Made by a program: the position numbers and the translations under genes. The notes under the pieces are model-generated. The model saw only the letters and a program-made list of their open reading frames with translations. It was not told the DNA's origin and ran no database searches. Of a stretch of DNA of 64,000 bases, positions 1 through 64,000 are shown in pieces; position 1 is the stretch's first letter, and the number at the start of each line of letters is the position of its first letter. Source of the DNA: Candidatus Thorarchaeota archaeon (GTDB taxonomy: Archaea; Asgardarchaeota; Thorarchaeia; Thorarchaeales; Thorarchaeaceae); the NCBI GenBank assembly GCA_008080745.1, contig SHMX01000003.1:220971-284970 (forward strand). Reading direction: 5' to 3'.

Positions 1-2
1 TA

Positions 3-962
3 AAATATGGGCATGTTCGTCTCGGTCTTGATACGGGGATTAAAAATGAAACCACACTTCTATCGCATTCCCATGCAGATCATATTGGTAGACTTGATAT
101 TGCTCACCGAGTAATTGCAACTCAAGGAACATTTGATACCTTAGAAGCTAGAAACGGGAGAGCAGATTGTAAGAGAACTGTCCTCCACTATGGAGATTCT
201 ACAGGACAACTGGGAGTAATAATCACTGCATTTGATGCAGGTCATGTCCTGGGCTCGACCATGTTTCATATGGAATTTGATGATGACCTTTCTATTCTTT
301 ACACAGGTGACTTCAACGTTGAGGATAGCTTAGTACATAAAGCAGCTCAGGCAGTTAAGGCGGATGTTCTCATAACAGAAGCCACCTATGGCTCACCAGA
401 ATGGATATTCCCCAAAAGAGAAGAAACATATTTCCAGATTCTAAAGACTGCACAGGATGAAATAGCCAGGGGAAAGATTCCTGTGTTTCAAGCATACTCT
501 CTGGGAAAAGCACAGGAGGCAATAGCGCTTCTTGAGTATCGAGATATTCCAGTGGTAAGTGGAAATGGGACTATTGACACCGTAAATGATGCGTACAATA
601 AACATGGAGCAGGATTGAATGCAGTATCAATACGTTCCGGTGAAGCAATTGATAATCTCGACGAGGGATGTGCAATAGTCAGTTCATCACCCGCTCATAC
701 ATTTACAAATATACGAAAAATACTTGGATCAGAGTTGGCAAGAGAAGTAAGAAATAGAGCAGTGACATATTCACTATCAGGTTGGACGTTAGGAGGATAC
801 CGAGGAAAAGGTTTTCCATTGAGTGCACATACCGATTTTCCACATCTGATCGAGTTTGCAAAAAAGGTAGATCCAAGAATCGCATATGTGTTTACGGGTA
901 ATGCTGGGGTTCTTGCATCTCATCTACATGAAGAAGGTATCACAGCCGTTCCACTGGAGTGA
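3..962 (+). CDS. Beta-CASP/metallo-beta-lactamase-fold nuclease (COG1236-like), 5' truncated by window edge
   Basis: Frame is open from base 3, upstream of the listed ORF; HxHxDH motif SHSHADHIG, then GHVLGS, YTGDF, and C-terminal PLSAHTDF. Confidence 0.8.
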   Translation, partial: KYGHVRLGLDTGIKNETTLLSHSHADHIGRLDIAHRVIATQGTFDTLEARNGRADCKRTVLHYGDSTGQLGVIITAFDAGHVLGSTMFHMEFDDDLSILYTGDFNVEDSLVHKAAQAVKADVLITEATYGSPEWIFPKREETYFQILKTAQDEIARGKIPVFQAYSLGKAQEAIALLEYRDIPVVSGNGTIDTVNDAYNKHGAGLNAVSIRSGEAIDNLDEGCAIVSSSPAHTFTNIRKILGSELAREVRNRAVTYSLSGWTLGGYRGKGFPLSAHTDFPHLIEFAKKVDPRIAYVFTGNAGVLASHLHEEGITAVPLE

Positions 963-966
963 GAAG

Positions 967-1539
967 ATGTTCGAAGATGAATTATCGGAATTAGTAGAGC
1001 CAATCCATGCAGACTCGTTCTTTTCTGTAGCTATATCTGGAGAGATTCATGAAAGACTCACTTTCGAATATCTGGATCCTGATGGATACTATAGAAGGGT
1101 GATTCGTGATGAAGACTTGCTTAGAGAAGAAATAGAAAAACTGGTAAACAACATGCAATACTATCTTGATAAAGAAAGGGTAGAGATAAACGATCAACGT
1201 GTTCGTTCTAACGTGGTATATGCTGATATTTTCACGAAAGGAGCAAGTGATGTCGTTGCTATGACCTATCTTATTGACTTTGCAGGGAGATTTCAGCAAG
1301 GTATCAATAGAATCGTAACCTGGTTGGAAGAAGAGATTGCACCCTATGATTTTGAGATAATATGGAGGTTTCCTGCTGGAACGGAAATACGGGAGATTGA
1401 TACTTTATTGGATTATGAGATCTATGAAGATATTGTGACTCTCTGGGCTCTTGAAGGGGAAGATGTAGGTGGATATGAAAGAATGGAATTCATATTGCCA
1501 ATGGAAATTCTTGACACACGAACAAGGAGGGACCTCTAG
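967..1539 (+). CDS. Conserved archaeal-type hypothetical protein
   Basis: Listed ORF 886..1539; ATG at 967 just after the preceding stop is the likelier start; stop overlaps the next start. Confidence 0.6.
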   Translation: MFEDELSELVEPIHADSFFSVAISGEIHERLTFEYLDPDGYYRRVIRDEDLLREEIEKLVNNMQYYLDKERVEINDQRVRSNVVYADIFTKGASDVVAMTYLIDFAGRFQQGINRIVTWLEEEIAPYDFEIIWRFPAGTEIREIDTLLDYEIYEDIVTLWALEGEDVGGYERMEFILPMEILDTRTRRDL

Positions 1540-1787
1540 TGCAGATAAACAGTATTTTACAGATGGTTGCAATATCTGTCATTATTGCAGGAATTGTTTT
1601 TGTTATCCTCGGAATTCTTCAGTCCAGAAAATCTTCACAGGACTCGGAAATGAAAAGTGAGAGTAAAGGAATTATTCTCTTGGGGCCTATACCCATAGTA
1701 TGGGGTTTTGGAGATAGGGGAAAAATCCTGATGATGGTGCTATTTATTGTAATAGTTTCAATCTATTTTGTACTATATCTCCTTTAA
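1539..1787 (+). CDS. DUF131/TIGR00304-like small membrane protein
   Basis: GTG start overlapping previous stop; ILLGPIPIVWGFGDRGK motif between two hydrophobic helices. Confidence 0.7.
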   Translation: MQINSILQMVAISVIIAGIVFVILGILQSRKSSQDSEMKSESKGIILLGPIPIVWGFGDRGKILMMVLFIVIVSIYFVLYLL

Positions 1788-2041
1788 CCATTCCAACCAC
1801 ATTCGGGGCAGATATTTGCTCCCTTTATTGTCCGGACAAGTTTTCCAGCAATAAGACACTCAGGACAAATTTCAAGCTTCTCTTCACATTGTGGACACGT
1901 TATGTGTCGTCCCAAGTCTCTGATACAGGTAATTGTTCCACAAGTTGGACATTTAATGGCGTGATCGTGGCAGAATTCATTCTTACATTTATCACACCTA
2001 ATTTTTGCTTTGGCTCGGCATAGAGGACACGATTTAGCCAT
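1784..2041 (-). CDS. Multi-zinc-ribbon protein (85 aa)
   Basis: Repeated CxxC pairs: CPLC, CDKC, CPTC, CPQC, CPEC, CPEC. Confidence 0.65.
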   Translation of the reverse strand: MAKSCPLCRAKAKIRCDKCKNEFCHDHAIKCPTCGTITCIRDLGRHITCPQCEEKLEICPECLIAGKLVRTIKGANICPECGWNG

Positions 2042-2168
2042 AACAATTGCCCCGATTATTCGCCCGTATTGATATAGATAAGTCTGTCCCCTGTGAAAGT
2101 TAGTATTACCTCAGCTGTACCAACCCTCATAGACAAAAAAGATACAACTCAGAGTGGAGCGATTGACA

Positions 2169-2414
2169 ATGATTTTCAGATGTAGGAACTGTGGTAACAC
2201 TTCTGCTGATATTGATATGGTCTTGGATGGAGCATGTACCTGTGGGTGTACAAGTTTTCAATTGGTCGAGCAAGAGCCAGCTGGATTGAATACGGGATTG
2301 CCAACAAAAGAGATGATACGACAAGATCTCCATAGTTGGATAGACTTGAACCTTGACGCATTGAAGCCTGAACAGATTTACAATATCAGAGTTAGATTCG
2401 AGGCCGAGGAGTAA
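2169..2414 (+). CDS. Zn-ribbon protein, COG3364/DUF2072-like
   Basis: MIFRCRNCGNTSADIDMVLDGACTCGCTSFQLV N-terminal ribbon. Confidence 0.6.
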   Translation: MIFRCRNCGNTSADIDMVLDGACTCGCTSFQLVEQEPAGLNTGLPTKEMIRQDLHSWIDLNLDALKPEQIYNIRVRFEAEE

Positions 2415-2425
2415 TTGGAGAATAT

Positions 2426-5059
2426 TCATTCATTCTCTGCAATTTCTTCTGATTTGGATTGCTTGGGTCTTTCGATTCTGGCAATCTGTTCTTCTATTTC
2501 TTCATTGATGTCAGTTTCACCTGCAACCTTGGCAACTCTTTGTACGGCTTTAAGATGATGAATTAACGAATCTAGCCATGAGAAGATGTCACCAGGATAA
2601 ACCCAAATTTCATATTCCTTCCTTAGTTTCGATGCAATGCCAGTTGGATTGAGACCTTCTTTTCGTTTCTCCACAATCCATTTGCCAAACTCTATCTTCC
2701 CATGATCGCAATCGGGATAGTCCTGACATCCACATTTGAAGAAGGTCTGAGCCCATTTTCCAAATACACTGAAAGCCCAATTTGGTAATCTTCCTGCGCC
2801 ACTCCCAGGAGTACTGACATTGCTCATATCAGCAAAAACACCAGAGAAGAGCCGAGTTGGCATATATGTTCGAAAAGCTGCATTTACTTCTTGTTGGAGT
2901 TTGTTACTCAGATAGGCATTTTCGAAGGGATTGAGCTTGATAGCAATCTCAAGTGTATCCATTTTTCTAACATTTTTTGCTACGTCAAACCCTTCTGAAG
3001 GAGTTAGAAATGATAGAGAGGTTGCTTTTCCGAGATCTGTAGGATGAGCCCCCCCTTCCTGAACGCGAATCATATGAGTTCGAACCAAATGTTTCAGGGC
3101 ATCCGAGGGGAGAACAGTTGCGGATAGCATTTTCTTGTAAAATCTTGCAACTGATTTTAGATCGGTCATTCCTGTTGAACATATAGTAGCAAGAATTTGT
3201 TCAGCACATTTCTCTGTATCTGCAAAAGGTTCGACATCCTCTATATCTCCAACCAATAAATCAGCTGCGATTTCATCCTCATATTTGTCCTGACCACCAT
3301 GGTATTTGCGTTCTGGTTGAACAACAAGATAGACTCTTCCCCGGTCATGTTTTCCCAATCTTCCTGCGCGTCCGAGCATCTGTTCAAACTCAGCGGTTGA
3401 TATCCAATTCGCACCCATAGCAAGGGACTCGAAAATAACCTGTGAAGCCGGTAAGTCAACACCAGCACCCAACGCAGCAGTGGTTACAACACATGGATAT
3501 CTCTGCTTTGCATAGGAATATTCTATACTGCGCCTCTTAGTATACGACAGACCCCCATGATATACAGCACTACGTATACCATGTTCACGAAGCCAATCAC
3601 TTATCGAATGAGCTCTTCTGCGTGAAAATGTGAATATAATTGACTGACCTTTATTACCTGAGCTGCTTTTGGTTCGAAATTCTGCATCGACTAACCGTCG
3701 AATGATGCGACGTTTGTCTTCATCATTACGTGCAAATACCAGATGACGTTCAAGAGGAACAGGTCTTCCATGATACTCAACTAATCTAAGATTCAACTCT
3801 TTTGCGAGCTGATCTGGAGACCCTACTGTAGCTGATAGAGCAAGAATTTGGGCTTTGGGATGATGAAACCGCATACGAGCAAGTAAACCGTCCAACTCGG
3901 GTCCTCTTTCTTCTTCTGCCAGATTTTGAATCTCATCAACTATAATTGTTCCAATATCTCCAATTTTTTTATGATCTCCAGATCTAAACAGCAAATCAAG
4001 AGCTTCGTAGGTTGCACAAATAATTTGAGATTTGGCGACATCCGTATCAACAATGATTTTTCCATCACTACCAACGTCAATCCGGGACATTCCAACGCGA
4101 ATTCCTACACGTAGGCCTAGTTTTTTGTAACGTTTTCGAAATGCATTGTATTTTTCATTTGTAAGAGCTACAAGAGGAGAGAGGTAAATCATCTTCTTTC
4201 CATCCATAGCTTTTGGAATGCCCGCTAGTTCACCCAGTAATGTTTTGCCAGAAGAAGTTGAAGATACTATCAACAGATTTCTTGCCTTTAACAAGCCAGC
4301 TTTTACTACCATTTCCTGAACAGGAAGTAATTGTGCCAAACCTTCCTCTTTGAGAATCTGTTTGAATGTATCAGGAATTTCTAAATCATCTATACTCCTA
4401 CCCTCTACCATCTTCCCCGCTGCCAACTCGTCGTACTTTGTAATTTCTGCATTGTAAACTGGATCAAACCCAGGTTTTAATAACTCGACTACTTCAGAGA
4501 CCGATTTGACACGGGATAATTGATGGTCCATATACTTCAGCATAGGTTTTGATAATTTAACACCCATTGATTTGAGATCGATATGCATATCAGAACGAGC
4601 ACATGAAAGGCAGGCAACTTCATTAGCTGAAACTTTAACAACATTTCGTTTAGTTAGTACTGTAAGACGGTCATTTCGAATACAGTTCTCACAGATAGGA
4701 ACCACTCTTGCCTTCGCAGCCTGCATACGTTTCAAGAAATCTTGTAGGTCTTTCAGAAAGGCTGGTTTATGTTTTGTTGGAACTAGAATGTGTTTAGCCT
4801 TTCTAAGAATCTCATGAAATTCCTTAGGTTGGAAATAGACTGGTTTGTTGTATTTCACAAACCACATCCTTCTGACCTCAAGCAGACCAGACCCTTTCCG
4901 CCCAAATTCTGCAATTCCAGCGAGGTAGCGACGTTGACGGTCTCTAAGAACATCTGAAAAAAGTTCTACTGTGACACTCATTTCCTGCCTAGAATCACGT
5001 ATGACAAGGGAATATGGTTTGGCAAGCCGCCTTTGAATGTCAGCATCTGCAACCTCCAC
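2426..5059 (-). CDS. Ski2-like DExH helicase (ASH-Ski2-like archaeal family) with N-terminal Zn motif
   Basis: SSTSSGKTLLGE, DEIQNL, LSATVG, QMLGRAGR; N-terminal CENC...CLSC pair. Confidence 0.85.
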   Translation of the reverse strand: MEVADADIQRRLAKPYSLVIRDSRQEMSVTVELFSDVLRDRQRRYLAGIAEFGRKGSGLLEVRRMWFVKYNKPVYFQPKEFHEILRKAKHILVPTKHKPAFLKDLQDFLKRMQAAKARVVPICENCIRNDRLTVLTKRNVVKVSANEVACLSCARSDMHIDLKSMGVKLSKPMLKYMDHQLSRVKSVSEVVELLKPGFDPVYNAEITKYDELAAGKMVEGRSIDDLEIPDTFKQILKEEGLAQLLPVQEMVVKAGLLKARNLLIVSSTSSGKTLLGELAGIPKAMDGKKMIYLSPLVALTNEKYNAFRKRYKKLGLRVGIRVGMSRIDVGSDGKIIVDTDVAKSQIICATYEALDLLFRSGDHKKIGDIGTIIVDEIQNLAEEERGPELDGLLARMRFHHPKAQILALSATVGSPDQLAKELNLRLVEYHGRPVPLERHLVFARNDEDKRRIIRRLVDAEFRTKSSSGNKGQSIIFTFSRRRAHSISDWLREHGIRSAVYHGGLSYTKRRSIEYSYAKQRYPCVVTTAALGAGVDLPASQVIFESLAMGANWISTAEFEQMLGRAGRLGKHDRGRVYLVVQPERKYHGGQDKYEDEIAADLLVGDIEDVEPFADTEKCAEQILATICSTGMTDLKSVARFYKKMLSATVLPSDALKHLVRTHMIRVQEGGAHPTDLGKATSLSFLTPSEGFDVAKNVRKMDTLEIAIKLNPFENAYLSNKLQQEVNAAFRTYMPTRLFSGVFADMSNVSTPGSGAGRLPNWAFSVFGKWAQTFFKCGCQDYPDCDHGKIEFGKWIVEKRKEGLNPTGIASKLRKEYEIWVYPGDIFSWLDSLIHHLKAVQRVAKVAGETDINEEIEEQIARIERPKQSKSEEIAENE

Positions 5060-5113
5060 TTTATTGGCCTCTTGAAGGCGTGAAAAGGAATGAGCAAAAC
5101 TCTTTTGGTCTAT

Positions 5114-5887
5114 TCAAATATCATAGATGAAAGAATCGACATTTCTCTTGATTTTATCTAGAGTTTCTTCATATTCTGATCGAATGGCATCGGCCCCCAT
5201 GGAGGAATCAAAACCGGATCGCTCAACAACCATCCATTCACTCATAATATCCTCATCGAGAAATTTGTTGAATTTGCGTTCATGAGTAGACATCACTTCC
5301 ATCCGCTCAGGATTGATGTAACCACGAGTTTCAAAGGTTTCTACTAATTTACGATACATTGGACCATTCGCTCCACCAAGAATAAATCGAGCCCGCATAA
5401 CACCAGAAATGTGTGACACTTTAATTTTCTGAACCATCTCACGATAATGAATGGTCCTGGGAACAGACGTATCGCCTTTGATTCTAGCTACAGGCCTTTC
5501 AGCAAGAATGTTACCCTTTTCCAGAACTAGCTGACGCAAAACTGTAACAATCTCTTCTTCTTCTCTGGAAGCTAAAGGATCAATGACTTCAGGATTGATT
5601 ATATCTACTGCAGGAACAGGTTCGTCCATTCTCAGTTCGGTCGGGTCAAAAAGGAGAGCACATATAGGTTTGAGGATATCCATGCGTCGGTTACCACTCT
5701 CTGCAACACCTTTAAAGATACCCGGTCCGATTAATCCAGATATCACTGTAGACCCACGTAACATAGACCACAATTGACGTGAAATAATTAGCACTTTTCC
5801 AGTCAGGTCAGCATCTCGGAAGATACCGACATCGTATTCAAATGATTCTACATCGAGTAGCCAGTAGAGTGGGGCTGTATCTATCAT
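5114..5887 (-). CDS. Hypothetical protein in helicase operon
   Basis: 257-aa ORF, same strand as helicase; overlaps upstream gene by 4 nt. Confidence 0.6.
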   Translation of the reverse strand: MIDTAPLYWLLDVESFEYDVGIFRDADLTGKVLIISRQLWSMLRGSTVISGLIGPGIFKGVAESGNRRMDILKPICALLFDPTELRMDEPVPAVDIINPEVIDPLASREEEEIVTVLRQLVLEKGNILAERPVARIKGDTSVPRTIHYREMVQKIKVSHISGVMRARFILGGANGPMYRKLVETFETRGYINPERMEVMSTHERKFNKFLDEDIMSEWMVVERSGFDSSMGADAIRSEYEETLDKIKRNVDSFIYDI

Positions 5888-7116
5888 TCTGTTTTTGCCT
5901 CGTAAGCATATTCATCAATATATTCATAGATTATCTGGACTACCAAGCTATTACGATTATCAGATGCAACCCCATTTAGTCTTTCTTCGGTCTTATCGGC
6001 TAATTCATCAAGAGAGGGTATATCCAGTTTCAGACGATCATTCAATTCTCGAATGCACATCATAACACAATCTTGTAGTGGTATTCCCTGATATATGAGA
6101 ACTCGTACAACTCGCTCTATTCTTTCAGTCAGATAAGCGATACGTTCATCTCGGCTTCTACGTTTGGCTAAGTAAACATCACGCTCCAGAAAGTCGAAGG
6201 GAGACACCATATCTGGTTCCGTTTTCCCACCACGTGTAGATCCAGCACCTACTTCGACAAAGGAGGATTTATCTCCACGACCAGTAGGTTTGGGAGCAAT
6301 ATGCAAGAGTAAATGAGAGAGAGCAGGTATGGATAATGTGTTCAGCTCTGAGTCAAGGTCAGATATCAGAGTATCAAGTCGTTTCAATGAGGAATCAATA
6401 GTTGCAGACTCTGTAGGCCCACCCATTGCTTTACGCAGAATCCTGAAGAGTGCCTGACAACGCCTTCGTAAATGAAGCACTCTACCTTTGAGGGTTGCAG
6501 ATTTCCATCTGGTTATGGCAGGTCCAAGAAACATCAACGCATCCTCAGTATTTGATTTAGGATGATCACTTAGCCACGCCTCTACAACCGGAGCAAGGTA
6601 TCCCTCAGCAAGCTTTGTTCTTGATGCAACAACATGAATCGCCTTTTCCAATGAAATATTACTTTCATCAATTGCCCCTTCAAGGTTTGCTAACTCACGT
6701 AACTTGAAATCAAAATTACGTACGAAGCTACCATAGACATATTCAATCCATCTGCCCTCCAGAAGGGCGAATTCCATAATATTACCGGGTATATTAGGAA
6801 TCTCTTCACCAATAGAGGCTCTACGATTAAGCTCAGTCATGAAATACAGAATAGCATCTTTGAGTGACAGAATACCATCAAGGTTAATGAGATACGAAAT
6901 CATAGCGATTTGAAGTGGACAGGAATATTCCTCTGCAATCTTCTTTGCTTCCACAACCGATATTCTCCTCGAGCGTTCTTGCAGGTTAGTATACTTCTCA
7001 GCGAATTCTCTGGTAAGTCTCTGGCGACTTGATACTGCAAGTTTTTCAAGGTCGGTTTCAGTCTGCAATGGATACTCCTCTATCCTGAATTTAACTCTCA
7101 ATGGAGAGCCATGCAA
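5884..7116 (-). CDS. Hypothetical protein in helicase operon
   Basis: 410-aa ORF overlapping the next gene by 4 nt. Confidence 0.6.
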   Translation of the reverse strand: MHGSPLRVKFRIEEYPLQTETDLEKLAVSSRQRLTREFAEKYTNLQERSRRISVVEAKKIAEEYSCPLQIAMISYLINLDGILSLKDAILYFMTELNRRASIGEEIPNIPGNIMEFALLEGRWIEYVYGSFVRNFDFKLRELANLEGAIDESNISLEKAIHVVASRTKLAEGYLAPVVEAWLSDHPKSNTEDALMFLGPAITRWKSATLKGRVLHLRRRCQALFRILRKAMGGPTESATIDSSLKRLDTLISDLDSELNTLSIPALSHLLLHIAPKPTGRGDKSSFVEVGAGSTRGGKTEPDMVSPFDFLERDVYLAKRRSRDERIAYLTERIERVVRVLIYQGIPLQDCVMMCIRELNDRLKLDIPSLDELADKTEERLNGVASDNRNSLVVQIIYEYIDEYAYEAKTE

Positions 7117-7201
7117 TTCTAACCTTGATTTGATAAAATATGTTTACTGTGTATACTCTCTTCGAAAAATCATAGGGTAATGATTGAGATTGTATCCTAA
7201 A

Positions 7202-7405
7202 CTACATAATAAATGCAAGGAGAAGGAAGTGGAGACCGAATCCCAGAAAAATAGCTCCAAACAAACCGGACATAATTACCCTAAATAAGGATAGATGACG
7301 ACCGTGTTCAACATGGATGACTAGCCAGCCAAATGCCATCATACCAAAGATGATGTAAGCGGCTGCAAAGTATATGTACAGGGATTCAACGACTATCTGA
7401 AGCAT
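7202..7405 (-). CDS. Small two-TM membrane protein
   Basis: 67 aa, mostly hydrophobic. Confidence 0.4.
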   Translation of the reverse strand: MLQIVVESLYIYFAAAYIIFGMMAFGWLVIHVEHGRHLSLFRVIMSGLFGAIFLGFGLHFLLLAFIM

Positions 7406-7484
7406 TTGTTATTCCTCTTTTGTCCGGTAGGTATCTCTGCCATTAAGTAGTCAATTTAAACATCACGGTCGTCCAGCTATTGCA

Positions 7485-8246
7485 TTACACAAAGAACTCG
7501 TATTCAAATGAGTGCTCTTCTCCATCAATATCGATGGTGCGAACGAGTTTTCCACGCTTCTTAGCTTGTTTCCGCTTCTCTTTGAAGGACATATTTGGAT
7601 CGTCAGGGATCTCGATATCCTCTATATGAAGTAAATTCACTACGGAAATTGATTTGACATCTTCCGTAATTTTATCTTTTACATCAGGAATCAATTCATC
7701 GAACAGATAATCTTTGACCTCATCTGTATTATCGAGTGCACCAGTACAGAAATTAGGGGCTTTAGCCTCCTCTTCATCAGCAACAGGTTTTTGTGGTCGA
7801 GCTTTGGTTTTTAGTTTCCAAGGCTTTTTAGCTGGTTTGGGACTTAAATCTAAGAGATAGAAAGTTTCAGGGTCCGCTAGATCCAATAATGCAGCAATAT
7901 CATCTCTAGCTGCTTGCTCATTGATTTTGGCTTGGAATGTGAACGTACCACCCTTTTTCTTCTTCTTCTTAAATTCCAGAGGCATGTTTAGAGCAGCAAA
8001 CTCTTCTCTTCTGTCATCATAAGTGATGATGCTACCTTTGACTTTGTGAGACCCTTCTGGTCCAGTAGCCAGATATGTCTTAAGAATTGCCTTCTCTAAG
8101 TCCATATCAACTTTGAAAGTAATTCTTGATGAAGTTATTCTCAATTCTGCACGTGGGCCTACATGCTCACCAATGCCAAACTTTACCAGTCTAGCATGAG
8201 CAAATTCATCAGCTTTACCATGGATTATCTTTGCTATCCAATTCAT
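7485..8246 (-). CDS. Hypothetical protein, charged with Lys-rich segments
   Basis: 253-aa ORF; KKKKKKG and KPKPA-type linkers. Confidence 0.55.
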   Translation of the reverse strand: MNWIAKIIHGKADEFAHARLVKFGIGEHVGPRAELRITSSRITFKVDMDLEKAILKTYLATGPEGSHKVKGSIITYDDRREEFAALNMPLEFKKKKKKGGTFTFQAKINEQAARDDIAALLDLADPETFYLLDLSPKPAKKPWKLKTKARPQKPVADEEEAKAPNFCTGALDNTDEVKDYLFDELIPDVKDKITEDVKSISVVNLLHIEDIEIPDDPNMSFKEKRKQAKKRGKLVRTIDIDGEEHSFEYEFFV

Positions 8247-8306
8247 GCCTATTCAACTCGGTTTTACTCGTTTGTCCCTTTGATTTAAAGCTGTCGTGAA
8301 TCAAGC

Positions 8307-10070
8307 CTATATGACCACAAGTCCTAGTAGAGACCATAACCAGACTGCAATAATTGTGACCACAAGTACCGATATCAGATCTACTACTAAACCAGTTGAG
8401 ATCATCTCACGAATCTCAAGTCTTCCTGTACTGTAAGCAATGGTAGATGGTGGTGTTCCAGTCGGTAAAGCAAAGTCCATTGAAACTGCAATAGCAATCA
8501 CCATGGTGATCAATAGAGGATCTATTCCAAGACCCGTTGCAAGAGGAATCGCAATGGGTATAAGAATAACAGCAGCACCGGTGTTGGATGCAACCATGGT
8601 CACTAACACAGCAATAATTCCGATGATGACCACGACAAGAAGAGAGGGTAGTACGCCTAGTCCCCCCATCTGAAATGCCAAGAATGTCGAGAGTCCGGTG
8701 TCAATCATCGCACCACCAAGAGCAATACCTGACCCCAAAATAAGTAGAGAAGACCAGCTTATCTCAGATGATACATCCTTCTCATCAAGTAGTCGCAGAA
8801 TCAAGAGTGAGAGACCACCCAACAGAGCAACAATTGAACTTGAGATACCATGTCCAGACCAGCCAATTGCGTTTGCAAGGATATCTGGTAGTTGTTCAGT
8901 CAGCCATAGTATAATTACACTCGAAAAGACGACCACAACCAGCTTTTGCTGATTAGTCATAGGCCCAAGACGAAGATATTCCTTATGGGATATCTCCTTG
9001 AGTTCACGCATCTCTTCAATATCTTTGGGTAATTTAAACCTGAATATGATATAGCGCCAGATTATTGGCAGCATGATTAAAACAACAGGCAATCCGAAAG
9101 GAATCCAACTAATGAAAGAGAATTCTACACCCAAGAAAGATTTGATGTACGAGGCAGCTAGAGGGTTCGGAGGTGAACCAACAAGACTAGCTACACCACC
9201 CAGTGTTGCAGAATATGCAACCCCAAGTACCAGGGCTTTTCCATACTTATCTCTTACATCTTCGCTGCGAATCTTCGATATCACAGCAAGTGCAATTGGA
9301 ATCATAATAGCTGCGGATGCAGTATTACTGATCCACATCGAAAGAAAGGCAGTAACACCCATGACTGTAATTAGTAAGGAGGACCCCGAACCAGCACTTC
9401 TAGATAATATCATTAGAGCTAACCGTTTATCTAATTCGTATTTTGAGAGAGCTCTACCTATCAAGAATCCACCAAAAATAAGTGCAACAGCCGGATCAAA
9501 GAATGGCATAAGGGCTTCCTGAGGGGTACGAATGTCTGATAGGACAATCATAACAGGGATAAGAATGGACGTTGCAACAAGACTGATTCCCTCGGTAAAC
9601 CAGAGAATAGCAACGACCCCAAGTATCATCACCGCATAATTGGATTTCACAAGGGGTTGGTATTCGATGGTAAAGGTTTGTCCATCCTGCCTTGTGGGTC
9701 TGAGGGTTTGTTGGAACCCGTTCCCATTCTCTAGGATGACGTGAATTTGTTCTGCTTGTAAATTATCACCAGTAGCTTCTACCACAATAACTAACTCGCT
9801 AGATGGGGCAATATTCACGAGTTCTGTCACTATGGTTGAAACATTAGTTGAAAATCCAGTGTAGAAGAATTCCATCTCTTCAGCACTAACACCTTCGGCA
9901 AATTGGATAGAATAAGTATCCTCAACTGAGATTCCATCAGATTCGATATGTATGGTTGCTGAATAGACTCCTGGTTCGATAGAAGGAGGTGCATATGTAT
10001 AGAGTATAATTCCGGCTACTAGTGAGATTATCAGCACAATAACAGTTTTTCGAGGAATCTCATTTGCCAT
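8307..10070 (-). CDS. SLC13/DASS-family anion permease with extracytoplasmic N-terminal domain
   Basis: Multi-TM; SNTASAAIMIPIA and SNTGAAVILIPIAIPL repeats, FALPTGTPPSTIAYSTG. Confidence 0.85.
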   Translation of the reverse strand: MANEIPRKTVIVLIISLVAGIILYTYAPPSIEPGVYSATIHIESDGISVEDTYSIQFAEGVSAEEMEFFYTGFSTNVSTIVTELVNIAPSSELVIVVEATGDNLQAEQIHVILENGNGFQQTLRPTRQDGQTFTIEYQPLVKSNYAVMILGVVAILWFTEGISLVATSILIPVMIVLSDIRTPQEALMPFFDPAVALIFGGFLIGRALSKYELDKRLALMILSRSAGSGSSLLITVMGVTAFLSMWISNTASAAIMIPIALAVISKIRSEDVRDKYGKALVLGVAYSATLGGVASLVGSPPNPLAASYIKSFLGVEFSFISWIPFGLPVVLIMLPIIWRYIIFRFKLPKDIEEMRELKEISHKEYLRLGPMTNQQKLVVVVFSSVIILWLTEQLPDILANAIGWSGHGISSSIVALLGGLSLLILRLLDEKDVSSEISWSSLLILGSGIALGGAMIDTGLSTFLAFQMGGLGVLPSLLVVVIIGIIAVLVTMVASNTGAAVILIPIAIPLATGLGIDPLLITMVIAIAVSMDFALPTGTPPSTIAYSTGRLEIREMISTGLVVDLISVLVVTIIAVWLWSLLGLVVI

Positions 10071-10148
10071 ATATGGAACTCCCAGTTGTTTTACAATTGG
10101 TCGTGAGTATCACAGTTAAAAAACTGAGGTACTGCGGCAATAGCATGT

Positions 10149-10490
10149 TCAGTCAATAGGTCGAGTTGATAGTATCTCCTCAATACTAGAAGTGGGTAAC
10201 GTAAATCCCTTGGTCCCCATTATTGTTAGAGACCTTTCTACTATATGACTAGATTTCTCCTGAAGAATCTCCGTGAGTTCTTTGAACTTATCTAAAGGCC
10301 CCTCGTAGACAGTAAATCCAGTGAACGGAGTACCAAATGCGTTACCTGCCTCCGTCACAATCTTGATTCCCTTTGGGAGATTTTTCTTAATATCCGCCCA
10401 ATCTTTGAACCATTGGTGCTTCTCCTCATCAGTCATAGTCCGCAAGCGGTATAGCTGAAGATAGACGAATTCGGTTGCGCCGGTTGACAT
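10149..10490 (-). CDS. Hypothetical 113-aa protein
   Basis: Single ORF; EGPLDKFKEL and GTPFTGFTVYEG resemble small alpha/beta proteins. Confidence 0.4.
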   Translation of the reverse strand: MSTGATEFVYLQLYRLRTMTDEEKHQWFKDWADIKKNLPKGIKIVTEAGNAFGTPFTGFTVYEGPLDKFKELTEILQEKSSHIVERSLTIMGTKGFTLPTSSIEEILSTRPID

Positions 10491-10550
10491 ATCTTACGGT
10501 TATGGGGAGAGCCTTATAAAGCGTAATGTAGGGTCAGTGCTAACCTCAAG

Positions 10551-11795
10551 GTGAAAAAAATGGGCTTGAGAGCTTCCGAAAACAAATGGACTTTGATTAC
10601 GTTATACTTTGTGACTTTAATCATGCGAGCTGCTTTCTATGCAACCATAGCAGTCATTCAGAGTAATTTCTACATGGGTGGCGAGCTTGTGGGTTGGGGA
10701 GCCTCCATGGTGTTAGCAATTTATCCGTTAGCAGAATTGAGCACAGTTTCATTCTTTGGATCATATAGTGATAAAGTAGGAAGGAAACCTATTCTGGTGG
10801 CAAGTCTATTTATCACAGCAACGGCTGCATTCTTCTTTGCAATTTCACCCTTGGCTATTCTAGCCTTTGTGTTTGCAGCTCTCTTTGGAATTGGTGCAGC
10901 TTCAAAAGTGACTACCACTCTCTCGATAATTGCAGATTGTTCCGGAGAAGATGACAGAGCTCGACTCATGGGATATTATGACCTGTCTACATTAATGGGA
11001 CTTGCTGGAGGATATGGGCTTGGTATGATCCTCATTCAGTTTGGATTAGATGTGAATCTCATTCTTCTCGCTGCTGCTGCTGCATGTGCAATTGCTGGTT
11101 TCATTGCATATCTTATAATTAAGGAAACTAAGACTGTTGATCATCAAGAGGCCAGCATGATAGAATTACTGAGCAAAGTTGCTAGAGATAAGAGGATTCA
11201 GAAGATGATTCCTGTCTACGTACCTATCATCTCGCTTTATGGACTTGTGATATCTAAAGCGGAACATATCTTGGAGTCTCATTTCAGCCTCGAAGCAACT
11301 GACATTTTGATTCTATTTGCAATGCTTGGAGGTTCGTTAGTTCTTGGAATTATCATCATGGGACATCTCTCAGATCATCTTAGAAAAAGACGTCCATTCA
11401 TTGTTACCGGACTTATTGCTTTGGGAGGATTGGCATTCCTCTTGGTTGCCAACGCTGAACACTTTGAGCAGTTATGGACAGTTTGGCCATTACTTCCGGT
11501 ACTGGGATTTGTAACAGGAGGTTTTCCACCCGCAGCTATGGCATATCTCACCGATATCTCCGAGGCAGATGCAAGAGGAAGTACTATGGGCGTATACAGT
11601 ATCTTCTTTGGTTCAGGAATGATTATCGGCCCCTTAGCCGGACAATTATTCTATGATACATGGGGATTGATTCTAGGCCTAGGATTCCTCGTAGTATTAT
11701 TCATTTCCATTGCGTGCATTGGGACATATTTCTTACCTGAGGCACACGGACACGCTGTTGCAGTACCACCTCTGGAGCATAGTGAAAACGAATAA
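10551..11795 (+). CDS. Major facilitator superfamily transporter
   Basis: 12-TM pattern; GSYSDKVGRKPIL and GHLSDHLRKRRP loop motifs. Confidence 0.85.
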   Translation: MKKMGLRASENKWTLITLYFVTLIMRAAFYATIAVIQSNFYMGGELVGWGASMVLAIYPLAELSTVSFFGSYSDKVGRKPILVASLFITATAAFFFAISPLAILAFVFAALFGIGAASKVTTTLSIIADCSGEDDRARLMGYYDLSTLMGLAGGYGLGMILIQFGLDVNLILLAAAAACAIAGFIAYLIIKETKTVDHQEASMIELLSKVARDKRIQKMIPVYVPIISLYGLVISKAEHILESHFSLEATDILILFAMLGGSLVLGIIIMGHLSDHLRKRRPFIVTGLIALGGLAFLLVANAEHFEQLWTVWPLLPVLGFVTGGFPPAAMAYLTDISEADARGSTMGVYSIFFGSGMIIGPLAGQLFYDTWGLILGLGFLVVLFISIACIGTYFLPEAHGHAVAVPPLEHSENE

Positions 11796-11818
11796 GCAAA
11801 TACTGAAAGAAAATGAAG

Positions 11819-11841
11819 AAGGCGGGTAGAAGTCCCGCCTT
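11819..11841. terminator. Hairpin between convergent genes
   Basis: AAGGCGGG-N7-CCCGCCTT followed by T-rich tract. Confidence 0.6.
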
Positions 11842-11872
11842 TAATTCTCCTTTTTGAATGAATGCTTGAAAA

Positions 11873-13006
11873 TTAACCACTGCGTCGTGAATAAATCAGA
11901 GATAAAACAACGATACTGGCAAGAAATATTCCAGCTCCGAGAAATAGCTCTGTTCTAAGAGGGATATCCTCCCAATTTCCAGTTGTCGTTGCAACGTTTG
12001 TTGTTGTGGTGGTTGTTGTGGTAGTTGAGGAAGACTCGGTTGTAGTAGCAGTTGTTTCCTCAGTGGTGGTTGTTGTCGTCTCTGTAGTGGTAGTAGTTGT
12101 TTCGGTGGTAGTTGTTGTTGTTGTTTCGGGTGCATTCCAGCCTGCAAGACTCGCTACTAGCCACCAGAAAGCTTTACCTTTCTGTTCACAACTGGTATAA
12201 GTCGTATGGCCTGCTTCACCCCCATTGAAATCCTCGTGTTCAACAGGAATAGTATGGACCGTTTCTCCATCGTCATATTCGTATGTATTCTGAGAACCGT
12301 TACTCCAACAATCTAGATCCGCGAAATCAAACAGAATCTTGTTATTTGATGTACAGTAATCACGAATCAGATTATTGTTCATCCAACGATTATATCCATC
12401 TGAGCCAGTACCTTGAGCGTTACAAGTCATGTAAACAAAGGTGACGTTAGGATTCGCAGTTTCAAGGTCATTGATTATAGATAGATAGTCTTCTACCTCT
12501 TCTGTAGAATAATAGTTCAATTGGGTACACCAAGACCATAGAGAAACATTTAGAGTTGGATTATCGTCCAAAGTACCTTGGGTTAGATCAATACCGCTCT
12601 GAGTTTCCCAATATTCATCAGGTGTAATGTAATTGTCTCCACCATTGTTATCCTGTCCATCAAAAATACAAAGTGAATCGGTAGTTTCAGGTAACGAACA
12701 TATACCCCTACTTACATCAAAAGTTGAATTTTGAGACTCAATCCGATCAAGACCAGTTGTAATCTGACTTCCATGACTTGTATGGGCATAATGTATTATT
12801 ACTGAATCTTGCGCTGCTTCAATCCACTCTTCAGGAATACTGTCGATATCAATACAGGTGTGATCTATTACGAGTCCACCTGGCCAATCAGCCAAATTAT
12901 GGTCAATAGTAACTTGTCTTGGTTGGATTGTATTTGACAGCCCCAAAGACAGCAGTAGGGCAATTAGAATCGATACAATAATGTATGGCGTGCGTTTCAA
13001 TTGCAT
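11873..13006 (-). CDS. Secreted/membrane-anchored protein with Thr-rich stalk; SGNH-like ectodomain possible
   Basis: N-terminal signal-like helix; HYAHTSHGSQ; runs of TTTTTT; C-terminal TM plus RRSG. Confidence 0.6.
   Translation of the reverse strand: MQLKRTPYIIVSILIALLLSLGLSNTIQPRQVTIDHNLADWPGGLVIDHTCIDIDSIPEEWIEAAQDSVIIHYAHTSHGSQITTGLDRIESQNSTFDVSRGICSLPETTDSLCIFDGQDNNGGDNYITPDEYWETQSGIDLTQGTLDDNPTLNVSLWSWCTQLNYYSTEEVEDYLSIINDLETANPNVTFVYMTCNAQGTGSDGYNRWMNNNLIRDYCTSNNKILFDFADLDCWSNGSQNTYEYDDGETVHTIPVEHEDFNGGEAGHTTYTSCEQKGKAFWWLVASLAGWNAPETTTTTTTETTTTTTETTTTTTEETTATTTESSSTTTTTTTTTNVATTTGNWEDIPLRTELFLGAGIFLASIVVLSLIYSRRSG
11998..12130. repeat. Low-complexity Thr-codon repeat
   Basis: Dense GTT/GGT/GTA trinucleotides on + strand, Thr codons on - strand. 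Confidence 0.7.
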
Positions 13007-13173
13007 AGCTCCTTTACGCGATTAGGTTGTTTTCAATGATAACCGTGATAGTAATTTACTGTTTCGGCGAAAATGATAGAAAATATCCACGAGTTCTAGG
13101 TCAGCAATAACAGTTAATAGAAACAATAAACTTCACCATAGTAGTATCCCATTATACACGGGGAGATACAACC

Positions 13174-13788
13174 ATGGTCAGACTTACTACCATTAGCAAT
13201 ATTCTAGCAGGAATAGGACTGGCAATCTTGGGATTCTCAGCGGTACTCAAATATCTGCTTGAGAGTCTTGGTACTGCAGATACAGCTTTTCCGTTCTATA
13301 CATGGATAATAGCTGCTGTGATACTTGGCATTGTTATTTTTATGAGCGTCATTACGACGTTCTCTGAAATGACAGGCTTCGTACATCCGGAGGATAAGCT
13401 AGTTAGCAATATGTTTGTATTCCTAATTACAATTGGCACCTTTCTGATGTTTGGTATCCTAGACGAAGGAGAACTCTATCAGAGCTGGATGTACAACATC
13501 GCATCAATGATGATGATTGCCTTTGTATTCTTGTTCATCTTCGTATTCTTCTCAGCTACCATAACTGAGGGAGGCGATACTGGACAGGTTAAGGAGATGA
13601 CAGCCAGATTCATGTTGGTTTCATTGGTTCTAGGAGGAATTCTAGCAGGACTCAAATTGGGTCTTGATCTGATATATGATACCTATTTCTACGAATCGGC
13701 AGCAGGACTTCTAGGAATAATTTCCGTAGCACTAACTGTGCTTATTGTCATGTTCTTAGGAAGAAGATACGAGCCTGTTGGTGAATAA
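13174..13788 (+). CDS. Polytopic membrane protein, unknown
   Basis: 204 aa with about 6 hydrophobic helices. Confidence 0.55.
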   Translation: MVRLTTISNILAGIGLAILGFSAVLKYLLESLGTADTAFPFYTWIIAAVILGIVIFMSVITTFSEMTGFVHPEDKLVSNMFVFLITIGTFLMFGILDEGELYQSWMYNIASMMMIAFVFLFIFVFFSATITEGGDTGQVKEMTARFMLVSLVLGGILAGLKLGLDLIYDTYFYESAAGLLGIISVALTVLIVMFLGRRYEPVGE

Positions 13789-13800
13789 GACTAGATTAGT

Positions 13801-13852
13801 GATGGAATGATTCCATCTATCCCCCTTGAGGGGATATTTCTTTCTTTTTTTT
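13801..13852 (+). terminator. Two adjacent hairpins followed by T-rich tract
   Basis: GATGGAA-TGA-TTCCATC then TATCCCC-CTTGA-GGGGATA then TTTCTTTCTTTTTTTT. Confidence 0.7.
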
Positions 13853-13942
13853 AGAATATCAGGGCAAATAACATAAACAACTCTATATTTCATTTGCCTA
13901 GATTATACATAATTTGTCGCGACGATAAAGGATGGGTTAGCA

Positions 13943-15910
13943 ATGGCTGATGATATGCTCTGGCTCGGTTTTCATTTGGATGAAAAAGGTAAACGAACTG
14001 ATAAAAAATTCGAAATAAGTCAAGACCTCCTGAGGAGACACGGTGGTGTATTTGGCTCTACAGGTTCTGGAAAGACGGTATTGAGTAAGGTGATTCTTGA
14101 AGAAGCTGCTTTGAAAGGTATTCCAATTATCGCATTCGATCCGCAGGGGGATATAGCTTCTCTTATGCTTCCTGGAGACCCTAAAGAATTGGAGAAGAAG
14201 GGTGTTCCACCAGAACGTCTCAAGAAATATATGGACAAGGTGGTAGTCCGAGTATACACTCCAGCAAGTAGTAAAGGACTAGCAATATCAATTAATCCAC
14301 TAAAATTGCCTGATAAGAACGCGGATCCAGATGATATTGTGAGACTGATGGATAATTCAGCTCGTACGCTCACCAAAGTTCTCATGAAGGTTGGTGGACT
14401 CTCTCGATCCTGGGAGGCGAAATCGTTTGCTGTGATTTATGAACTTCTAAGAAACATCTGGGAGAGTGAGCAGGACCTTGGCGGTCTTGGTGACTTGGCA
14501 AATATGCTTGTTGCGCCAGTGGAAGAGATTGGAGTGGATTTGGAACCATTCATGAAAGAGTCGGAGAGACAAACGTTGGCTACAAGAATACGGACTCTAA
14601 CTGTTGGTTCATCACAACTGTTATTCAAAGAAGAAGGACAGATCGACTTTGATGAATTGACTCAACCAGTTCAAGGAAAGACACCAATCAATGTCATCTT
14701 TCTTAAAACACTCCGAAGTGAAGAAGAGAAGCACTTCTTCATATCGATTGTTCTGAATCAATTATACTCTTGGATGCTAAAGCAGGGGTATCAAGAAGAT
14801 CCAAGAATGATACTATTCCAAGATGAAGCTGCGCCATTTATCCCCGCCGGAATGAAGGCACCAGGACCAAAGGAAACCTTCCTACTACTATTCAGACAAG
14901 CTCGAAAATATGGAGTCGAATGTCTCATTGCAACTCAGAGCCCGAAAGATATCGATTACAAGGCTTTCGAACAATTCAACACTATAGCATCTGGACGTAT
15001 CAGCAGCGACCAGTCACTAAAAGTACTTGAGAGAATTCTTGAACCGATTGCAGGTGAAAAGGAGTCGGAGGAGATAATTAGCATGCTTCCAGGTCAACAG
15101 ACTGCTTCGTTCATCTTTTCTTCTGCAGACCTTAAACCTAAGGTGAACCATATAGGTGTTCGTTGGCTCTTAACCAATCATATCACTCTCACTGAGAAAG
15201 ATGTTCAGCAGCATATGAAGGAACTGAGAAAACAACAAGAGAAAATCCTCAAAGAGATGGAAAAAGAGAGGCTCAAAAGAGAGAAGGAAGAAGAAGAGCG
15301 TAAAAAGAAATTAGCAGAGGAACGAAAAAAGGCTGCTGACGCTAAGAAACGTGAAGAAGAACGTCGAAAAGCAGAAGAGGAGAAACGTCGTAAAGAGGAG
15401 GAAGCACGTAAAGCCAAGGAAAAGGAGCTTGCGGCAAAGAAAGCCAAATTTGCCAAAGCAAAAGATGAAGAGCCAGTCTTTGACACCAAGGGAAAGGCTG
15501 ATGCGGTATCTTACGACGACCTTGTAAACGGATTTATTGCACGTATAGAAAGGATAGCAAGTACAACCTTTGGTCTACCATTTTTGCGAGAGCTGATCAA
15601 ACGAGGACAACTCCACTATGAGAAGGCACTCTCTTATTATCTCAAAGAAACCCGTGAAGCAATCAAACAGGGACTTGCTCGAAAAGAGAAAATCGAGATT
15701 GAAAAACGCGGCAAGAAAAAGAAGGTCATGTACATCATATATGACTTTGAGCACGTGCTAAATCAAGTCATCCAAAGTATGGGTATTAAAGAACCCGAAT
15801 ATGTGGATGAAAAACGATTGAAGAAACGATTTGAGGAATTGGTAAGAACCGCAAAGAAGAATTCATTCCTAGAGAGAATCGCTCTTGGTCAACCATTCCT
15901 TGAGTTTTAA
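13943..15910 (+). CDS. HerA-like (DUF87) FtsK/HerA-superfamily ATPase with Lys/Glu/Arg coiled coil
   Basis: Walker A GSTGSGKTVLSKV, AFDPQGD, LFQDEAAPF, IATQSP; charged repeat after about residue 425. Confidence 0.8.
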   Translation: MADDMLWLGFHLDEKGKRTDKKFEISQDLLRRHGGVFGSTGSGKTVLSKVILEEAALKGIPIIAFDPQGDIASLMLPGDPKELEKKGVPPERLKKYMDKVVVRVYTPASSKGLAISINPLKLPDKNADPDDIVRLMDNSARTLTKVLMKVGGLSRSWEAKSFAVIYELLRNIWESEQDLGGLGDLANMLVAPVEEIGVDLEPFMKESERQTLATRIRTLTVGSSQLLFKEEGQIDFDELTQPVQGKTPINVIFLKTLRSEEEKHFFISIVLNQLYSWMLKQGYQEDPRMILFQDEAAPFIPAGMKAPGPKETFLLLFRQARKYGVECLIATQSPKDIDYKAFEQFNTIASGRISSDQSLKVLERILEPIAGEKESEEIISMLPGQQTASFIFSSADLKPKVNHIGVRWLLTNHITLTEKDVQQHMKELRKQQEKILKEMEKERLKREKEEEERKKKLAEERKKAADAKKREEERRKAEEEKRRKEEEARKAKEKELAAKKAKFAKAKDEEPVFDTKGKADAVSYDDLVNGFIARIERIASTTFGLPFLRELIKRGQLHYEKALSYYLKETREAIKQGLARKEKIEIEKRGKKKKVMYIIYDFEHVLNQVIQSMGIKEPEYVDEKRLKKRFEELVRTAKKNSFLERIALGQPFLEF

Positions 15911-15945
15911 GAAACTGTGTGCTCGCATGTAGCGAGCACTGTTTC
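15911..15945. terminator. Bidirectional hairpin between convergent genes
   Basis: GAAAC..GTGCTCGC-N5-GCGAGCAC..GTTTC. Confidence 0.6.
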
Positions 15946-15951
15946 CAATTT

Positions 15952-16632
15952 TTATTCATTAAAATAGAATGCGAGTCTTCCAAATTCGCATTCGACCCAC
16001 TGCTCAATGATCATTTTGGTTTTTTCCATTGCATCATTCATACTAGTTTCTGATACTACGGGAGCACCATATATCAGAAGAAGGATATCACGGCTATTCT
16101 CTCTTACACGAGTCTTTTGAGAATCATAGCTGGCAAATCCAAAACATACTATCTTATCCGCATCTGCGAGAACAATCTCTCTACCACGACAGATTATACT
16201 TTTTCCTCCAATACGCTCGAATACTTCTCCTCTCTCTGCTGTTCTCACGGAAAGGTTTCCTTTTAGATAAGCAGAATCAATCAAGCCAATCGGTAAACTA
16301 TGATAGGCAGAAGCAAGATTTGCGGTGTCAACTATATTTGATATTCGCCATAGGTTTTCACGCTTAAGAATTCTTCTTACCAGCGCCTCACTAGATACTC
16401 GGATTTTTGTTGGATCCATACCATGTCGCCAATAGAGGTCACGATAGGACCTAAAGGGAGAATAATTGCTAAGACTGTCTAGGTCATTGAATTTGAGTCT
16501 TATCTCATTGAATATCGATGCTTCAAATTCTTGAAAATCGGGCAAAGAACCAGAAACATTAGTTTCTACAAGTGGTAATATCCCAATACTGAGTTTTTCA
16601 GAGGTTTCAAAGGTCACCCGAGGAAGTTTCAT
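15952..16632 (-). CDS. B3/B4-domain (PheRS beta-like, COG3382) protein
   Basis: RDLYWRHGMDPTKIRVSSEALVRRIL, YHSLPIGLIDSAYL, LLLIYGAPVVSE. Confidence 0.75.
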   Translation of the reverse strand: MKLPRVTFETSEKLSIGILPLVETNVSGSLPDFQEFEASIFNEIRLKFNDLDSLSNYSPFRSYRDLYWRHGMDPTKIRVSSEALVRRILKRENLWRISNIVDTANLASAYHSLPIGLIDSAYLKGNLSVRTAERGEVFERIGGKSIICRGREIVLADADKIVCFGFASYDSQKTRVRENSRDILLLIYGAPVVSETSMNDAMEKTKMIIEQWVECEFGRLAFYFNE

Positions 16633-16795
16633 AACTATATTTCACCAACCCGACACTAAGGGAAATAGAGAACTCTGCTATAGATGTTATTCAAACAATC
16701 ATCAGGGCAGTGGTGTGGAACATTCTAGCAATAATAAGTTAGTACTGTTTCATTAGATATCAACTCTCTTTATCATTCACACGGAGAATTCCATA

Positions 16796-17374
16796 TTGGT
16801 AGAGACCGCTTTCATTTACAAGATATGTGTAATTGGAGATGCATCAGTTGGTAAGAGCAGCACCATTCTCCGATGGTCTCAAGACACATTTAATGAGCAG
16901 TATCAAGTAACCGTTGGAGTTCAACACTACACTCGAAATATTACTGTTTCATCAAAAGGAGAAGAATTTGTAATCAAGCTTATAATATGGGATATGGCAG
17001 GTCAAGAGATGTTCAAACATGTACGTCCAATCTTTTATCGTGCATCAAGGGGAGTCATATTGATGTTTGATATTACCAAACCTGAAACTTTTGAGAATTT
17101 ACCCACCTGGGTTAATGAGGCAGTTGATAATATTGGAACAAAAGTGCCCTTCCTTCTTGTCGGAAATAAGAGTGATCTGACACCTCACAGGGTAGATAAA
17201 TCCCATGCATTACAATATGCAGAAGAAATCGAAGGTAGCTTTATTCTCTCAAGTGCTAAGACAGGTGATAATGTGGGAGATATTTTTGGACAGATTACAA
17301 CAATGATACTTGAATACAACTCTACAGAAAAAACCCAAAATCCAAGTCATACCAAATCTACATGGATGAGATAA
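16796..17374 (+). CDS. Ras/Rab-like small GTPase
   Basis: TTG start; GDASVGKSS, TVGVQHYT, DMAGQE, GNKSD, SSAKTG. Confidence 0.92.
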   Translation: MVETAFIYKICVIGDASVGKSSTILRWSQDTFNEQYQVTVGVQHYTRNITVSSKGEEFVIKLIIWDMAGQEMFKHVRPIFYRASRGVILMFDITKPETFENLPTWVNEAVDNIGTKVPFLLVGNKSDLTPHRVDKSHALQYAEEIEGSFILSSAKTGDNVGDIFGQITTMILEYNSTEKTQNPSHTKSTWMR

Positions 17375-17495
17375 TATCACAATTCAGCCCATAATCTGTT
17401 ATTGAACAGTATTTGACGCTCTAATATTTAATTTTAAAATTTAAGCAATCATTTTATCTATAAGATATGTTATAGTATGACTCGTTGGGAATTAG

Positions 17496-18056
17496 TTGAG
17501 CATTGCATATGTTTACAAAGTATGTGTCATCGGAAATGCATCGGTAGGAAAAACTAGTACTATTATTAGATGGGCAAAAGGTTGGTTTAGGCAAGATTAT
17601 CTCTTGACTGTAGGAGTACAACACTATGCAAAAATATTCGATATAGACCATCAAGGAGAGTCTGTAAGTATAAAGCTCATTTTATGGGATTTTGCGGGTC
17701 AAGATATGTTCAAAGAGGTACGTGCCAAGTTCTATGATGGAGCTAAAGGATTAGTATTGATGTGTGATATCACCAGAAAAGAAACATTTCATGCATTGCC
17801 AAAATGGCTTCAAGAGGCTTCTGAAAACATTGGTCAGGAGGTACCATTAGTTCTGGTTTCAAATAAGGCAGACCTTCCAGATAAGGAAGTGAGTGTGACC
17901 GAGATCAAACGATATGCAAAATCATTGGATGCTCCTTGTGTGATTAGTAGTGCAAAGACGGGGTCAAATGTACAGGACGTTTTCAGACTGATTGGAAAAA
18001 GAGTTCATGAACGGAGAATGAATCATACCACTAGTAGACATGATACCTTCAGATGA
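17496..18056 (+). CDS. Ras/Rab-like small GTPase (tandem paralog)
   Basis: TTG start; GNASVGKTS, TVGVQHYA, DFAGQD, SNKAD, SSAKTG. Confidence 0.92.
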   Translation: MSIAYVYKVCVIGNASVGKTSTIIRWAKGWFRQDYLLTVGVQHYAKIFDIDHQGESVSIKLILWDFAGQDMFKEVRAKFYDGAKGLVLMCDITRKETFHALPKWLQEASENIGQEVPLVLVSNKADLPDKEVSVTEIKRYAKSLDAPCVISSAKTGSNVQDVFRLIGKRVHERRMNHTTSRHDTFR

Positions 18057-18301
18057 AAAAGGTTGATTTCTATGTTTACCCAGATCAAAATCAAAGATAG
18101 CATCCATTTCATCTGGTCATTTTCGATAAAGAGTTCTAAAGAGCGATTTTTGAATTGAATATCTATTATCTATCAAAAAAAGTGTTTAATCAGTAAACAA
18201 ACTCCAAAAATCGTTAGCCATGATTTTAATTCGCTTAAGAAAGAGGAATAGACAGTAATTGAATAAATACTGTCTGGAAAGACATGGACTGAATAGCGGT
18301 T

Positions 18302-18466
18302 CTAGACTTTTTCAATCATAGCTTTTCTTTTGTCAATCTCCTCTTGAGGCATTGTTTCGAAACCATGTGCTTTCGCACCATGTTTCTTGATTTCTTCTAC
18401 TACATCACTCTTAGTTTCACCTTTGAGGACAGCATCACACATCTGACATTCAAACTTGTACGACAT
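18302..18466 (-). CDS. Small DUF1059-like protein (54 aa)
   Basis: Translated by hand: MSYKFECQMCDAVLKGETKSDVVEEIKKHGAKAHGFETMPQEEIDKRKAMIEKV; below the ORF-track length cutoff. Confidence 0.65.
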   Translation of the reverse strand: MSYKFECQMCDAVLKGETKSDVVEEIKKHGAKAHGFETMPQEEIDKRKAMIEKV

Positions 18467-18601
18467 TATACTTCACTATAGTTATCATAGAGGTTACTAA
18501 TAAATGGTCATATACCACAAAATATCCAGTAAGAAAGAATCAACAAGATTATTCTTGAGAGTTAGAAATCAAAAGAGTAATATTTTGTGAACTCATCAAA
18601 A

Positions 18602-19417
18602 TTAGAACATCTCAAGCACTTCATCTAAAGATTTTACGTGTATATGAGGTGTCTTATCAAGATCCCCTGCATCAAACGGAACAATATCCTCTTCCCGTCT
18701 ATCAACTAGAATGGTTGTCATTCCTGCAGCTCTACCACCAGCAATATCAGATGCAGGATTATCGCCGACCATTACACTCTCTTCAATAGTAAAACCAAGC
18801 AGTTCAATAGTTGCTTGAAAAATCTCTGGGAGCGGTTTACCAACGATAACAGCTTCCACACCGGTTGCATCTTCGATAGCAGCAACAATAGATCTTTCAC
18901 CAATGTAGACATCTTCAGTTCCAAGATAGATGCCAGGATAATCTCGACTCCCGCTAATACAAATAAGAACCGCTCCCTCCTTGACCATCTTGGTGGCGAA
19001 ATTCAACTCAGCAAAAGTCATACCCCTGTCTGCACCAACCGCAACAAAATCTATTGGAGGGTTATTTGTGACATCAAGACCTCGCGCTATGAAATCTTCT
19101 TGAGCTCCTCCTTCACCAATAACAAAGCACCGAGCTTCTGGTTGTCTATTAGATATGTAGGCAGCAGCTGCGGCACCTGCACTGAAAGTCTTGTCGAGGT
19201 CCACTTTATAACCTGCCTTCGTAACCGCACTGTGAATTTGCCTTGAGGAAAGTCGACCCACATTTGTAAGAATAGCTGGTGTTTTTCCTAAATCTAAAAG
19301 ATGATTCCATAGATTTAAAGCATCAGAAAATGGATTTGGATGATCAACATCCCGAATCATGGTGTTATCCACATCAAATAGCCAGAGAGATTTTTTATCC
19401 AATGAATATTCTGACAT
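18602..19417 (-). CDS. HAD-superfamily IIA (NagD-like) phosphatase
   Basis: LFDVDNTMIRD, ILTNVGR, VGKPLPEIFQ, MVGDNPASDIAGGRAAGM. Confidence 0.85.
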   Translation of the reverse strand: MSEYSLDKKSLWLFDVDNTMIRDVDHPNPFSDALNLWNHLLDLGKTPAILTNVGRLSSRQIHSAVTKAGYKVDLDKTFSAGAAAAAYISNRQPEARCFVIGEGGAQEDFIARGLDVTNNPPIDFVAVGADRGMTFAELNFATKMVKEGAVLICISGSRDYPGIYLGTEDVYIGERSIVAAIEDATGVEAVIVGKPLPEIFQATIELLGFTIEESVMVGDNPASDIAGGRAAGMTTILVDRREEDIVPFDAGDLDKTPHIHVKSLDEVLEMF

Positions 19418-19452
19418 ACTATTGTGGACAATACTAAGCTTAATGAAATTGT

Positions 19453-19806
19453 CTAGTCACCGTTATTTTCAAGCAGGGGAATAACGCAGATGAATCTGAA
19501 GTTTCCGTTCCCTTCAGTATTGTCATATCCGTGGGGAGCTTCAGAGGGGACAAATATCACATCATCTTTCTTAGCGGGTCCTTCAAAATCACCAAGTAAT
19601 TTTGCTGTGCCTTCTAAAACAAATATTTCGTGTTCTTCAGGATGCGTATGGATAGGAATGATACCACCCGGACCAATATTGAACATTCGCATCGCATAAT
19701 TCTTGGCCCCTGTTCGACGTCCAACTAACCATCTAACCGTAACATTTCGAGAACCAGGAAAATTAACTTCTTGTTCTTCGCGTTCTTGATAGTTTATGCA
19801 ATACAT
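19453..19806 (-). CDS. Cupin-domain protein
   Basis: GGIIPIHTHPEEHEIFVLEG and PHGYDN metal-binding pattern. Confidence 0.85.
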   Translation of the reverse strand: MYCINYQEREEQEVNFPGSRNVTVRWLVGRRTGAKNYAMRMFNIGPGGIIPIHTHPEEHEIFVLEGTAKLLGDFEGPAKKDDVIFVPSEAPHGYDNTEGNGNFRFICVIPLLENNGD

Positions 19807-19989
19807 GATTCTAGAACCTCTCTCTGTAAACTTATCTCCCGTTCAATTTCGAGTTCTCCGAATATAATAGCTTTAGGATGTGACCGTATTTCGAAAGCCC
19901 AACATAGAAAGGTTAATTTTGTAAGACCAGCAATTGTCCATGTTATATCCACAAGGCAATCTAGCCTGCGTGAAAAAAAGGGGATAATA

Positions 19990-20511
19990 ATGACAGAAGA
20001 AGATACCTATCTGCGGGCAAAGCTCACGGAAATCAAAGGTTCTATCGATAGACTAACAGATTTATTGAATCGAATGATAGAGGTGATTGCAAAAATAACT
20101 GAAGTTGAAACAGCTACCTCGGATTTGGCTTTAGCAGTTGCTGCAAATAGTGAGAAGATTGATGAAGTTTTGAAGAAGATTTCAAGTATATCGATTGCTG
20201 CTCCAGCTGGAACTACAGCAGGTGGAACCCTATCAGACAAACAAGCGGTCTCATCATTACAAGCAGTTCTTGAGAATTTGGAATCACAAATTCGAGAAGG
20301 AGTTATTGCCAGCGATCTTGCTGTCAAGATTGGTGAAGCAGCCGATGCTATGGAGCAGCGAGGTGGTACAGGTCCACTAATTTTGAAAATGAACAGATGG
20401 GGCAGAATCCTCAAGACATATGGTCGAGTTGATACAATTAGTCCCACTGACCTGAAAAAACTCAGAGACGACCTCAAAGAATGGCAAAAAGAAGTTGCTC
20501 AACTTCGATAG
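19990..20511 (+). CDS. Coiled-coil hypothetical protein
   Basis: ATG at 19990 in listed ORF; heptad-like Leu/Ile pattern. Confidence 0.55.
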   Translation: MTEEDTYLRAKLTEIKGSIDRLTDLLNRMIEVIAKITEVETATSDLALAVAANSEKIDEVLKKISSISIAAPAGTTAGGTLSDKQAVSSLQAVLENLESQIREGVIASDLAVKIGEAADAMEQRGGTGPLILKMNRWGRILKTYGRVDTISPTDLKKLRDDLKEWQKEVAQLR

Positions 20512-20607
20512 ATCTATCATGGATATGATCTCTTGTGATTATTCTCACAAGAGATTATTTCCACACCTTTAAGTAGCTTTGAGAGATACGAAACATGGCA
20601 TAGGGAG

Positions 20608-20961
20608 TTGCCTATTGTGACGGCTGAAACTAGAGATGAATTTTCTCAAGTTCTTTCTAAGATTGAAAAAATACCTTCCCCACATAAGGAAAATGTCTTG
20701 GATATTTGGGAACGTTGGCTAGAGAGTAAACCACAACAACCATACTTTGAAGATTGGTTTATCTTTGCACAACAATATGATAATCAACAGGAACTTTTTA
20801 CAGAAACGCGAGTATACATTAGAATGGTTCGTAATGCTTTGAAAGATCTAGAAACACCCAAGACGATATATCGAAAGGTGAGAAAAGCGATTGTTTCTAT
20901 AGCAAGTTTCTTCTTCGTCATTTTTCTTGCAATCTCACGATTTGCTCGAGCAGGGGATTAA
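20608..20961 (+). CDS. Hypothetical protein with single C-terminal TM (tail-anchor topology)
   Basis: TTG start; only hydrophobic helix is IVSIASFFFVIFLAISRFARAGD at the C-terminus. Confidence 0.5.
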   Translation: MPIVTAETRDEFSQVLSKIEKIPSPHKENVLDIWERWLESKPQQPYFEDWFIFAQQYDNQQELFTETRVYIRMVRNALKDLETPKTIYRKVRKAIVSIASFFFVIFLAISRFARAGD

Positions 20962-21016
20962 AATTACTCGTATTGAACGAGGAGTCATTTTATATTATCC
21001 ATAACCCTGAATCATC

Positions 21017-22522
21017 TTGTGCTTGAAAATGAAAGCCAGTATGACCTCAATACCTGATAGTATGAAAGATGCGCTCCACAGAGCTGCAGATATTGTTCGT
21101 AGTAGCAAACATCCACTGGCTATTTCTCACATTGATGCAGATGGAATAACTGCAATGGCAATTGTCGTGTTCCTCTTGGAAAGAACAAATCTTCAACCGA
21201 TTTGGAAGAACATTCACCAGTTAAATTCTGAAACTATTTTAGAAGTTAGAGATCTTGTTAGAGAGCATAAACCAGATCTTGTCATCTTTAGTGATTTGGG
21301 AACAGGTCAAATTCGTCTAATTCATGAATATATTGAACCTGAACCATATGTGAATCATATAATAATCTTAGATCACCATTTACCACCCAATCATTCAGGA
21401 CTAAGTGAAGGGCCTTTTAAATCAGATAAAATCCTTGAGATAAATCCCTCTAATCACGACCTAAGTGGAAGCTATGATGTATCAGGTGCTGGTGTTTCCT
21501 TCCTTCTTGCATATACTCTCTCCACAGAAAATTCGAACCTCGCTGAGTTAGCTGTTGTTGGAGCTTCTGGAGACCTCCAAGCATATTATGGAAAGGGTTT
21601 CGTAGGAGTCAATAAGGAAATTATCCAAATAGGAGAAGAAAATGGATTCATTCGGGTAGATAGAGACCTCACTTTCTTTGGGATAAATACAAGACCTTTA
21701 GCACAGTTATTGGAATATGCTACGGATCCGTATCTACCAGGCATTACTGGAGATCGTGATGCATGTTACAGACTTTATGATGAACTGTCAATCCCATTGA
21801 AGGATGAAATGGACCGATGGAGAATCTGGATGGACCTATCACAAGATGAGAAGAAAAAAATCGTTCAAGCATTGTTCAACCATATTTTACAATTCTATGA
21901 TCATCCTAAGGTAGCCTCTGGAATTGTAGGAAACATCATTACACTTCCAAAAAGACCTGAAAGAACAGAGATGAGAAGTGCTAAAGAATTCTCTACATTA
22001 TTGAATGCATGTGGAAGGAATAGGCGAGCGGAAGTGGGCGTTAGAATTTGTCTAGGAGATGTTGATGCTCTTAGGGAGGGTATTACACTACTTCAGCAAC
22101 ATCGAGCAAACCTTGCAAGTGCTCTCAGACGACTTGAAACAAATGGATATGATGAAACAGAAAGCATGTACATCGTTAACGACCCAGAAACTCCTGATAC
22201 CATCATAGGAATCATTATTGGAATGGCACAGGGATCTCGAATCGTTCCCATTGATAAGCCAATAATTGGAGTCAGCACCAATACATCCAATGAAGGACCT
22301 CGCGTTAAAATATCAGGAAGAGCAAGGAAAAGTCTTGTTAAACGGGGTCTCAATTTAAAAGAGGTTTTCTCCACAGCATCGGTTATTGTAAATGAAAGTG
22401 CAGAGAAGAAGGTAGCTGAAGCAGGAGGACATCCAATGGCTGCCGGAGCCTTTGTTCATGAAGATTATCTTGATGAATTCTTAGAAATAGTATCAGCAGA
22501 GATTAAGAGGACAGTGAAATAA
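21017..22522 (+). CDS. DHH/DHHA1 family phosphoesterase (archaeal RecJ/GAN-like)
   Basis: SHIDADGITAMA, DHHLP, GASGDLQ, AGGHPMAAGAFV. Confidence 0.85.
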   Translation: MCLKMKASMTSIPDSMKDALHRAADIVRSSKHPLAISHIDADGITAMAIVVFLLERTNLQPIWKNIHQLNSETILEVRDLVREHKPDLVIFSDLGTGQIRLIHEYIEPEPYVNHIIILDHHLPPNHSGLSEGPFKSDKILEINPSNHDLSGSYDVSGAGVSFLLAYTLSTENSNLAELAVVGASGDLQAYYGKGFVGVNKEIIQIGEENGFIRVDRDLTFFGINTRPLAQLLEYATDPYLPGITGDRDACYRLYDELSIPLKDEMDRWRIWMDLSQDEKKKIVQALFNHILQFYDHPKVASGIVGNIITLPKRPERTEMRSAKEFSTLLNACGRNRRAEVGVRICLGDVDALREGITLLQQHRANLASALRRLETNGYDETESMYIVNDPETPDTIIGIIIGMAQGSRIVPIDKPIIGVSTNTSNEGPRVKISGRARKSLVKRGLNLKEVFSTASVIVNESAEKKVAEAGGHPMAAGAFVHEDYLDEFLEIVSAEIKRTVK

Positions 22523-22530
22523 AAACGGAT

Positions 22531-22545
22531 GGGGGCATTGCCCCC
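22531..22545. terminator. Hairpin between convergent genes
   Basis: GGGGGC-ATT-GCCCCC. Confidence 0.5.
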
Positions 22546-22556
22546 TATTATTGGAA

Positions 22557-23069
22557 TTAGTATTCTTCAGCAGTTAGTGATGCGCCGATTATTCCAGGGA
22601 TGAATAGAAGCGCAAAGCTTACACCAAGGTCAATGACCATATTGCTAGCTAGAGCAGTTAGTTCAGCCTGGGTGAAGGCAGCACCTACTGTTAGAGCAGC
22701 ATATCCTACAAAGAATAGAGCTAATGCAATAATTGATACGAATAACATTCGTACACCACTCTTTGAGAGAAGTCCTGCTATAAATCCTGCTACTCCAAGA
22801 GCTGCAATAGGTGCATAGACTCCATTAAGAGCAAAAGTATAGGGGAAAATCAACTCACCAAATAGTAATGCTCCTTGATATTTTGCAAGATCAACAACAT
22901 TGGGATCTTGAACTATATTTCCTATTGTGGTAACGTCAAGAGCAAGAATCTGAAAGATTCCAATAACTATTGCTGTCACTAAACAAACTAAGAGCGCGAT
23001 TATTGTTCTAAACATTTTTTTCTGCACTTCCTCACAAAATCGAAGGTAGCTCTTTATTGTAATATCCAA
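22557..23069 (-). CDS. Four-TM membrane protein
   Basis: 170 aa with four hydrophobic segments. Confidence 0.5.
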   Translation of the reverse strand: MDITIKSYLRFCEEVQKKMFRTIIALLVCLVTAIVIGIFQILALDVTTIGNIVQDPNVVDLAKYQGALLFGELIFPYTFALNGVYAPIAALGVAGFIAGLLSKSGVRMLFVSIIALALFFVGYAALTVGAAFTQAELTALASNMVIDLGVSFALLFIPGIIGASLTAEEY

Positions 23070-23130
23070 AAGTACCTTTTATATCTCTTGGCACTGGATA
23101 ATACAAATTCTGTTATTTTTTTGCACAGTT

Positions 23131-23583
23131 TTACCAATATGTTTGTTGAAGTTCTCTAATATTTTGTTCTGCATTACGTATCAATCCTAAAATGCGAGGA
23201 GGAATCTCTTCATGGGGAAGATTTTCCAATTCAAACCACTGAACTTCACCATCAGGGAACTCTGGACGAATATCTTCGGTAAGAGCTCTTGCAAGATAGT
23301 GATTAAGAAGAAAATGAAATTCTATGTCCCCTTTGTTATCCTGCATTATTACATCAAAGGTTGCAAAGAAAGCGTGAATTTCCGATTCCACACCAGTTTC
23401 TTCAAGAATCTCTCTCTTTAGGGCATCCTTCTGGGTCTCTCCAACCTCCACACCACCGCCAGGCAAAGTCCAGAGTCCCTTGCTAGGAGGTTTATCTCGC
23501 CGAAGGAGAAGTATACCCTTTCTTCCAACGACAATACCAGCAACACCAGGAATAGGGAATTCAGGATATCGACGAGAATTCAA
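23131..23583 (-). CDS. NUDIX hydrolase
   Basis: GGGVEVGETQKDALKREILEETGVE Nudix box. Confidence 0.92.
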   Translation of the reverse strand: MNSRRYPEFPIPGVAGIVVGRKGILLLRRDKPPSKGLWTLPGGGVEVGETQKDALKREILEETGVESEIHAFFATFDVIMQDNKGDIEFHFLLNHYLARALTEDIRPEFPDGEVQWFELENLPHEEIPPRILGLIRNAEQNIRELQQTYW

Positions 23584-23597
23584 CTTGACAGCACCAG

Positions 23598-24758
23598 TTA
23601 TACTATAGCAAAACCTTCAGGTAAATGAACTGGGTTATGACATCCATTGCAGCGAACAGTTTCAGGAAGTTTAATCACATTTCCTTTATTCTTAGATGGA
23701 ATACGCATGAATTTATCACATTGATGACAATGAACTTTGATGTAATTTCTTAGACGAATCGCAGACCTCCATGCTTCAAGAGACTCTTCATGCATTCCCA
23801 ATTCATTGTATTCTGTTGCAAGAGCAACCCAAGGCGCTGCAGCATAACAATCATCTTTGGTTCCAGCTTGTAGAGAATCTAACATCTCATCTACCATATT
23901 GAGATGTTTATACACATAATAGAAACCCCGCCATGCTTGAGTCTGATAGGATATTTCCTTTTCAAACTTATGAAGCGTTTCTTCATATTCTGGTAGGCCA
24001 AGCTTGTTTTGTATAACCGCTAGACGTCCAAGAGTGTGAGTACATGTGGGTTTTAGTTGGTATGACCGCTGAATGTGCTGAAGAGCACTTTCATAATCCT
24101 GTTTCTGTATCTCAAGTTCAGCCTTGAGCACCCATGTTTTGTAATCAGAAGAAACTAGCTCAACAGCTTTTTCTATGATAGGAGTAGCCTCTGTGTATTT
24201 TCCTAGCATAAGAAGAGTATAAGCATAGTTGATAATCCCCATTGAGGAATCGGGTTGAAGTTTGTGAATATATTCCCACTCAGCTGCAGCTGCAGTGCGA
24301 TCACCTAATCGATTGAATGCCATAGCATTTAGGGCTCTTAGAGAAATGGTATCGGGAAAATAGACAGTCGCATCCTCTATGGTTTCAACAGTTTCCGCAT
24401 ATTTTCCACGAGCATAGAGCACTCCTGCCAAGTCTTCCCACGCCTCTGGTTGAAGAGAATCTAGTTTTATTGCTTTTAGCAGGCTACGTTCAGCTTCATC
24501 AAGCTTCTGAAGTGATTTCTGCGCGCGTCCCAAAAACAAATACAATACACAGTGATCCTCCACAAGATCTTTGGCCTTTTCTAATATATCAAGAGCATCT
24601 TGTGGTTGTTCGTTTTGAACGTAAGCAATACCCAAATACATTAGAATATCGGGATCTTCGGCATTCACCTCGACTAGCTCCTCTAGAATAGATACCGCTT
24701 CTTCGAAACGCCCATTTTCTAGGGCATCTACAGCAATCGCCAGTCTTTGCATTGTCAA
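23598..24758 (-). CDS. TPR-repeat protein with C-terminal zinc ribbon
   Basis: Repeated 34-residue TPR pattern; CHQC..CNGC at C-terminus. Confidence 0.8.
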   Translation of the reverse strand: MTMQRLAIAVDALENGRFEEAVSILEELVEVNAEDPDILMYLGIAYVQNEQPQDALDILEKAKDLVEDHCVLYLFLGRAQKSLQKLDEAERSLLKAIKLDSLQPEAWEDLAGVLYARGKYAETVETIEDATVYFPDTISLRALNAMAFNRLGDRTAAAAEWEYIHKLQPDSSMGIINYAYTLLMLGKYTEATPIIEKAVELVSSDYKTWVLKAELEIQKQDYESALQHIQRSYQLKPTCTHTLGRLAVIQNKLGLPEYEETLHKFEKEISYQTQAWRGFYYVYKHLNMVDEMLDSLQAGTKDDCYAAAPWVALATEYNELGMHEESLEAWRSAIRLRNYIKVHCHQCDKFMRIPSKNKGNVIKLPETVRCNGCHNPVHLPEGFAIV

Positions 24759-24847
24759 ATTATATGTCTCCTCGATTCCAGCTGCAGTAATTCATTAGTC
24801 AATGCTTCATGCGAAGGTCCACATTTTTGTTATAAGTACCATACGAT

Positions 24848-25705
24848 ATGGCAAAAGTGATGAATTTGATAAAATATGCTACGCCCTTCTCAATTTTACA
24901 TGCAGTAAGCTTACTAGCTCATCGATCAAGAATCGAGAAATTCAAGCAAGCATTAGAACAAGTCATCACTCCAGATACTTATTGTATTGACATAGGAACG
25001 GGGACAGGAATCTTAGCTATATTGGCAGCCAAAATAGGAGCTAAGAAGGTCACTGCTATAGACATCAATCCCGAGTCGATAGAATATGCTAAGAAAAGTG
25101 CAGAGCTGAATAATGTTGGTAGAAAAATCGAATTTGTTAGAACACATTTCAAGGATTTCATTCCTCCAGACCGAGCAGATGTTGTTACATGTGAGATGCT
25201 CTCTTCAATGCTGTTCATCGAGCAACAGATTCCGGCCAGTTATGAGATAGTTCAGAAGATGATGAAACCAGGAGGAATATTGGTACCGTCCAGAGCAACC
25301 GTATTTCTGGTACCAGTTGAGAGTGAATTTCAATGGAATAGATTCACGTATGGTAATCTATCATTTCCAAAAGTACCTCAGACTACTAGCAAGCGGGTAA
25401 TTAGAGACCTAGCCCCCCTCCAAATATTGGAGGAATTTGATTTTTACCAAATCAAAGAGTATCAAAAAGTAGAAAGAAAACTAGAATTCAAAATAGACGA
25501 AACAGGATCAGTTCATGGCCTTGTGGGTATGTTTGAAGCGGAATTGCTACCCAAAATAAAACTTACAATGGATGATGGATGGAGAGAGCTATTTCTTCCC
25601 CTCGAAAATAATATTGAAGTGAAGGAGGGGGATATTATTCAGATCGATATATCCTATATTCCAGGTGAGTTTGATTCGCTCCAAATAAGTTCAAGAATCA
25701 AGTAG
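24848..25705 (+). CDS. SAM methyltransferase with PRMT-like features
   Basis: [41 protein letters not shown] double-Glu pattern; C-terminal [25 protein letters not shown]. Confidence 0.75.
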
Positions 25706-26224
25706 CATCAACTTGAAATCTTTCTTAACCTTTGATACTTTTGGATCAATGACAAATCTGCAGTAGCTCTGATTGGGATTCTTTTTGTAATAGTCTTGGT
25801 GATAGTCCTCCGCAGGATAGAATTTTTTGAGTGGCGCGACCTCAGTCACGATGGGGTTAGCAAAATTCTTACGACTGTTTAATGCTTCAATCATATCTTC
25901 TGCAATTTTCTTCTGGTCTTCATCTTGATACAGAATTATTGAGCGGTATTGCCTACCCACATCATTCCCTTGACGATTCAATGTAGTAGGATCATGTGTA
26001 GCAAAAAAGACTTCAAGGATTTTACTGAAGGAGATAACTTCAGGATCATAGGTTATTTGGACAACCTCTGCATGATTAGTCAATCCTCTGGAAACTTGCT
26101 GATAAGTAGGATTTTCAACCTCGCCACCAGCATATCCAGAAACGACAGACTTGACACCTTTCAATTGTTGATAGACTGCTTCAACACACCAAAAGCAGCC
26201 TCCTCCAAGCGTTGCGGTTTTCAT
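25691..26224 (-). CDS. msrA: Peptide methionine sulfoxide reductase MsrA
   Basis: [37 protein letters not shown]. Confidence 0.95.
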
Positions 26225-26340
26225 AATTGACTTTTCGTACTAGTACTAATCAACTGTTGGTTACAGGAAAATGTGTTTTTTTCGAGCTGGGGACACACTT
26301 TTAACGAAAAGTTTAGGCCGAAGAACATGGTGAAATCCCT

Positions 26341-27006
26341 ATGGAACTTAAGGGACCTCTCTGTTACGTACTGGATTACGATGATATTGCTAATTATGCC
26401 TATCAAACAGCCAAGAAAATCAAAGATTCTGAGTGGCGTCCAGATGCTATCGTAGGAATCGCTCGTGGAGGTTGGGTTCATGCAAGAATTCAATGCGACC
26501 TACTTGGTGTGAAGGAATTATTTAGCGTTAAAGTATCTCACTGGGGTGTTACAGCAACAAAAGATGGTAAGGCAAAGCTCACCTGCCCTCTTGTTGGTGA
26601 TATCGAAGGAAAGAAAGTATTGGTAGTGGATGACATTACTGATACTGGTGAGAGCCTTACCATGGCTGTTGAGCATATTGAAGAAACCGGAAAGCCAAAA
26701 GAGGTACGCACTGCAACTCTAATGCATATCGCAGGTTCCAAGTTCGTACCAGACTATTATGGTGTTGAAGTGACATGGGCTTGGGAGATATGGCCCTGGA
26801 ATTTCTATGAAGATCTTACAGCTCTTATTATGAAGATCTTTGAGGGAGAAGATATCAAGGAATTAACAACACCACAGTTGAAGAAGCATTTGAGAGAATA
26901 CAACAATATCGTACTCTCAGATGAACAGCTCTCAAAAGTCAAGGCACATATGGGATATCTTGAGAAGATTGAATATCCTCAGGATAAAGTTTGGAAACTA
27001 AAATAA
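26341..27006 (+). CDS. Phosphoribosyltransferase (purine PRTase-like)
   Basis: VLVVDDITDTGESL PRPP-binding motif; DAIVGIARGGW. Confidence 0.85.
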   Translation: MELKGPLCYVLDYDDIANYAYQTAKKIKDSEWRPDAIVGIARGGWVHARIQCDLLGVKELFSVKVSHWGVTATKDGKAKLTCPLVGDIEGKKVLVVDDITDTGESLTMAVEHIEETGKPKEVRTATLMHIAGSKFVPDYYGVEVTWAWEIWPWNFYEDLTALIMKIFEGEDIKELTTPQLKKHLREYNNIVLSDEQLSKVKAHMGYLEKIEYPQDKVWKLK

Positions 27007-27012
27007 TGCCTT

Positions 27013-27041
27013 ATTACTCTGGATTTTTCGTCCGGAGTAAT
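27013..27041 (+). terminator. Hairpin after phosphoribosyltransferase gene
   Basis: ATTACTCTGGA..TCCGGAGTAAT followed by TTTCTTTTCCTCTTTT. Confidence 0.6.
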
Positions 27042-27130
27042 CAACTTTCTTTTCCTCTTTTGAGTCAGTATCTATAAATGGAAGATAATCAGAGATTGAT
27101 ATAGTTTAGAGCCATAAGAGTTGAATTAAG

Positions 27131-27991
27131 ATGGCATTCGAAGCAAAACTTAATCTTGTGCCAATTGATAGAGCACAAAAAGAATATATCGAGAGCCTCC
27201 TTCCAATTGAGATTGGTATGTTTGGAGGAAGCGGAAATTATGATCCAACAGTTATTGAAGATCCTGCAGAGGTGAAAGTCTTTACCCCCTACGGAGCAAC
27301 TTCAGACCACTTCATTTTAGGAAAGGCAAAAGGCAGAAGTTTTGTATTTCTTGCACGTCATGCAAGGGGTCATACTATTCTCCCACACCAAATCAACTAC
27401 CAAGCAAATATTTGGGGAATGAAAGCTCTAGGAGTTAAGAGGATTATCAGTCCAGCAGCTTGTGGTAGCTTACAGCCAGAACGTATCAAATTAGGCGAAT
27501 TTGTGATTGCGGATCAAATTTTCGACAGAACATTTGGTCAACGCAAAGATACATTCTTTGAGGGAGGGCCCGTAGGTCATCTGCCATTTGCAGAGCCCTT
27601 CTGTTCTGAACTCAGGAAAGTTGCAAAAGCGACAGCAGATTCACTTGAGTACAAGGTTCATGAAAAAGGAACTTACGTGTGTATCAACGGTCCGCGATTT
27701 TCCACACGAGCAGAATCAATGTTCTTCCACAATCAAGGATGGGATGTCATTGGTATGACTGCATATCCTGAAGCAGCTTTAGCTCGTGAGGCGGGTATAT
27801 GCTTTGTTAATATTTCAATGCCTACAGACTATGATGTCCATGCAGAAGAGCATGTCACACATGAGATGGTTCTCAAGACAATGTCAAAGAATGTTGAGAG
27901 AGTACGCAAGCTGACTTTTGCAATGATTGATAATATTCCCAAAGATGCAGGCTGTGATTGTCAGACTGCTATGATAAATGGCCTTTTTTAA
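27131..27991 (+). CDS. mtnP: S-methyl-5'-thioadenosine phosphorylase
   Basis: GMFGGSGNYD, RHARGHTILPHQINYQANIWGMK, NGPRFSTRAE, GMTAYPEAALARE. Confidence 0.93.
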   Translation: MAFEAKLNLVPIDRAQKEYIESLLPIEIGMFGGSGNYDPTVIEDPAEVKVFTPYGATSDHFILGKAKGRSFVFLARHARGHTILPHQINYQANIWGMKALGVKRIISPAACGSLQPERIKLGEFVIADQIFDRTFGQRKDTFFEGGPVGHLPFAEPFCSELRKVAKATADSLEYKVHEKGTYVCINGPRFSTRAESMFFHNQGWDVIGMTAYPEAALAREAGICFVNISMPTDYDVHAEEHVTHEMVLKTMSKNVERVRKLTFAMIDNIPKDAGCDCQTAMINGLF

Positions 27992-28002
27992 TGATAGTAA
28001 CT

Positions 28003-28027
28003 AAGGAGTCCATTCAATGGACTCCTT
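28003..28027. terminator. Hairpin between convergent genes
   Basis: AAGGAGTCCA-TTCAA-TGGACTCCTT, T-rich 3' side. Confidence 0.65.
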
Positions 28028-28043
28028 TTCACATTTTCAACGC

Positions 28044-28763
28044 TTAGTGAATATCCATCCAGACAAATTTCTCAAGGACAATTTTATCATCAGAAAAACC
28101 AAGTTCCTCTGCAGCTGACTTCATGGCCTTCAAGAACCCAGGAGGCCCACAAATATACACAGTTCGATCTTTGTCTTTGAGGTGTTTTTGAAGTAAATCT
28201 TTGTCAATCCGACCGTACTCATATCCTGATTGTTTCTCTTGTGTTAATGCAAGTACAAGGTCATCACCAAAGGTTTCTCGAAGTTCTTTCTCCAATATAA
28301 TGTCTTTTTTCATTTTATTCGAGAAAATCAGAAGGTTGTCCTCTATTCGTTCATGCTTTCGTAAATGTCTGAATATTGCAATGAAGGGGGTAATTCCGGC
28401 CCCACCAGCTATAAAATATCCAGGTTCGTTATATGTAAGGCTGCCAAAGGGGTTTCTGATAGTAATATTATCTCCAGCTTGCAAATCATGTAATCGAGTA
28501 GTAACTCCATCATGTGAAGGATAGCCCTTGATGGTAAATTCTAACACTTCATCCTCATTTAGAGATGTAAAAGTAAAGGGTCGTAGCTCATCGTCCCAAT
28601 CATCGCGTTCCAATGAAACCAAGTTTGCTTGGCCTGGGATAAATGAGTAACCTTTTGGCTTTTCCACAATAAATCGCTTTACATCATGAGTGACAAATTC
28701 AGTCATGAGCACCTTCACCTTCTGAGGGTTGCTCTCAGTCGGTATTTCTTTTACGTCTGTCAT
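28044..28763 (-). CDS. Ferredoxin-NAD(P)H reductase-like FAD/NAD-binding oxidoreductase
   Basis: RPFTFTS, FIAGGAGITPFIAIFRHL, VYICGPPGFLKAM. Confidence 0.85.
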   Translation of the reverse strand: MTDVKEIPTESNPQKVKVLMTEFVTHDVKRFIVEKPKGYSFIPGQANLVSLERDDWDDELRPFTFTSLNEDEVLEFTIKGYPSHDGVTTRLHDLQAGDNITIRNPFGSLTYNEPGYFIAGGAGITPFIAIFRHLRKHERIEDNLLIFSNKMKKDIILEKELRETFGDDLVLALTQEKQSGYEYGRIDKDLLQKHLKDKDRTVYICGPPGFLKAMKSAAEELGFSDDKIVLEKFVWMDIH

Positions 28764-28859
28764 CCTATTCCTCTTCTTCTTAACCTATAATTAACTATGA
28801 TTAAGACACTATTTACCTCTTGCGAAATAGCAAAATTAGATATAAAAAGAACAAAGATC

Positions 28860-28883
28860 GTGAGCCCGAATAATCGGGCCCAC
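28860..28883 (-). terminator. Hairpin downstream of acidic-Trp mini-gene
   Basis: GTGAGCCCGA-ATAA-TCGGGCCCAC (one mismatch); minus strand continues into CTTTGTTCTTTTT. Confidence 0.6.
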
Positions 28884-28922
28884 ATATCCAAAATCTACTT
28901 CTATGACATCTGGGAATGAGGC

Positions 28923-29021
28923 TTACCAATCATCGTCTTCGTCGTCTTCCCAGTCCTCGTCATCATCATCTTCCCAATCGTCGTCGTCTTCTTCCCAATC
29001 TTCGTCGCGATATGGTTTCAT
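28923..29021 (-). CDS. Acidic-Trp miniprotein (32 aa)
   Basis: Translated by hand: MKPYRDEDWEEDDDDWEDDDDEDWEDDEDDDW; SD-like GAGGTG upstream and hairpin plus T-tract downstream. Confidence 0.65.
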   Translation of the reverse strand: MKPYRDEDWEEDDDDWEDDDDEDWEDDEDDDW

Positions 29022-29321
29022 TTTGGATTTTTCACCTCACGACAGTGAGAGTAAAAGTATGAGTTAAATTTACGCTCCGATATTTGTAGTTTTTATTAGG
29101 TCCAAAGTTTCGATATAAGACTTATAATGGCTTATTTAATAATTATAGAGGTTAACATAACCTCTTACATTTAATGGTGATTATAAATGTACAAAAAGAT
29201 AATATATAGCACTTATAACCGAGTGTGCTTATGTCACCAAGTGGTTGTTTTTTACTAATCGTAGTAATAATAGGGAAGAGAATAGCTATATCCTATGAAT
29301 AGTATAGGGAGTAGAAGAGCT

Positions 29322-30185
29322 ATGACACGACCAAGAACACGTACCCCTGAATCCCCTGTACATGTAATTGTCCAAATTGCCAAATCAAAGCAAAGGGCGC
29401 CCAAGATACCCGAGTCAGAAGAGGTTGAAAAGATAGCGAAAGGAGTTTATCGAATTTTTGGCAAACCAGAAAGGCACAAACATCATTTTCATGACATTCC
29501 TCATATTGCATTCCGAAGAACAAAAGAAATTCCAAGCACACGTTCCAAATCTCTTGACGATGTACTAAGAAGAACATATGCGTTGGTGGTATACAGATAC
29601 GAAAATCCCACAGCTCAACAGAAGAAACGAACTCAAAGATTGATTAGACGATCCCCGTGTATTCGTCTCCGGCCGGGTGTACTTGTCTTTCCGCATCTAA
29701 AGGCAAAACAGATGTCAAAAGTATATCAGAAGAGAGATAAGACCAAGCTATTCACCGCTAAAGAATTCGCTTCAAAAATGGAAGAGTTTGGAGCGAAGGT
29801 AATACGATGGGGACGTCTGAAAATATCAGGACCCCGTAGTTTTGGATTACTTGAGCAATCATTAAAGAATATGATAGAAAGCGAGGAAAAGGCAATTGTT
29901 GACAAATTCAAGCAATTGAAGAAAGAGGCCAAAAATTCAGAGGTTTCGATTAAGAAACTCAAAGAGAGATACAGAGAGCTTTCTGGAAGATATAAACTTC
30001 AGAAAACCTCCTGTGAAGTGATTAGAGAGGTCTGGAAATTCGACTGTGAAAAACAACTAAGGAGAGTATACAACATCATGCTCCAGACACGAAGAGCTAT
30101 ATCTGAACAACAATCAAGTATGAAAAGACTAACTGAGAGGGAAACTATCGAAGAATCATCTGCAGTTGATCACCAGTCGTCATAA
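29322..30185 (+). CDS. Very basic hypothetical protein with C-terminal coiled coil; possible ChrB-N/PaaX-like (ferredoxin-fold) central region
   Basis: ATG at 29322 (29295 alternative); Arg/Lys-rich N-terminus; YALVVYRYENPTAQQKKRTQRLIRR..GVLVFPHLK..ASKMEEFGAKVIRWGRLK. Confidence 0.6.
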   Translation: MTRPRTRTPESPVHVIVQIAKSKQRAPKIPESEEVEKIAKGVYRIFGKPERHKHHFHDIPHIAFRRTKEIPSTRSKSLDDVLRRTYALVVYRYENPTAQQKKRTQRLIRRSPCIRLRPGVLVFPHLKAKQMSKVYQKRDKTKLFTAKEFASKMEEFGAKVIRWGRLKISGPRSFGLLEQSLKNMIESEEKAIVDKFKQLKKEAKNSEVSIKKLKERYRELSGRYKLQKTSCEVIREVWKFDCEKQLRRVYNIMLQTRRAISEQQSSMKRLTERETIEESSAVDHQSS

Positions 30186-30274
30186 TCCTCTTCGATGTCA
30201 TCATCCCAAAACTCTTCTGGCCAATCCTCGTCCGATTCATCGTCATCATCCGGAATTTCTTCATAAACTGGCAT
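30170..30274 (-). CDS. Second acidic-Trp miniprotein (34 aa)
   Basis: Internal Met of listed ORF with SD GAGGA: MPVYEEIPDDDDESDEDWPEEFWDDDIEEDYDDW. Confidence 0.6.
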   Translation of the reverse strand: MPVYEEIPDDDDESDEDWPEEFWDDDIEEDYDDW

Positions 30275-30351
30275 AAAACATTCCTCATAGAACTTACTGA
30301 ACAAGCTGTTATTTTTCTTATGCATCCAACACCGAAGGAGTCTTAGCAGGT

Positions 30352-31179
30352 ATGAACAATTTGATAATGTGGAGAGACATGACAAGGATAGCAGTTGGAC
30401 AGATGCAACCAAAGATTCTAGATAAACATGAAAATATACTTCGTACAAAGGAAATTTTGGATAAAGCATTGGAAGAAGATGTAGAAGTTCTTGTTTTGCC
30501 AGAGCTGGCTAATTCTGGTTATGCTTTTCACAGTAATCTGGAAGTGAGATTGATTGCTGATGAAATCCCCGATGGGGAATACTGTCGGATTCTTGCCGAA
30601 TGGTCAGAAAATAGCCGAATGATTGTTGCTGGTCTCTGTGAATCTGATGGAAAACACGTTTACAATTCAGCAGTAGTTTTTGGTAATGGAGAATATATTA
30701 CGACATATAAAAAAATCAACCTATTTAATAGGGAACTTGATTGGTTCGAACCGGGTCAAACAGAACCTCCCGTTTTTACATTTGCAGGAAACCGATATGG
30801 AGTTATGATTTGTTTTGATTGGGCATTTCCCGAGATAGCAAGAATCTTAGCACTGAAAGGTGCACAGATCATCCTTCATCCAGCAAACCTAGTTCTACCA
30901 TATTGTCAAAATGCAATGGTGACTCGATGCATTGAAAACCGTGTTTTTGCAGCAACCGCCAATCGAATCGGGGAGGAACGAGGTTTGAATTTTTCCGGCA
31001 TGTCTCAGATAGTAAATCCAAGTGGAGAAGTGATTGTAAGAATTCCGGATGGAGAAATTGGACTGCGATATGTGGATATCAATCCGCAGAAAGCAGATAA
31101 TAAGATGATTACAGAGAGAAATGATGTCATTAGAGACAGGACACCTGAATTGTATGACCGATTAGTCTTTAGGCGGTGA
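30352..31179 (+). CDS. Carbon-nitrogen hydrolase (nitrilase superfamily)
   Basis: Catalytic E-K-C: LPELANSGYAF, YKKINLF, MICFDWAFPE. Confidence 0.92.
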   Translation: MNNLIMWRDMTRIAVGQMQPKILDKHENILRTKEILDKALEEDVEVLVLPELANSGYAFHSNLEVRLIADEIPDGEYCRILAEWSENSRMIVAGLCESDGKHVYNSAVVFGNGEYITTYKKINLFNRELDWFEPGQTEPPVFTFAGNRYGVMICFDWAFPEIARILALKGAQIILHPANLVLPYCQNAMVTRCIENRVFAATANRIGEERGLNFSGMSQIVNPSGEVIVRIPDGEIGLRYVDINPQKADNKMITERNDVIRDRTPELYDRLVFRR

Positions 31180-31539
31180 ATGATGGGGTGTCTTTCCAGC
31201 CCATTTTTCCGCAGGATATTTGACTTCATTCTTCTTCATCTTTTGAAGAATAGCAGTAGTTGGAGAAATCCCTAAGGAATCTGCTAGACGTAACAGATAG
31301 ATGATAATATCCGCTATCTCGTCAGATACAGATTCGCGAAAAGAATGATCTGTTTTTACTGATTCAACCTCATCATCGGTGCGCCATTGGAAAATCTCCA
31401 AAAGCTCTCCCGTTTCAATTGCTGCAGATATTGCTAAGGCGGTAGGACGGTGGAAATAGTCCCAGTCTCGCTCATGCACAAATCTTCTTATGATCTGTTG
31501 TAAATCTTCGAGACTGGTTTTTCTATCTTCCACAGACAA
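31162..31539 (-). CDS. MazG-like nucleotide pyrophosphohydrolase
   Basis: KTSLEDLQQIIRRFVHERDW..PTALAISAAIETGELLEIFQW..DEIADIIIYLLRLAD. Confidence 0.9.
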   Translation of the reverse strand: MSVEDRKTSLEDLQQIIRRFVHERDWDYFHRPTALAISAAIETGELLEIFQWRTDDEVESVKTDHSFRESVSDEIADIIIYLLRLADSLGISPTTAILQKMKKNEVKYPAEKWAGKTPHHSPPKD

Positions 31540-31545
31540 TCGATG

Positions 31546-32082
31546 CTACCTTCCTTCAGAGGTCACGACTCTCTGGATTAACCATAGACTGTATACGGAA
31601 AAGAGTATAATTATACCAGCAATTCCAACAAGAGAACCTGAAAATCCAGGTACAATTGAATTACCTGTAGCTATTTGAACGATGATATCTGCAAGTGCAA
31701 TAATAATCGAACCATACATTACGAAAAGGTTAGTCAAGCCACCATAACGAATCATTCTTCCCTCGGCCATCTTCCAAGCTTTTATGGCCATAACAGATCC
31801 TGCACCAACTATCACCATAAGAAAATACAGGCCAACTAAAGTCCATTTCCAATAATAGCTAATATCAGGAGGCATAAGAACTACCACAGCAATACCTATG
31901 ATCGAGAGAATGAAAGTAACTTTGGGATATGGGTCTGCTAAGAACTCTTTCCAGCGGTCCACTCTGGGTTGTTCATATGTTCTAACAGGTTCCTCATATT
32001 CATCTTCTTCTGCATCTGGAAAAGTTTCTTCATACTCTTCCTCTTCATATTCTTCATCAAAGGTGTCTTCGTCTGAAACCAT
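31546..32082 (-). CDS. Membrane protein with strongly acidic Glu/Tyr-rich N-terminus
   Basis: DEDTFDEEYEEEEYEETFPDAEEDEYEE followed by four TM helices. Confidence 0.55.
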   Translation of the reverse strand: MVSDEDTFDEEYEEEEYEETFPDAEEDEYEEPVRTYEQPRVDRWKEFLADPYPKVTFILSIIGIAVVVLMPPDISYYWKWTLVGLYFLMVIVGAGSVMAIKAWKMAEGRMIRYGGLTNLFVMYGSIIIALADIIVQIATGNSIVPGFSGSLVGIAGIIILFSVYSLWLIQRVVTSEGR

Positions 32083-32209
32083 CGATTTTCTCCTCTGCCT
32101 GTGATTATCTTCGTTGGAACAAAGGTATGTTAAAACACTTGTGTAAGATGTTATTCATAAGAGAGTTTAGCCGAGTAAGCATTAAATCATTGAAGGAAGT
32201 AGGTTCCAT

Positions 32210-32821
32210 ATGACAGTTGATGGGCAAACTGCAGAAGAATGGATATCCAAAGCGAGACTTCTTCGCCAACGAGGCCAAAACAAGAAGGCAATTGAAGCAT
32301 ACAACAAAGCTCTCCACATTGATCCACAAAATCTCGAAGCACTTAATGAAGTAGGACTGGTTCAAATACATGTTGGAGACCAAATGTTAGCGATAGAAAC
32401 CTTTGAAAAAGCGATTGGTGCGAATCCAGAAGATCCTCGGGCATACGCAAATAAAGCTGAAGCGTATCTGACTGTGGGAGATTTCGATAATGCATTAGCA
32501 GCAGCTGAGACAGGTCTGGAAAAATCACCAGAGGACGCAGATCTCTGGGTAAAAAAGGCGAGGTCTCTAGAGAGTCTTCTCCGAATTGATGATGCTATTG
32601 ATGCATACAATGAAGCGTTGAAGTATGATTCTGAAGAGCCCGAAACATGGAAAGCTCTGGCCCTCTGTTATGATGCAAAAATGGAGTGGGAGTCAGTCGC
32701 GCGAGCCTATCGTATAGCTGCGAGTCTACATCTTAAGCGGGGCGAAAGAAGAGACGCCGATTATTGTGAGCGATTCGCTACTGATGCCGAAGATTCAGCC
32801 TCAGATGAAAAAATGGCATAA
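32210..32821 (+). CDS. TPR-repeat protein
   Basis: Five consecutive TPR-like units, e.g. KKAIEAYNKALHIDPQNLEALNEVGLVQ. Confidence 0.85.
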   Translation: MTVDGQTAEEWISKARLLRQRGQNKKAIEAYNKALHIDPQNLEALNEVGLVQIHVGDQMLAIETFEKAIGANPEDPRAYANKAEAYLTVGDFDNALAAAETGLEKSPEDADLWVKKARSLESLLRIDDAIDAYNEALKYDSEEPETWKALALCYDAKMEWESVARAYRIAASLHLKRGERRDADYCERFATDAEDSASDEKMA

Positions 32822-32832
32822 AATAAATGGTA

Positions 32833-32851
32833 GGGCTGTCTAAGACAGCCC
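32833..32851. terminator. Hairpin between convergent genes
   Basis: GGGCTGTC-TAA-GACAGCCC. Confidence 0.55.
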
Positions 32852-32878
32852 GGATGCTGTATTCCTGAAATCGAATTT

Positions 32879-34534
32879 TCATCTAAACTTTTTCTTGATT
32901 GCCTTTCGATACTTGTAAGAAATCCCACTGCATACAACAGCAATAGTACCAATGATGATCAATAGAAGATTCTCTATAATTAGGTCCATCAAAGTTGGTT
33001 CTGGAGGGGGTGTGGGTATTGTTGGTGCAACAGACCCCAGAGAGTCTCGCACTCGTATAACCATTGGAACACCCTCATGCCATGTAGATCCTTCTCGAAT
33101 CTTTCCAACTACAGTTATATTGGTCATATCAGGCTGGCCCGAGATGAGATAGAAATAGTTCTCGAGATCGTCTTCTGCACTCTTGGTGATATTGTCAGTA
33201 ATAGTCACATTATTCCAAGCACCGGAATTTATCCGAATTGCTAATTCTACTTCATCGATATCATTGTAGAGTTCATGACCATAAACGGTCACATTGATTT
33301 CTGTCGAACTCTTTGGTATATTAGGAGTCCAGTATACGTTGACATCATCTAGCGACTCTGCACCAGCGATTGCCCAATCGAAATCAAAGACATCCAAGTA
33401 CCATTGAGCGACATCTTCATTCTCTATGATGACTCCAGCCTCTCGGTTCTCAGTGATACTACCATCACTATAATTGATGCTACTAACGAGTACCATCCTG
33501 CCATCCACTATGATGCCTTTGTTGTGATTAGCAGTAAACCATCGAGTGTCTTGCCAGACAATAGGAATATCATGCTCAAGAAAAATCTCTTCAATCTCAA
33601 TCCAGTCTTTTTCTTCCTCGGAGATTACACGGACAGTAACACCCCGATCTTTTGCAGCAAGTATTGCTTCTATTATTTGATCAACTGCACCCTCATCTCC
33701 AACACTTGTGAAGTAAGGAATCTGAATATCAAGAGTAGCTTGAGCAGCGTTGATACAATAGAGAATACCTTGCAGACTGGTGTCTGGACTTACAATAGGT
33801 GTGACATTCATGGCACCACTAAAGGTTCCTGCTGTTGCAAAGGGATTGCTGTAAGTACTACTTGTTCCTGTATAGGTAAGAGGACTTCCTGTTCCATGCG
33901 CACCAGAATCATAATCGATACCATTCCCCCAATCATAATCAAACACGGATCGATAAAAATCAGTGACTTGAGTATCGGTCATGGCAATTGACCATTCCCT
34001 ATTTGCTTTATTGTCGGGTTCTGGAAATGATGTCTTTGCCCAGTTTCCAGAATGAATAATAGTAGTTTCATTATCGATGATTACAAATTTTTGATGAGCG
34101 AATGTAAATTCTGCATCATTAGTCCATTTAACTTCATAACCCAGATTGGTAAGATTGTTTGCAACATAATCATTCTCTGACGTATAACCCAAGCTATTCC
34201 AACCAAGTAGGAATTTCATCTCAAGGGTTGGTTTTGTATCATGAAGTTCATGAATTAATTCTAAGATGTATGGATTATTGATTCCATAAATCTCAACATA
34301 TATGCTCTCTTCAGCACTATTCAAGAAATGCCAGAGTGCATCCTTGCTTCCATCTGGAGAAACAAATGTAGTGACATTCATATTTGTTGAGATAGTATTC
34401 ATGGAGAATTGAGAAGGAGAATACATATGACTCGTATACGATGAATCTAATGCTGGATTTCCCAAGAGCGGAATGAACCCAGATAGCATTAGAATGGTCA
34501 AGAACAGAGCTAATGGTTTTGGTGCTTTCTTCAA
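32879..34534 (-). CDS. Secreted, C-terminally anchored phospholipase D-like protein
   Basis: Two HKD-type motifs: HQKFVIIDNETTIIHSGNW and NHNKGIIVDGRMVLVSSINYSDGS; signal-like N-term, C-terminal TM. Confidence 0.85.
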   Translation of the reverse strand: MKKAPKPLALFLTILMLSGFIPLLGNPALDSSYTSHMYSPSQFSMNTISTNMNVTTFVSPDGSKDALWHFLNSAEESIYVEIYGINNPYILELIHELHDTKPTLEMKFLLGWNSLGYTSENDYVANNLTNLGYEVKWTNDAEFTFAHQKFVIIDNETTIIHSGNWAKTSFPEPDNKANREWSIAMTDTQVTDFYRSVFDYDWGNGIDYDSGAHGTGSPLTYTGTSSTYSNPFATAGTFSGAMNVTPIVSPDTSLQGILYCINAAQATLDIQIPYFTSVGDEGAVDQIIEAILAAKDRGVTVRVISEEEKDWIEIEEIFLEHDIPIVWQDTRWFTANHNKGIIVDGRMVLVSSINYSDGSITENREAGVIIENEDVAQWYLDVFDFDWAIAGAESLDDVNVYWTPNIPKSSTEINVTVYGHELYNDIDEVELAIRINSGAWNNVTITDNITKSAEDDLENYFYLISGQPDMTNITVVGKIREGSTWHEGVPMVIRVRDSLGSVAPTIPTPPPEPTLMDLIIENLLLIIIGTIAVVCSGISYKYRKAIKKKFR

Positions 34535-34616
34535 CAGAATAACCTCTAATATGTTACAGTAACTATAGTTATATCACTTATAACTCAATTTACGTAGCAA
34601 TAAAAGGAGAATTGTC

Positions 34617-34874
34617 ATGAAACTATTCTACAGAATTAGTCCGGAAAAATATGATTCATTACTAGAAGAGGTTGAAAAGAAATTTAGCATGAATAAAGAG
34701 GTCGATGAAGATCGGACGATACTGATGCTTGATGATATATCTCAGATTGAGATTGTTCGTGGAAACTACAATCCTAGAACGGATGATATCGCACAGGTGA
34801 TGGTTGTCTTGAATGACGATTCACTAAGAGAGTATTTTGACTCGGTCTTTGGTGAGCCGTATAGAGTAAGATAA
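34617..34874 (+). CDS. Hypothetical 85-aa protein
   Basis: ORF with upstream AAAAGGAGAA SD. Confidence 0.5.
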   Translation: MKLFYRISPEKYDSLLEEVEKKFSMNKEVDEDRTILMLDDISQIEIVRGNYNPRTDDIAQVMVVLNDDSLREYFDSVFGEPYRVR

Positions 34875-34954
34875 AAAAGATATCACAGACAGGGATGCGA
34901 TTTCATTTCGACATCCATCCCTGCCGTCCTCCAGTGTTCTTGAGTACCTGTCAG

Positions 34955-35140
34955 TTACTCGCCTTCTTCGATAGCGCCCTCGGGACAGCTATCAACACAG
35001 GCATAACATTCTGTGCACTCGTCAGCACGTTCCTTAATGTATACCGCAACATCTTCAATCTTGTATAGAGTTGGATCTACAGGGCATACATCAGCGCATG
35101 TACCACATGCGGTACAATTGTCATTTACTATCCAGATCAT
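34955..35140 (-). CDS. 2[4Fe-4S] ferredoxin
   Basis: CTACGTCADVCP and CTECYACVDSCP. Confidence 0.93.
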   Translation of the reverse strand: MIWIVNDNCTACGTCADVCPVDPTLYKIEDVAVYIKERADECTECYACVDSCPEGAIEEGE

Positions 35141-35418
35141 TGCTGAGTCACTTCTTTTGAAACTCTTCAGAGTTCTGTAGGCTCATGCCGTACGAATTGC
35201 ATTTAAATCTCAGGGTTTGATGAATTTTGAAAGAGCGCCTAATAGGGGTGCATATTTGGGACCAATAACGTGTTTCTGCAAATTTGTATTTAGATGATTA
35301 GCTTCTACTTGTCGAATACAAAATGTTCAAAAGCACAATCGAAGGCCGAGCTGAAAGAGTTGTTGACTAGTAGGCATATCTACCCCTATTTAGTTATGGC
35401 TCGAAAAGGTGATTTCCG

Positions 35419-37071
35419 TTGGTTGAAACCTTCGGTGAAGAGCATTCTGAAACGAAATTCGCAAGACGACTCGGGCTTGCAGGAGCAACTAACATTGGTT
35501 TAGGTGCCATGTTAGGTGGTGGTATCTATGTCATATCAGGAATTGCTGCTGGTATGATAGGCCCAGCAATTGTATTAGCATATCTAGTCGCAGGTATATT
35601 GAGTGTATTTACAGCTGTTAATTATGCTGAACTGGCATGTTCAATACCAAAACAGGGTGGAGGGTACACGTTCGTCCACGATGTGCATGGAGGATCACCA
35701 GCATTTGCTACTGGCTGGTTTCTGTTTATTGGAAATACCGTAGCTTGTGGGCTCTACGCCATAGCCGTGGCCCACACATTAGCTGTGTTTATTCCAGACT
35801 CTACGCTCATGACAGTAGGAATCATTGCATTCATTCTAGTGGTCATAACCGCTATAACAAACTCAGTTAGTGTAAGAGGTGTTGCAAGTGTGCTAGGTAT
35901 TTTGAATATATTGCAAACCTGTGTGTTGATTTTATTCATAGGTGCAGGTGTATTCTTTATCGATTCTTCAAATCTTGCAAATATCGTGGCGGAAGGAGCG
36001 GGTACCTTTGAATTCATAGCAACAGTCTCATTTGTTTTCATTAGTTTCGTTGGTTTCGAGATGGTCACCACTGCCAGCGAGGAAATCAAAGAACCCCACA
36101 AGAATATTCCCAGAGCGATAATGCTAACGATACTCATTGCAACAATAGTCTACATGCTTGCAACTTTTGTTATAGTTGGTGTAGCAGGATATCAAAATGT
36201 GGCTACAAGTGAAAGACCCATTGCTGATGTGTTCGTCTTGTTCAGCGGTAAATTTGGGTATTTCTTGGGATTAGCAGGAATGGCTGCCTCAAATTACGCT
36301 GCATTAAATGCTACATTCCTCGCAAGTAGTCGGGTTGCATATTCACTAGGCAGGGACAACTACTTTCCACAAGCACTTCAAAAAGTTCATCCAACCAGGA
36401 AAGTTCCTTTGCAGGCGCTTCTCTTGTCTTTGATAGTTGCATCAGCAGTTGCATTAACAGGTAGTGCTGAATTTGCAGCATATCTAGCTGATTTCGGTTA
36501 TCTGGTTGGTCTCACTCTAGTTAATGCGTCGGTAATCGGGTTGCGTCAAAAGAATCTCAGTGTTCAAGGAGTTTTCAAAGGTCCATTCTTTCCAGTATTT
36601 CCAATACTAGCCATTGTATCACATCTTATCCTCGTACCATTTCTACACATTGAGGTCCTAATCCTTGGAGTAATTGGAACAATAATAGGGATAATTGTGT
36701 ACTATGGTTATAGTAGAGATAAGAAACATACTCACAAGGTTCGAGTTATGACTCTGGACGAGAGTAAGGATAAGTATCCCCCCGTAAAAATGAGTCTCCT
36801 CAAGGAGCATTTCAACATTAATGAACCCATCGAAGAGGAAATAGAACCTTCTCTAAAGGACGAATGCAAAGAAACAGTAGTCGAAAAACACGATGACCAA
36901 AAAGTCAAACCAGAATGTACTGAAACTGAAGACACCAAATCTCCAACCGAAGAGAAAGGTCCAGAGAGCATGGATGAAGAGATTACCAAGTCGAAAGAAG
37001 AATCAGCTCAAGATGACACAGAGAAAAATTCTGGAGCAGTACAAGAAGAATCTGAAGATGAATCTGAATGA
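35419..37071 (+). CDS. APC-family amino-acid permease with long acidic C-terminal tail
   Basis: TTG start; NIGLGAMLGGGIYVISG, SFVGFEMVTTASEEIKEPHKNIPRAI; about 110-aa charged tail. Confidence 0.88.
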   Translation: MVETFGEEHSETKFARRLGLAGATNIGLGAMLGGGIYVISGIAAGMIGPAIVLAYLVAGILSVFTAVNYAELACSIPKQGGGYTFVHDVHGGSPAFATGWFLFIGNTVACGLYAIAVAHTLAVFIPDSTLMTVGIIAFILVVITAITNSVSVRGVASVLGILNILQTCVLILFIGAGVFFIDSSNLANIVAEGAGTFEFIATVSFVFISFVGFEMVTTASEEIKEPHKNIPRAIMLTILIATIVYMLATFVIVGVAGYQNVATSERPIADVFVLFSGKFGYFLGLAGMAASNYAALNATFLASSRVAYSLGRDNYFPQALQKVHPTRKVPLQALLLSLIVASAVALTGSAEFAAYLADFGYLVGLTLVNASVIGLRQKNLSVQGVFKGPFFPVFPILAIVSHLILVPFLHIEVLILGVIGTIIGIIVYYGYSRDKKHTHKVRVMTLDESKDKYPPVKMSLLKEHFNINEPIEEEIEPSLKDECKETVVEKHDDQKVKPECTETEDTKSPTEEKGPESMDEEITKSKEESAQDDTEKNSGAVQEESEDESE

Positions 37072-37074
37072 TCC

Positions 37075-38889
37075 TCAAGGAAGAGGATCCTCTTTTTCAA
37101 TCCATTCTTTAAGAGCTCGAGCACATTTCTCAGTCATTCCCTCCACATCTGATAACTCCTTAATAGATGCAGAACGTACACCATCATAACTACCAAATTC
37201 TTTTAGCAGAGATGTTCTTCTTTTGAACCCGATACCAGGTACTTCTTCGAGGATAGAACCACTGAACCTTTTTTCTCTCAGCTTATGATGGTACTTCTGC
37301 GCAAATCTATGAGATTCATCACGCACGCGTTGAACCAAGTGTAACGCGGAAGAACTCTTATCCAACTCTATACCTTCGGGGTAATCTCTTGTAAAAAGAA
37401 TTTCATCTTGTTTTGCCAATGAAGCAACTTGAAGGTATTCAAGGCCTAGAGATTTCAGCGCATCAAGTGCGACATTTAGTTGTCCTTTTCCACCATCAAT
37501 GAGGATTAAATCGGGAAGTGAATGGCCTCGTTCAAGAACACCCCTATAACGACGATACACGACTTCTCGCATCATAGCATAATCATCTGGAGTTTCCTTA
37601 ATCCGAATTCTGAACATGCGATACCATTTCTTATACGGTTCACCGTTTCTGAAGACGACACATGATCCTGTAGGGTCAGTACCCTGGATGTTGGCTATGT
37701 CAAAACCCTCAATATGCATGGGAGCACGACTTAGACCTAATGCATCTTTCAGAGATTTTACGCCATTATCAACAATCTCCTCTTCAGAATCGCCCAAAAT
37801 GAGTATCTTTCGTAGTGCTCGGAAAGCATTGTTATTTGCCATCTCAATGAGACCTTTCTCTTCATGTGTACGAGGAATTAGAATCTGAATTGTCCTTGAG
37901 GTATTTTCACTCAACCATTTACTCATCATCTTCATGCGTTTGATTTTCTGTGGAAGAAGAATATCATCAGGTAGTTGTGGAAGTGAGAAGTAATATTGTT
38001 CGACAAATGCAGTGAGAACTTCAGAATCGGGAGTATCAAGGCTTAGCTCGAAATAGAAATTATCTTGACCAATTAACCTACCACCGCGAATAATCAATAA
38101 TTCAACAAGAGCCGCTTCTTCGGTTCGAGATATACCAAGTACATCACGGTTCTTTCCATCTGGTGTATAGACTCCCTGTCTACGCATCATAATCTCAATG
38201 TCTGTCATTCGGTCCCTTATTTCAGCAGCTAACTCAAAATCGAGGTTTTCAGAGGCCCTGTCCCTTTTCGCTTCAAGAATCTTCAGAAGACTTTCCGCCT
38301 CACCATCAAGAAAGAAACACATCTGTTCGACTAAAGAGCAATACTCATCTGTTGGGATATGATCTTTGCAGGGACCTGCACATCGTTCAAGATGATAATC
38401 CATACATGCACGTTTCACCCGATTTGGTTCTCTGCACATGGCAATAGGGATAAACTTGCGAACGGTATCAAGAAATTTCTCAAGTCGTTTAGAAGAACGA
38501 TAAGGGCCGTAATATCGAGCGCCATCTTGCTTAAAATCACGAGTGACCTCAAATGTAGGAATATCAGATTGAATATCAACTCGAATCCAAGTACTTCGTT
38601 TATCATCTTTTAGAGCAATATTGTAGGGAGGCATGTGTTTTTTGATTAGCGTGGCCTCAACAATCAGAGCTTCTTTCTCGGTCCTTGTTACAATAGTTTC
38701 CAAGTCACTTGCTCGCTTCATAAGCTCCCAAGTCTTTCGGTCAAGTCCCTTGGTCCGAAGATAAGAACTTACTCGCTTTCGAAGAGCTTTGGACTTGCCA
38801 ACATATAGAACCCTTCCGTCCTCGTCTTTCCATAAATAGACCCCCGGATCAGTTGGTAGATCTTGAACAAGAGAGGTGAGATCGGACAT
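37075..38889 (-). CDS. uvrC: Excinuclease ABC subunit C
   Basis: DPGVYLWKDEDGRVLYVGKSKALRKRV; LERCAGPC; DLILIDGGKGQLNVAL; HhH C-terminus. Confidence 0.96.
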   Translation of the reverse strand: MSDLTSLVQDLPTDPGVYLWKDEDGRVLYVGKSKALRKRVSSYLRTKGLDRKTWELMKRASDLETIVTRTEKEALIVEATLIKKHMPPYNIALKDDKRSTWIRVDIQSDIPTFEVTRDFKQDGARYYGPYRSSKRLEKFLDTVRKFIPIAMCREPNRVKRACMDYHLERCAGPCKDHIPTDEYCSLVEQMCFFLDGEAESLLKILEAKRDRASENLDFELAAEIRDRMTDIEIMMRRQGVYTPDGKNRDVLGISRTEEAALVELLIIRGGRLIGQDNFYFELSLDTPDSEVLTAFVEQYYFSLPQLPDDILLPQKIKRMKMMSKWLSENTSRTIQILIPRTHEEKGLIEMANNNAFRALRKILILGDSEEEIVDNGVKSLKDALGLSRAPMHIEGFDIANIQGTDPTGSCVVFRNGEPYKKWYRMFRIRIKETPDDYAMMREVVYRRYRGVLERGHSLPDLILIDGGKGQLNVALDALKSLGLEYLQVASLAKQDEILFTRDYPEGIELDKSSSALHLVQRVRDESHRFAQKYHHKLREKRFSGSILEEVPGIGFKRRTSLLKEFGSYDGVRSASIKELSDVEGMTEKCARALKEWIEKEDPLP

Positions 38890-38964
38890 ATTCAGTATTC
38901 TCCTACTAAGGTATTTGCATTGTACCTATGTAAGCATAGACCTTTTGGTACAACCGAGGTGTTT

Positions 38965-41823
38965 TCAACTCAAGGGACCATACACAACTTCCGGACCATA
39001 AAGAACAGCTCTGAGATGGTTGCCAGTATAGGATTCTACAACCTCACTCAGTTCCTCAGGTGTCCCTGTAGCAATAACGGTTCCCCCACCAATTCCCCCT
39101 TCTGGACCCAAGTCAATCAAATGGTCTGCTACTTTAAGGACATCAAGATTATGCTCAATAATGATGATTGAATGGCCAGCATCTACAAATCGATTCAGCA
39201 CACGGAGCAGAGTATGGATATCAGATGCAGATAGACCAGTTGTTGGTTCATCAAGGATATACAAAGTTGGCTCTAAATTTCGTCGCCATAGCTCTGAAGC
39301 GAGTTTCATTCTTTGTGCCTCACCACCAGATAGTTGTGTTGCTGGTTGGCCCAATTGAAGATATCCTAAACCAACATCAACCAAAGTCTGGAGACGGTCT
39401 GCAATCTTCGGAATATCAGAGAAGAATTCTAGTGCTTCATCAATTGTCATATGTAAAACTTGAGAGATATTCATTCCCTTGTATTCAACCTCAAGCGTTT
39501 CACGATCAAATCGTTTACCCTTACATGCATCACAGGTCATGAAAACATCACTCATGAAGTGCATCTCTACTCTGATGACACCACTACCACGACATTTGCT
39601 ACATCGACCGGATCGTGTGTTAAAACTAAACCTACTTGGAGTATAGCCGCGTTTCTTTGCCTCGGGCATTTTCGCAAATAGTGAACGAATATGATCGAAG
39701 GTTTTGGTATAGGTTGCAGGGTTTGATCTGGGAGTCCGGCCGATACTAGATTGATCTACCAAAACAAGACGTTCAATGTGCTCCACACCTTCTATAGAAT
39801 CGTGAGTACCAGGAGTAGTACTTGCGTTGTTGATTTCTCTAGCAAGCGTTTTGTAGAGTGTTTCATAAACTAACGTACTCTTTCCGGAACCGGATACTCC
39901 AGAACAGCAAATCAACGTCCCGAGAGGAAATTCAACATCGATACCTTTCAGGTTATTTTGTCGAGCATTTCTAACCCGAAGTACTTTACCATTTCCTTTC
40001 CTTCTTTTTTCCGGTACAGGAATCTGTTTCTCACCAGCGAGATATTGAGCAGTTAGAGACTTGGGATGGGTGAGTACTTCTTTAGGACTACCAGAAGCAA
40101 CAATTTCACCACCATGACGCCCCGCTAATGGTCCTAAATCAATGATATGGTCTGCTGCTGAAATGGTATCTCGATCGTGTTCAATAACTACAACCGTATT
40201 ACCCAAGCTTCTTAGATTATAGAAGGTCTCAATCAGTCTATTGATATCACGAGGATGCAATCCAATACTCGGTTCATCTAGACAATATAGTACACCAGTA
40301 AGAGCGGATCCAATTTGAGTTGCAAGACGAATACGTTGACTCTCACCTCCAGATAATGTGCGGGATAGTCTATCCAGATTGAGATATTCTAGTCCAACAG
40401 CCATGAGAAATTTCAGTCTTGCTTTTATCTCTTTGAGAATGAGATTTGCAATCTTCATCTCCCGTTCTGATAATTCAATTGATTCAAAAAATTTTAGAGC
40501 TTCCTCAATGGTCAATGAAGTTACTTTGTCAATGGACATATTGCCAACTGTAACTGCGAGGCTTTCAGGACGCAATTTTCTTCCATCACAATCTGAACAA
40601 GTAGTCTGTCTAGTGAAATTATCAGCAATATTTTGAGCCCGTCGCCTATACCATGATTTATCGCTTGAATTCCCCTCTGCAAATACCCTTTTGAGCCAAG
40701 GAATGATACCAAGCCAGGCACGGGTCACCTCCCAGGAGGTTCCATCTTCTTTCTCACGTCCATATGTGATGTCTATAGGTGGGTCGCCCCAAAGCAACAT
40801 TCTACGGTGTTTTTCCGAGAGTGCAGAAAGAGGAGCCTCTTTTGAAAAACCAACGATATCGGCTAAAGAGTCGATTCGTCTCATCAAATATCTTCTATTC
40901 TCAAAAGCTCTCTTTGCGATTTCATGTACAGTCATGCTCTCCTTGGGGATAACCAAATCAGGGTCAACATCCATCGTAATTCCTAACCCATTACATTGAG
41001 GACAAGCACCATCAGGACGATTATAGGAAAACATCTTTGGGTTAAGTTTTTCATACTGCACTCCACAATAGGGACACATCAAACGTTCAGCAAAGGTCAG
41101 ATCTTCCTTTCCTTCTCGGGATACAATAGCGGACCCATCACCTGTTTCAAGAGCGGTCTCTATAGACCCAGTTAATCTCTCTCGATATTTATGACTAAGT
41201 TCCAACCTGTCAACAACCACATCGATATCGTGCTTCTTACGACCATCAATTTCCACCGAGTCGATATCTATTACTTCACCATCAATACGTACCCTTACAA
41301 ATCCATTCTCTAGTAGACTCTGGAGAACATCTTCGTGAGTCCCAGGTTCATCCCGAACCACGGGTGCCAAAATTAGTATCCGTTCACCACCGTTGTCTTC
41401 TAGCAATACCTTTGCCGCTGATTCAGGTGTAAGCTGTTCCATGGCACGCCCACATTCAACACAGTGAGGAATTCCAATATTCGCGTAGAGAAGACGTAGA
41501 TAATCCTGAATCTCTGTACTTGTCGATACTGTGCTTCTAGGGTTCTTAGACCTACCTTTCTGTTCGATAGATATTGCTGGTGGAAGTCCTGTGATGCTCT
41601 GAACCTTCGGTTTGTCCAGACGACCAAGAAATCTCCTAGCGTAGGATGAGAGGGACTCAACATACCTTCTCTGCCCTTCAGCAAATATGGTGTCAAAGAC
41701 AAGAGTACTTTTCCCCGAGCCTGATGGTCCAGTAACAACAACCAGACGATCCCGAGGAATATCAACATCAATGGCCTTCAGATTATGTTCTTCCGCCTTT
41801 CGTACAGATATGAAACCGGTCAT
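38965..41823 (-). CDS. uvrA: Excinuclease ABC subunit A, paralog 2
   Basis: GPSGSGKSTLVFDTIFAEGQRRYVESLSSYARRFLGRLDKP; two LSGGE(S/A)QR; all CxxC Zn modules. Confidence 0.95.
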   Translation of the reverse strand: MTGFISVRKAEEHNLKAIDVDIPRDRLVVVTGPSGSGKSTLVFDTIFAEGQRRYVESLSSYARRFLGRLDKPKVQSITGLPPAISIEQKGRSKNPRSTVSTSTEIQDYLRLLYANIGIPHCVECGRAMEQLTPESAAKVLLEDNGGERILILAPVVRDEPGTHEDVLQSLLENGFVRVRIDGEVIDIDSVEIDGRKKHDIDVVVDRLELSHKYRERLTGSIETALETGDGSAIVSREGKEDLTFAERLMCPYCGVQYEKLNPKMFSYNRPDGACPQCNGLGITMDVDPDLVIPKESMTVHEIAKRAFENRRYLMRRIDSLADIVGFSKEAPLSALSEKHRRMLLWGDPPIDITYGREKEDGTSWEVTRAWLGIIPWLKRVFAEGNSSDKSWYRRRAQNIADNFTRQTTCSDCDGRKLRPESLAVTVGNMSIDKVTSLTIEEALKFFESIELSEREMKIANLILKEIKARLKFLMAVGLEYLNLDRLSRTLSGGESQRIRLATQIGSALTGVLYCLDEPSIGLHPRDINRLIETFYNLRSLGNTVVVIEHDRDTISAADHIIDLGPLAGRHGGEIVASGSPKEVLTHPKSLTAQYLAGEKQIPVPEKRRKGNGKVLRVRNARQNNLKGIDVEFPLGTLICCSGVSGSGKSTLVYETLYKTLAREINNASTTPGTHDSIEGVEHIERLVLVDQSSIGRTPRSNPATYTKTFDHIRSLFAKMPEAKKRGYTPSRFSFNTRSGRCSKCRGSGVIRVEMHFMSDVFMTCDACKGKRFDRETLEVEYKGMNISQVLHMTIDEALEFFSDIPKIADRLQTLVDVGLGYLQLGQPATQLSGGEAQRMKLASELWRRNLEPTLYILDEPTTGLSASDIHTLLRVLNRFVDAGHSIIIIEHNLDVLKVADHLIDLGPEGGIGGGTVIATGTPEELSEVVESYTGNHLRAVLYGPEVVYGPLS

Positions 41824-44696
41824 TATTCAACAGCCTCCATTTCTAGAACCTCACGGAGGTAGATACCAGTATAGGACTCACGGGTTTCTGCGACAGTTTC
41901 AGGAGTACCTTCTGCAACAAGATATCCACCTTCATCGCCGCCTTCGGGTCCAAGATCTATTACCCAATCAGCTGTCTTGATTACGTCCATCTGATGTTCA
42001 ATCACAAGTACTGTATTCCCCAGATCAACCAGTTTATGAAGCACTTCGAGAAGTTTCTTGATATCAGCAAAATGTAAGCCTGTTGTAGGCTCATCTAACA
42101 TAATCAAAGTTTGTCCCGTTGCGGGTCTTGAGAGAAACTTGCTCAATTTGATTCGTTGTGCTTCTCCACCCGATAGGGTTGTAGCGGGTTGTCCAATTTT
42201 TACATAGCCCATTCCTACATCACATAATGTTTGTAATCTCTTTTGGATGCGGGGGACATTCTCAAAGAATTTTAGTGCTTGATCAATTCGCATATCCAAG
42301 ACGTCAGCGATATTCTTTCCCTTGTATCGTACTTGAAGGGTCTCGCGATTATATCGTCTACCTTTACAATCGCTACATGTGACCTGAACAGGGGGTAGGA
42401 ATTGCATCTCAATCTCCTCAACGCCTGCACCTTTGCACTTTTCACATCGGCCACCTTTAACATTGAAGCTAAATCGACCCTTTTTGTAACCTCGAATCTT
42501 TGATTCAGGAAGACTAGCAAAGAGCTCACGAACAGGAGTCCATAACCCAACATATGTAGCAGGATTAGAGCGTGGTGTCCTTCCAATTGGACTCTGATCA
42601 ATAACAATTACCTTGTCAAGTTGGTCAACACCCTCCAGGCCATCATGATCACCGGGTTTTGCTTCAGCGCGATGAAATTCTCTTGCTAAAGCTCGCTGAA
42701 GAGTTTCAACTATCAAGCTTGACTTTCCGCTTCCGGAAACCCCAGTAACTGAAATGAATAAGCCTAAGGGAATATTTACATCTATATTTTTCAGGTTGTT
42801 ATGACGGGCACCCTTGATTTTCAGGATTCGACCATTTGGTTGTCTTCTCTCAGAAGGAATGGGAATTTGTAAAACACCTCGAAGGAACTGAGAGGTGATA
42901 GACTCCTTGCTCTCTAGAATCTCTTCAAGAGTTCCAGCAACAACTAGTTCTCCACCTTCAGACCCTGCCCCGGGACCTAGGTCAACAATATAATCAGCGC
43001 TCATCATGGTTTCTTCGTCATGTTCTACCACTAATACTGTATTACCCAAATCGCGCAGACGCATAAGAGAACGTAGAAGTCGTTTGTTATCCCTGGCATG
43101 AAGACCAATAGATGGTTCATCACAGACATAGGTGACACCTACAAGATTGGAGCCAATCTGACTTGCCAGTCTAATTCTCTGTGCCTCTCCTCCAGAGAGA
43201 CTTGGAGCTCCTCGGTTCAGAGTGAGGTATTCCAATCCGACCTCCTCCAGAAAACCAATCCGACCTCTAATCTCACTAAGGATTGGTTCAGCCACAGGTT
43301 GATACATCTCATCAACTTCTACATCATCAAAGAATTCGCTCAATTGTTTGATTGACATCTTGTCGAGCTGGTTAATTGATAATCCATTGAATCTGACAGA
43401 CTGTGCCTCGGGTCTCAGACGAGCACCATTACATACTGGACAGGGCTGTTCAGACATGAGGGATTCGAACTCTCTTCTTCTACCCGCAGATTTTGTTTTT
43501 TCATAGAGTCGTTTTGCAGTATTCACTATTCCTTCATACTGTCGAGTATAGGTTCCAGAATACGATACTTTCCAATCCTCATTACCACCCTCCCAAGAGA
43601 ATACAAAATCACCCTCAGCGCCATAGAGGATGAGATCTTTATGTTCTTGAGGTAGTTCACTCCACATCAGACCGAAGTTAATTCCAAATCTCTCCGATAG
43701 ACGAGATTCCCAATTATCAGCCCATTTTCCCATTCCGCGAAATGCATTGAGTTCTCGTAACACGACAGAGTGGTCGGGTACAAATAAATCCGGATCAAAA
43801 TCACGTATCACACCAATACCCGTGCATCTCTCACAGGCACCTTGTGGAGTATTCCAAGAGAACATACGAGGTTCCATTTCAGGGAGGCTGATTCCACAAT
43901 CAGGACAAGCCAAGAATTCGGAAAGAGTGATTTCATCATCGTCAGTAACAATTGTCACAACACCATCCGCCATATTCAAGGAAGTTTCTACAGCCTCGGC
44001 AATCCGACTACGTTGTGATGTATCATTTTGTACTCTATCAATGATTACTTCAATAGTATGCTCAAAATATCGGTCCAGAGATAACCCGTCATGAATGTCA
44101 ATTATCTCACCATCGACTCTCGCACGAATGAATCCCTTCTGAATTAGCTCCCTGAACTCCTTTCGGTATTCACCTTTACGTCCACGAACAATGGGTGCGA
44201 GAATCATGATTTTTGTGTCTTCGGGGAGATTTAGTACACGATCAACAATCTGTTGTGCAGTCTGGGGTTCTATTCTTCTATCACATTTGGGACAATGTGG
44301 AACACCTACTCGAGCATACAAAAGTCTAAGAAAGTCATAGATTTCTGTAATAGTGCCAACTGTGGAACGTGGATTCCTGCTAACACTTTTCTGATCGATG
44401 GAGATGGAGGGTGAGAGACCTGACATATAGTCAACTTTCGGTTTTTCCAGCATACCAAGAAATTGGCGAGCATATGCACTTAGAGACTCCACAAATCGAC
44501 GTTGTCCCTCGGCAAAGATTGTATCAAACACAAGGCTACTTTTACCTGAACCCGATACACCAGTCACAACTGTGAGTGTATCTTTAGGAATCTCAACATC
44601 AATATGTTGGAGATTGTGTTCCGCTGCCCCCAATACTACTATTGATCGGGGGCCATATGTTGGCTCTTGTTTTTTGCTTGTAGTCTGTGTCTTCAC
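41823..44696 (-). CDS. uvrA: Excinuclease ABC subunit A, paralog 1
   Basis: GVSGSGKSSLVFDTIFAEGQRRFVESLSAYARQFLGMLEKPKVDYMSGLSP; two LSGGEAQR; CxxC Zn modules. Confidence 0.96.
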   Translation of the reverse strand: MKTQTTSKKQEPTYGPRSIVVLGAAEHNLQHIDVEIPKDTLTVVTGVSGSGKSSLVFDTIFAEGQRRFVESLSAYARQFLGMLEKPKVDYMSGLSPSISIDQKSVSRNPRSTVGTITEIYDFLRLLYARVGVPHCPKCDRRIEPQTAQQIVDRVLNLPEDTKIMILAPIVRGRKGEYRKEFRELIQKGFIRARVDGEIIDIHDGLSLDRYFEHTIEVIIDRVQNDTSQRSRIAEAVETSLNMADGVVTIVTDDDEITLSEFLACPDCGISLPEMEPRMFSWNTPQGACERCTGIGVIRDFDPDLFVPDHSVVLRELNAFRGMGKWADNWESRLSERFGINFGLMWSELPQEHKDLILYGAEGDFVFSWEGGNEDWKVSYSGTYTRQYEGIVNTAKRLYEKTKSAGRRREFESLMSEQPCPVCNGARLRPEAQSVRFNGLSINQLDKMSIKQLSEFFDDVEVDEMYQPVAEPILSEIRGRIGFLEEVGLEYLTLNRGAPSLSGGEAQRIRLASQIGSNLVGVTYVCDEPSIGLHARDNKRLLRSLMRLRDLGNTVLVVEHDEETMMSADYIVDLGPGAGSEGGELVVAGTLEEILESKESITSQFLRGVLQIPIPSERRQPNGRILKIKGARHNNLKNIDVNIPLGLFISVTGVSGSGKSSLIVETLQRALAREFHRAEAKPGDHDGLEGVDQLDKVIVIDQSPIGRTPRSNPATYVGLWTPVRELFASLPESKIRGYKKGRFSFNVKGGRCEKCKGAGVEEIEMQFLPPVQVTCSDCKGRRYNRETLQVRYKGKNIADVLDMRIDQALKFFENVPRIQKRLQTLCDVGMGYVKIGQPATTLSGGEAQRIKLSKFLSRPATGQTLIMLDEPTTGLHFADIKKLLEVLHKLVDLGNTVLVIEHQMDVIKTADWVIDLGPEGGDEGGYLVAEGTPETVAETRESYTGIYLREVLEMEAVE

Positions 44697-44698
44697 GG

Positions 44699-46678
44699 TT
44701 ACTTACCCTCGACCTTTTTTCTCAGCTCAATAATCTGATCTCTAAGACTAGCAGCCTTCTCAAACTCTAGATTTCGGGCTGCTTCTTTCATCTGCTCCTC
44801 TAAATCAATAATATAATCCTGAATTTCCTCCAGCTCAACCTCATCAAATTCACTTAGCTTAGATTGAAGGTCCTTATCACGAGAGGACATGCCCTGTGCA
44901 ATGTCTGTAATATCCTTCTGAATTGATTCAGGTGTGATTCCATGTTCGTCGTTGTATCGAAGTTGGTAGACACGCCGCCGATTTGTTTCATCGATAGCAG
45001 CCCGCATGGCGTTTGATACATGATCTGCATATAGAATGACGCTTCCATGCACATTTCGTGCCGCTCTTCCCATGGTCTGAATGAGTGCCCACTCACTCCT
45101 CAAGAAGCCCTCTTTATCGGCATCAAGAATAGCTACTAATGAAACCTCAGGTAGATCAAGTCCCTCTCGAAGTAAGTTTATGCCAACGAGTACATCGAAC
45201 GTTCCAAGTCGTAACTCTCGGATAATCTCTATACGCTCCACAGTTCCAATGTCTGAGTGCAGATATCTTGCTCGAACTCCATTCTCTACAAGATATTCAG
45301 TAAGCATCTCGGCGGTCTTCTTCGTTAGTGTAGTTACTAGAACGCGTTCGTTTCGTTTGACAACAACATCAATCTCAGACATAAGGTCATCAATCTGATT
45401 CTCTATAGGACGTAAAGTAATTTCAGGATCAATAAGACCTGTAGGACGTACGAGCTGTTCTACAATCTGTTTGCTGTGTTTCTTTTCGTAAGGTCCCGGA
45501 GTTGCTGTAGTGAAGATAACATGTTTCATATACTTCTCGAATTCATCAAAGCTCAAGGGTCGGTTATCATAAGCTGATGGCAAACGAAAACCATAGTCAA
45601 CTAGACTGGTCTTTCGAGCTCTATCTCCATGATGCATTCCTTTTACTTGTGGTAGGGTCATATGACTCTCATCAATAATCATCAAGAAGTCATCAGGGAA
45701 ATAATCTAGCAATGTATATGGTTTCTCACCCTTCTGCCGTCCATCAATGTATCTGGAATAGTTCTCAATCCCCGAACAGAATCCTGTTTCACGAAGCATC
45801 TCAAGGTCATACAATGTTCTTCTCTTGATTCTATCAGCCTCTATGAGCTTCCCCTGTTTTCTGAACTCCTCCACCCGTTCATACATTTCCTGCTCAATCA
45901 AGTCGATTGCATCTTCAACCTTTTCTTGTTGAGTCACATGATGACGGGCGGGGTAGATGCGAACCCAAGTGTCCTGCCCCTGGTTAGACATTGTGACAGG
46001 ATGATGATATGATAACCGTTCCACCTTATTCCCATCTAATTGAATTCTATATGCACTTTGTGAATAGCCAGGTATAATATCTATAACATCACCACGGACC
46101 CGAAACACTCCGGGCTTAATCTCCATATCATTGCGTTCATATTGCATAGCAACTAAATTTTCGAGGATCTCCCGGCGATCAATCTTATCGCCGACATTCA
46201 GAAAAAGAGAGAGTTTTCCATAATCTTCAGGATTGCCGAGGCCATAGATACAAGAAACGGATGCGACGACTAATACATCATCACGACTCAGTAACGACAT
46301 TGTGGCTGAGTTGCGTAGCCGTTCTATCTCACGGTTTATGTCGGTTTCTTTCTCAATATACATGTCCTTACTTGGTACATAAGCTTCTGGTTGGTAGTAG
46401 TCATAATAACTGGTGAAGTATTCAATGGCGGCATCAGGGAAATATCGTTTGTATTCAGAAGCAAGTTGGGCAGCAAGTGTCTTATTATGTGAAACGACCA
46501 GAGTAGGGCGATTATATGCCTCAACCACGTTAGCTACGGTAAAGGTCTTTCCTGAACCAGTGACCCCTAAAAGGGTCTGTTTGTCAAGACCAGATTCTAA
46601 TCCTTCAATCAAATTTTCGATAGCTTTCGGTTGATCACCTGTGGGCTTAAATGGGGCATCTAGTTTGAAATCTGACAT
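44699..46678 (-). CDS. uvrB: Excinuclease ABC subunit B
   Basis: FKPTGDQPKAI, GVTGSGKTFTVANV, YYDYYQPEAYVPSKDMYIEKE, C-terminal UVR motif. Confidence 0.97.
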   Translation of the reverse strand: MSDFKLDAPFKPTGDQPKAIENLIEGLESGLDKQTLLGVTGSGKTFTVANVVEAYNRPTLVVSHNKTLAAQLASEYKRYFPDAAIEYFTSYYDYYQPEAYVPSKDMYIEKETDINREIERLRNSATMSLLSRDDVLVVASVSCIYGLGNPEDYGKLSLFLNVGDKIDRREILENLVAMQYERNDMEIKPGVFRVRGDVIDIIPGYSQSAYRIQLDGNKVERLSYHHPVTMSNQGQDTWVRIYPARHHVTQQEKVEDAIDLIEQEMYERVEEFRKQGKLIEADRIKRRTLYDLEMLRETGFCSGIENYSRYIDGRQKGEKPYTLLDYFPDDFLMIIDESHMTLPQVKGMHHGDRARKTSLVDYGFRLPSAYDNRPLSFDEFEKYMKHVIFTTATPGPYEKKHSKQIVEQLVRPTGLIDPEITLRPIENQIDDLMSEIDVVVKRNERVLVTTLTKKTAEMLTEYLVENGVRARYLHSDIGTVERIEIIRELRLGTFDVLVGINLLREGLDLPEVSLVAILDADKEGFLRSEWALIQTMGRAARNVHGSVILYADHVSNAMRAAIDETNRRRVYQLRYNDEHGITPESIQKDITDIAQGMSSRDKDLQSKLSEFDEVELEEIQDYIIDLEEQMKEAARNLEFEKAASLRDQIIELRKKVEGK

Positions 46679-46825
46679 CTACTCTAACCTCGGTCTCTGC
46701 AGCTCTCGTCTGTAGCTAAGTAATCTTTGTGGTACCGTCACGATACCAAACCTTCCGAGGTCTCTGTTACATGGACATTCTTCAACCAATCAGTGCATTA
46801 GAATGTACAGAAACGACCTGGGGAG

Positions 46826-46915
46826 ATGACCGAGACTAACTACCTTGATAAGAAAGTTAGGCTCGTAGATTCCGAGCTTGGGTTACGGGCTGTTGTTCAA
46901 TCAACAGGTGAGTAG
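46826..46915 (+). CDS. Candidate small ORF (29 aa)
   Basis: GGGGAG immediately before ATG; MTETNYLDKKVRLVDSELGLRAVVQSTGE; lies between two minus-strand genes. Confidence 0.25.
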   Translation: MTETNYLDKKVRLVDSELGLRAVVQSTGE

Positions 46916-47632
46916 CTAGTTCTCTTTTTCTAGTGGAGTTTTATTTTCTTCAGATTCTTTCATGAAGAAAGTAAGCAATAAGACATACCCAACCATGGGC
47001 AGAATAAAGTTGAGTGTGACACTTAGAAAGTATATGATTCCCATACTAAGAGCTAAGATTATCCAAGCAAAGGGAAACAAAACGAGATACCTTCCTAAAA
47101 ATTTGGTAAGCTTTGGATCTGTGGTCTTCCGATAGATTTCGAGAAAAGCCCGCCCAAGAATAATAAATCCACTAAAGAATAGTATCATACTAGAAAGTGC
47201 AAGAAACATGGATTCGGGATCTGTAGGGGTACGTACTGCAAAAGAAAAAAGAGAATATAGGAATATTAAGAGCCCACTAGCCACAAAAAGGTCTTGATTA
47301 TGCTCATTTCTCAAATGAATTAATGCTGCGAACAAGAGAGATGATCCAACAATAAACGCAATTTTGAACAGAATGGTATGAATTAGAACCCCTGTGAAAA
47401 AGAATACAAAATAAGAAGCGGAATCAATCGTGATTAAAACCATTACACCAAGTGTACCCCAAAGCATCGATTCGTTCCTTGAAGTTGAACCCTTATCACA
47501 ATCAGGACATATCACTATCCCATTGACTGTTAGTTGACATTCCTCACAGATCGGACGAGTACACCGATTACAGGCAAAAGGTGTTTCTCTATCGGGGTGA
47601 TAGTAGCAGGATACCATTATGATTTGCTCCAA
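46916..47632 (-). CDS. B-box-like zinc-finger membrane protein
   Basis: CYYHPDRETPFACNRCTRPICEECQLTVNGIVICPDC followed by about five TM helices. Confidence 0.7.
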   Translation of the reverse strand: MEQIIMVSCYYHPDRETPFACNRCTRPICEECQLTVNGIVICPDCDKGSTSRNESMLWGTLGVMVLITIDSASYFVFFFTGVLIHTILFKIAFIVGSSLLFAALIHLRNEHNQDLFVASGLLIFLYSLFSFAVRTPTDPESMFLALSSMILFFSGFIILGRAFLEIYRKTTDPKLTKFLGRYLVLFPFAWIILALSMGIIYFLSVTLNFILPMVGYVLLLTFFMKESEENKTPLEKEN

Positions 47633-47762
47633 TTATCCTAAATGTTCTCATAACATAGATGGAGTTAAGGGTTTTCTAAATTCGCCATCTCCTTTTCAAG
47701 AATACTTCTTTGTTACAACAATACACTAATACGTTCTAACACGAATATAGTTAACGATAGTT

Positions 47763-48191
47763 ATGCCACATTTCGGTCTAATCCCTCATGGTCTATCTCC
47801 AAAAGAAGAGCTTATGTTTAGAGCTAAGCTTCATGTTCGAGGAGGAAGGATAAGATATGAACGAGGGGAGATTCCGGATGCTATTGCTGCATTCTATGAC
47901 TCATTTATTTCTGCAATGCGGAGTAAAGCGATGGATCACTCTGACAAGATAGATGATAGTGATGATGAAAAGGAACTCTTCAATTTTCTTAGAGAAAAGG
48001 GAATAATCAACTCATTCACAGAAGACGACTTTGAATCATTCCAAGATTTACTTGATAGGGCATTTAGGAACGTTGTTGTATCCCAAGAGCTTGGAAATTT
48101 TCTTGATACCTTTAATCGGGTGATGTCTGAATTAGGGGTTATCCCCATCAAAGATGGAGAACTCCCTGAGGAACAATCGGTCACGCTATAG
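47763..48191 (+). CDS. Hypothetical helical protein
   Basis: 142-aa ORF, no recognised motif. Confidence 0.55.
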   Translation: MPHFGLIPHGLSPKEELMFRAKLHVRGGRIRYERGEIPDAIAAFYDSFISAMRSKAMDHSDKIDDSDDEKELFNFLREKGIINSFTEDDFESFQDLLDRAFRNVVVSQELGNFLDTFNRVMSELGVIPIKDGELPEEQSVTL

Positions 48192-49431
48192 CATCTTTTC
48201 CAAGAGTAAATTTGAAAAATGACCTGAATCTATGTTCGTAATCACCCAATACAATGATATGATGATTAGCAATTGATTGCTTCAGAAAGTATTCTATTGG
48301 TTGATGCATTTTGATTCGAATTTGTGTCCTGCATCCATCCTCGTTTTCCTGATTGTCTATAATAGTTCCTTTGGAAACCCAATAATCAGTTAGATCAAAC
48401 CCACCGACTTTTACAATGGTAACTTCTTGAGGTTTGAATCTACCTCTTATTGCCACACTTGAATCGGTCTCGAAATGTGTTACCAAATCGTGCGACTCCA
48501 CCATACTTCTAGGGAGTGTACAATGAGCAAAAGTTGTAGTATTTTCTTCTTCATCAACTGCAATAACATTAGCCATAAATGATGGGTTTCCAGTGAGTAG
48601 TTTCACGATGAACATAGTAAAGGTTGAAGGAATATCTCCCTCGCAACCCGCCACTAAATCTTCTCGTTCATTAAGTACAGATAGAGCGTTACAAGCTGTA
48701 ACTCCAGTTCCTTCGAATAGTGAAAAACATTGGATTGTCAATGCATCAATCTTTTCTAGTGAGAGAATATTTTCAAGTCCGTTCAATACTCTGATTGATT
48801 GATTTACAGACTGCCTAGATACTTCAACTTGTTCAGCATTATTCAAAAAAATGTCAAGAGAATCTTTACTTGATTCATCATAGAGAGATTGAGAGATAAC
48901 CTCTAAATCAAAGGGGATAATCTTCATGCCCCAATTCTTTTCAACAGTTCTGTGTTCTACTTCTGACGCAATCAGCCATGAGGACGGTTCTCCAACGACT
49001 AACATCTTTGATTCTTTTATTCTAGAAACTATCTCTGTAAAGTCAACCCAAACTTCCAGTTGTTCTACTAGTTCCTCCAAAGTACCATGAACAATCTCAC
49101 CTTCTAATTCCTCCTTCTGAAGGTAAGCTCTAATCTCCATTGATGCGGGCAGGGAATTATTGCTAGGATGACTGAATAGAATAATTGATTCAGGAGGAGA
49201 TATTTCTTCTAGGAAATCTTTTACATTTTGTTCAGTACCTCCCGTTCCAATGAATAGGTATAGTCGTTTCCCATAACTTCGATCAGAAGAAAAACGAGAT
49301 GTGTATTCTTTAGCAGAATAGAGTTGAACACCATCTATAGCAATCTTTTCAGATATATTGGATACAACCTCATCGGGAGCGATAATTGAGAAGAAAGTAA
49401 TTATTGGAAGAGGCATGCAAATATGTGCCAT
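48181..49431 (-). CDS. L-fucose/L-arabinose isomerase-like protein
   Basis: LTIQCFSLFEGTGVTACNALSVLNEREDLVAGCEGDIPSTFTMFIVKLLTGNPSFMANV...TTTFAHCTLP. Confidence 0.75.
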   Translation of the reverse strand: MAHICMPLPIITFFSIIAPDEVVSNISEKIAIDGVQLYSAKEYTSRFSSDRSYGKRLYLFIGTGGTEQNVKDFLEEISPPESIILFSHPSNNSLPASMEIRAYLQKEELEGEIVHGTLEELVEQLEVWVDFTEIVSRIKESKMLVVGEPSSWLIASEVEHRTVEKNWGMKIIPFDLEVISQSLYDESSKDSLDIFLNNAEQVEVSRQSVNQSIRVLNGLENILSLEKIDALTIQCFSLFEGTGVTACNALSVLNEREDLVAGCEGDIPSTFTMFIVKLLTGNPSFMANVIAVDEEENTTTFAHCTLPRSMVESHDLVTHFETDSSVAIRGRFKPQEVTIVKVGGFDLTDYWVSKGTIIDNQENEDGCRTQIRIKMHQPIEYFLKQSIANHHIIVLGDYEHRFRSFFKFTLGKDAIA

Positions 49432-49454
49432 TCAAATCCTAAGAGGATTTCGTT

Positions 49455-50018
49455 TCATTCGATTGAGCATAATACAGAATCAAGCTGGCATACCAGACAG
49501 TCAATTTTTTTGTTCCTTAGACAGAGAGTAATCATATCCCAGTAGACCTGATTTGAGAAGTCTAACTCTATCAAAGAATATAGATACTCAAGTGCTTGAT
49601 GAAATGCTTTCCGTAATATTGCTAATCTTGCTAGACTAAGAAGACTCTCTTTATCGGTTTGATCCAACTCAAATGCCATCCTAAATGATGACTCTGCTTC
49701 AGAAACATTTCCTTGTATCTGACGTACCTTAGCCCAGAGACGCCAAGTCCAGGAATTGCTTGTATCAAGTTCCAACGACTGTTGAATAGCACTCGCTGAG
49801 TCTGAAATTTGATCTGTCAACATATAGACGATAGCCAAAATGTTCCAAGTCTTCGAATCGAGAAAATCCAAAGACATCAATGACACACATTTCCGAAATA
49901 TACCTGAATCGTCTGGGGTAAGTCGCTTAGCTTCAGAATTATCATCTTCAGATTGATCCAGTAACTGAAATAACTCTGATGCATCACTTCCGGTTGTACT
50001 CATGATTAGACCTCGCAC
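49455..50018 (-). CDS. TPR-repeat protein
   Basis: TPR-like units with D..N.W.W.L.A spacing. Confidence 0.65.
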   Translation of the reverse strand: MRGLIMSTTGSDASELFQLLDQSEDDNSEAKRLTPDDSGIFRKCVSLMSLDFLDSKTWNILAIVYMLTDQISDSASAIQQSLELDTSNSWTWRLWAKVRQIQGNVSEAESSFRMAFELDQTDKESLLSLARLAILRKAFHQALEYLYSLIELDFSNQVYWDMITLCLRNKKIDCLVCQLDSVLCSIE

Positions 50019-50225
50019 CTACAAAAATATGGTATTAAAATTACTAGAAGTTTGGGAAGAAATATTCCAAGAATTAAGAGTATTTTAAATATAATTTTAT
50101 GATTTCATAGCCGTCCACTATAGAAAATAAGTTTTATGAACTCATATAATAATTAAATAAAGACCCCATAAATATCATTGATTGTCGGTTTTGCTAATTA
50201 GTTGCCTTTTGTAACCGTTCATTGT

Positions 50226-50321
50226 TTAGTGGACAATCTTGGACATCAGAGCGTTGGCCTCCCAGGTAACGGCACTGGGTGAGACTCTGTCCTGGTCAGG
50301 GATACTATGTCTTTCAACCAT
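50226..50321 (-). CDS. Candidate small ORF (31 aa)
   Basis: MVERHSIPDQDRVSPSAVTWEANALMSKIVH; GGAGG 6 nt upstream of ATG and TTTATATA about 24 nt upstream. Confidence 0.35.
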   Translation of the reverse strand: MVERHSIPDQDRVSPSAVTWEANALMSKIVH

Positions 50322-50339
50322 ATCTTTCCTCCGTATCAA

Positions 50340-50349
50340 GCTATATAAA
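50340..50349 (-). promoter_or_regulatory. Candidate archaeal TATA box
   Basis: GTTTATATAG on minus strand upstream of the 31-aa ORF. Confidence 0.35.
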
Positions 50350-50453
50350 CCCCTATCGGAATCGGTCCAGCAATGTCCAAGTTTTAAGAAGCTGTTCGCA
50401 ACCCCGAAAAGACACAATACTGATGACCAAATTATCGGTGAAATAATTACTTC

Positions 50454-51902
50454 TCAAAGAGATGGGGGCTGAAAACCACCTAACATCTCTTCAAGATAAC
50501 TTCCCAGCTTTAGTATTAGGCTCTCGTTTCCATGATTTGAAATGACTTGAAATCCAATAGGTAATCCAGTATTGGTAGTTCCACCAGAGAGAGCTACAGA
50601 AGGTAATCCAACCAAACTGTAAGGATGAGTGTAGCTTAGCAATTCCAAAGGATTGAATTCACTACTTGAAGATTCACCATGAGGAAAAGCAGGAATGGCA
50701 GAGATAGGACAGATAATTGCATCATACTTCTTCATGAACTGGAGTATTTTACTTCGATATGTATCCCACTTGATACTCCAGAAATAGAATTCTAAACCAA
50801 GCATAGCTCCATCGCCTTTTGCAGTCTTTGCTTTTGCTAACCAGGAGTCTGCGAGATTGTATATTTTATCAGGATACATCTCAATAGGCTCTTCCCATTC
50901 ACGAATCTCAGGAATCGTATCTCGATCTATGTTTGCGGAGAATCGATTGAGTCCACCACCAACATCGTAGAATTCGTGAGTTGCTGGAGGATATTTCTCT
51001 TCAAGGTCCAAATCAAGCTTCTCCAGACTCTCAACAGCTTTTGATATTACTTGTTTTACAGTTTTATGAGGTTCTACGAAGCCATTATCGGTATAATATG
51101 CAATGCTCAATTTTTCTAGGCTAACTATTTCTGGATCATGGTATGATAGCGGCATACATCGGGAGTCCGAATTGTCTGGGCCCATAATAATAGGTAAAAT
51201 AAGTGAGAGGTCTTTTACACTACGAGCCATGGGTCCAATCTGAGTTGTATCCAGAAATCCAAAGTAAGGTGGTATAGTACCAGTTCTTGGAACCCTCCCA
51301 AATGTGGGAACTAGACTGGTTATTCCACAAAAATGAGAGGGCCAACGCATGCTCCCACCAGAATCAGATCCTATACCAAGATAAGAACCTCCCGCTGCAA
51401 TGATGGCAGCTTCTCCACCGCTACTTGATCCAACAGTCTTTGAGATATCATAGGGATTTTTGGTTAAGCCATAGATATCATTTTCAGTTTCAAATCCTGC
51501 ACAGAATGGAGGACAATTGGTCTTTCCAAGTATTATCGCACCCGCATCTCTAAGACGTTGAACCACTGGAGCAGTATAAGTTGGAACATAATCTTTCCGT
51601 CCCAAAATTCCTCCAGTGGTTATCATTCCACTGACTTCAATATTATCTTTGATTGTGATCGGTAAGCCTGCTAAAGGTCCTGCATTTTTTCCTGCTCTAA
51701 GTTGTTTATCGATGGCCTCTGCCTGAGATAACGCTCCGGTTTCATCTAGTTGTACTATAGCATTTACTGATCCATTAACTGATTTAATGCGATTGATTAG
51801 CGAAGTGAGAACTTCTTTCGCAGAAACTTGCTCCATCTTGATACGTTCCAAAATTTCTGATGCGGTTAGATACTGAAAGTCAGCCATATCGATAAACTCC
51901 AT
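50454..51902 (-). CDS. Amidase-signature enzyme
   Basis: LAGLPITIKDNIEVSGMITTGG; VGSSSGGEAAIIAAGGSYLGIGSDSGGSMRWPSHFCG. Confidence 0.92.
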   Translation of the reverse strand: MEFIDMADFQYLTASEILERIKMEQVSAKEVLTSLINRIKSVNGSVNAIVQLDETGALSQAEAIDKQLRAGKNAGPLAGLPITIKDNIEVSGMITTGGILGRKDYVPTYTAPVVQRLRDAGAIILGKTNCPPFCAGFETENDIYGLTKNPYDISKTVGSSSGGEAAIIAAGGSYLGIGSDSGGSMRWPSHFCGITSLVPTFGRVPRTGTIPPYFGFLDTTQIGPMARSVKDLSLILPIIMGPDNSDSRCMPLSYHDPEIVSLEKLSIAYYTDNGFVEPHKTVKQVISKAVESLEKLDLDLEEKYPPATHEFYDVGGGLNRFSANIDRDTIPEIREWEEPIEMYPDKIYNLADSWLAKAKTAKGDGAMLGLEFYFWSIKWDTYRSKILQFMKKYDAIICPISAIPAFPHGESSSSEFNPLELLSYTHPYSLVGLPSVALSGGTTNTGLPIGFQVISNHGNESLILKLGSYLEEMLGGFQPPSL

Positions 51903-52046
51903 TTTTAGTACCGTTAGAGATGGTGCATGAAAGAAAAATTTTGAGTGGAATTTAATTCTATTTCTAAGCACATGAGGCTCTTTGTCCACAGACCAAATCA
52001 GAACAATTAAAAGAGTATTTTAACAATAGTTAATAGGTGTTAGATA

Positions 52047-52943
52047 TTGGAATTTTCAGCAGATATGACCGGGAAAGTTTGCTTAGTTACTGGTAGCAAT
52101 TCAGGTATTGGCAAAGCAACAACAAAGGGACTCGCATCTATGGATGCCAAGCTTATCATGGTGGTCAGGGACAGACAGAAAGGAGAGGCAGCACGGTCAG
52201 AGATTATCGAAGAAACAGGCAACTCAGATATTGATATTTTGGTTGCAGATCTTTCAGAGATGGATGAGGTCAGAGAATTAGCTAAACAAGTACGGGGGAA
52301 GTACGAACGATTAGATGTTCTAATCAACAATGCGGGAGCAATATTTGGTGAGCGGAGAGAAACATCTGATGGTTATGAAATGACCATTGCACTGAACCAT
52401 TTTGCTCCACTTCTATTGACATACGAATTATTGCCTTTATTATCCCAAAGCAGTCCAGCAAGAGTTGTAAATGTTAGTTCTGGCGCTCATTCATTTGGCG
52501 AGATAAATCTTGATGATCCATTCTACGATAAAGATTATAGTTCAATGGAAGCATATGGAACTGCAAAATTAATGATGATAATGACAACAAAAGAACTAGC
52601 TGAAAAGATTGAAAATTACGGAATAACAATAAATTCTCTTCATCCTGGGTTTGTTCGAACAAATTTTGGAAGAAAAAATATGGGATTAGGTGCCCGATTC
52701 TTCTTCAAGCTGACTAGTCCATTCCAAAAGAGTCCTGAAGAAGGGGCTGAGACCCCTCTATTTCTTGCAACATCTCCCGAGGTCAAAGATGTAACTGGAA
52801 AGTACTTTGCAAATAAAGAAGAAAAGAAACCAGACGATGAAGCACAAGACTCTGGCCTGAGAGAAAAGATATGGAATTTTTCAAATAATACTCTTAATCT
52901 TGATTGGGATGAAAAACTGAACAACATTAGTGTGACTGCATAG
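52047..52943 (+). CDS. Short-chain dehydrogenase/reductase (retinol-dehydrogenase-like)
   Basis: CLVTGSNSGIGKATTKGLA; NNAGAIFG; AYGTAKL. Confidence 0.92.
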   Translation: MEFSADMTGKVCLVTGSNSGIGKATTKGLASMDAKLIMVVRDRQKGEAARSEIIEETGNSDIDILVADLSEMDEVRELAKQVRGKYERLDVLINNAGAIFGERRETSDGYEMTIALNHFAPLLLTYELLPLLSQSSPARVVNVSSGAHSFGEINLDDPFYDKDYSSMEAYGTAKLMMIMTTKELAEKIENYGITINSLHPGFVRTNFGRKNMGLGARFFFKLTSPFQKSPEEGAETPLFLATSPEVKDVTGKYFANKEEKKPDDEAQDSGLREKIWNFSNNTLNLDWDEKLNNISVTA

Positions 52944-52952
52944 GGTGGTTAT

Positions 52953-53405
52953 ATGCGATTTCCAAAAGTGGAAGGCCAGAATTTGCTGAAAGAAAAAAAG
53001 ATACTACCCTCAGACCTGTCAGGAGACCTCAACATAGTAATCATTGCGTTTCAAAGGTGGCATCAAGGTTTAGTTAATACCTGGGTGCCATTCTTGGATA
53101 GTCTTATACAAAAGAAAACGAATCTGAACTATTACGAACTACCCACTATTCGAGAAATGAATCCATTGTTTCGTAGATTCATTGACGGAGGGATGCGATC
53201 TGGTATTCCATCGGAGGACACACGGCGACGCACCATCACCCTATATATAGAAAAAGAACCATTCCGGAAGAGTCTGGAGATTCCAGATGAAGAAAATATT
53301 CACATCTACTTGATTGATCAATCCGGTAAGGTATACTGGAGAGAAGAAGGGGAGGTATCTAAAGAAAAGGCATCTAGTTTGGAGGAAGTTCTAGAAAATA
53401 TGTAA
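52953..53405 (+). CDS. Hypothetical protein, possible thioredoxin-fold/ATP10-like
   Basis: LNIVIIAFQRWHQGLVNTWVPFLDSL ... IHIYLIDQSGKVYWREEG resembles thioredoxin-like strands. Confidence 0.45.
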   Translation: MRFPKVEGQNLLKEKKILPSDLSGDLNIVIIAFQRWHQGLVNTWVPFLDSLIQKKTNLNYYELPTIREMNPLFRRFIDGGMRSGIPSEDTRRRTITLYIEKEPFRKSLEIPDEENIHIYLIDQSGKVYWREEGEVSKEKASSLEEVLENM

Positions 53406-53496
53406 GCTAAATCATCCCTGGAGTTTCATAAGGAAATCATATCAGAGATGAATAGAGTCTAAGAACTCACCTTAGAAATGAATTCAGAGAAACCGT

Positions 53497-53673
53497 TTAC
53501 TTCTGGTGGTTCTGTTCCTTCCATTTGATAAATGCTTCACAATGTTTGCTTCTGCAACATCCGTAGAATGTATAGTCTTGACATGACAAGCATGGGAGGT
53601 CCTCGGAACCTTCTTCAACAGAAATATCTACTATATCTGAAATTGCCTTGTGAGGATGAAGTTCATCAACCAT
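53497..53673 (-). CDS. Small Cys-rich protein (58 aa)
   Basis: MVDELHPHK start; CLSCQDYTFYGCCRSKHC. Confidence 0.5.
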   Translation of the reverse strand: MVDELHPHKAISDIVDISVEEGSEDLPCLSCQDYTFYGCCRSKHCEAFIKWKEQNHQK

Positions 53674-53675
53674 AA

Positions 53676-54095
53676 TTAAACCTCCAATGCGAGCTCGAAT
53701 AGAAGAGTGCAAAAAATATCCTTAACACTGGTCTGACAGCTATACCGAAGGGCCCGCCATATTTTCATGGATTTCTCTAATTCTTTCTTCTTCTCCAATA
53801 TGGTTGCAAAACCAATCCAAGCATCTCGATTGAATCGATCGAGTTGAATAGCTCGTGAAAAGGATTTCTCAGCTTGCTCAATATCACCAATACTCAAGAA
53901 ATATTCCCCGAGATAGACAAATGTTTCAGAACTTACAGGTTGTTTTGAAATGCGTTTTTGGATTAATTTACAAAATCCAAATTGTGCTTCAGGTCTGGAG
54001 GAGTATTCTTCAAAATCGCGAATGATTGATTGGTGTTCAGAATCCCATACCGTCGAATCAAAATCGGTTGTTGAACCATCTATATCTACCGTCAT
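53676..54095 (-). CDS. TPR-repeat protein
   Basis: TFVYLGEYFLSIGDIEQAEKSFSRAIQLDRFNRDAWIGFATIL. Confidence 0.7.
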   Translation of the reverse strand: MTVDIDGSTTDFDSTVWDSEHQSIIRDFEEYSSRPEAQFGFCKLIQKRISKQPVSSETFVYLGEYFLSIGDIEQAEKSFSRAIQLDRFNRDAWIGFATILEKKKELEKSMKIWRALRYSCQTSVKDIFCTLLFELALEV

Positions 54096-54433
54096 TCTTA
54101 CACGCTTCTGTAAATTTTCAACCTCGGGTTGATTACTATGAATGAATTGGAAAGAAACCTTTTGTGATTTGACTTTGAATGGAAACAGCGCTATGAGTCC
54201 TCCGTTACTGGTTTAGATGTCTATAATGGTAACAGAGATGTTCATCTTAAGTATCCAAGTATTACCCGGTTATAGCTATGCTATAATCGTAGTTTGATAA
54301 TCATAATTGCTAATTTGTTGCGGTATTGCGAGCTGATTTCCTAAAAACCCGATGCCTTATCCGATTTATTGACAGGGATGCTAATCTCTGTTCTTTAAGG
54401 TATTCTATTCTTTTCTCCGGGAGCTATTTACAA

Positions 54434-55519
54434 TCACATCTTGAGATAGGGAAATGCAATATAGACCAAGAGGGAGGCATCATATTCACTACTTGAATAT
54501 CCCGAGGATTCAAGAACAGTACCATATTTCTCAATAAACATATCCGCAAATACTTCGAGGGAACGCTTCAAAAACAAAGAAGAACGTTCTACTATAGCAG
54601 TAGCAACAATTCCGTGTTCTTCTCTTGTTGTGACCATTATCGATCTGTCTTCAGATATTACTCGAGTCAGAGGTGCCTCCGAATCTGATACCTCTTGAAC
54701 AATCAGAGAAATGGCACTTAGAGCACCTGCGAAGAGATTGGGGTCTCGTCTTCTGTCCATCTCACCGTAATGATAGAGATTCATTCCAGCAGTTGAATTC
54801 ACTTGGATGTCGTAAATATTGATAGGAAGTCTGTATACATATTCAAAATCAGAGCCCAGTGTAATTGCTATGGAAATCATCATAGATATTCTGACAAAAT
54901 CCAAGACGATAGCAATATTTTCCCCACCAATAGGTATCTCAGAAAACAAGATGGGGACGTCGTAAACAACAATTCCAAGGATATAAGCAACTGTTACTAT
55001 CATAAGAGCAATCGCCAGAACAAGACTCCGAATCTCTGGTAAGCGACGATTTGCATCAAAATAGACTTTAGAGCCATAGCCAAAAATCAAGGCTGCAAAT
55101 AGACCGAAACTTGCATGCCAAATGAAATCCACAATCACTACATTTGTAGAATCATAAACTGCCCATCCAATGAAGCCACATAGAATTGATACAATGCCTA
55201 TGGTTACTACGGCAGATGCAATTTTCCAATCTGGGCTTTCATGCCGTGTTCCTATGAAGAAGAGTCCAAATAGACCAAAAACAAAGACCCAGATTGTAAG
55301 AGTTACTCGTGGAATGAGAATTGATCCAAGGTTAAATATGTCAAACTCAGGTCCTGCAAGCATTATGTTTGCGATTCCAGCAGGAATTCCCAAAAGCGTG
55401 GCTTCCTTGAGAAAATATATCTTCCGGCCTGTACGCCGCTCTTGGATAATGAAGACTAAGGCAATCAGAGCAAAACCTATCGTTAGTCCGATGCCTACAA
55501 AGAAGAGTCCCAAGTCCAT
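54434..55519 (-). CDS. Seven-TM protein with C-terminal longin/roadblock-like domain
   Basis: About seven hydrophobic helices; soluble tail STAGMNLYHYGEMDRRRDPNLFAGALSAISLIVQEV...FADMFIEKYGTVLE. Confidence 0.6.
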   Translation of the reverse strand: MDLGLFFVGIGLTIGFALIALVFIIQERRTGRKIYFLKEATLLGIPAGIANIMLAGPEFDIFNLGSILIPRVTLTIWVFVFGLFGLFFIGTRHESPDWKIASAVVTIGIVSILCGFIGWAVYDSTNVVIVDFIWHASFGLFAALIFGYGSKVYFDANRRLPEIRSLVLAIALMIVTVAYILGIVVYDVPILFSEIPIGGENIAIVLDFVRISMMISIAITLGSDFEYVYRLPINIYDIQVNSTAGMNLYHYGEMDRRRDPNLFAGALSAISLIVQEVSDSEAPLTRVISEDRSIMVTTREEHGIVATAIVERSSLFLKRSLEVFADMFIEKYGTVLESSGYSSSEYDASLLVYIAFPYLKM

Positions 55520-55668
55520 TTTATAACCTCAAAAAATAATACCCGATTTGTGTCTATTAATAGTGTCGTGTATAAAGAATTTGAAAATTCAACATTTGAT
55601 TAATATGGCAAAGATTTATCCAGAAAGAAGGTTAACCATATTCAGCCCACCCCCTAGTTTCTATTTAG

Positions 55669-56679
55669 ATGATAAGTAGCGTGATAGTAATGGAAAGAAG
55701 AAAGTTATGGGCACCGATATTGTATTTCATAATAATTGGAGGGGTTGCAGCTTTTCTTATTTGGGATACCACTAATATTTTACCACCATCAGATGTATTA
55801 TTCTTTCAAGGTGCAAGAATCTCGGATATTATCTTGATTTTATTGATTCTCTCTATTCCAATCCTCATCGTAGAATACTATTTGTTTGCTATACCTGTTG
55901 CAGGTATCTTTCTGGTAGTAAACCGCGTGATTAAGGCAGCTTCTTACGAAATGAATATCATGAATATCGGTAGAGTTTTTCAGGGAAAACATATGATACG
56001 AAGGGCAGCTGCACCAGCACTATTTGCGATTGCCTCCTCGGATATGTTACGAGAATGGATATTGCAATTTGTTTTTCCAGGAATTGGATCTGTATCAGAA
56101 TTGACAGTTGGAAGTATGGAATATGCAGTCCTGTCACTTATGGGAGCTCTATTGTTCCTACCTGTATCCTTGTTCATTTTCATGCCTACGTGGTTATTGA
56201 ACGATTCAGGAATAGTCACACATTTGAAAGCGGATAAAAAGGAAATCAGACAATGTCCAGACACGCAGGGGGTAGGAAGATGGATCAGTGGGATATTTGG
56301 AGGGTATGCCTTGATTGCATTTCCACTAACAATGATGGAAACTCACGTGTTACCACACATACTAGCTGGTACATTATTCCAAGGGAGCAACCTATTGAAC
56401 GCATTATTGCTTGTCATGGGATTACCTCTTTTTGTGATGGCCTTCATCCTTCCAGTCATTATGTTTAATGAAAGATCCCAAATAAGAGTAAGAACAAAAA
56501 TGGCATCTGTTGCTAACTGGTTGGGTGCTGGTATAGTCAGACGAGAAAAGATGGAGAAAGCAAAAAGAATAGTGCGTGAAGGCATCTTAACAGAAGAGGG
56601 TGGCAGCGAAATTGTGTCAACAGCAAAGACAATAGACATAAAGAAAACCAAGAAAAAACAAAAATCCAGGAAGAAATAA
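55669..56679 (+). CDS. Polytopic membrane protein, unknown
   Basis: 336 aa, multiple TM helices, Lys-rich C-terminus. Confidence 0.6.
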   Translation: MISSVIVMERRKLWAPILYFIIIGGVAAFLIWDTTNILPPSDVLFFQGARISDIILILLILSIPILIVEYYLFAIPVAGIFLVVNRVIKAASYEMNIMNIGRVFQGKHMIRRAAAPALFAIASSDMLREWILQFVFPGIGSVSELTVGSMEYAVLSLMGALLFLPVSLFIFMPTWLLNDSGIVTHLKADKKEIRQCPDTQGVGRWISGIFGGYALIAFPLTMMETHVLPHILAGTLFQGSNLLNALLLVMGLPLFVMAFILPVIMFNERSQIRVRTKMASVANWLGAGIVRREKMEKAKRIVREGILTEEGGSEIVSTAKTIDIKKTKKKQKSRKK

Positions 56680-56745
56680 CGCAAGAATATGGTAAGTGTA
56701 TAGACCATCTTATTAGGGAGATAGGATGGTCACATCTGAATTAGC

Positions 56746-57627
56746 ATGCTGCAATTAATACTGACTGGTGTACTCTTGGGTCTAATCTTAGCTGTTATCA
56801 CTTCACTCTTCTGGAATATTGCACCAGTGTTGCAGAAAGAAGCTCTAGTAAATATGGATGAAATAGATGCTTCTGGAGCGACCAAACATACAAAGAAGCT
56901 ATTCTCTAACAAAAAGTGGACTGCTGGATTTGGTTTGTCAATCCTTGGAGGATTAACCTATTTGTTAGCAACACAAATGGCAGGGATAGTGGTTGTCCAA
57001 CCACTAATGAATGTTGGATTGATTGCGCTGGTAATTCTATCATCTCGAAAATTTGGTGAACTTATAGATACCCAAGCAATGGCAGGTATTCTTCTGATGA
57101 TTCTAACACCAGTCTTCATTGCATTTGGTGGTGTTTCTGAACCAATCATATTCACCAGTTATTTCGGAATTGTAATATTTAGTGTAATCTTGTTGTTAGG
57201 AATAGTAATTATGATTCCATTATCACACAGAGTTCCTATTCTTTGGGCACCCATTACTTCATTTTTACAGGCATTAGCATCAATATTTACGCAGTGGTTT
57301 ACCCTAGCACTATTTAGCACAAACAACCTGTTTGAGGGCTTAATTCGAGGGATTGTGCCACTCATCTTACTTGGAATCTTCACTTTTGCTGCTGGGGTTT
57401 ATGCAGTTTCAATTGGACTTCAAAAGAATCCTGCTGCAAGATTCAATGGTATTGTTGGCACCATCAGTATGTTTGCAGTTATATTCGGTGGAATAATGAT
57501 TTACTCCCAGTATATGTCACAACCAATTTTCTATGGCGCAGGTCTAATCTGTGGGGTGATAGGAGTCATTCTGCTTAGCAAATACCAAGAGATGATGGAA
57601 GATATCGACGAGGAAATCAAACAATAA
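56746..57627 (+). CDS. DMT/NIPA-like membrane transporter
   Basis: Nine to ten TM helices; ATQMAGIVVVQPLMNVGLIALVILSSRKFGE. Confidence 0.65.
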   Translation: MLQLILTGVLLGLILAVITSLFWNIAPVLQKEALVNMDEIDASGATKHTKKLFSNKKWTAGFGLSILGGLTYLLATQMAGIVVVQPLMNVGLIALVILSSRKFGELIDTQAMAGILLMILTPVFIAFGGVSEPIIFTSYFGIVIFSVILLLGIVIMIPLSHRVPILWAPITSFLQALASIFTQWFTLALFSTNNLFEGLIRGIVPLILLGIFTFAAGVYAVSIGLQKNPAARFNGIVGTISMFAVIFGGIMIYSQYMSQPIFYGAGLICGVIGVILLSKYQEMMEDIDEEIKQ

Positions 57628-58168
57628 TATCATGCACCACAAAATTATCTTCTACAATACCATAATCACAAAAATCCAACTGCATCCAACGTTCAAAAGC
57701 TCTGTCTAAAACATTCTGAAGTTGAGCAAAGTAGGCTGTTAGATTGATACCATGAGCGACAATCAAGATATCATCTAAGTTGGAATTGGCATAGAGTGAA
57801 TCTACATATGAGGAGACCCGGCATATCACTGAATCTAAAGATTCCCAGTCCAGAACCTGTCCTGTTTCGAATAGATTCTTTACAGCCATTCGATACTGAT
57901 CTTGTGTCATGTATGCTTCTTTTCCCCGATAGAGTTCATTTAGTTGATCTGTGGATTCCAATTCAACACCAAGTCTTTCACAGACATACTGAGCAGTATT
58001 CTTTGCCTTCTGTTCTGCTGATGAGATAATACGCACAACTGAATCAAATATTCCAGAATCAGCAACCGTTCTTGCTTGTCCATGTCCTCGTTCTGATAGA
58101 ACCCAATCAGAAACTGGAGTGTCAAAATCAAGTTTTGTTTCAGCGTGTCGAAGAAAGTAAATCTTCAA
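57617..58168 (-). CDS. Histidine phosphatase (phosphoglycerate-mutase-like)
   Basis: IYFLRHAETKLD; ILIVAHGINL. Confidence 0.88.
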   Translation of the reverse strand: MKIYFLRHAETKLDFDTPVSDWVLSERGHGQARTVADSGIFDSVVRIISSAEQKAKNTAQYVCERLGVELESTDQLNELYRGKEAYMTQDQYRMAVKNLFETGQVLDWESLDSVICRVSSYVDSLYANSNLDDILIVAHGINLTAYFAQLQNVLDRAFERWMQLDFCDYGIVEDNFVVHDIIV

Positions 58169-58180
58169 ATCTAATACCTC

Positions 58181-60868
58181 TTACTTCTCTATGATTGTTA
58201 ATCTATAAATTAGACAAAATACTAGCAAAATAATTCCAAAAGTAAAACCAATTATCAAGATCGGATAATAATGGCATAACAGGTCATTTACAAGTGGATT
58301 GCATCCGAACTCAATCTCATCATAATCGTTCCATCCATCTTCATCTGAATCAGCCAGATCGGGATATGTTCCATATCGCCATTCTTCAAGATTCGTCAAT
58401 CCATCCGAATCAAGATCCTGTTCAGAGTCATCAATGAGAGGATCGAGTCCAAAATTTACCTCCCAGCCGTCTGGGCACAAATCAAAATCAGAGTCATTCA
58501 AATGGGGGTTAGTGTTGACAATATATTCCTCATAGTTTGTCAATTCATCATTATCAAAGTCATCTGATCCATCAGTGAAATTCAGAGGGTTGAGACCGTT
58601 CATAATTTCCCATAGATCGGGGCACAAATCATAGTCAGAATCATTAGATTGAGGGTCTGTGTAGTTGCCATATTCAAAAATATTCGGAATGTTGTCTCCG
58701 TCTGGGTCATCAAAAGAATCATTGACCCCGACCAATAGGTTATTTTCCTCCTCCCATGTATCAGCCATGAAGTCATTATCAGAATCAATGGTATTGTAGA
58801 ATCTTGAAACAAATATATCGGTTCCCCAACCAATTTCAGGCAATGAATTGAATGAATAGTCAAAAGCATTGACTGTATCAAAATCGATAGATGATGTAAC
58901 TCCAGTTATGTAAATTGTCCCAGCCCTGTCAACAACGATAGAAACTGCAAAATCAATATCACTTCCCCCCAGATAACCACTAGCTAGAAGGGATTTTCCA
59001 TCACCACTAATTTGAAAGATTATACAATCTGTCAATCCATCATATACTTCACCTATTAAGGGGGTTGTAGGAAAATCATGGGACACGGAATGACCACAAA
59101 CAAAAATATCCCCATCATAAGTGGTCAAATCCTCTATCTTGTCATTATCAGAACCACCTATGTATGATAGAAACATCTTGGAATAGTACCCATTCATTTT
59201 CAGAATAAAACAGTCTTTTTTTCCATTGTAAGAAGAGCCATAACCACCAGCAACTGGCAGGTCATCCGACATGGTATACCCTCCCAAGATTACATTCCGA
59301 TCTGAATCAATGGTAATTGCGTCTCCAGAATCTCTAGACGTTCCACCCACGTAAGTTGCCATCCTGAGTGTAGCTCCATCGGGAGAAAAACTTGCAATGA
59401 AAGCATCGCCTTCACCATTGTACGTATTGTCTATTCCGAGGGCCATGGGTAAATCTACCGATGTAGTAAATCCGCAAATCGTAACTTGATTATTAGAATC
59501 CAGTGCTATAGCATTGGATTGATCTATACCAGAACCCCCAAAGAAGGTGCTAAACAGGAGATACTGGCCTGATGAATGAAACTTGGTTACAAAACAGCTG
59601 CCACTCGAATCAATCGATGAGCTATAACCCTTGTTTACGGGGAAATCTGATGATGAGGTGAATCCTGTTATATACACATTATTTTGCTCATCTACCACGA
59701 TGTCATTAGGCCAATCAACATCACTCCCACCCAGGTACGTTGAGTATACTAAACCGTTACCAGTGGCATTTATCTTCATCAAAAATCCATCCAGCTCCCC
59801 TCCGCTATGGATATTATTGTATGAATTTACCATAGGAAGATCTACTGCCTCTGTAAAACCAGTGATGTAAGCATTACCAGATGAATCAACAGCAACAGCA
59901 GTTCCAATGTCATCAGATAAACCGTTGAAACCAGCTCCCCCTGTGATGTAAGTAGAATATTCTATCCTATTGCCATCCGGATGCAGTTTGAATAAGAAGC
60001 AATCATAGTGAAATCCAACATATTTTCCTATGAAGGGGTTCTGTATCGGAAAATCATAGCTCCAAGTAAGTCCAGTAACGTAAGCATATCCCTCTTCATC
60101 GATAGTCATTCCATTTGCTTCGTCTTGCTCATCTCCACCTACAAATGTCGAATAAATCAAAGGGTCAATGATTAGATTTGAAGAGGTGTCGTATTCATCA
60201 ATGGCAAACCCATATGTATCATCAGAAAGCTGAATGTAATTACCTGAAATTTGGTTCATACCCTGATGGATATAGAGACCCTCATCAATGATTGATATTG
60301 AATCGTATCGCATCTTTACACCACCCCCAGTACATTCAACTATCTCTTGATCTTCACATTTTAATTGGATATCAGATGGATTAGCTCCAGGTTCAACAAG
60401 AAATGAGTATTTTACCCCATCAGAATTTGGCTCAAAAATGAGATCGATACCAGCCCAGAGATTATTGTAAAAGAGCTTTTTTAATGATGGAATATTATAT
60501 GTTTCAATGCGGTTTTTTGAAATATAGGTAGTTTTGATTGTGTCCGAGTCTACCATTGTAGGAAATACTGTATTGGAATTTAAAAACGAAAGGCGAAAAT
60601 CTTGGTTCATGTCAATACTTCTAATTCGGATACAACTAGATTCGAATCCAATTATGCCACCAGGTATCCTCAGGGTATAAAGAATCTCATCATTTTGTAT
60701 TTGACCAACATTTTTGGTAAAACTCTTTGATGATTGGAAATCATAAGATTGAGTTATTTCATTAGTAGGATGTAAATTGGTAGAGATTATAGATGCATAC
60801 GAGACCGTTGGAGAAAAAAGTAGACAAATAATTAGTAAGGATAAAAGAAGTGGTGTTTTCCAACGCAT
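58181..60868 (-). CDS. Secreted, C-terminally anchored SBBP-repeat protein with thrombospondin-3/Ca-binding-like repeats
   Basis: Repeated YSTYLGGSDxD..I.VD..GN.YITGFT; DSDYDLCPDLWE / DSDFDLCPDGWE repeats; C-terminal TM. Confidence 0.85.
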   Translation of the reverse strand: MRWKTPLLLSLLIICLLFSPTVSYASIISTNLHPTNEITQSYDFQSSKSFTKNVGQIQNDEILYTLRIPGGIIGFESSCIRIRSIDMNQDFRLSFLNSNTVFPTMVDSDTIKTTYISKNRIETYNIPSLKKLFYNNLWAGIDLIFEPNSDGVKYSFLVEPGANPSDIQLKCEDQEIVECTGGGVKMRYDSISIIDEGLYIHQGMNQISGNYIQLSDDTYGFAIDEYDTSSNLIIDPLIYSTFVGGDEQDEANGMTIDEEGYAYVTGLTWSYDFPIQNPFIGKYVGFHYDCFLFKLHPDGNRIEYSTYITGGAGFNGLSDDIGTAVAVDSSGNAYITGFTEAVDLPMVNSYNNIHSGGELDGFLMKINATGNGLVYSTYLGGSDVDWPNDIVVDEQNNVYITGFTSSSDFPVNKGYSSSIDSSGSCFVTKFHSSGQYLLFSTFFGGSGIDQSNAIALDSNNQVTICGFTTSVDLPMALGIDNTYNGEGDAFIASFSPDGATLRMATYVGGTSRDSGDAITIDSDRNVILGGYTMSDDLPVAGGYGSSYNGKKDCFILKMNGYYSKMFLSYIGGSDNDKIEDLTTYDGDIFVCGHSVSHDFPTTPLIGEVYDGLTDCIIFQISGDGKSLLASGYLGGSDIDFAVSIVVDRAGTIYITGVTSSIDFDTVNAFDYSFNSLPEIGWGTDIFVSRFYNTIDSDNDFMADTWEEENNLLVGVNDSFDDPDGDNIPNIFEYGNYTDPQSNDSDYDLCPDLWEIMNGLNPLNFTDGSDDFDNDELTNYEEYIVNTNPHLNDSDFDLCPDGWEVNFGLDPLIDDSEQDLDSDGLTNLEEWRYGTYPDLADSDEDGWNDYDEIEFGCNPLVNDLLCHYYPILIIGFTFGIILLVFCLIYRLTIIEK

Positions 60869-60995
60869 TGCATCATCTCCAAGACAGAATTCTCACTCTA
60901 TCAAAGATTAATGGAGAATATATAGAATCTCTGAATTGAGTATTAATTTTCGAAAAAAGAAAGGTAAAGAGGTGAATATTCACCTCACTAGGATA

Positions 60996-63095
60996 TTAAG
61001 CGGCTTTAGAACCGGGTGGAACACCTTCGATTGTGACGGGAAGCCATTTGCCTTTCTCATCAGCTTTTTCAACAGCAATGATCATTCCCTGGCTCTGCAC
61101 ACCAGCCAATTTTTTGGGTTCTAGATTTACCAAAAATAGTGCTGTTACTCCAGTCAATTCTTCAGGTTTGTATAGTTCCGCAAGACCGGTCACAATTTGT
61201 CTGGTCTCGGTTCCGATATCAACCTCTAGCCTTAGCAGCTTGTCAGTATTTGGAACGCGTTCACAAGTCAAAATCTTACCCGCTCGAATATCGAGTTTCT
61301 TAAAGTCTTCAAAGGACACATTAGGCATTTCAATCGATTCTCCTTTCTCAGCAGCCTCAGCAGACCTAATTCGAGTCTCAATTGACTCCTTAAGCTCTGC
61401 TAAAACTTCATCTTCTAACTTTTGGATAACTGGCATAGGTTTAGGTATCTCGGTTCCGGCTACTGGAGGATTGGTTGCCTCCGATAATGGAATGGTGTGA
61501 ATATCAGTATTCTCACCCAGCTGTTTCCATATCCGTTCAGCTACAGACGGCATGATTGGGTCAATCAATATCGTGAGAGCTTTCACAAGATAGACAGCAT
61601 TGAATAGAACATGAGCACACTTCTCTTTGTCAGAACGTATTAATTCCCAAGGCCTGTTTTCCTGAAAATACTCGTTTCCAAGAGTGGCAAGAGATAGAAT
61701 CGTATCTGTCACTTTCTTGAGTTCATACTCATTTACTCCCTCGATTACCGACTCGATGGCATTTTCAATCTGTTTTGTGATATTGGGGTCGGGTGTTCCT
61801 TCAGGAATATTGCCAAAGTTCTTCTTGGAAAAATGAAGTGCCCTATAGACGAAATTTCCAAATGTTCCAACTAACTCATTGTTGACCTTATCACGAAATG
61901 TATCCCAACTGAAGTCCAAGTCTTTGGTCTGACTGGTATAGCATACCATGTAGTATCGGAGGTAATCAGGATGAAGACCCTTGTCAAGATAGTCATCCAG
62001 AATCCATACCACATAACCACGACTACGACTAAAGTTATGCCCCTCAATCTTAACCATTCCTGAAGCCACAATGGCATAAGGAAGATTGTAATCACTTCCC
62101 TTTAGCATTGCAGGCCAGAATATACAGTGATGATACACAATATCTTGTCCGATATAATGAACAAGTCGTCCATCACCGGGTTTCCAAAACTTCTCCCATG
62201 CATCGGGTTCACCAATTTTCTGTGACCATTGTTCGGTACTTGACATATAGTGTATAGGTGCATCTACCCAGACATAGAGAGTTAGATCATCATCACCAGG
62301 GTATTCAACTCCCCAGTCGAGATCACGGGTTATGCACCAATCTTTCAGACCCTCTTTGACCCATCCAAGAGCATAATTCCGGGCGTTCTTAGTCCCATCA
62401 ACTTCAGTCAGATATCCTTTGAGAAAATCCTCAAATGCACTTAGTTTGAAGTAGTAGTGCTTTCTGGTTACAGAACGTGTAGGCGAACCACATATGGCAC
62501 AACGAGGCATAAGGAGTTCTCCAGGCTCCAGATATCTGCCACATCCTTGATCGCACTCATCACCTCTCGCATCTGCATGACAGTAAGGACATTCTCCACG
62601 TACATAACGATCGGGTAATGACCTTCCACAACTATCACAATAGGGCGAATCCAGATCTTTAGGATAGACGTAACCTTTCTCCTGAAGAACGCCTACGATT
62701 TGTTTCGTTCGTTCATGATTCTCTGGGTCATCTGTGGTGCCATAGTTATCAAATAGAATATTGAGTTTTGGAAAGGTCTCAACATAATGTTGATGAAATT
62801 TCTTATACAATTCTTCTGGACTGACGCCAGCCTTCTCAGCTGCTGTAACAATGGGAGTACCATGTGTATCCGAGCCGCATACGAAAGTGACGTCCACTCG
62901 CATTTTCCGAAGGAGTCTGACGAATACATCTGCTGGAACGTAGGTCCGCAGATGGCCAATATGCATGGGTCCACTAGCATATGGTAGTCCACATGTTACT
63001 AGAACGGGTGCGTCGGTAGGATAATTTCTTTTATTTCCGCTAAACTTAGTCACACTCCTTGAAGATATCTGTACGGGATTAGAAAGAGAAACCAC
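60996..63095 (-). CDS. metG: Methionyl-tRNA synthetase with C-terminal tRNA-binding domain
   Basis: GLPYASGPMHIGHLRTYVPADVFVR; VWVDAPIHYMSSTE; C-terminal FKKLDIRAGKILTCERVPNTDKLLRLEVDIG. Confidence 0.95.
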   Translation of the reverse strand: MVSLSNPVQISSRSVTKFSGNKRNYPTDAPVLVTCGLPYASGPMHIGHLRTYVPADVFVRLLRKMRVDVTFVCGSDTHGTPIVTAAEKAGVSPEELYKKFHQHYVETFPKLNILFDNYGTTDDPENHERTKQIVGVLQEKGYVYPKDLDSPYCDSCGRSLPDRYVRGECPYCHADARGDECDQGCGRYLEPGELLMPRCAICGSPTRSVTRKHYYFKLSAFEDFLKGYLTEVDGTKNARNYALGWVKEGLKDWCITRDLDWGVEYPGDDDLTLYVWVDAPIHYMSSTEQWSQKIGEPDAWEKFWKPGDGRLVHYIGQDIVYHHCIFWPAMLKGSDYNLPYAIVASGMVKIEGHNFSRSRGYVVWILDDYLDKGLHPDYLRYYMVCYTSQTKDLDFSWDTFRDKVNNELVGTFGNFVYRALHFSKKNFGNIPEGTPDPNITKQIENAIESVIEGVNEYELKKVTDTILSLATLGNEYFQENRPWELIRSDKEKCAHVLFNAVYLVKALTILIDPIMPSVAERIWKQLGENTDIHTIPLSEATNPPVAGTEIPKPMPVIQKLEDEVLAELKESIETRIRSAEAAEKGESIEMPNVSFEDFKKLDIRAGKILTCERVPNTDKLLRLEVDIGTETRQIVTGLAELYKPEELTGVTALFLVNLEPKKLAGVQSQGMIIAVEKADEKGKWLPVTIEGVPPGSKAA

Positions 63096-63390
63096 TTATT
63101 CAGTCTGTCAATGTTCTCAAATTCAGCAACAGATAAAATATTGCTTAGGTTCTCTCGGTTGATTTCTTGATGTGAAGTGGTTATGTGTTCTATGAGTTCT
63201 TGTTCCCGCCTTAGAATAGTATGCGTTTCGAGTAATTATACAGATATAACTCTAACGATAGATAGTATACAACATGTAAAAACACCACGAATTATTGCAT
63301 CTAAAGAACTTGAAAACTGGATTTGAGAACGAACGCGTACAAGTAATAGATATAGGTCACCATTTCAATCATATATTTTGTTCCGGGTTG

Positions 63391-64000
63391 ATGAGGATGG
63401 CAATGGATAAAAAAATATCACTACTTGGAATCATTGGTATCGGTCTAGGTACCGTGATTGGTTCCGGCATATGGAAGGATTCACTCCTATGGGCGGATTC
63501 CGCAAGCATATTCAGCATTCCTGCGGTATTTCTAGCATGGTTGCTTATGTTTTGTGCGGGGCTGGCTTATGCGGAAAGCGTAAGTATGTTTCCACAGGGC
63601 GGTGGTCCGTATAGCTATGTCGGTGGAGCTTTTGGAAGAAATGCAGGTTCCTTTGTGGGAATCATGTATCTAATTGCATATTACATAATAGGCTCAGTAT
63701 TGTGTTTTCTTACAGCACTGTTCGGACTGGCTGCAATAGATCTGGCGTTACTAAATAATAGTCTGCTATTAACGTTGGTCACAATAATCATATTTGTAAT
63801 CATGACAATTCTTCCAAACATATCAAGTTACAAGAACTTTGGAATTGTAGCTTTCGTTTGGTCAATCGCAAAAATTGTACTTGTTGTTGGTGTCTTTTCA
63901 TTCCTAATTTTCAGTTGGTCTCCGACTGTAATTAGCATTCCAGATCTGGCAGGATTCCAGAATGCCATTAACTCCAGCATTTGGGCACTGCTTGGCTTTG
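63391..64000 (+). CDS. APC-family amino-acid permease, 3' truncated by window edge
   Basis: Translated by hand: MRMAMDKKISLLGIIGIGLGTVIGSGIWKDS...FPQGGGPYSYVGGAFGRNAGSFVG; frame open to window end. Confidence 0.85.
   Translation, partial: MRMAMDKKISLLGIIGIGLGTVIGSGIWKDSLLWADSASIFSIPAVFLAWLLMFCAGLAYAESVSMFPQGGGPYSYVGGAFGRNAGSFVGIMYLIAYYIIGSVLCFLTALFGLAAIDLALLNNSLLLTLVTIIIFVIMTILPNISSYKNFGIVAFVWSIAKIVLVVGVFSFLIFSWSPTVISIPDLAGFQNAINSSIWALLGF

Follow-up and report, generated by a model that had tools for sequence, protein, structure and literature searches.

A conserved acidic-tryptophan microprotein and its basic genetic partner in Asgard archaea

DSS1/Sem1 (PF05160) is a protein of about 70 amino acids with a C-terminal helix. 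It shares with the archaeal microprotein described here a small size, acidity, disorder and tryptophans set within acidic runs; the microprotein differs in having an unrelated basic protein as its partner. DSS1 is a partner of BRCA2, and DNA mimicry toward RPA has been reported for it (Zhao et al. 2015, as cited in PMC10684384). Prothymosin alpha is a disordered polyanion that engages a strongly basic partner, the linker histone H1 (PMC7661507). Our locus resembles that system in pairing a polyanion with a basic protein, and poly-lysine microproteins in related lineages resemble H1 tails in composition. However, the microprotein is far smaller than prothymosin alpha, rich in tryptophan and encoded beside its partner, and we claim no homology. 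The TPR domain of kinesin light chain binds W-acidic motifs, which are short motifs within long adaptors (PMC5450233, PMC6214655). There too tryptophan is flanked by acidic residues, and a TPR protein neighbours the microprotein in two families (f1 and f14), but ours is a stand-alone microprotein whose TPR neighbours are not constant.

Across 59 Asgard genomes, PF05160 gave no match over its cut-off, and the two weak matches were not microproteins of this kind. Nor does a C-terminal helix follow the acidic-tryptophan segments, since the microprotein ends within or at such a segment. We therefore rejected membership of DSS1/Sem1. By analogy, the microprotein's mode of action may resemble that of acidic chaperones and nucleic-acid mimics already known, such as prothymosin alpha (with H1) and DSS1.

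The microprotein gene and its conservation

We analysed a window of 64,000 nucleotides from a Candidatus Thorarchaeota contig, in which an original prediction had placed a 32-residue acidic ORF on the minus strand. Re-reading the sequence returned the ORF as described, with tryptophans at positions 9, 16, 24 and 32. Its Shine-Dalgarno-like GAGGTG was located at 29038-29033, and the downstream hairpin and T-tract correspond to an 11-bp hairpin with a T-rich tail at 28884-28859. The span first reported, 28860-29021, is the microprotein gene together with its terminator; a partner gene and a second small ORF nearby had been overlooked. The features of the locus are as follows (families, genera, genomes and loci carry the prefixes f, g, G and L).

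28859..28884, minus strand: terminator-like 11-bp hairpin and short T-rich tail, 3' of the microprotein gene
28923..29021, minus strand: acidic-tryptophan microprotein gene, 32 aa, MKPYRDEDWEEDDDDWEDDDDEDWEDDEDDDW, identified by its ortholog in G001 and by codon-position bias over syntenic orthologs
29033..29038, minus strand: Shine-Dalgarno GAGGTG of the microprotein gene, 11 nt before the ATG
29061..29075, minus strand: upstream block GCGTAAATTTAACTC, identical in the same-genus genome G001
29295..30185, plus strand: fam0, a basic 296-aa protein of pI 10.4, divergent from the microprotein gene and found by neighbour clustering
30170..30274, minus strand: second acidic-tryptophan mini-ORF, 34 aa, MPVYEEIPDDDDESDEDWPEEFWDDDIEEDYDDW, convergent with fam0 and overlapping its stop

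The microprotein consists largely of acidic residues (16 D and 7 E, 23 of 32 in all) with 4 W, giving a net charge of about -21. Searches of Pfam, NCBIfam, PHROGs, PADLOC and PDB sequences provided no identity for such microproteins, with 0 Pfam matches for the five searched, and Rfam matched no RNA element. The upstream block GCGTAAATTTAACTC is a candidate archaeal promoter element. A TTTACTC(T) element lies ~25-50 nt before many microprotein starts in different genera and is absent in others; examples are window 29040-29075 and L123, L124, L126, L137, L139 and L142. It is a possible promoter or operator.

A search of relatives for homologs and synteny, as suggested with the original prediction, found a syntenic ortholog in G001 and linked microproteins in further Asgard families. 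The G001 ortholog (MKPYRDEDDWEEDDEEDWEDDDWEDDDDDDW) lies at the same place and shares with the window the upstream block, the Shine-Dalgarno sequence and the N-terminal codons. Its tryptophans fall at 10, 18, 23 and 31. The regular tryptophan spacing that had first drawn attention to the ORF is thus not conserved among relatives: acidic-tryptophan composition and the tryptophans themselves are kept, but with acidic codons coming and going, the exact distances between tryptophans drift. A terminal tryptophan is present in 27 of the 34 fam0-linked microproteins of f1 and f10 (manual count). At the level of sequence, what is conserved is an alternation of acidic runs and tryptophan, usually with a terminal tryptophan.

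Six sets of syntenic microproteins provided 568 aligned codon pairs, in which differences at codon positions 1/2/3 numbered 43/42/163; the codon differences comprised 105 synonymous changes, 33 D<->E exchanges and 55 others. GAGGTGA recurs upstream of most relatives' microproteins, even those that start with GTG or TTG. Of 149 phylum relatives, 82 have the coding form of an acidic3-W-acidic3 pattern (GANGANGANTGGGANGANGAN), and none has the reversed control pattern. The microprotein gene is real and selected as a protein. That it forms a small transcription unit and did not arise by chance, as originally proposed, is borne out by the orthologs, the third-position bias, the conserved Shine-Dalgarno sequence and the terminator-like hairpin. 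An extremely simple composition is what one would expect of a non-genic, low-complexity (GAN)n run whose reading frame happens to be open; against the orthologs, the codon bias, the Shine-Dalgarno sequence, the conserved linkage described below and the absence of the pattern from the reversed control, we regard that explanation as exceedingly improbable.

Linkage of the microprotein to a basic gene family

Clustering of neighbouring genes identified fam0 as the one protein found beside microproteins in distantly related families. Its members are about 260-330 aa long with a pI of 10.2-11.3, and they have no significant match in Pfam, NCBIfam, PHROGs or PDB sequence searches. A profile search located 45 fam0 places, spread over 40 of 232 phylum genomes; contig ends cut five of these places. 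At 38 of the 40 informative places, those with usable flanks, manual counting put an acidic-aromatic mini-ORF no more than about 550 bp away; the other two are distant homologs in G057 and G042. Unrelated loci totalling 163 kb contained no such mini-ORF.

The arrangement takes two forms. The microprotein gene is divergent and upstream of fam0 in f1, f6, f14 and f17, and in f10 it lies downstream on the same strand at a distance of about 180-460 bp. Two f10 genomes (G088 and G052) carry two fam0 copies each, and every copy has its own microprotein. Apart from one weak match, fam0 is the sole gene common to f1 and f10 loci, and the linkage is therefore not a relic of general synteny; f14 loci additionally share TPR proteins and a metallo-beta-lactamase-type match. 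The f17 instance comes from a genome with 12% contamination (G104), and its neighbours are up to 87% identical to those in the f6 genome G041. The contig may really belong to a relative of f6, so f6 and f17 may not be independent. Our comparisons show that several distinct families maintain the linkage of the microprotein to fam0, that it holds in both arrangements and that it survives duplication.

Co-occurrence was examined in f1, where all 26 fam0-positive genomes contain the acidic-tryptophan pattern and all 8 pattern-negative genomes are without fam0 (hypergeometric P 6e-4, not corrected for kinship). The window's own genome was searched by both pattern and profile. A conserved-stretch search recovered the partner gene in 17 named MAG loci, 16 assigned to Candidatus Thorarchaeota and one labelled Lokiarchaeota (RBin_111). 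Two other neighbours were considered as partners and rejected. The FNR-like downstream gene (28044-28763) lies beside the microprotein only in G000 and G001, and MTAP (27131-27991), though often a neighbour, is one in f1 alone, as expected of ordinary synteny.

Microproteins also occur without fam0. Thirteen f1 genomes have them, with G008, G026 and G027 keeping theirs at the same spot between nitrilase and MTAP, and f2 genomes carry them beside other genes. Because they persist in this way, the microprotein either does not depend strictly on fam0 or has other partners.

Further acidic-tryptophan and poly-lysine microproteins

Stand-alone acidic-tryptophan microproteins of about 25-60 aa are found in most near relatives, often with more than one per genome, and part of the pattern matches lie within large proteins (for example L032-L034 and L046). 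In several microproteins of f1, f2, f10 and f14, the acidic run is preceded by a short (G/P)P(E/K) element at the N-terminus (FGPEDDDD, YPPEDD, GPKKKK; by inspection), which hints at homology beyond composition. Our scan of viral contigs found that acidic-tryptophan tails exist elsewhere, mostly inside larger proteins; six IMG/VR entries (L234, L241, L244, L248, L253 and L267) are small zinc-finger-like phage proteins with such tails (EDDWDEDDWDD).

The fam0-less microproteins of f2 (L094-L122) each occupy a recurring place according to their type. Judged by sequence inspection, they adjoin a deoxyhypusine-synthase-like gene in L096, L097 and L114, a cyclophilin-like gene in L094, L099, L100 and L105, and a 650-aa methyltransferase-like protein in L095, L101, L102, L119, L120 and L122. 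Genus g6 has a second, W-terminated type (EENDLLWEEEDW...) located between metallo-beta-lactamase-like and GNAT-like genes (L079 103-186, L081, L084 7361-7522, L091-L093), which is also found in fam0-less genomes. Within the window, the second mini-ORF has a similar ORF in G001, where it is without an ATG start; in both genus members the sequence ends WPEEFWDDD(I/V)E(E/D)DYDDW (window 30170-30274, minus strand; L132 980-1450, plus strand). A predicted membrane protein at 31546-32082 (minus strand) bears a long acidic-aromatic N-terminal tail (DEEYEEEEYEETFPDAEEDEYEEP), and its relatives lie near fam0 or a microprotein in several f1 loci.

Microproteins of the opposite charge adjoin the acidic ones in some lineages. 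At 7 of 9 fam0 loci in f10, an ORF of ~25 aa lies between fam0 and the acidic microprotein (for example MAKKKSGKKSKGKTTTSKEKKAKK). Three f1 genera (g3, g6 and g10) have K/A/P/T-rich mini-ORFs just downstream of the acidic one (for example MAKKKPSTPKKKAAPEKKAAPKKKGGKKK), as does f14. Altogether, about 18 loci in these groups encode a poly-lysine microprotein of 17-31 aa (MAKKKP..KKKK; L155-L158, L160, L162, L163, L068, L078-L080, L085, L087, L111, L112, L133, L139 and L140), and other loci, about 103 kb in all, contained none. Differences at codon positions 1/2/3 number 25/25/54, with no K<->R exchange in the sets compared. Pattern searches found no poly-lysine mini-ORF in the window's genus, neither next to the window's own gene nor at other places, and the MAKKK pattern is absent from the window's genome.

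Predicted fold of fam0 and proposed function of the pair

We modelled two distant fam0 members with AlphaFold2 on a 35-sequence alignment (pLDDT 90.3 and 89.7; pTM 0.82 and 0.85). Both are predicted to form two tandem ferredoxin-like domains followed by three long helices in a helical bundle; in the window's protein the first ferredoxin-like unit is without its first helix. The two domains look related to each other (hhalign probability 69, P 4e-5). Foldseek returned no match at E <= 1e-3. The top PDB match for both models was PaaX (8a39; E 3.8e-3 and 2.2e-3, probability 0.87 and 0.82); structures of Cas2 and VapD ranked below it, and the resemblance to PaaX and Cas2 is weak.

At the sequence level, PaaX_M gave no match over its cut-off in 59 genomes; the best fell on fam0 (E 0.0025, 18.9 bits, cut-off 24), and three sub-threshold matches in all fall on fam0 (G043, G021 and G041). 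Neither model has an N-terminal winged helix-turn-helix, and each begins with a ferredoxin-like unit. Domain 2 aligned to Asgard Cas2 with an hhalign probability of 17, and the Cas2 active-site Asp after beta-1 is absent from the fam0 alignment, which has Tyr-Arg/Ser in place of Tyr-Asp. Thus, fam0 is like PaaX and Cas2 in its top Foldseek matches and sub-threshold PaaX_M matches but unlike them in having two tandem ferredoxin-like units and a C-terminal three-helix bundle, with neither a winged helix nor the Cas2 Asp. We rejected its assignment to either family on these grounds. From its predicted fold and charge, we infer that fam0 binds nucleic acid.

We favour a reading, to which we give a probability of about 0.5, in which the acidic-tryptophan microprotein, disordered by composition, and the divergent basic fam0 form an Asgard genetic module, the microprotein masking or escorting fam0 as a nucleic-acid mimic. 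As a flexible polyanion, the microprotein would bind the basic surface of fam0, with Asp and Glu carboxylates standing in for phosphates and Trp indoles for bases, in mimicry of single-stranded RNA or DNA. Bound in this way, it would keep fam0 soluble and off non-specific nucleic acid, and a specific nucleic-acid target would then displace it. Charge complementarity is consistent with such a pairing (pI 10.2-11.3 for fam0 against a net charge of about -21). The original suggestion of a nucleic-acid mimic or a chaperone for a basic protein has thereby gained strong genetic support, through linkage to a protein of pI 10-11 at 38 of 40 informative loci; binding itself we infer. The other role suggested then, a metal-binding peptide, found no specific support.

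The chief rival to a charge-complementary pair is that fam0 is a PaaX-like DNA-binding regulator which controls the microprotein's promoter in the shared 273-bp intergenic region (29022-29294), and the microprotein has its own targets elsewhere, be they ribosomes, chromatin or other basic proteins. The divergent arrangement in f1, f6 and f14 fits this, as do PaaX as the top structural match, the three sub-threshold PaaX_M matches on fam0, the microproteins that persist without fam0 and the TTTACTC-like element recurring upstream of several of them. However, that element is missing at several fam0-positive loci and the N-terminal winged helix is absent from both models. The explanation is weakened further by the f10 arrangement, where the microprotein gene follows fam0 on one strand after about 180-460 bp, and by the retention of a separate microprotein by each duplicated fam0. 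On balance we consider it doubtful.

Two other explanations take up the poly-lysine microproteins and the paired retention. Acidic-tryptophan and adjoining poly-lysine microproteins could form a disordered complex or droplet, like prothymosin with H1, that recruits fam0 and nucleic acid. The precedent is known (PMC7661507), and about 18 loci have a lysine-rich mini-ORF beside the acidic one, with third-position bias and no K<->R exchange. Yet no such mini-ORF was found by the window's gene or in its genus, so a condensate cannot be the whole function. As a general account it is unlikely, and it may apply in lineages with a poly-lysine microprotein and not in the window's genus. Still less probable is a toxin-antitoxin-like system, in which fam0 would be a nuclease-type toxin, the acidic microprotein its antitoxin and the fam0-less microproteins orphan antitoxins. 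Such a system would account for the two-gene linkage, the paired retention on duplication, the presence of VapD and Cas2 among the weak fold matches and the survival of microproteins beyond fam0. Against this, the Cas2 active-site Asp is not at the aligned position, the f1 pair occupies a constant chromosomal position, as a housekeeping gene would, and PADLOC defence models gave no convincing match, the only hit being AbiEi at E 0.015 over 26 residues. Paired retention is seen, yet microproteins stand alone in many genomes.

The favoured reading, a microprotein that masks or escorts fam0, concerns new proteins whose way of working probably has known analogues. The finding is real and larger than first thought, namely a conserved acidic-tryptophan microprotein with a basic genetic partner. 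In the open-licence PubMed Central literature we found no relevant description of acidic or tryptophan microproteins from Asgard archaea. We tentatively propose an undescribed Asgard class of charge-polarised microproteins, acidic-tryptophan ones of ~25-60 aa often joined by poly-lysine ones of 17-31 aa, dedicated to a new basic tandem-ferredoxin family. They would be prokaryotic complementary disordered polyelectrolytes that govern which proteins reach nucleic acid, and would resemble prothymosin alpha-H1 or DSS1-RPA in principle. ORFs as short as these tend to be omitted by gene callers, and their composition is masked by BLAST, so much of a conserved gene class may lack annotation in the archaea that are the nearest relatives of eukaryotes. 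The microprotein and fam0 are both small enough for synthesis or expression, which makes the idea directly testable. If the microprotein binds fam0, it would rank as a natural nucleic-acid mimic of unusually small size, and Asgard archaea would be shown to possess a mode of regulation, through disordered proteins of opposite charge, that is known best in the nuclei of eukaryotes.
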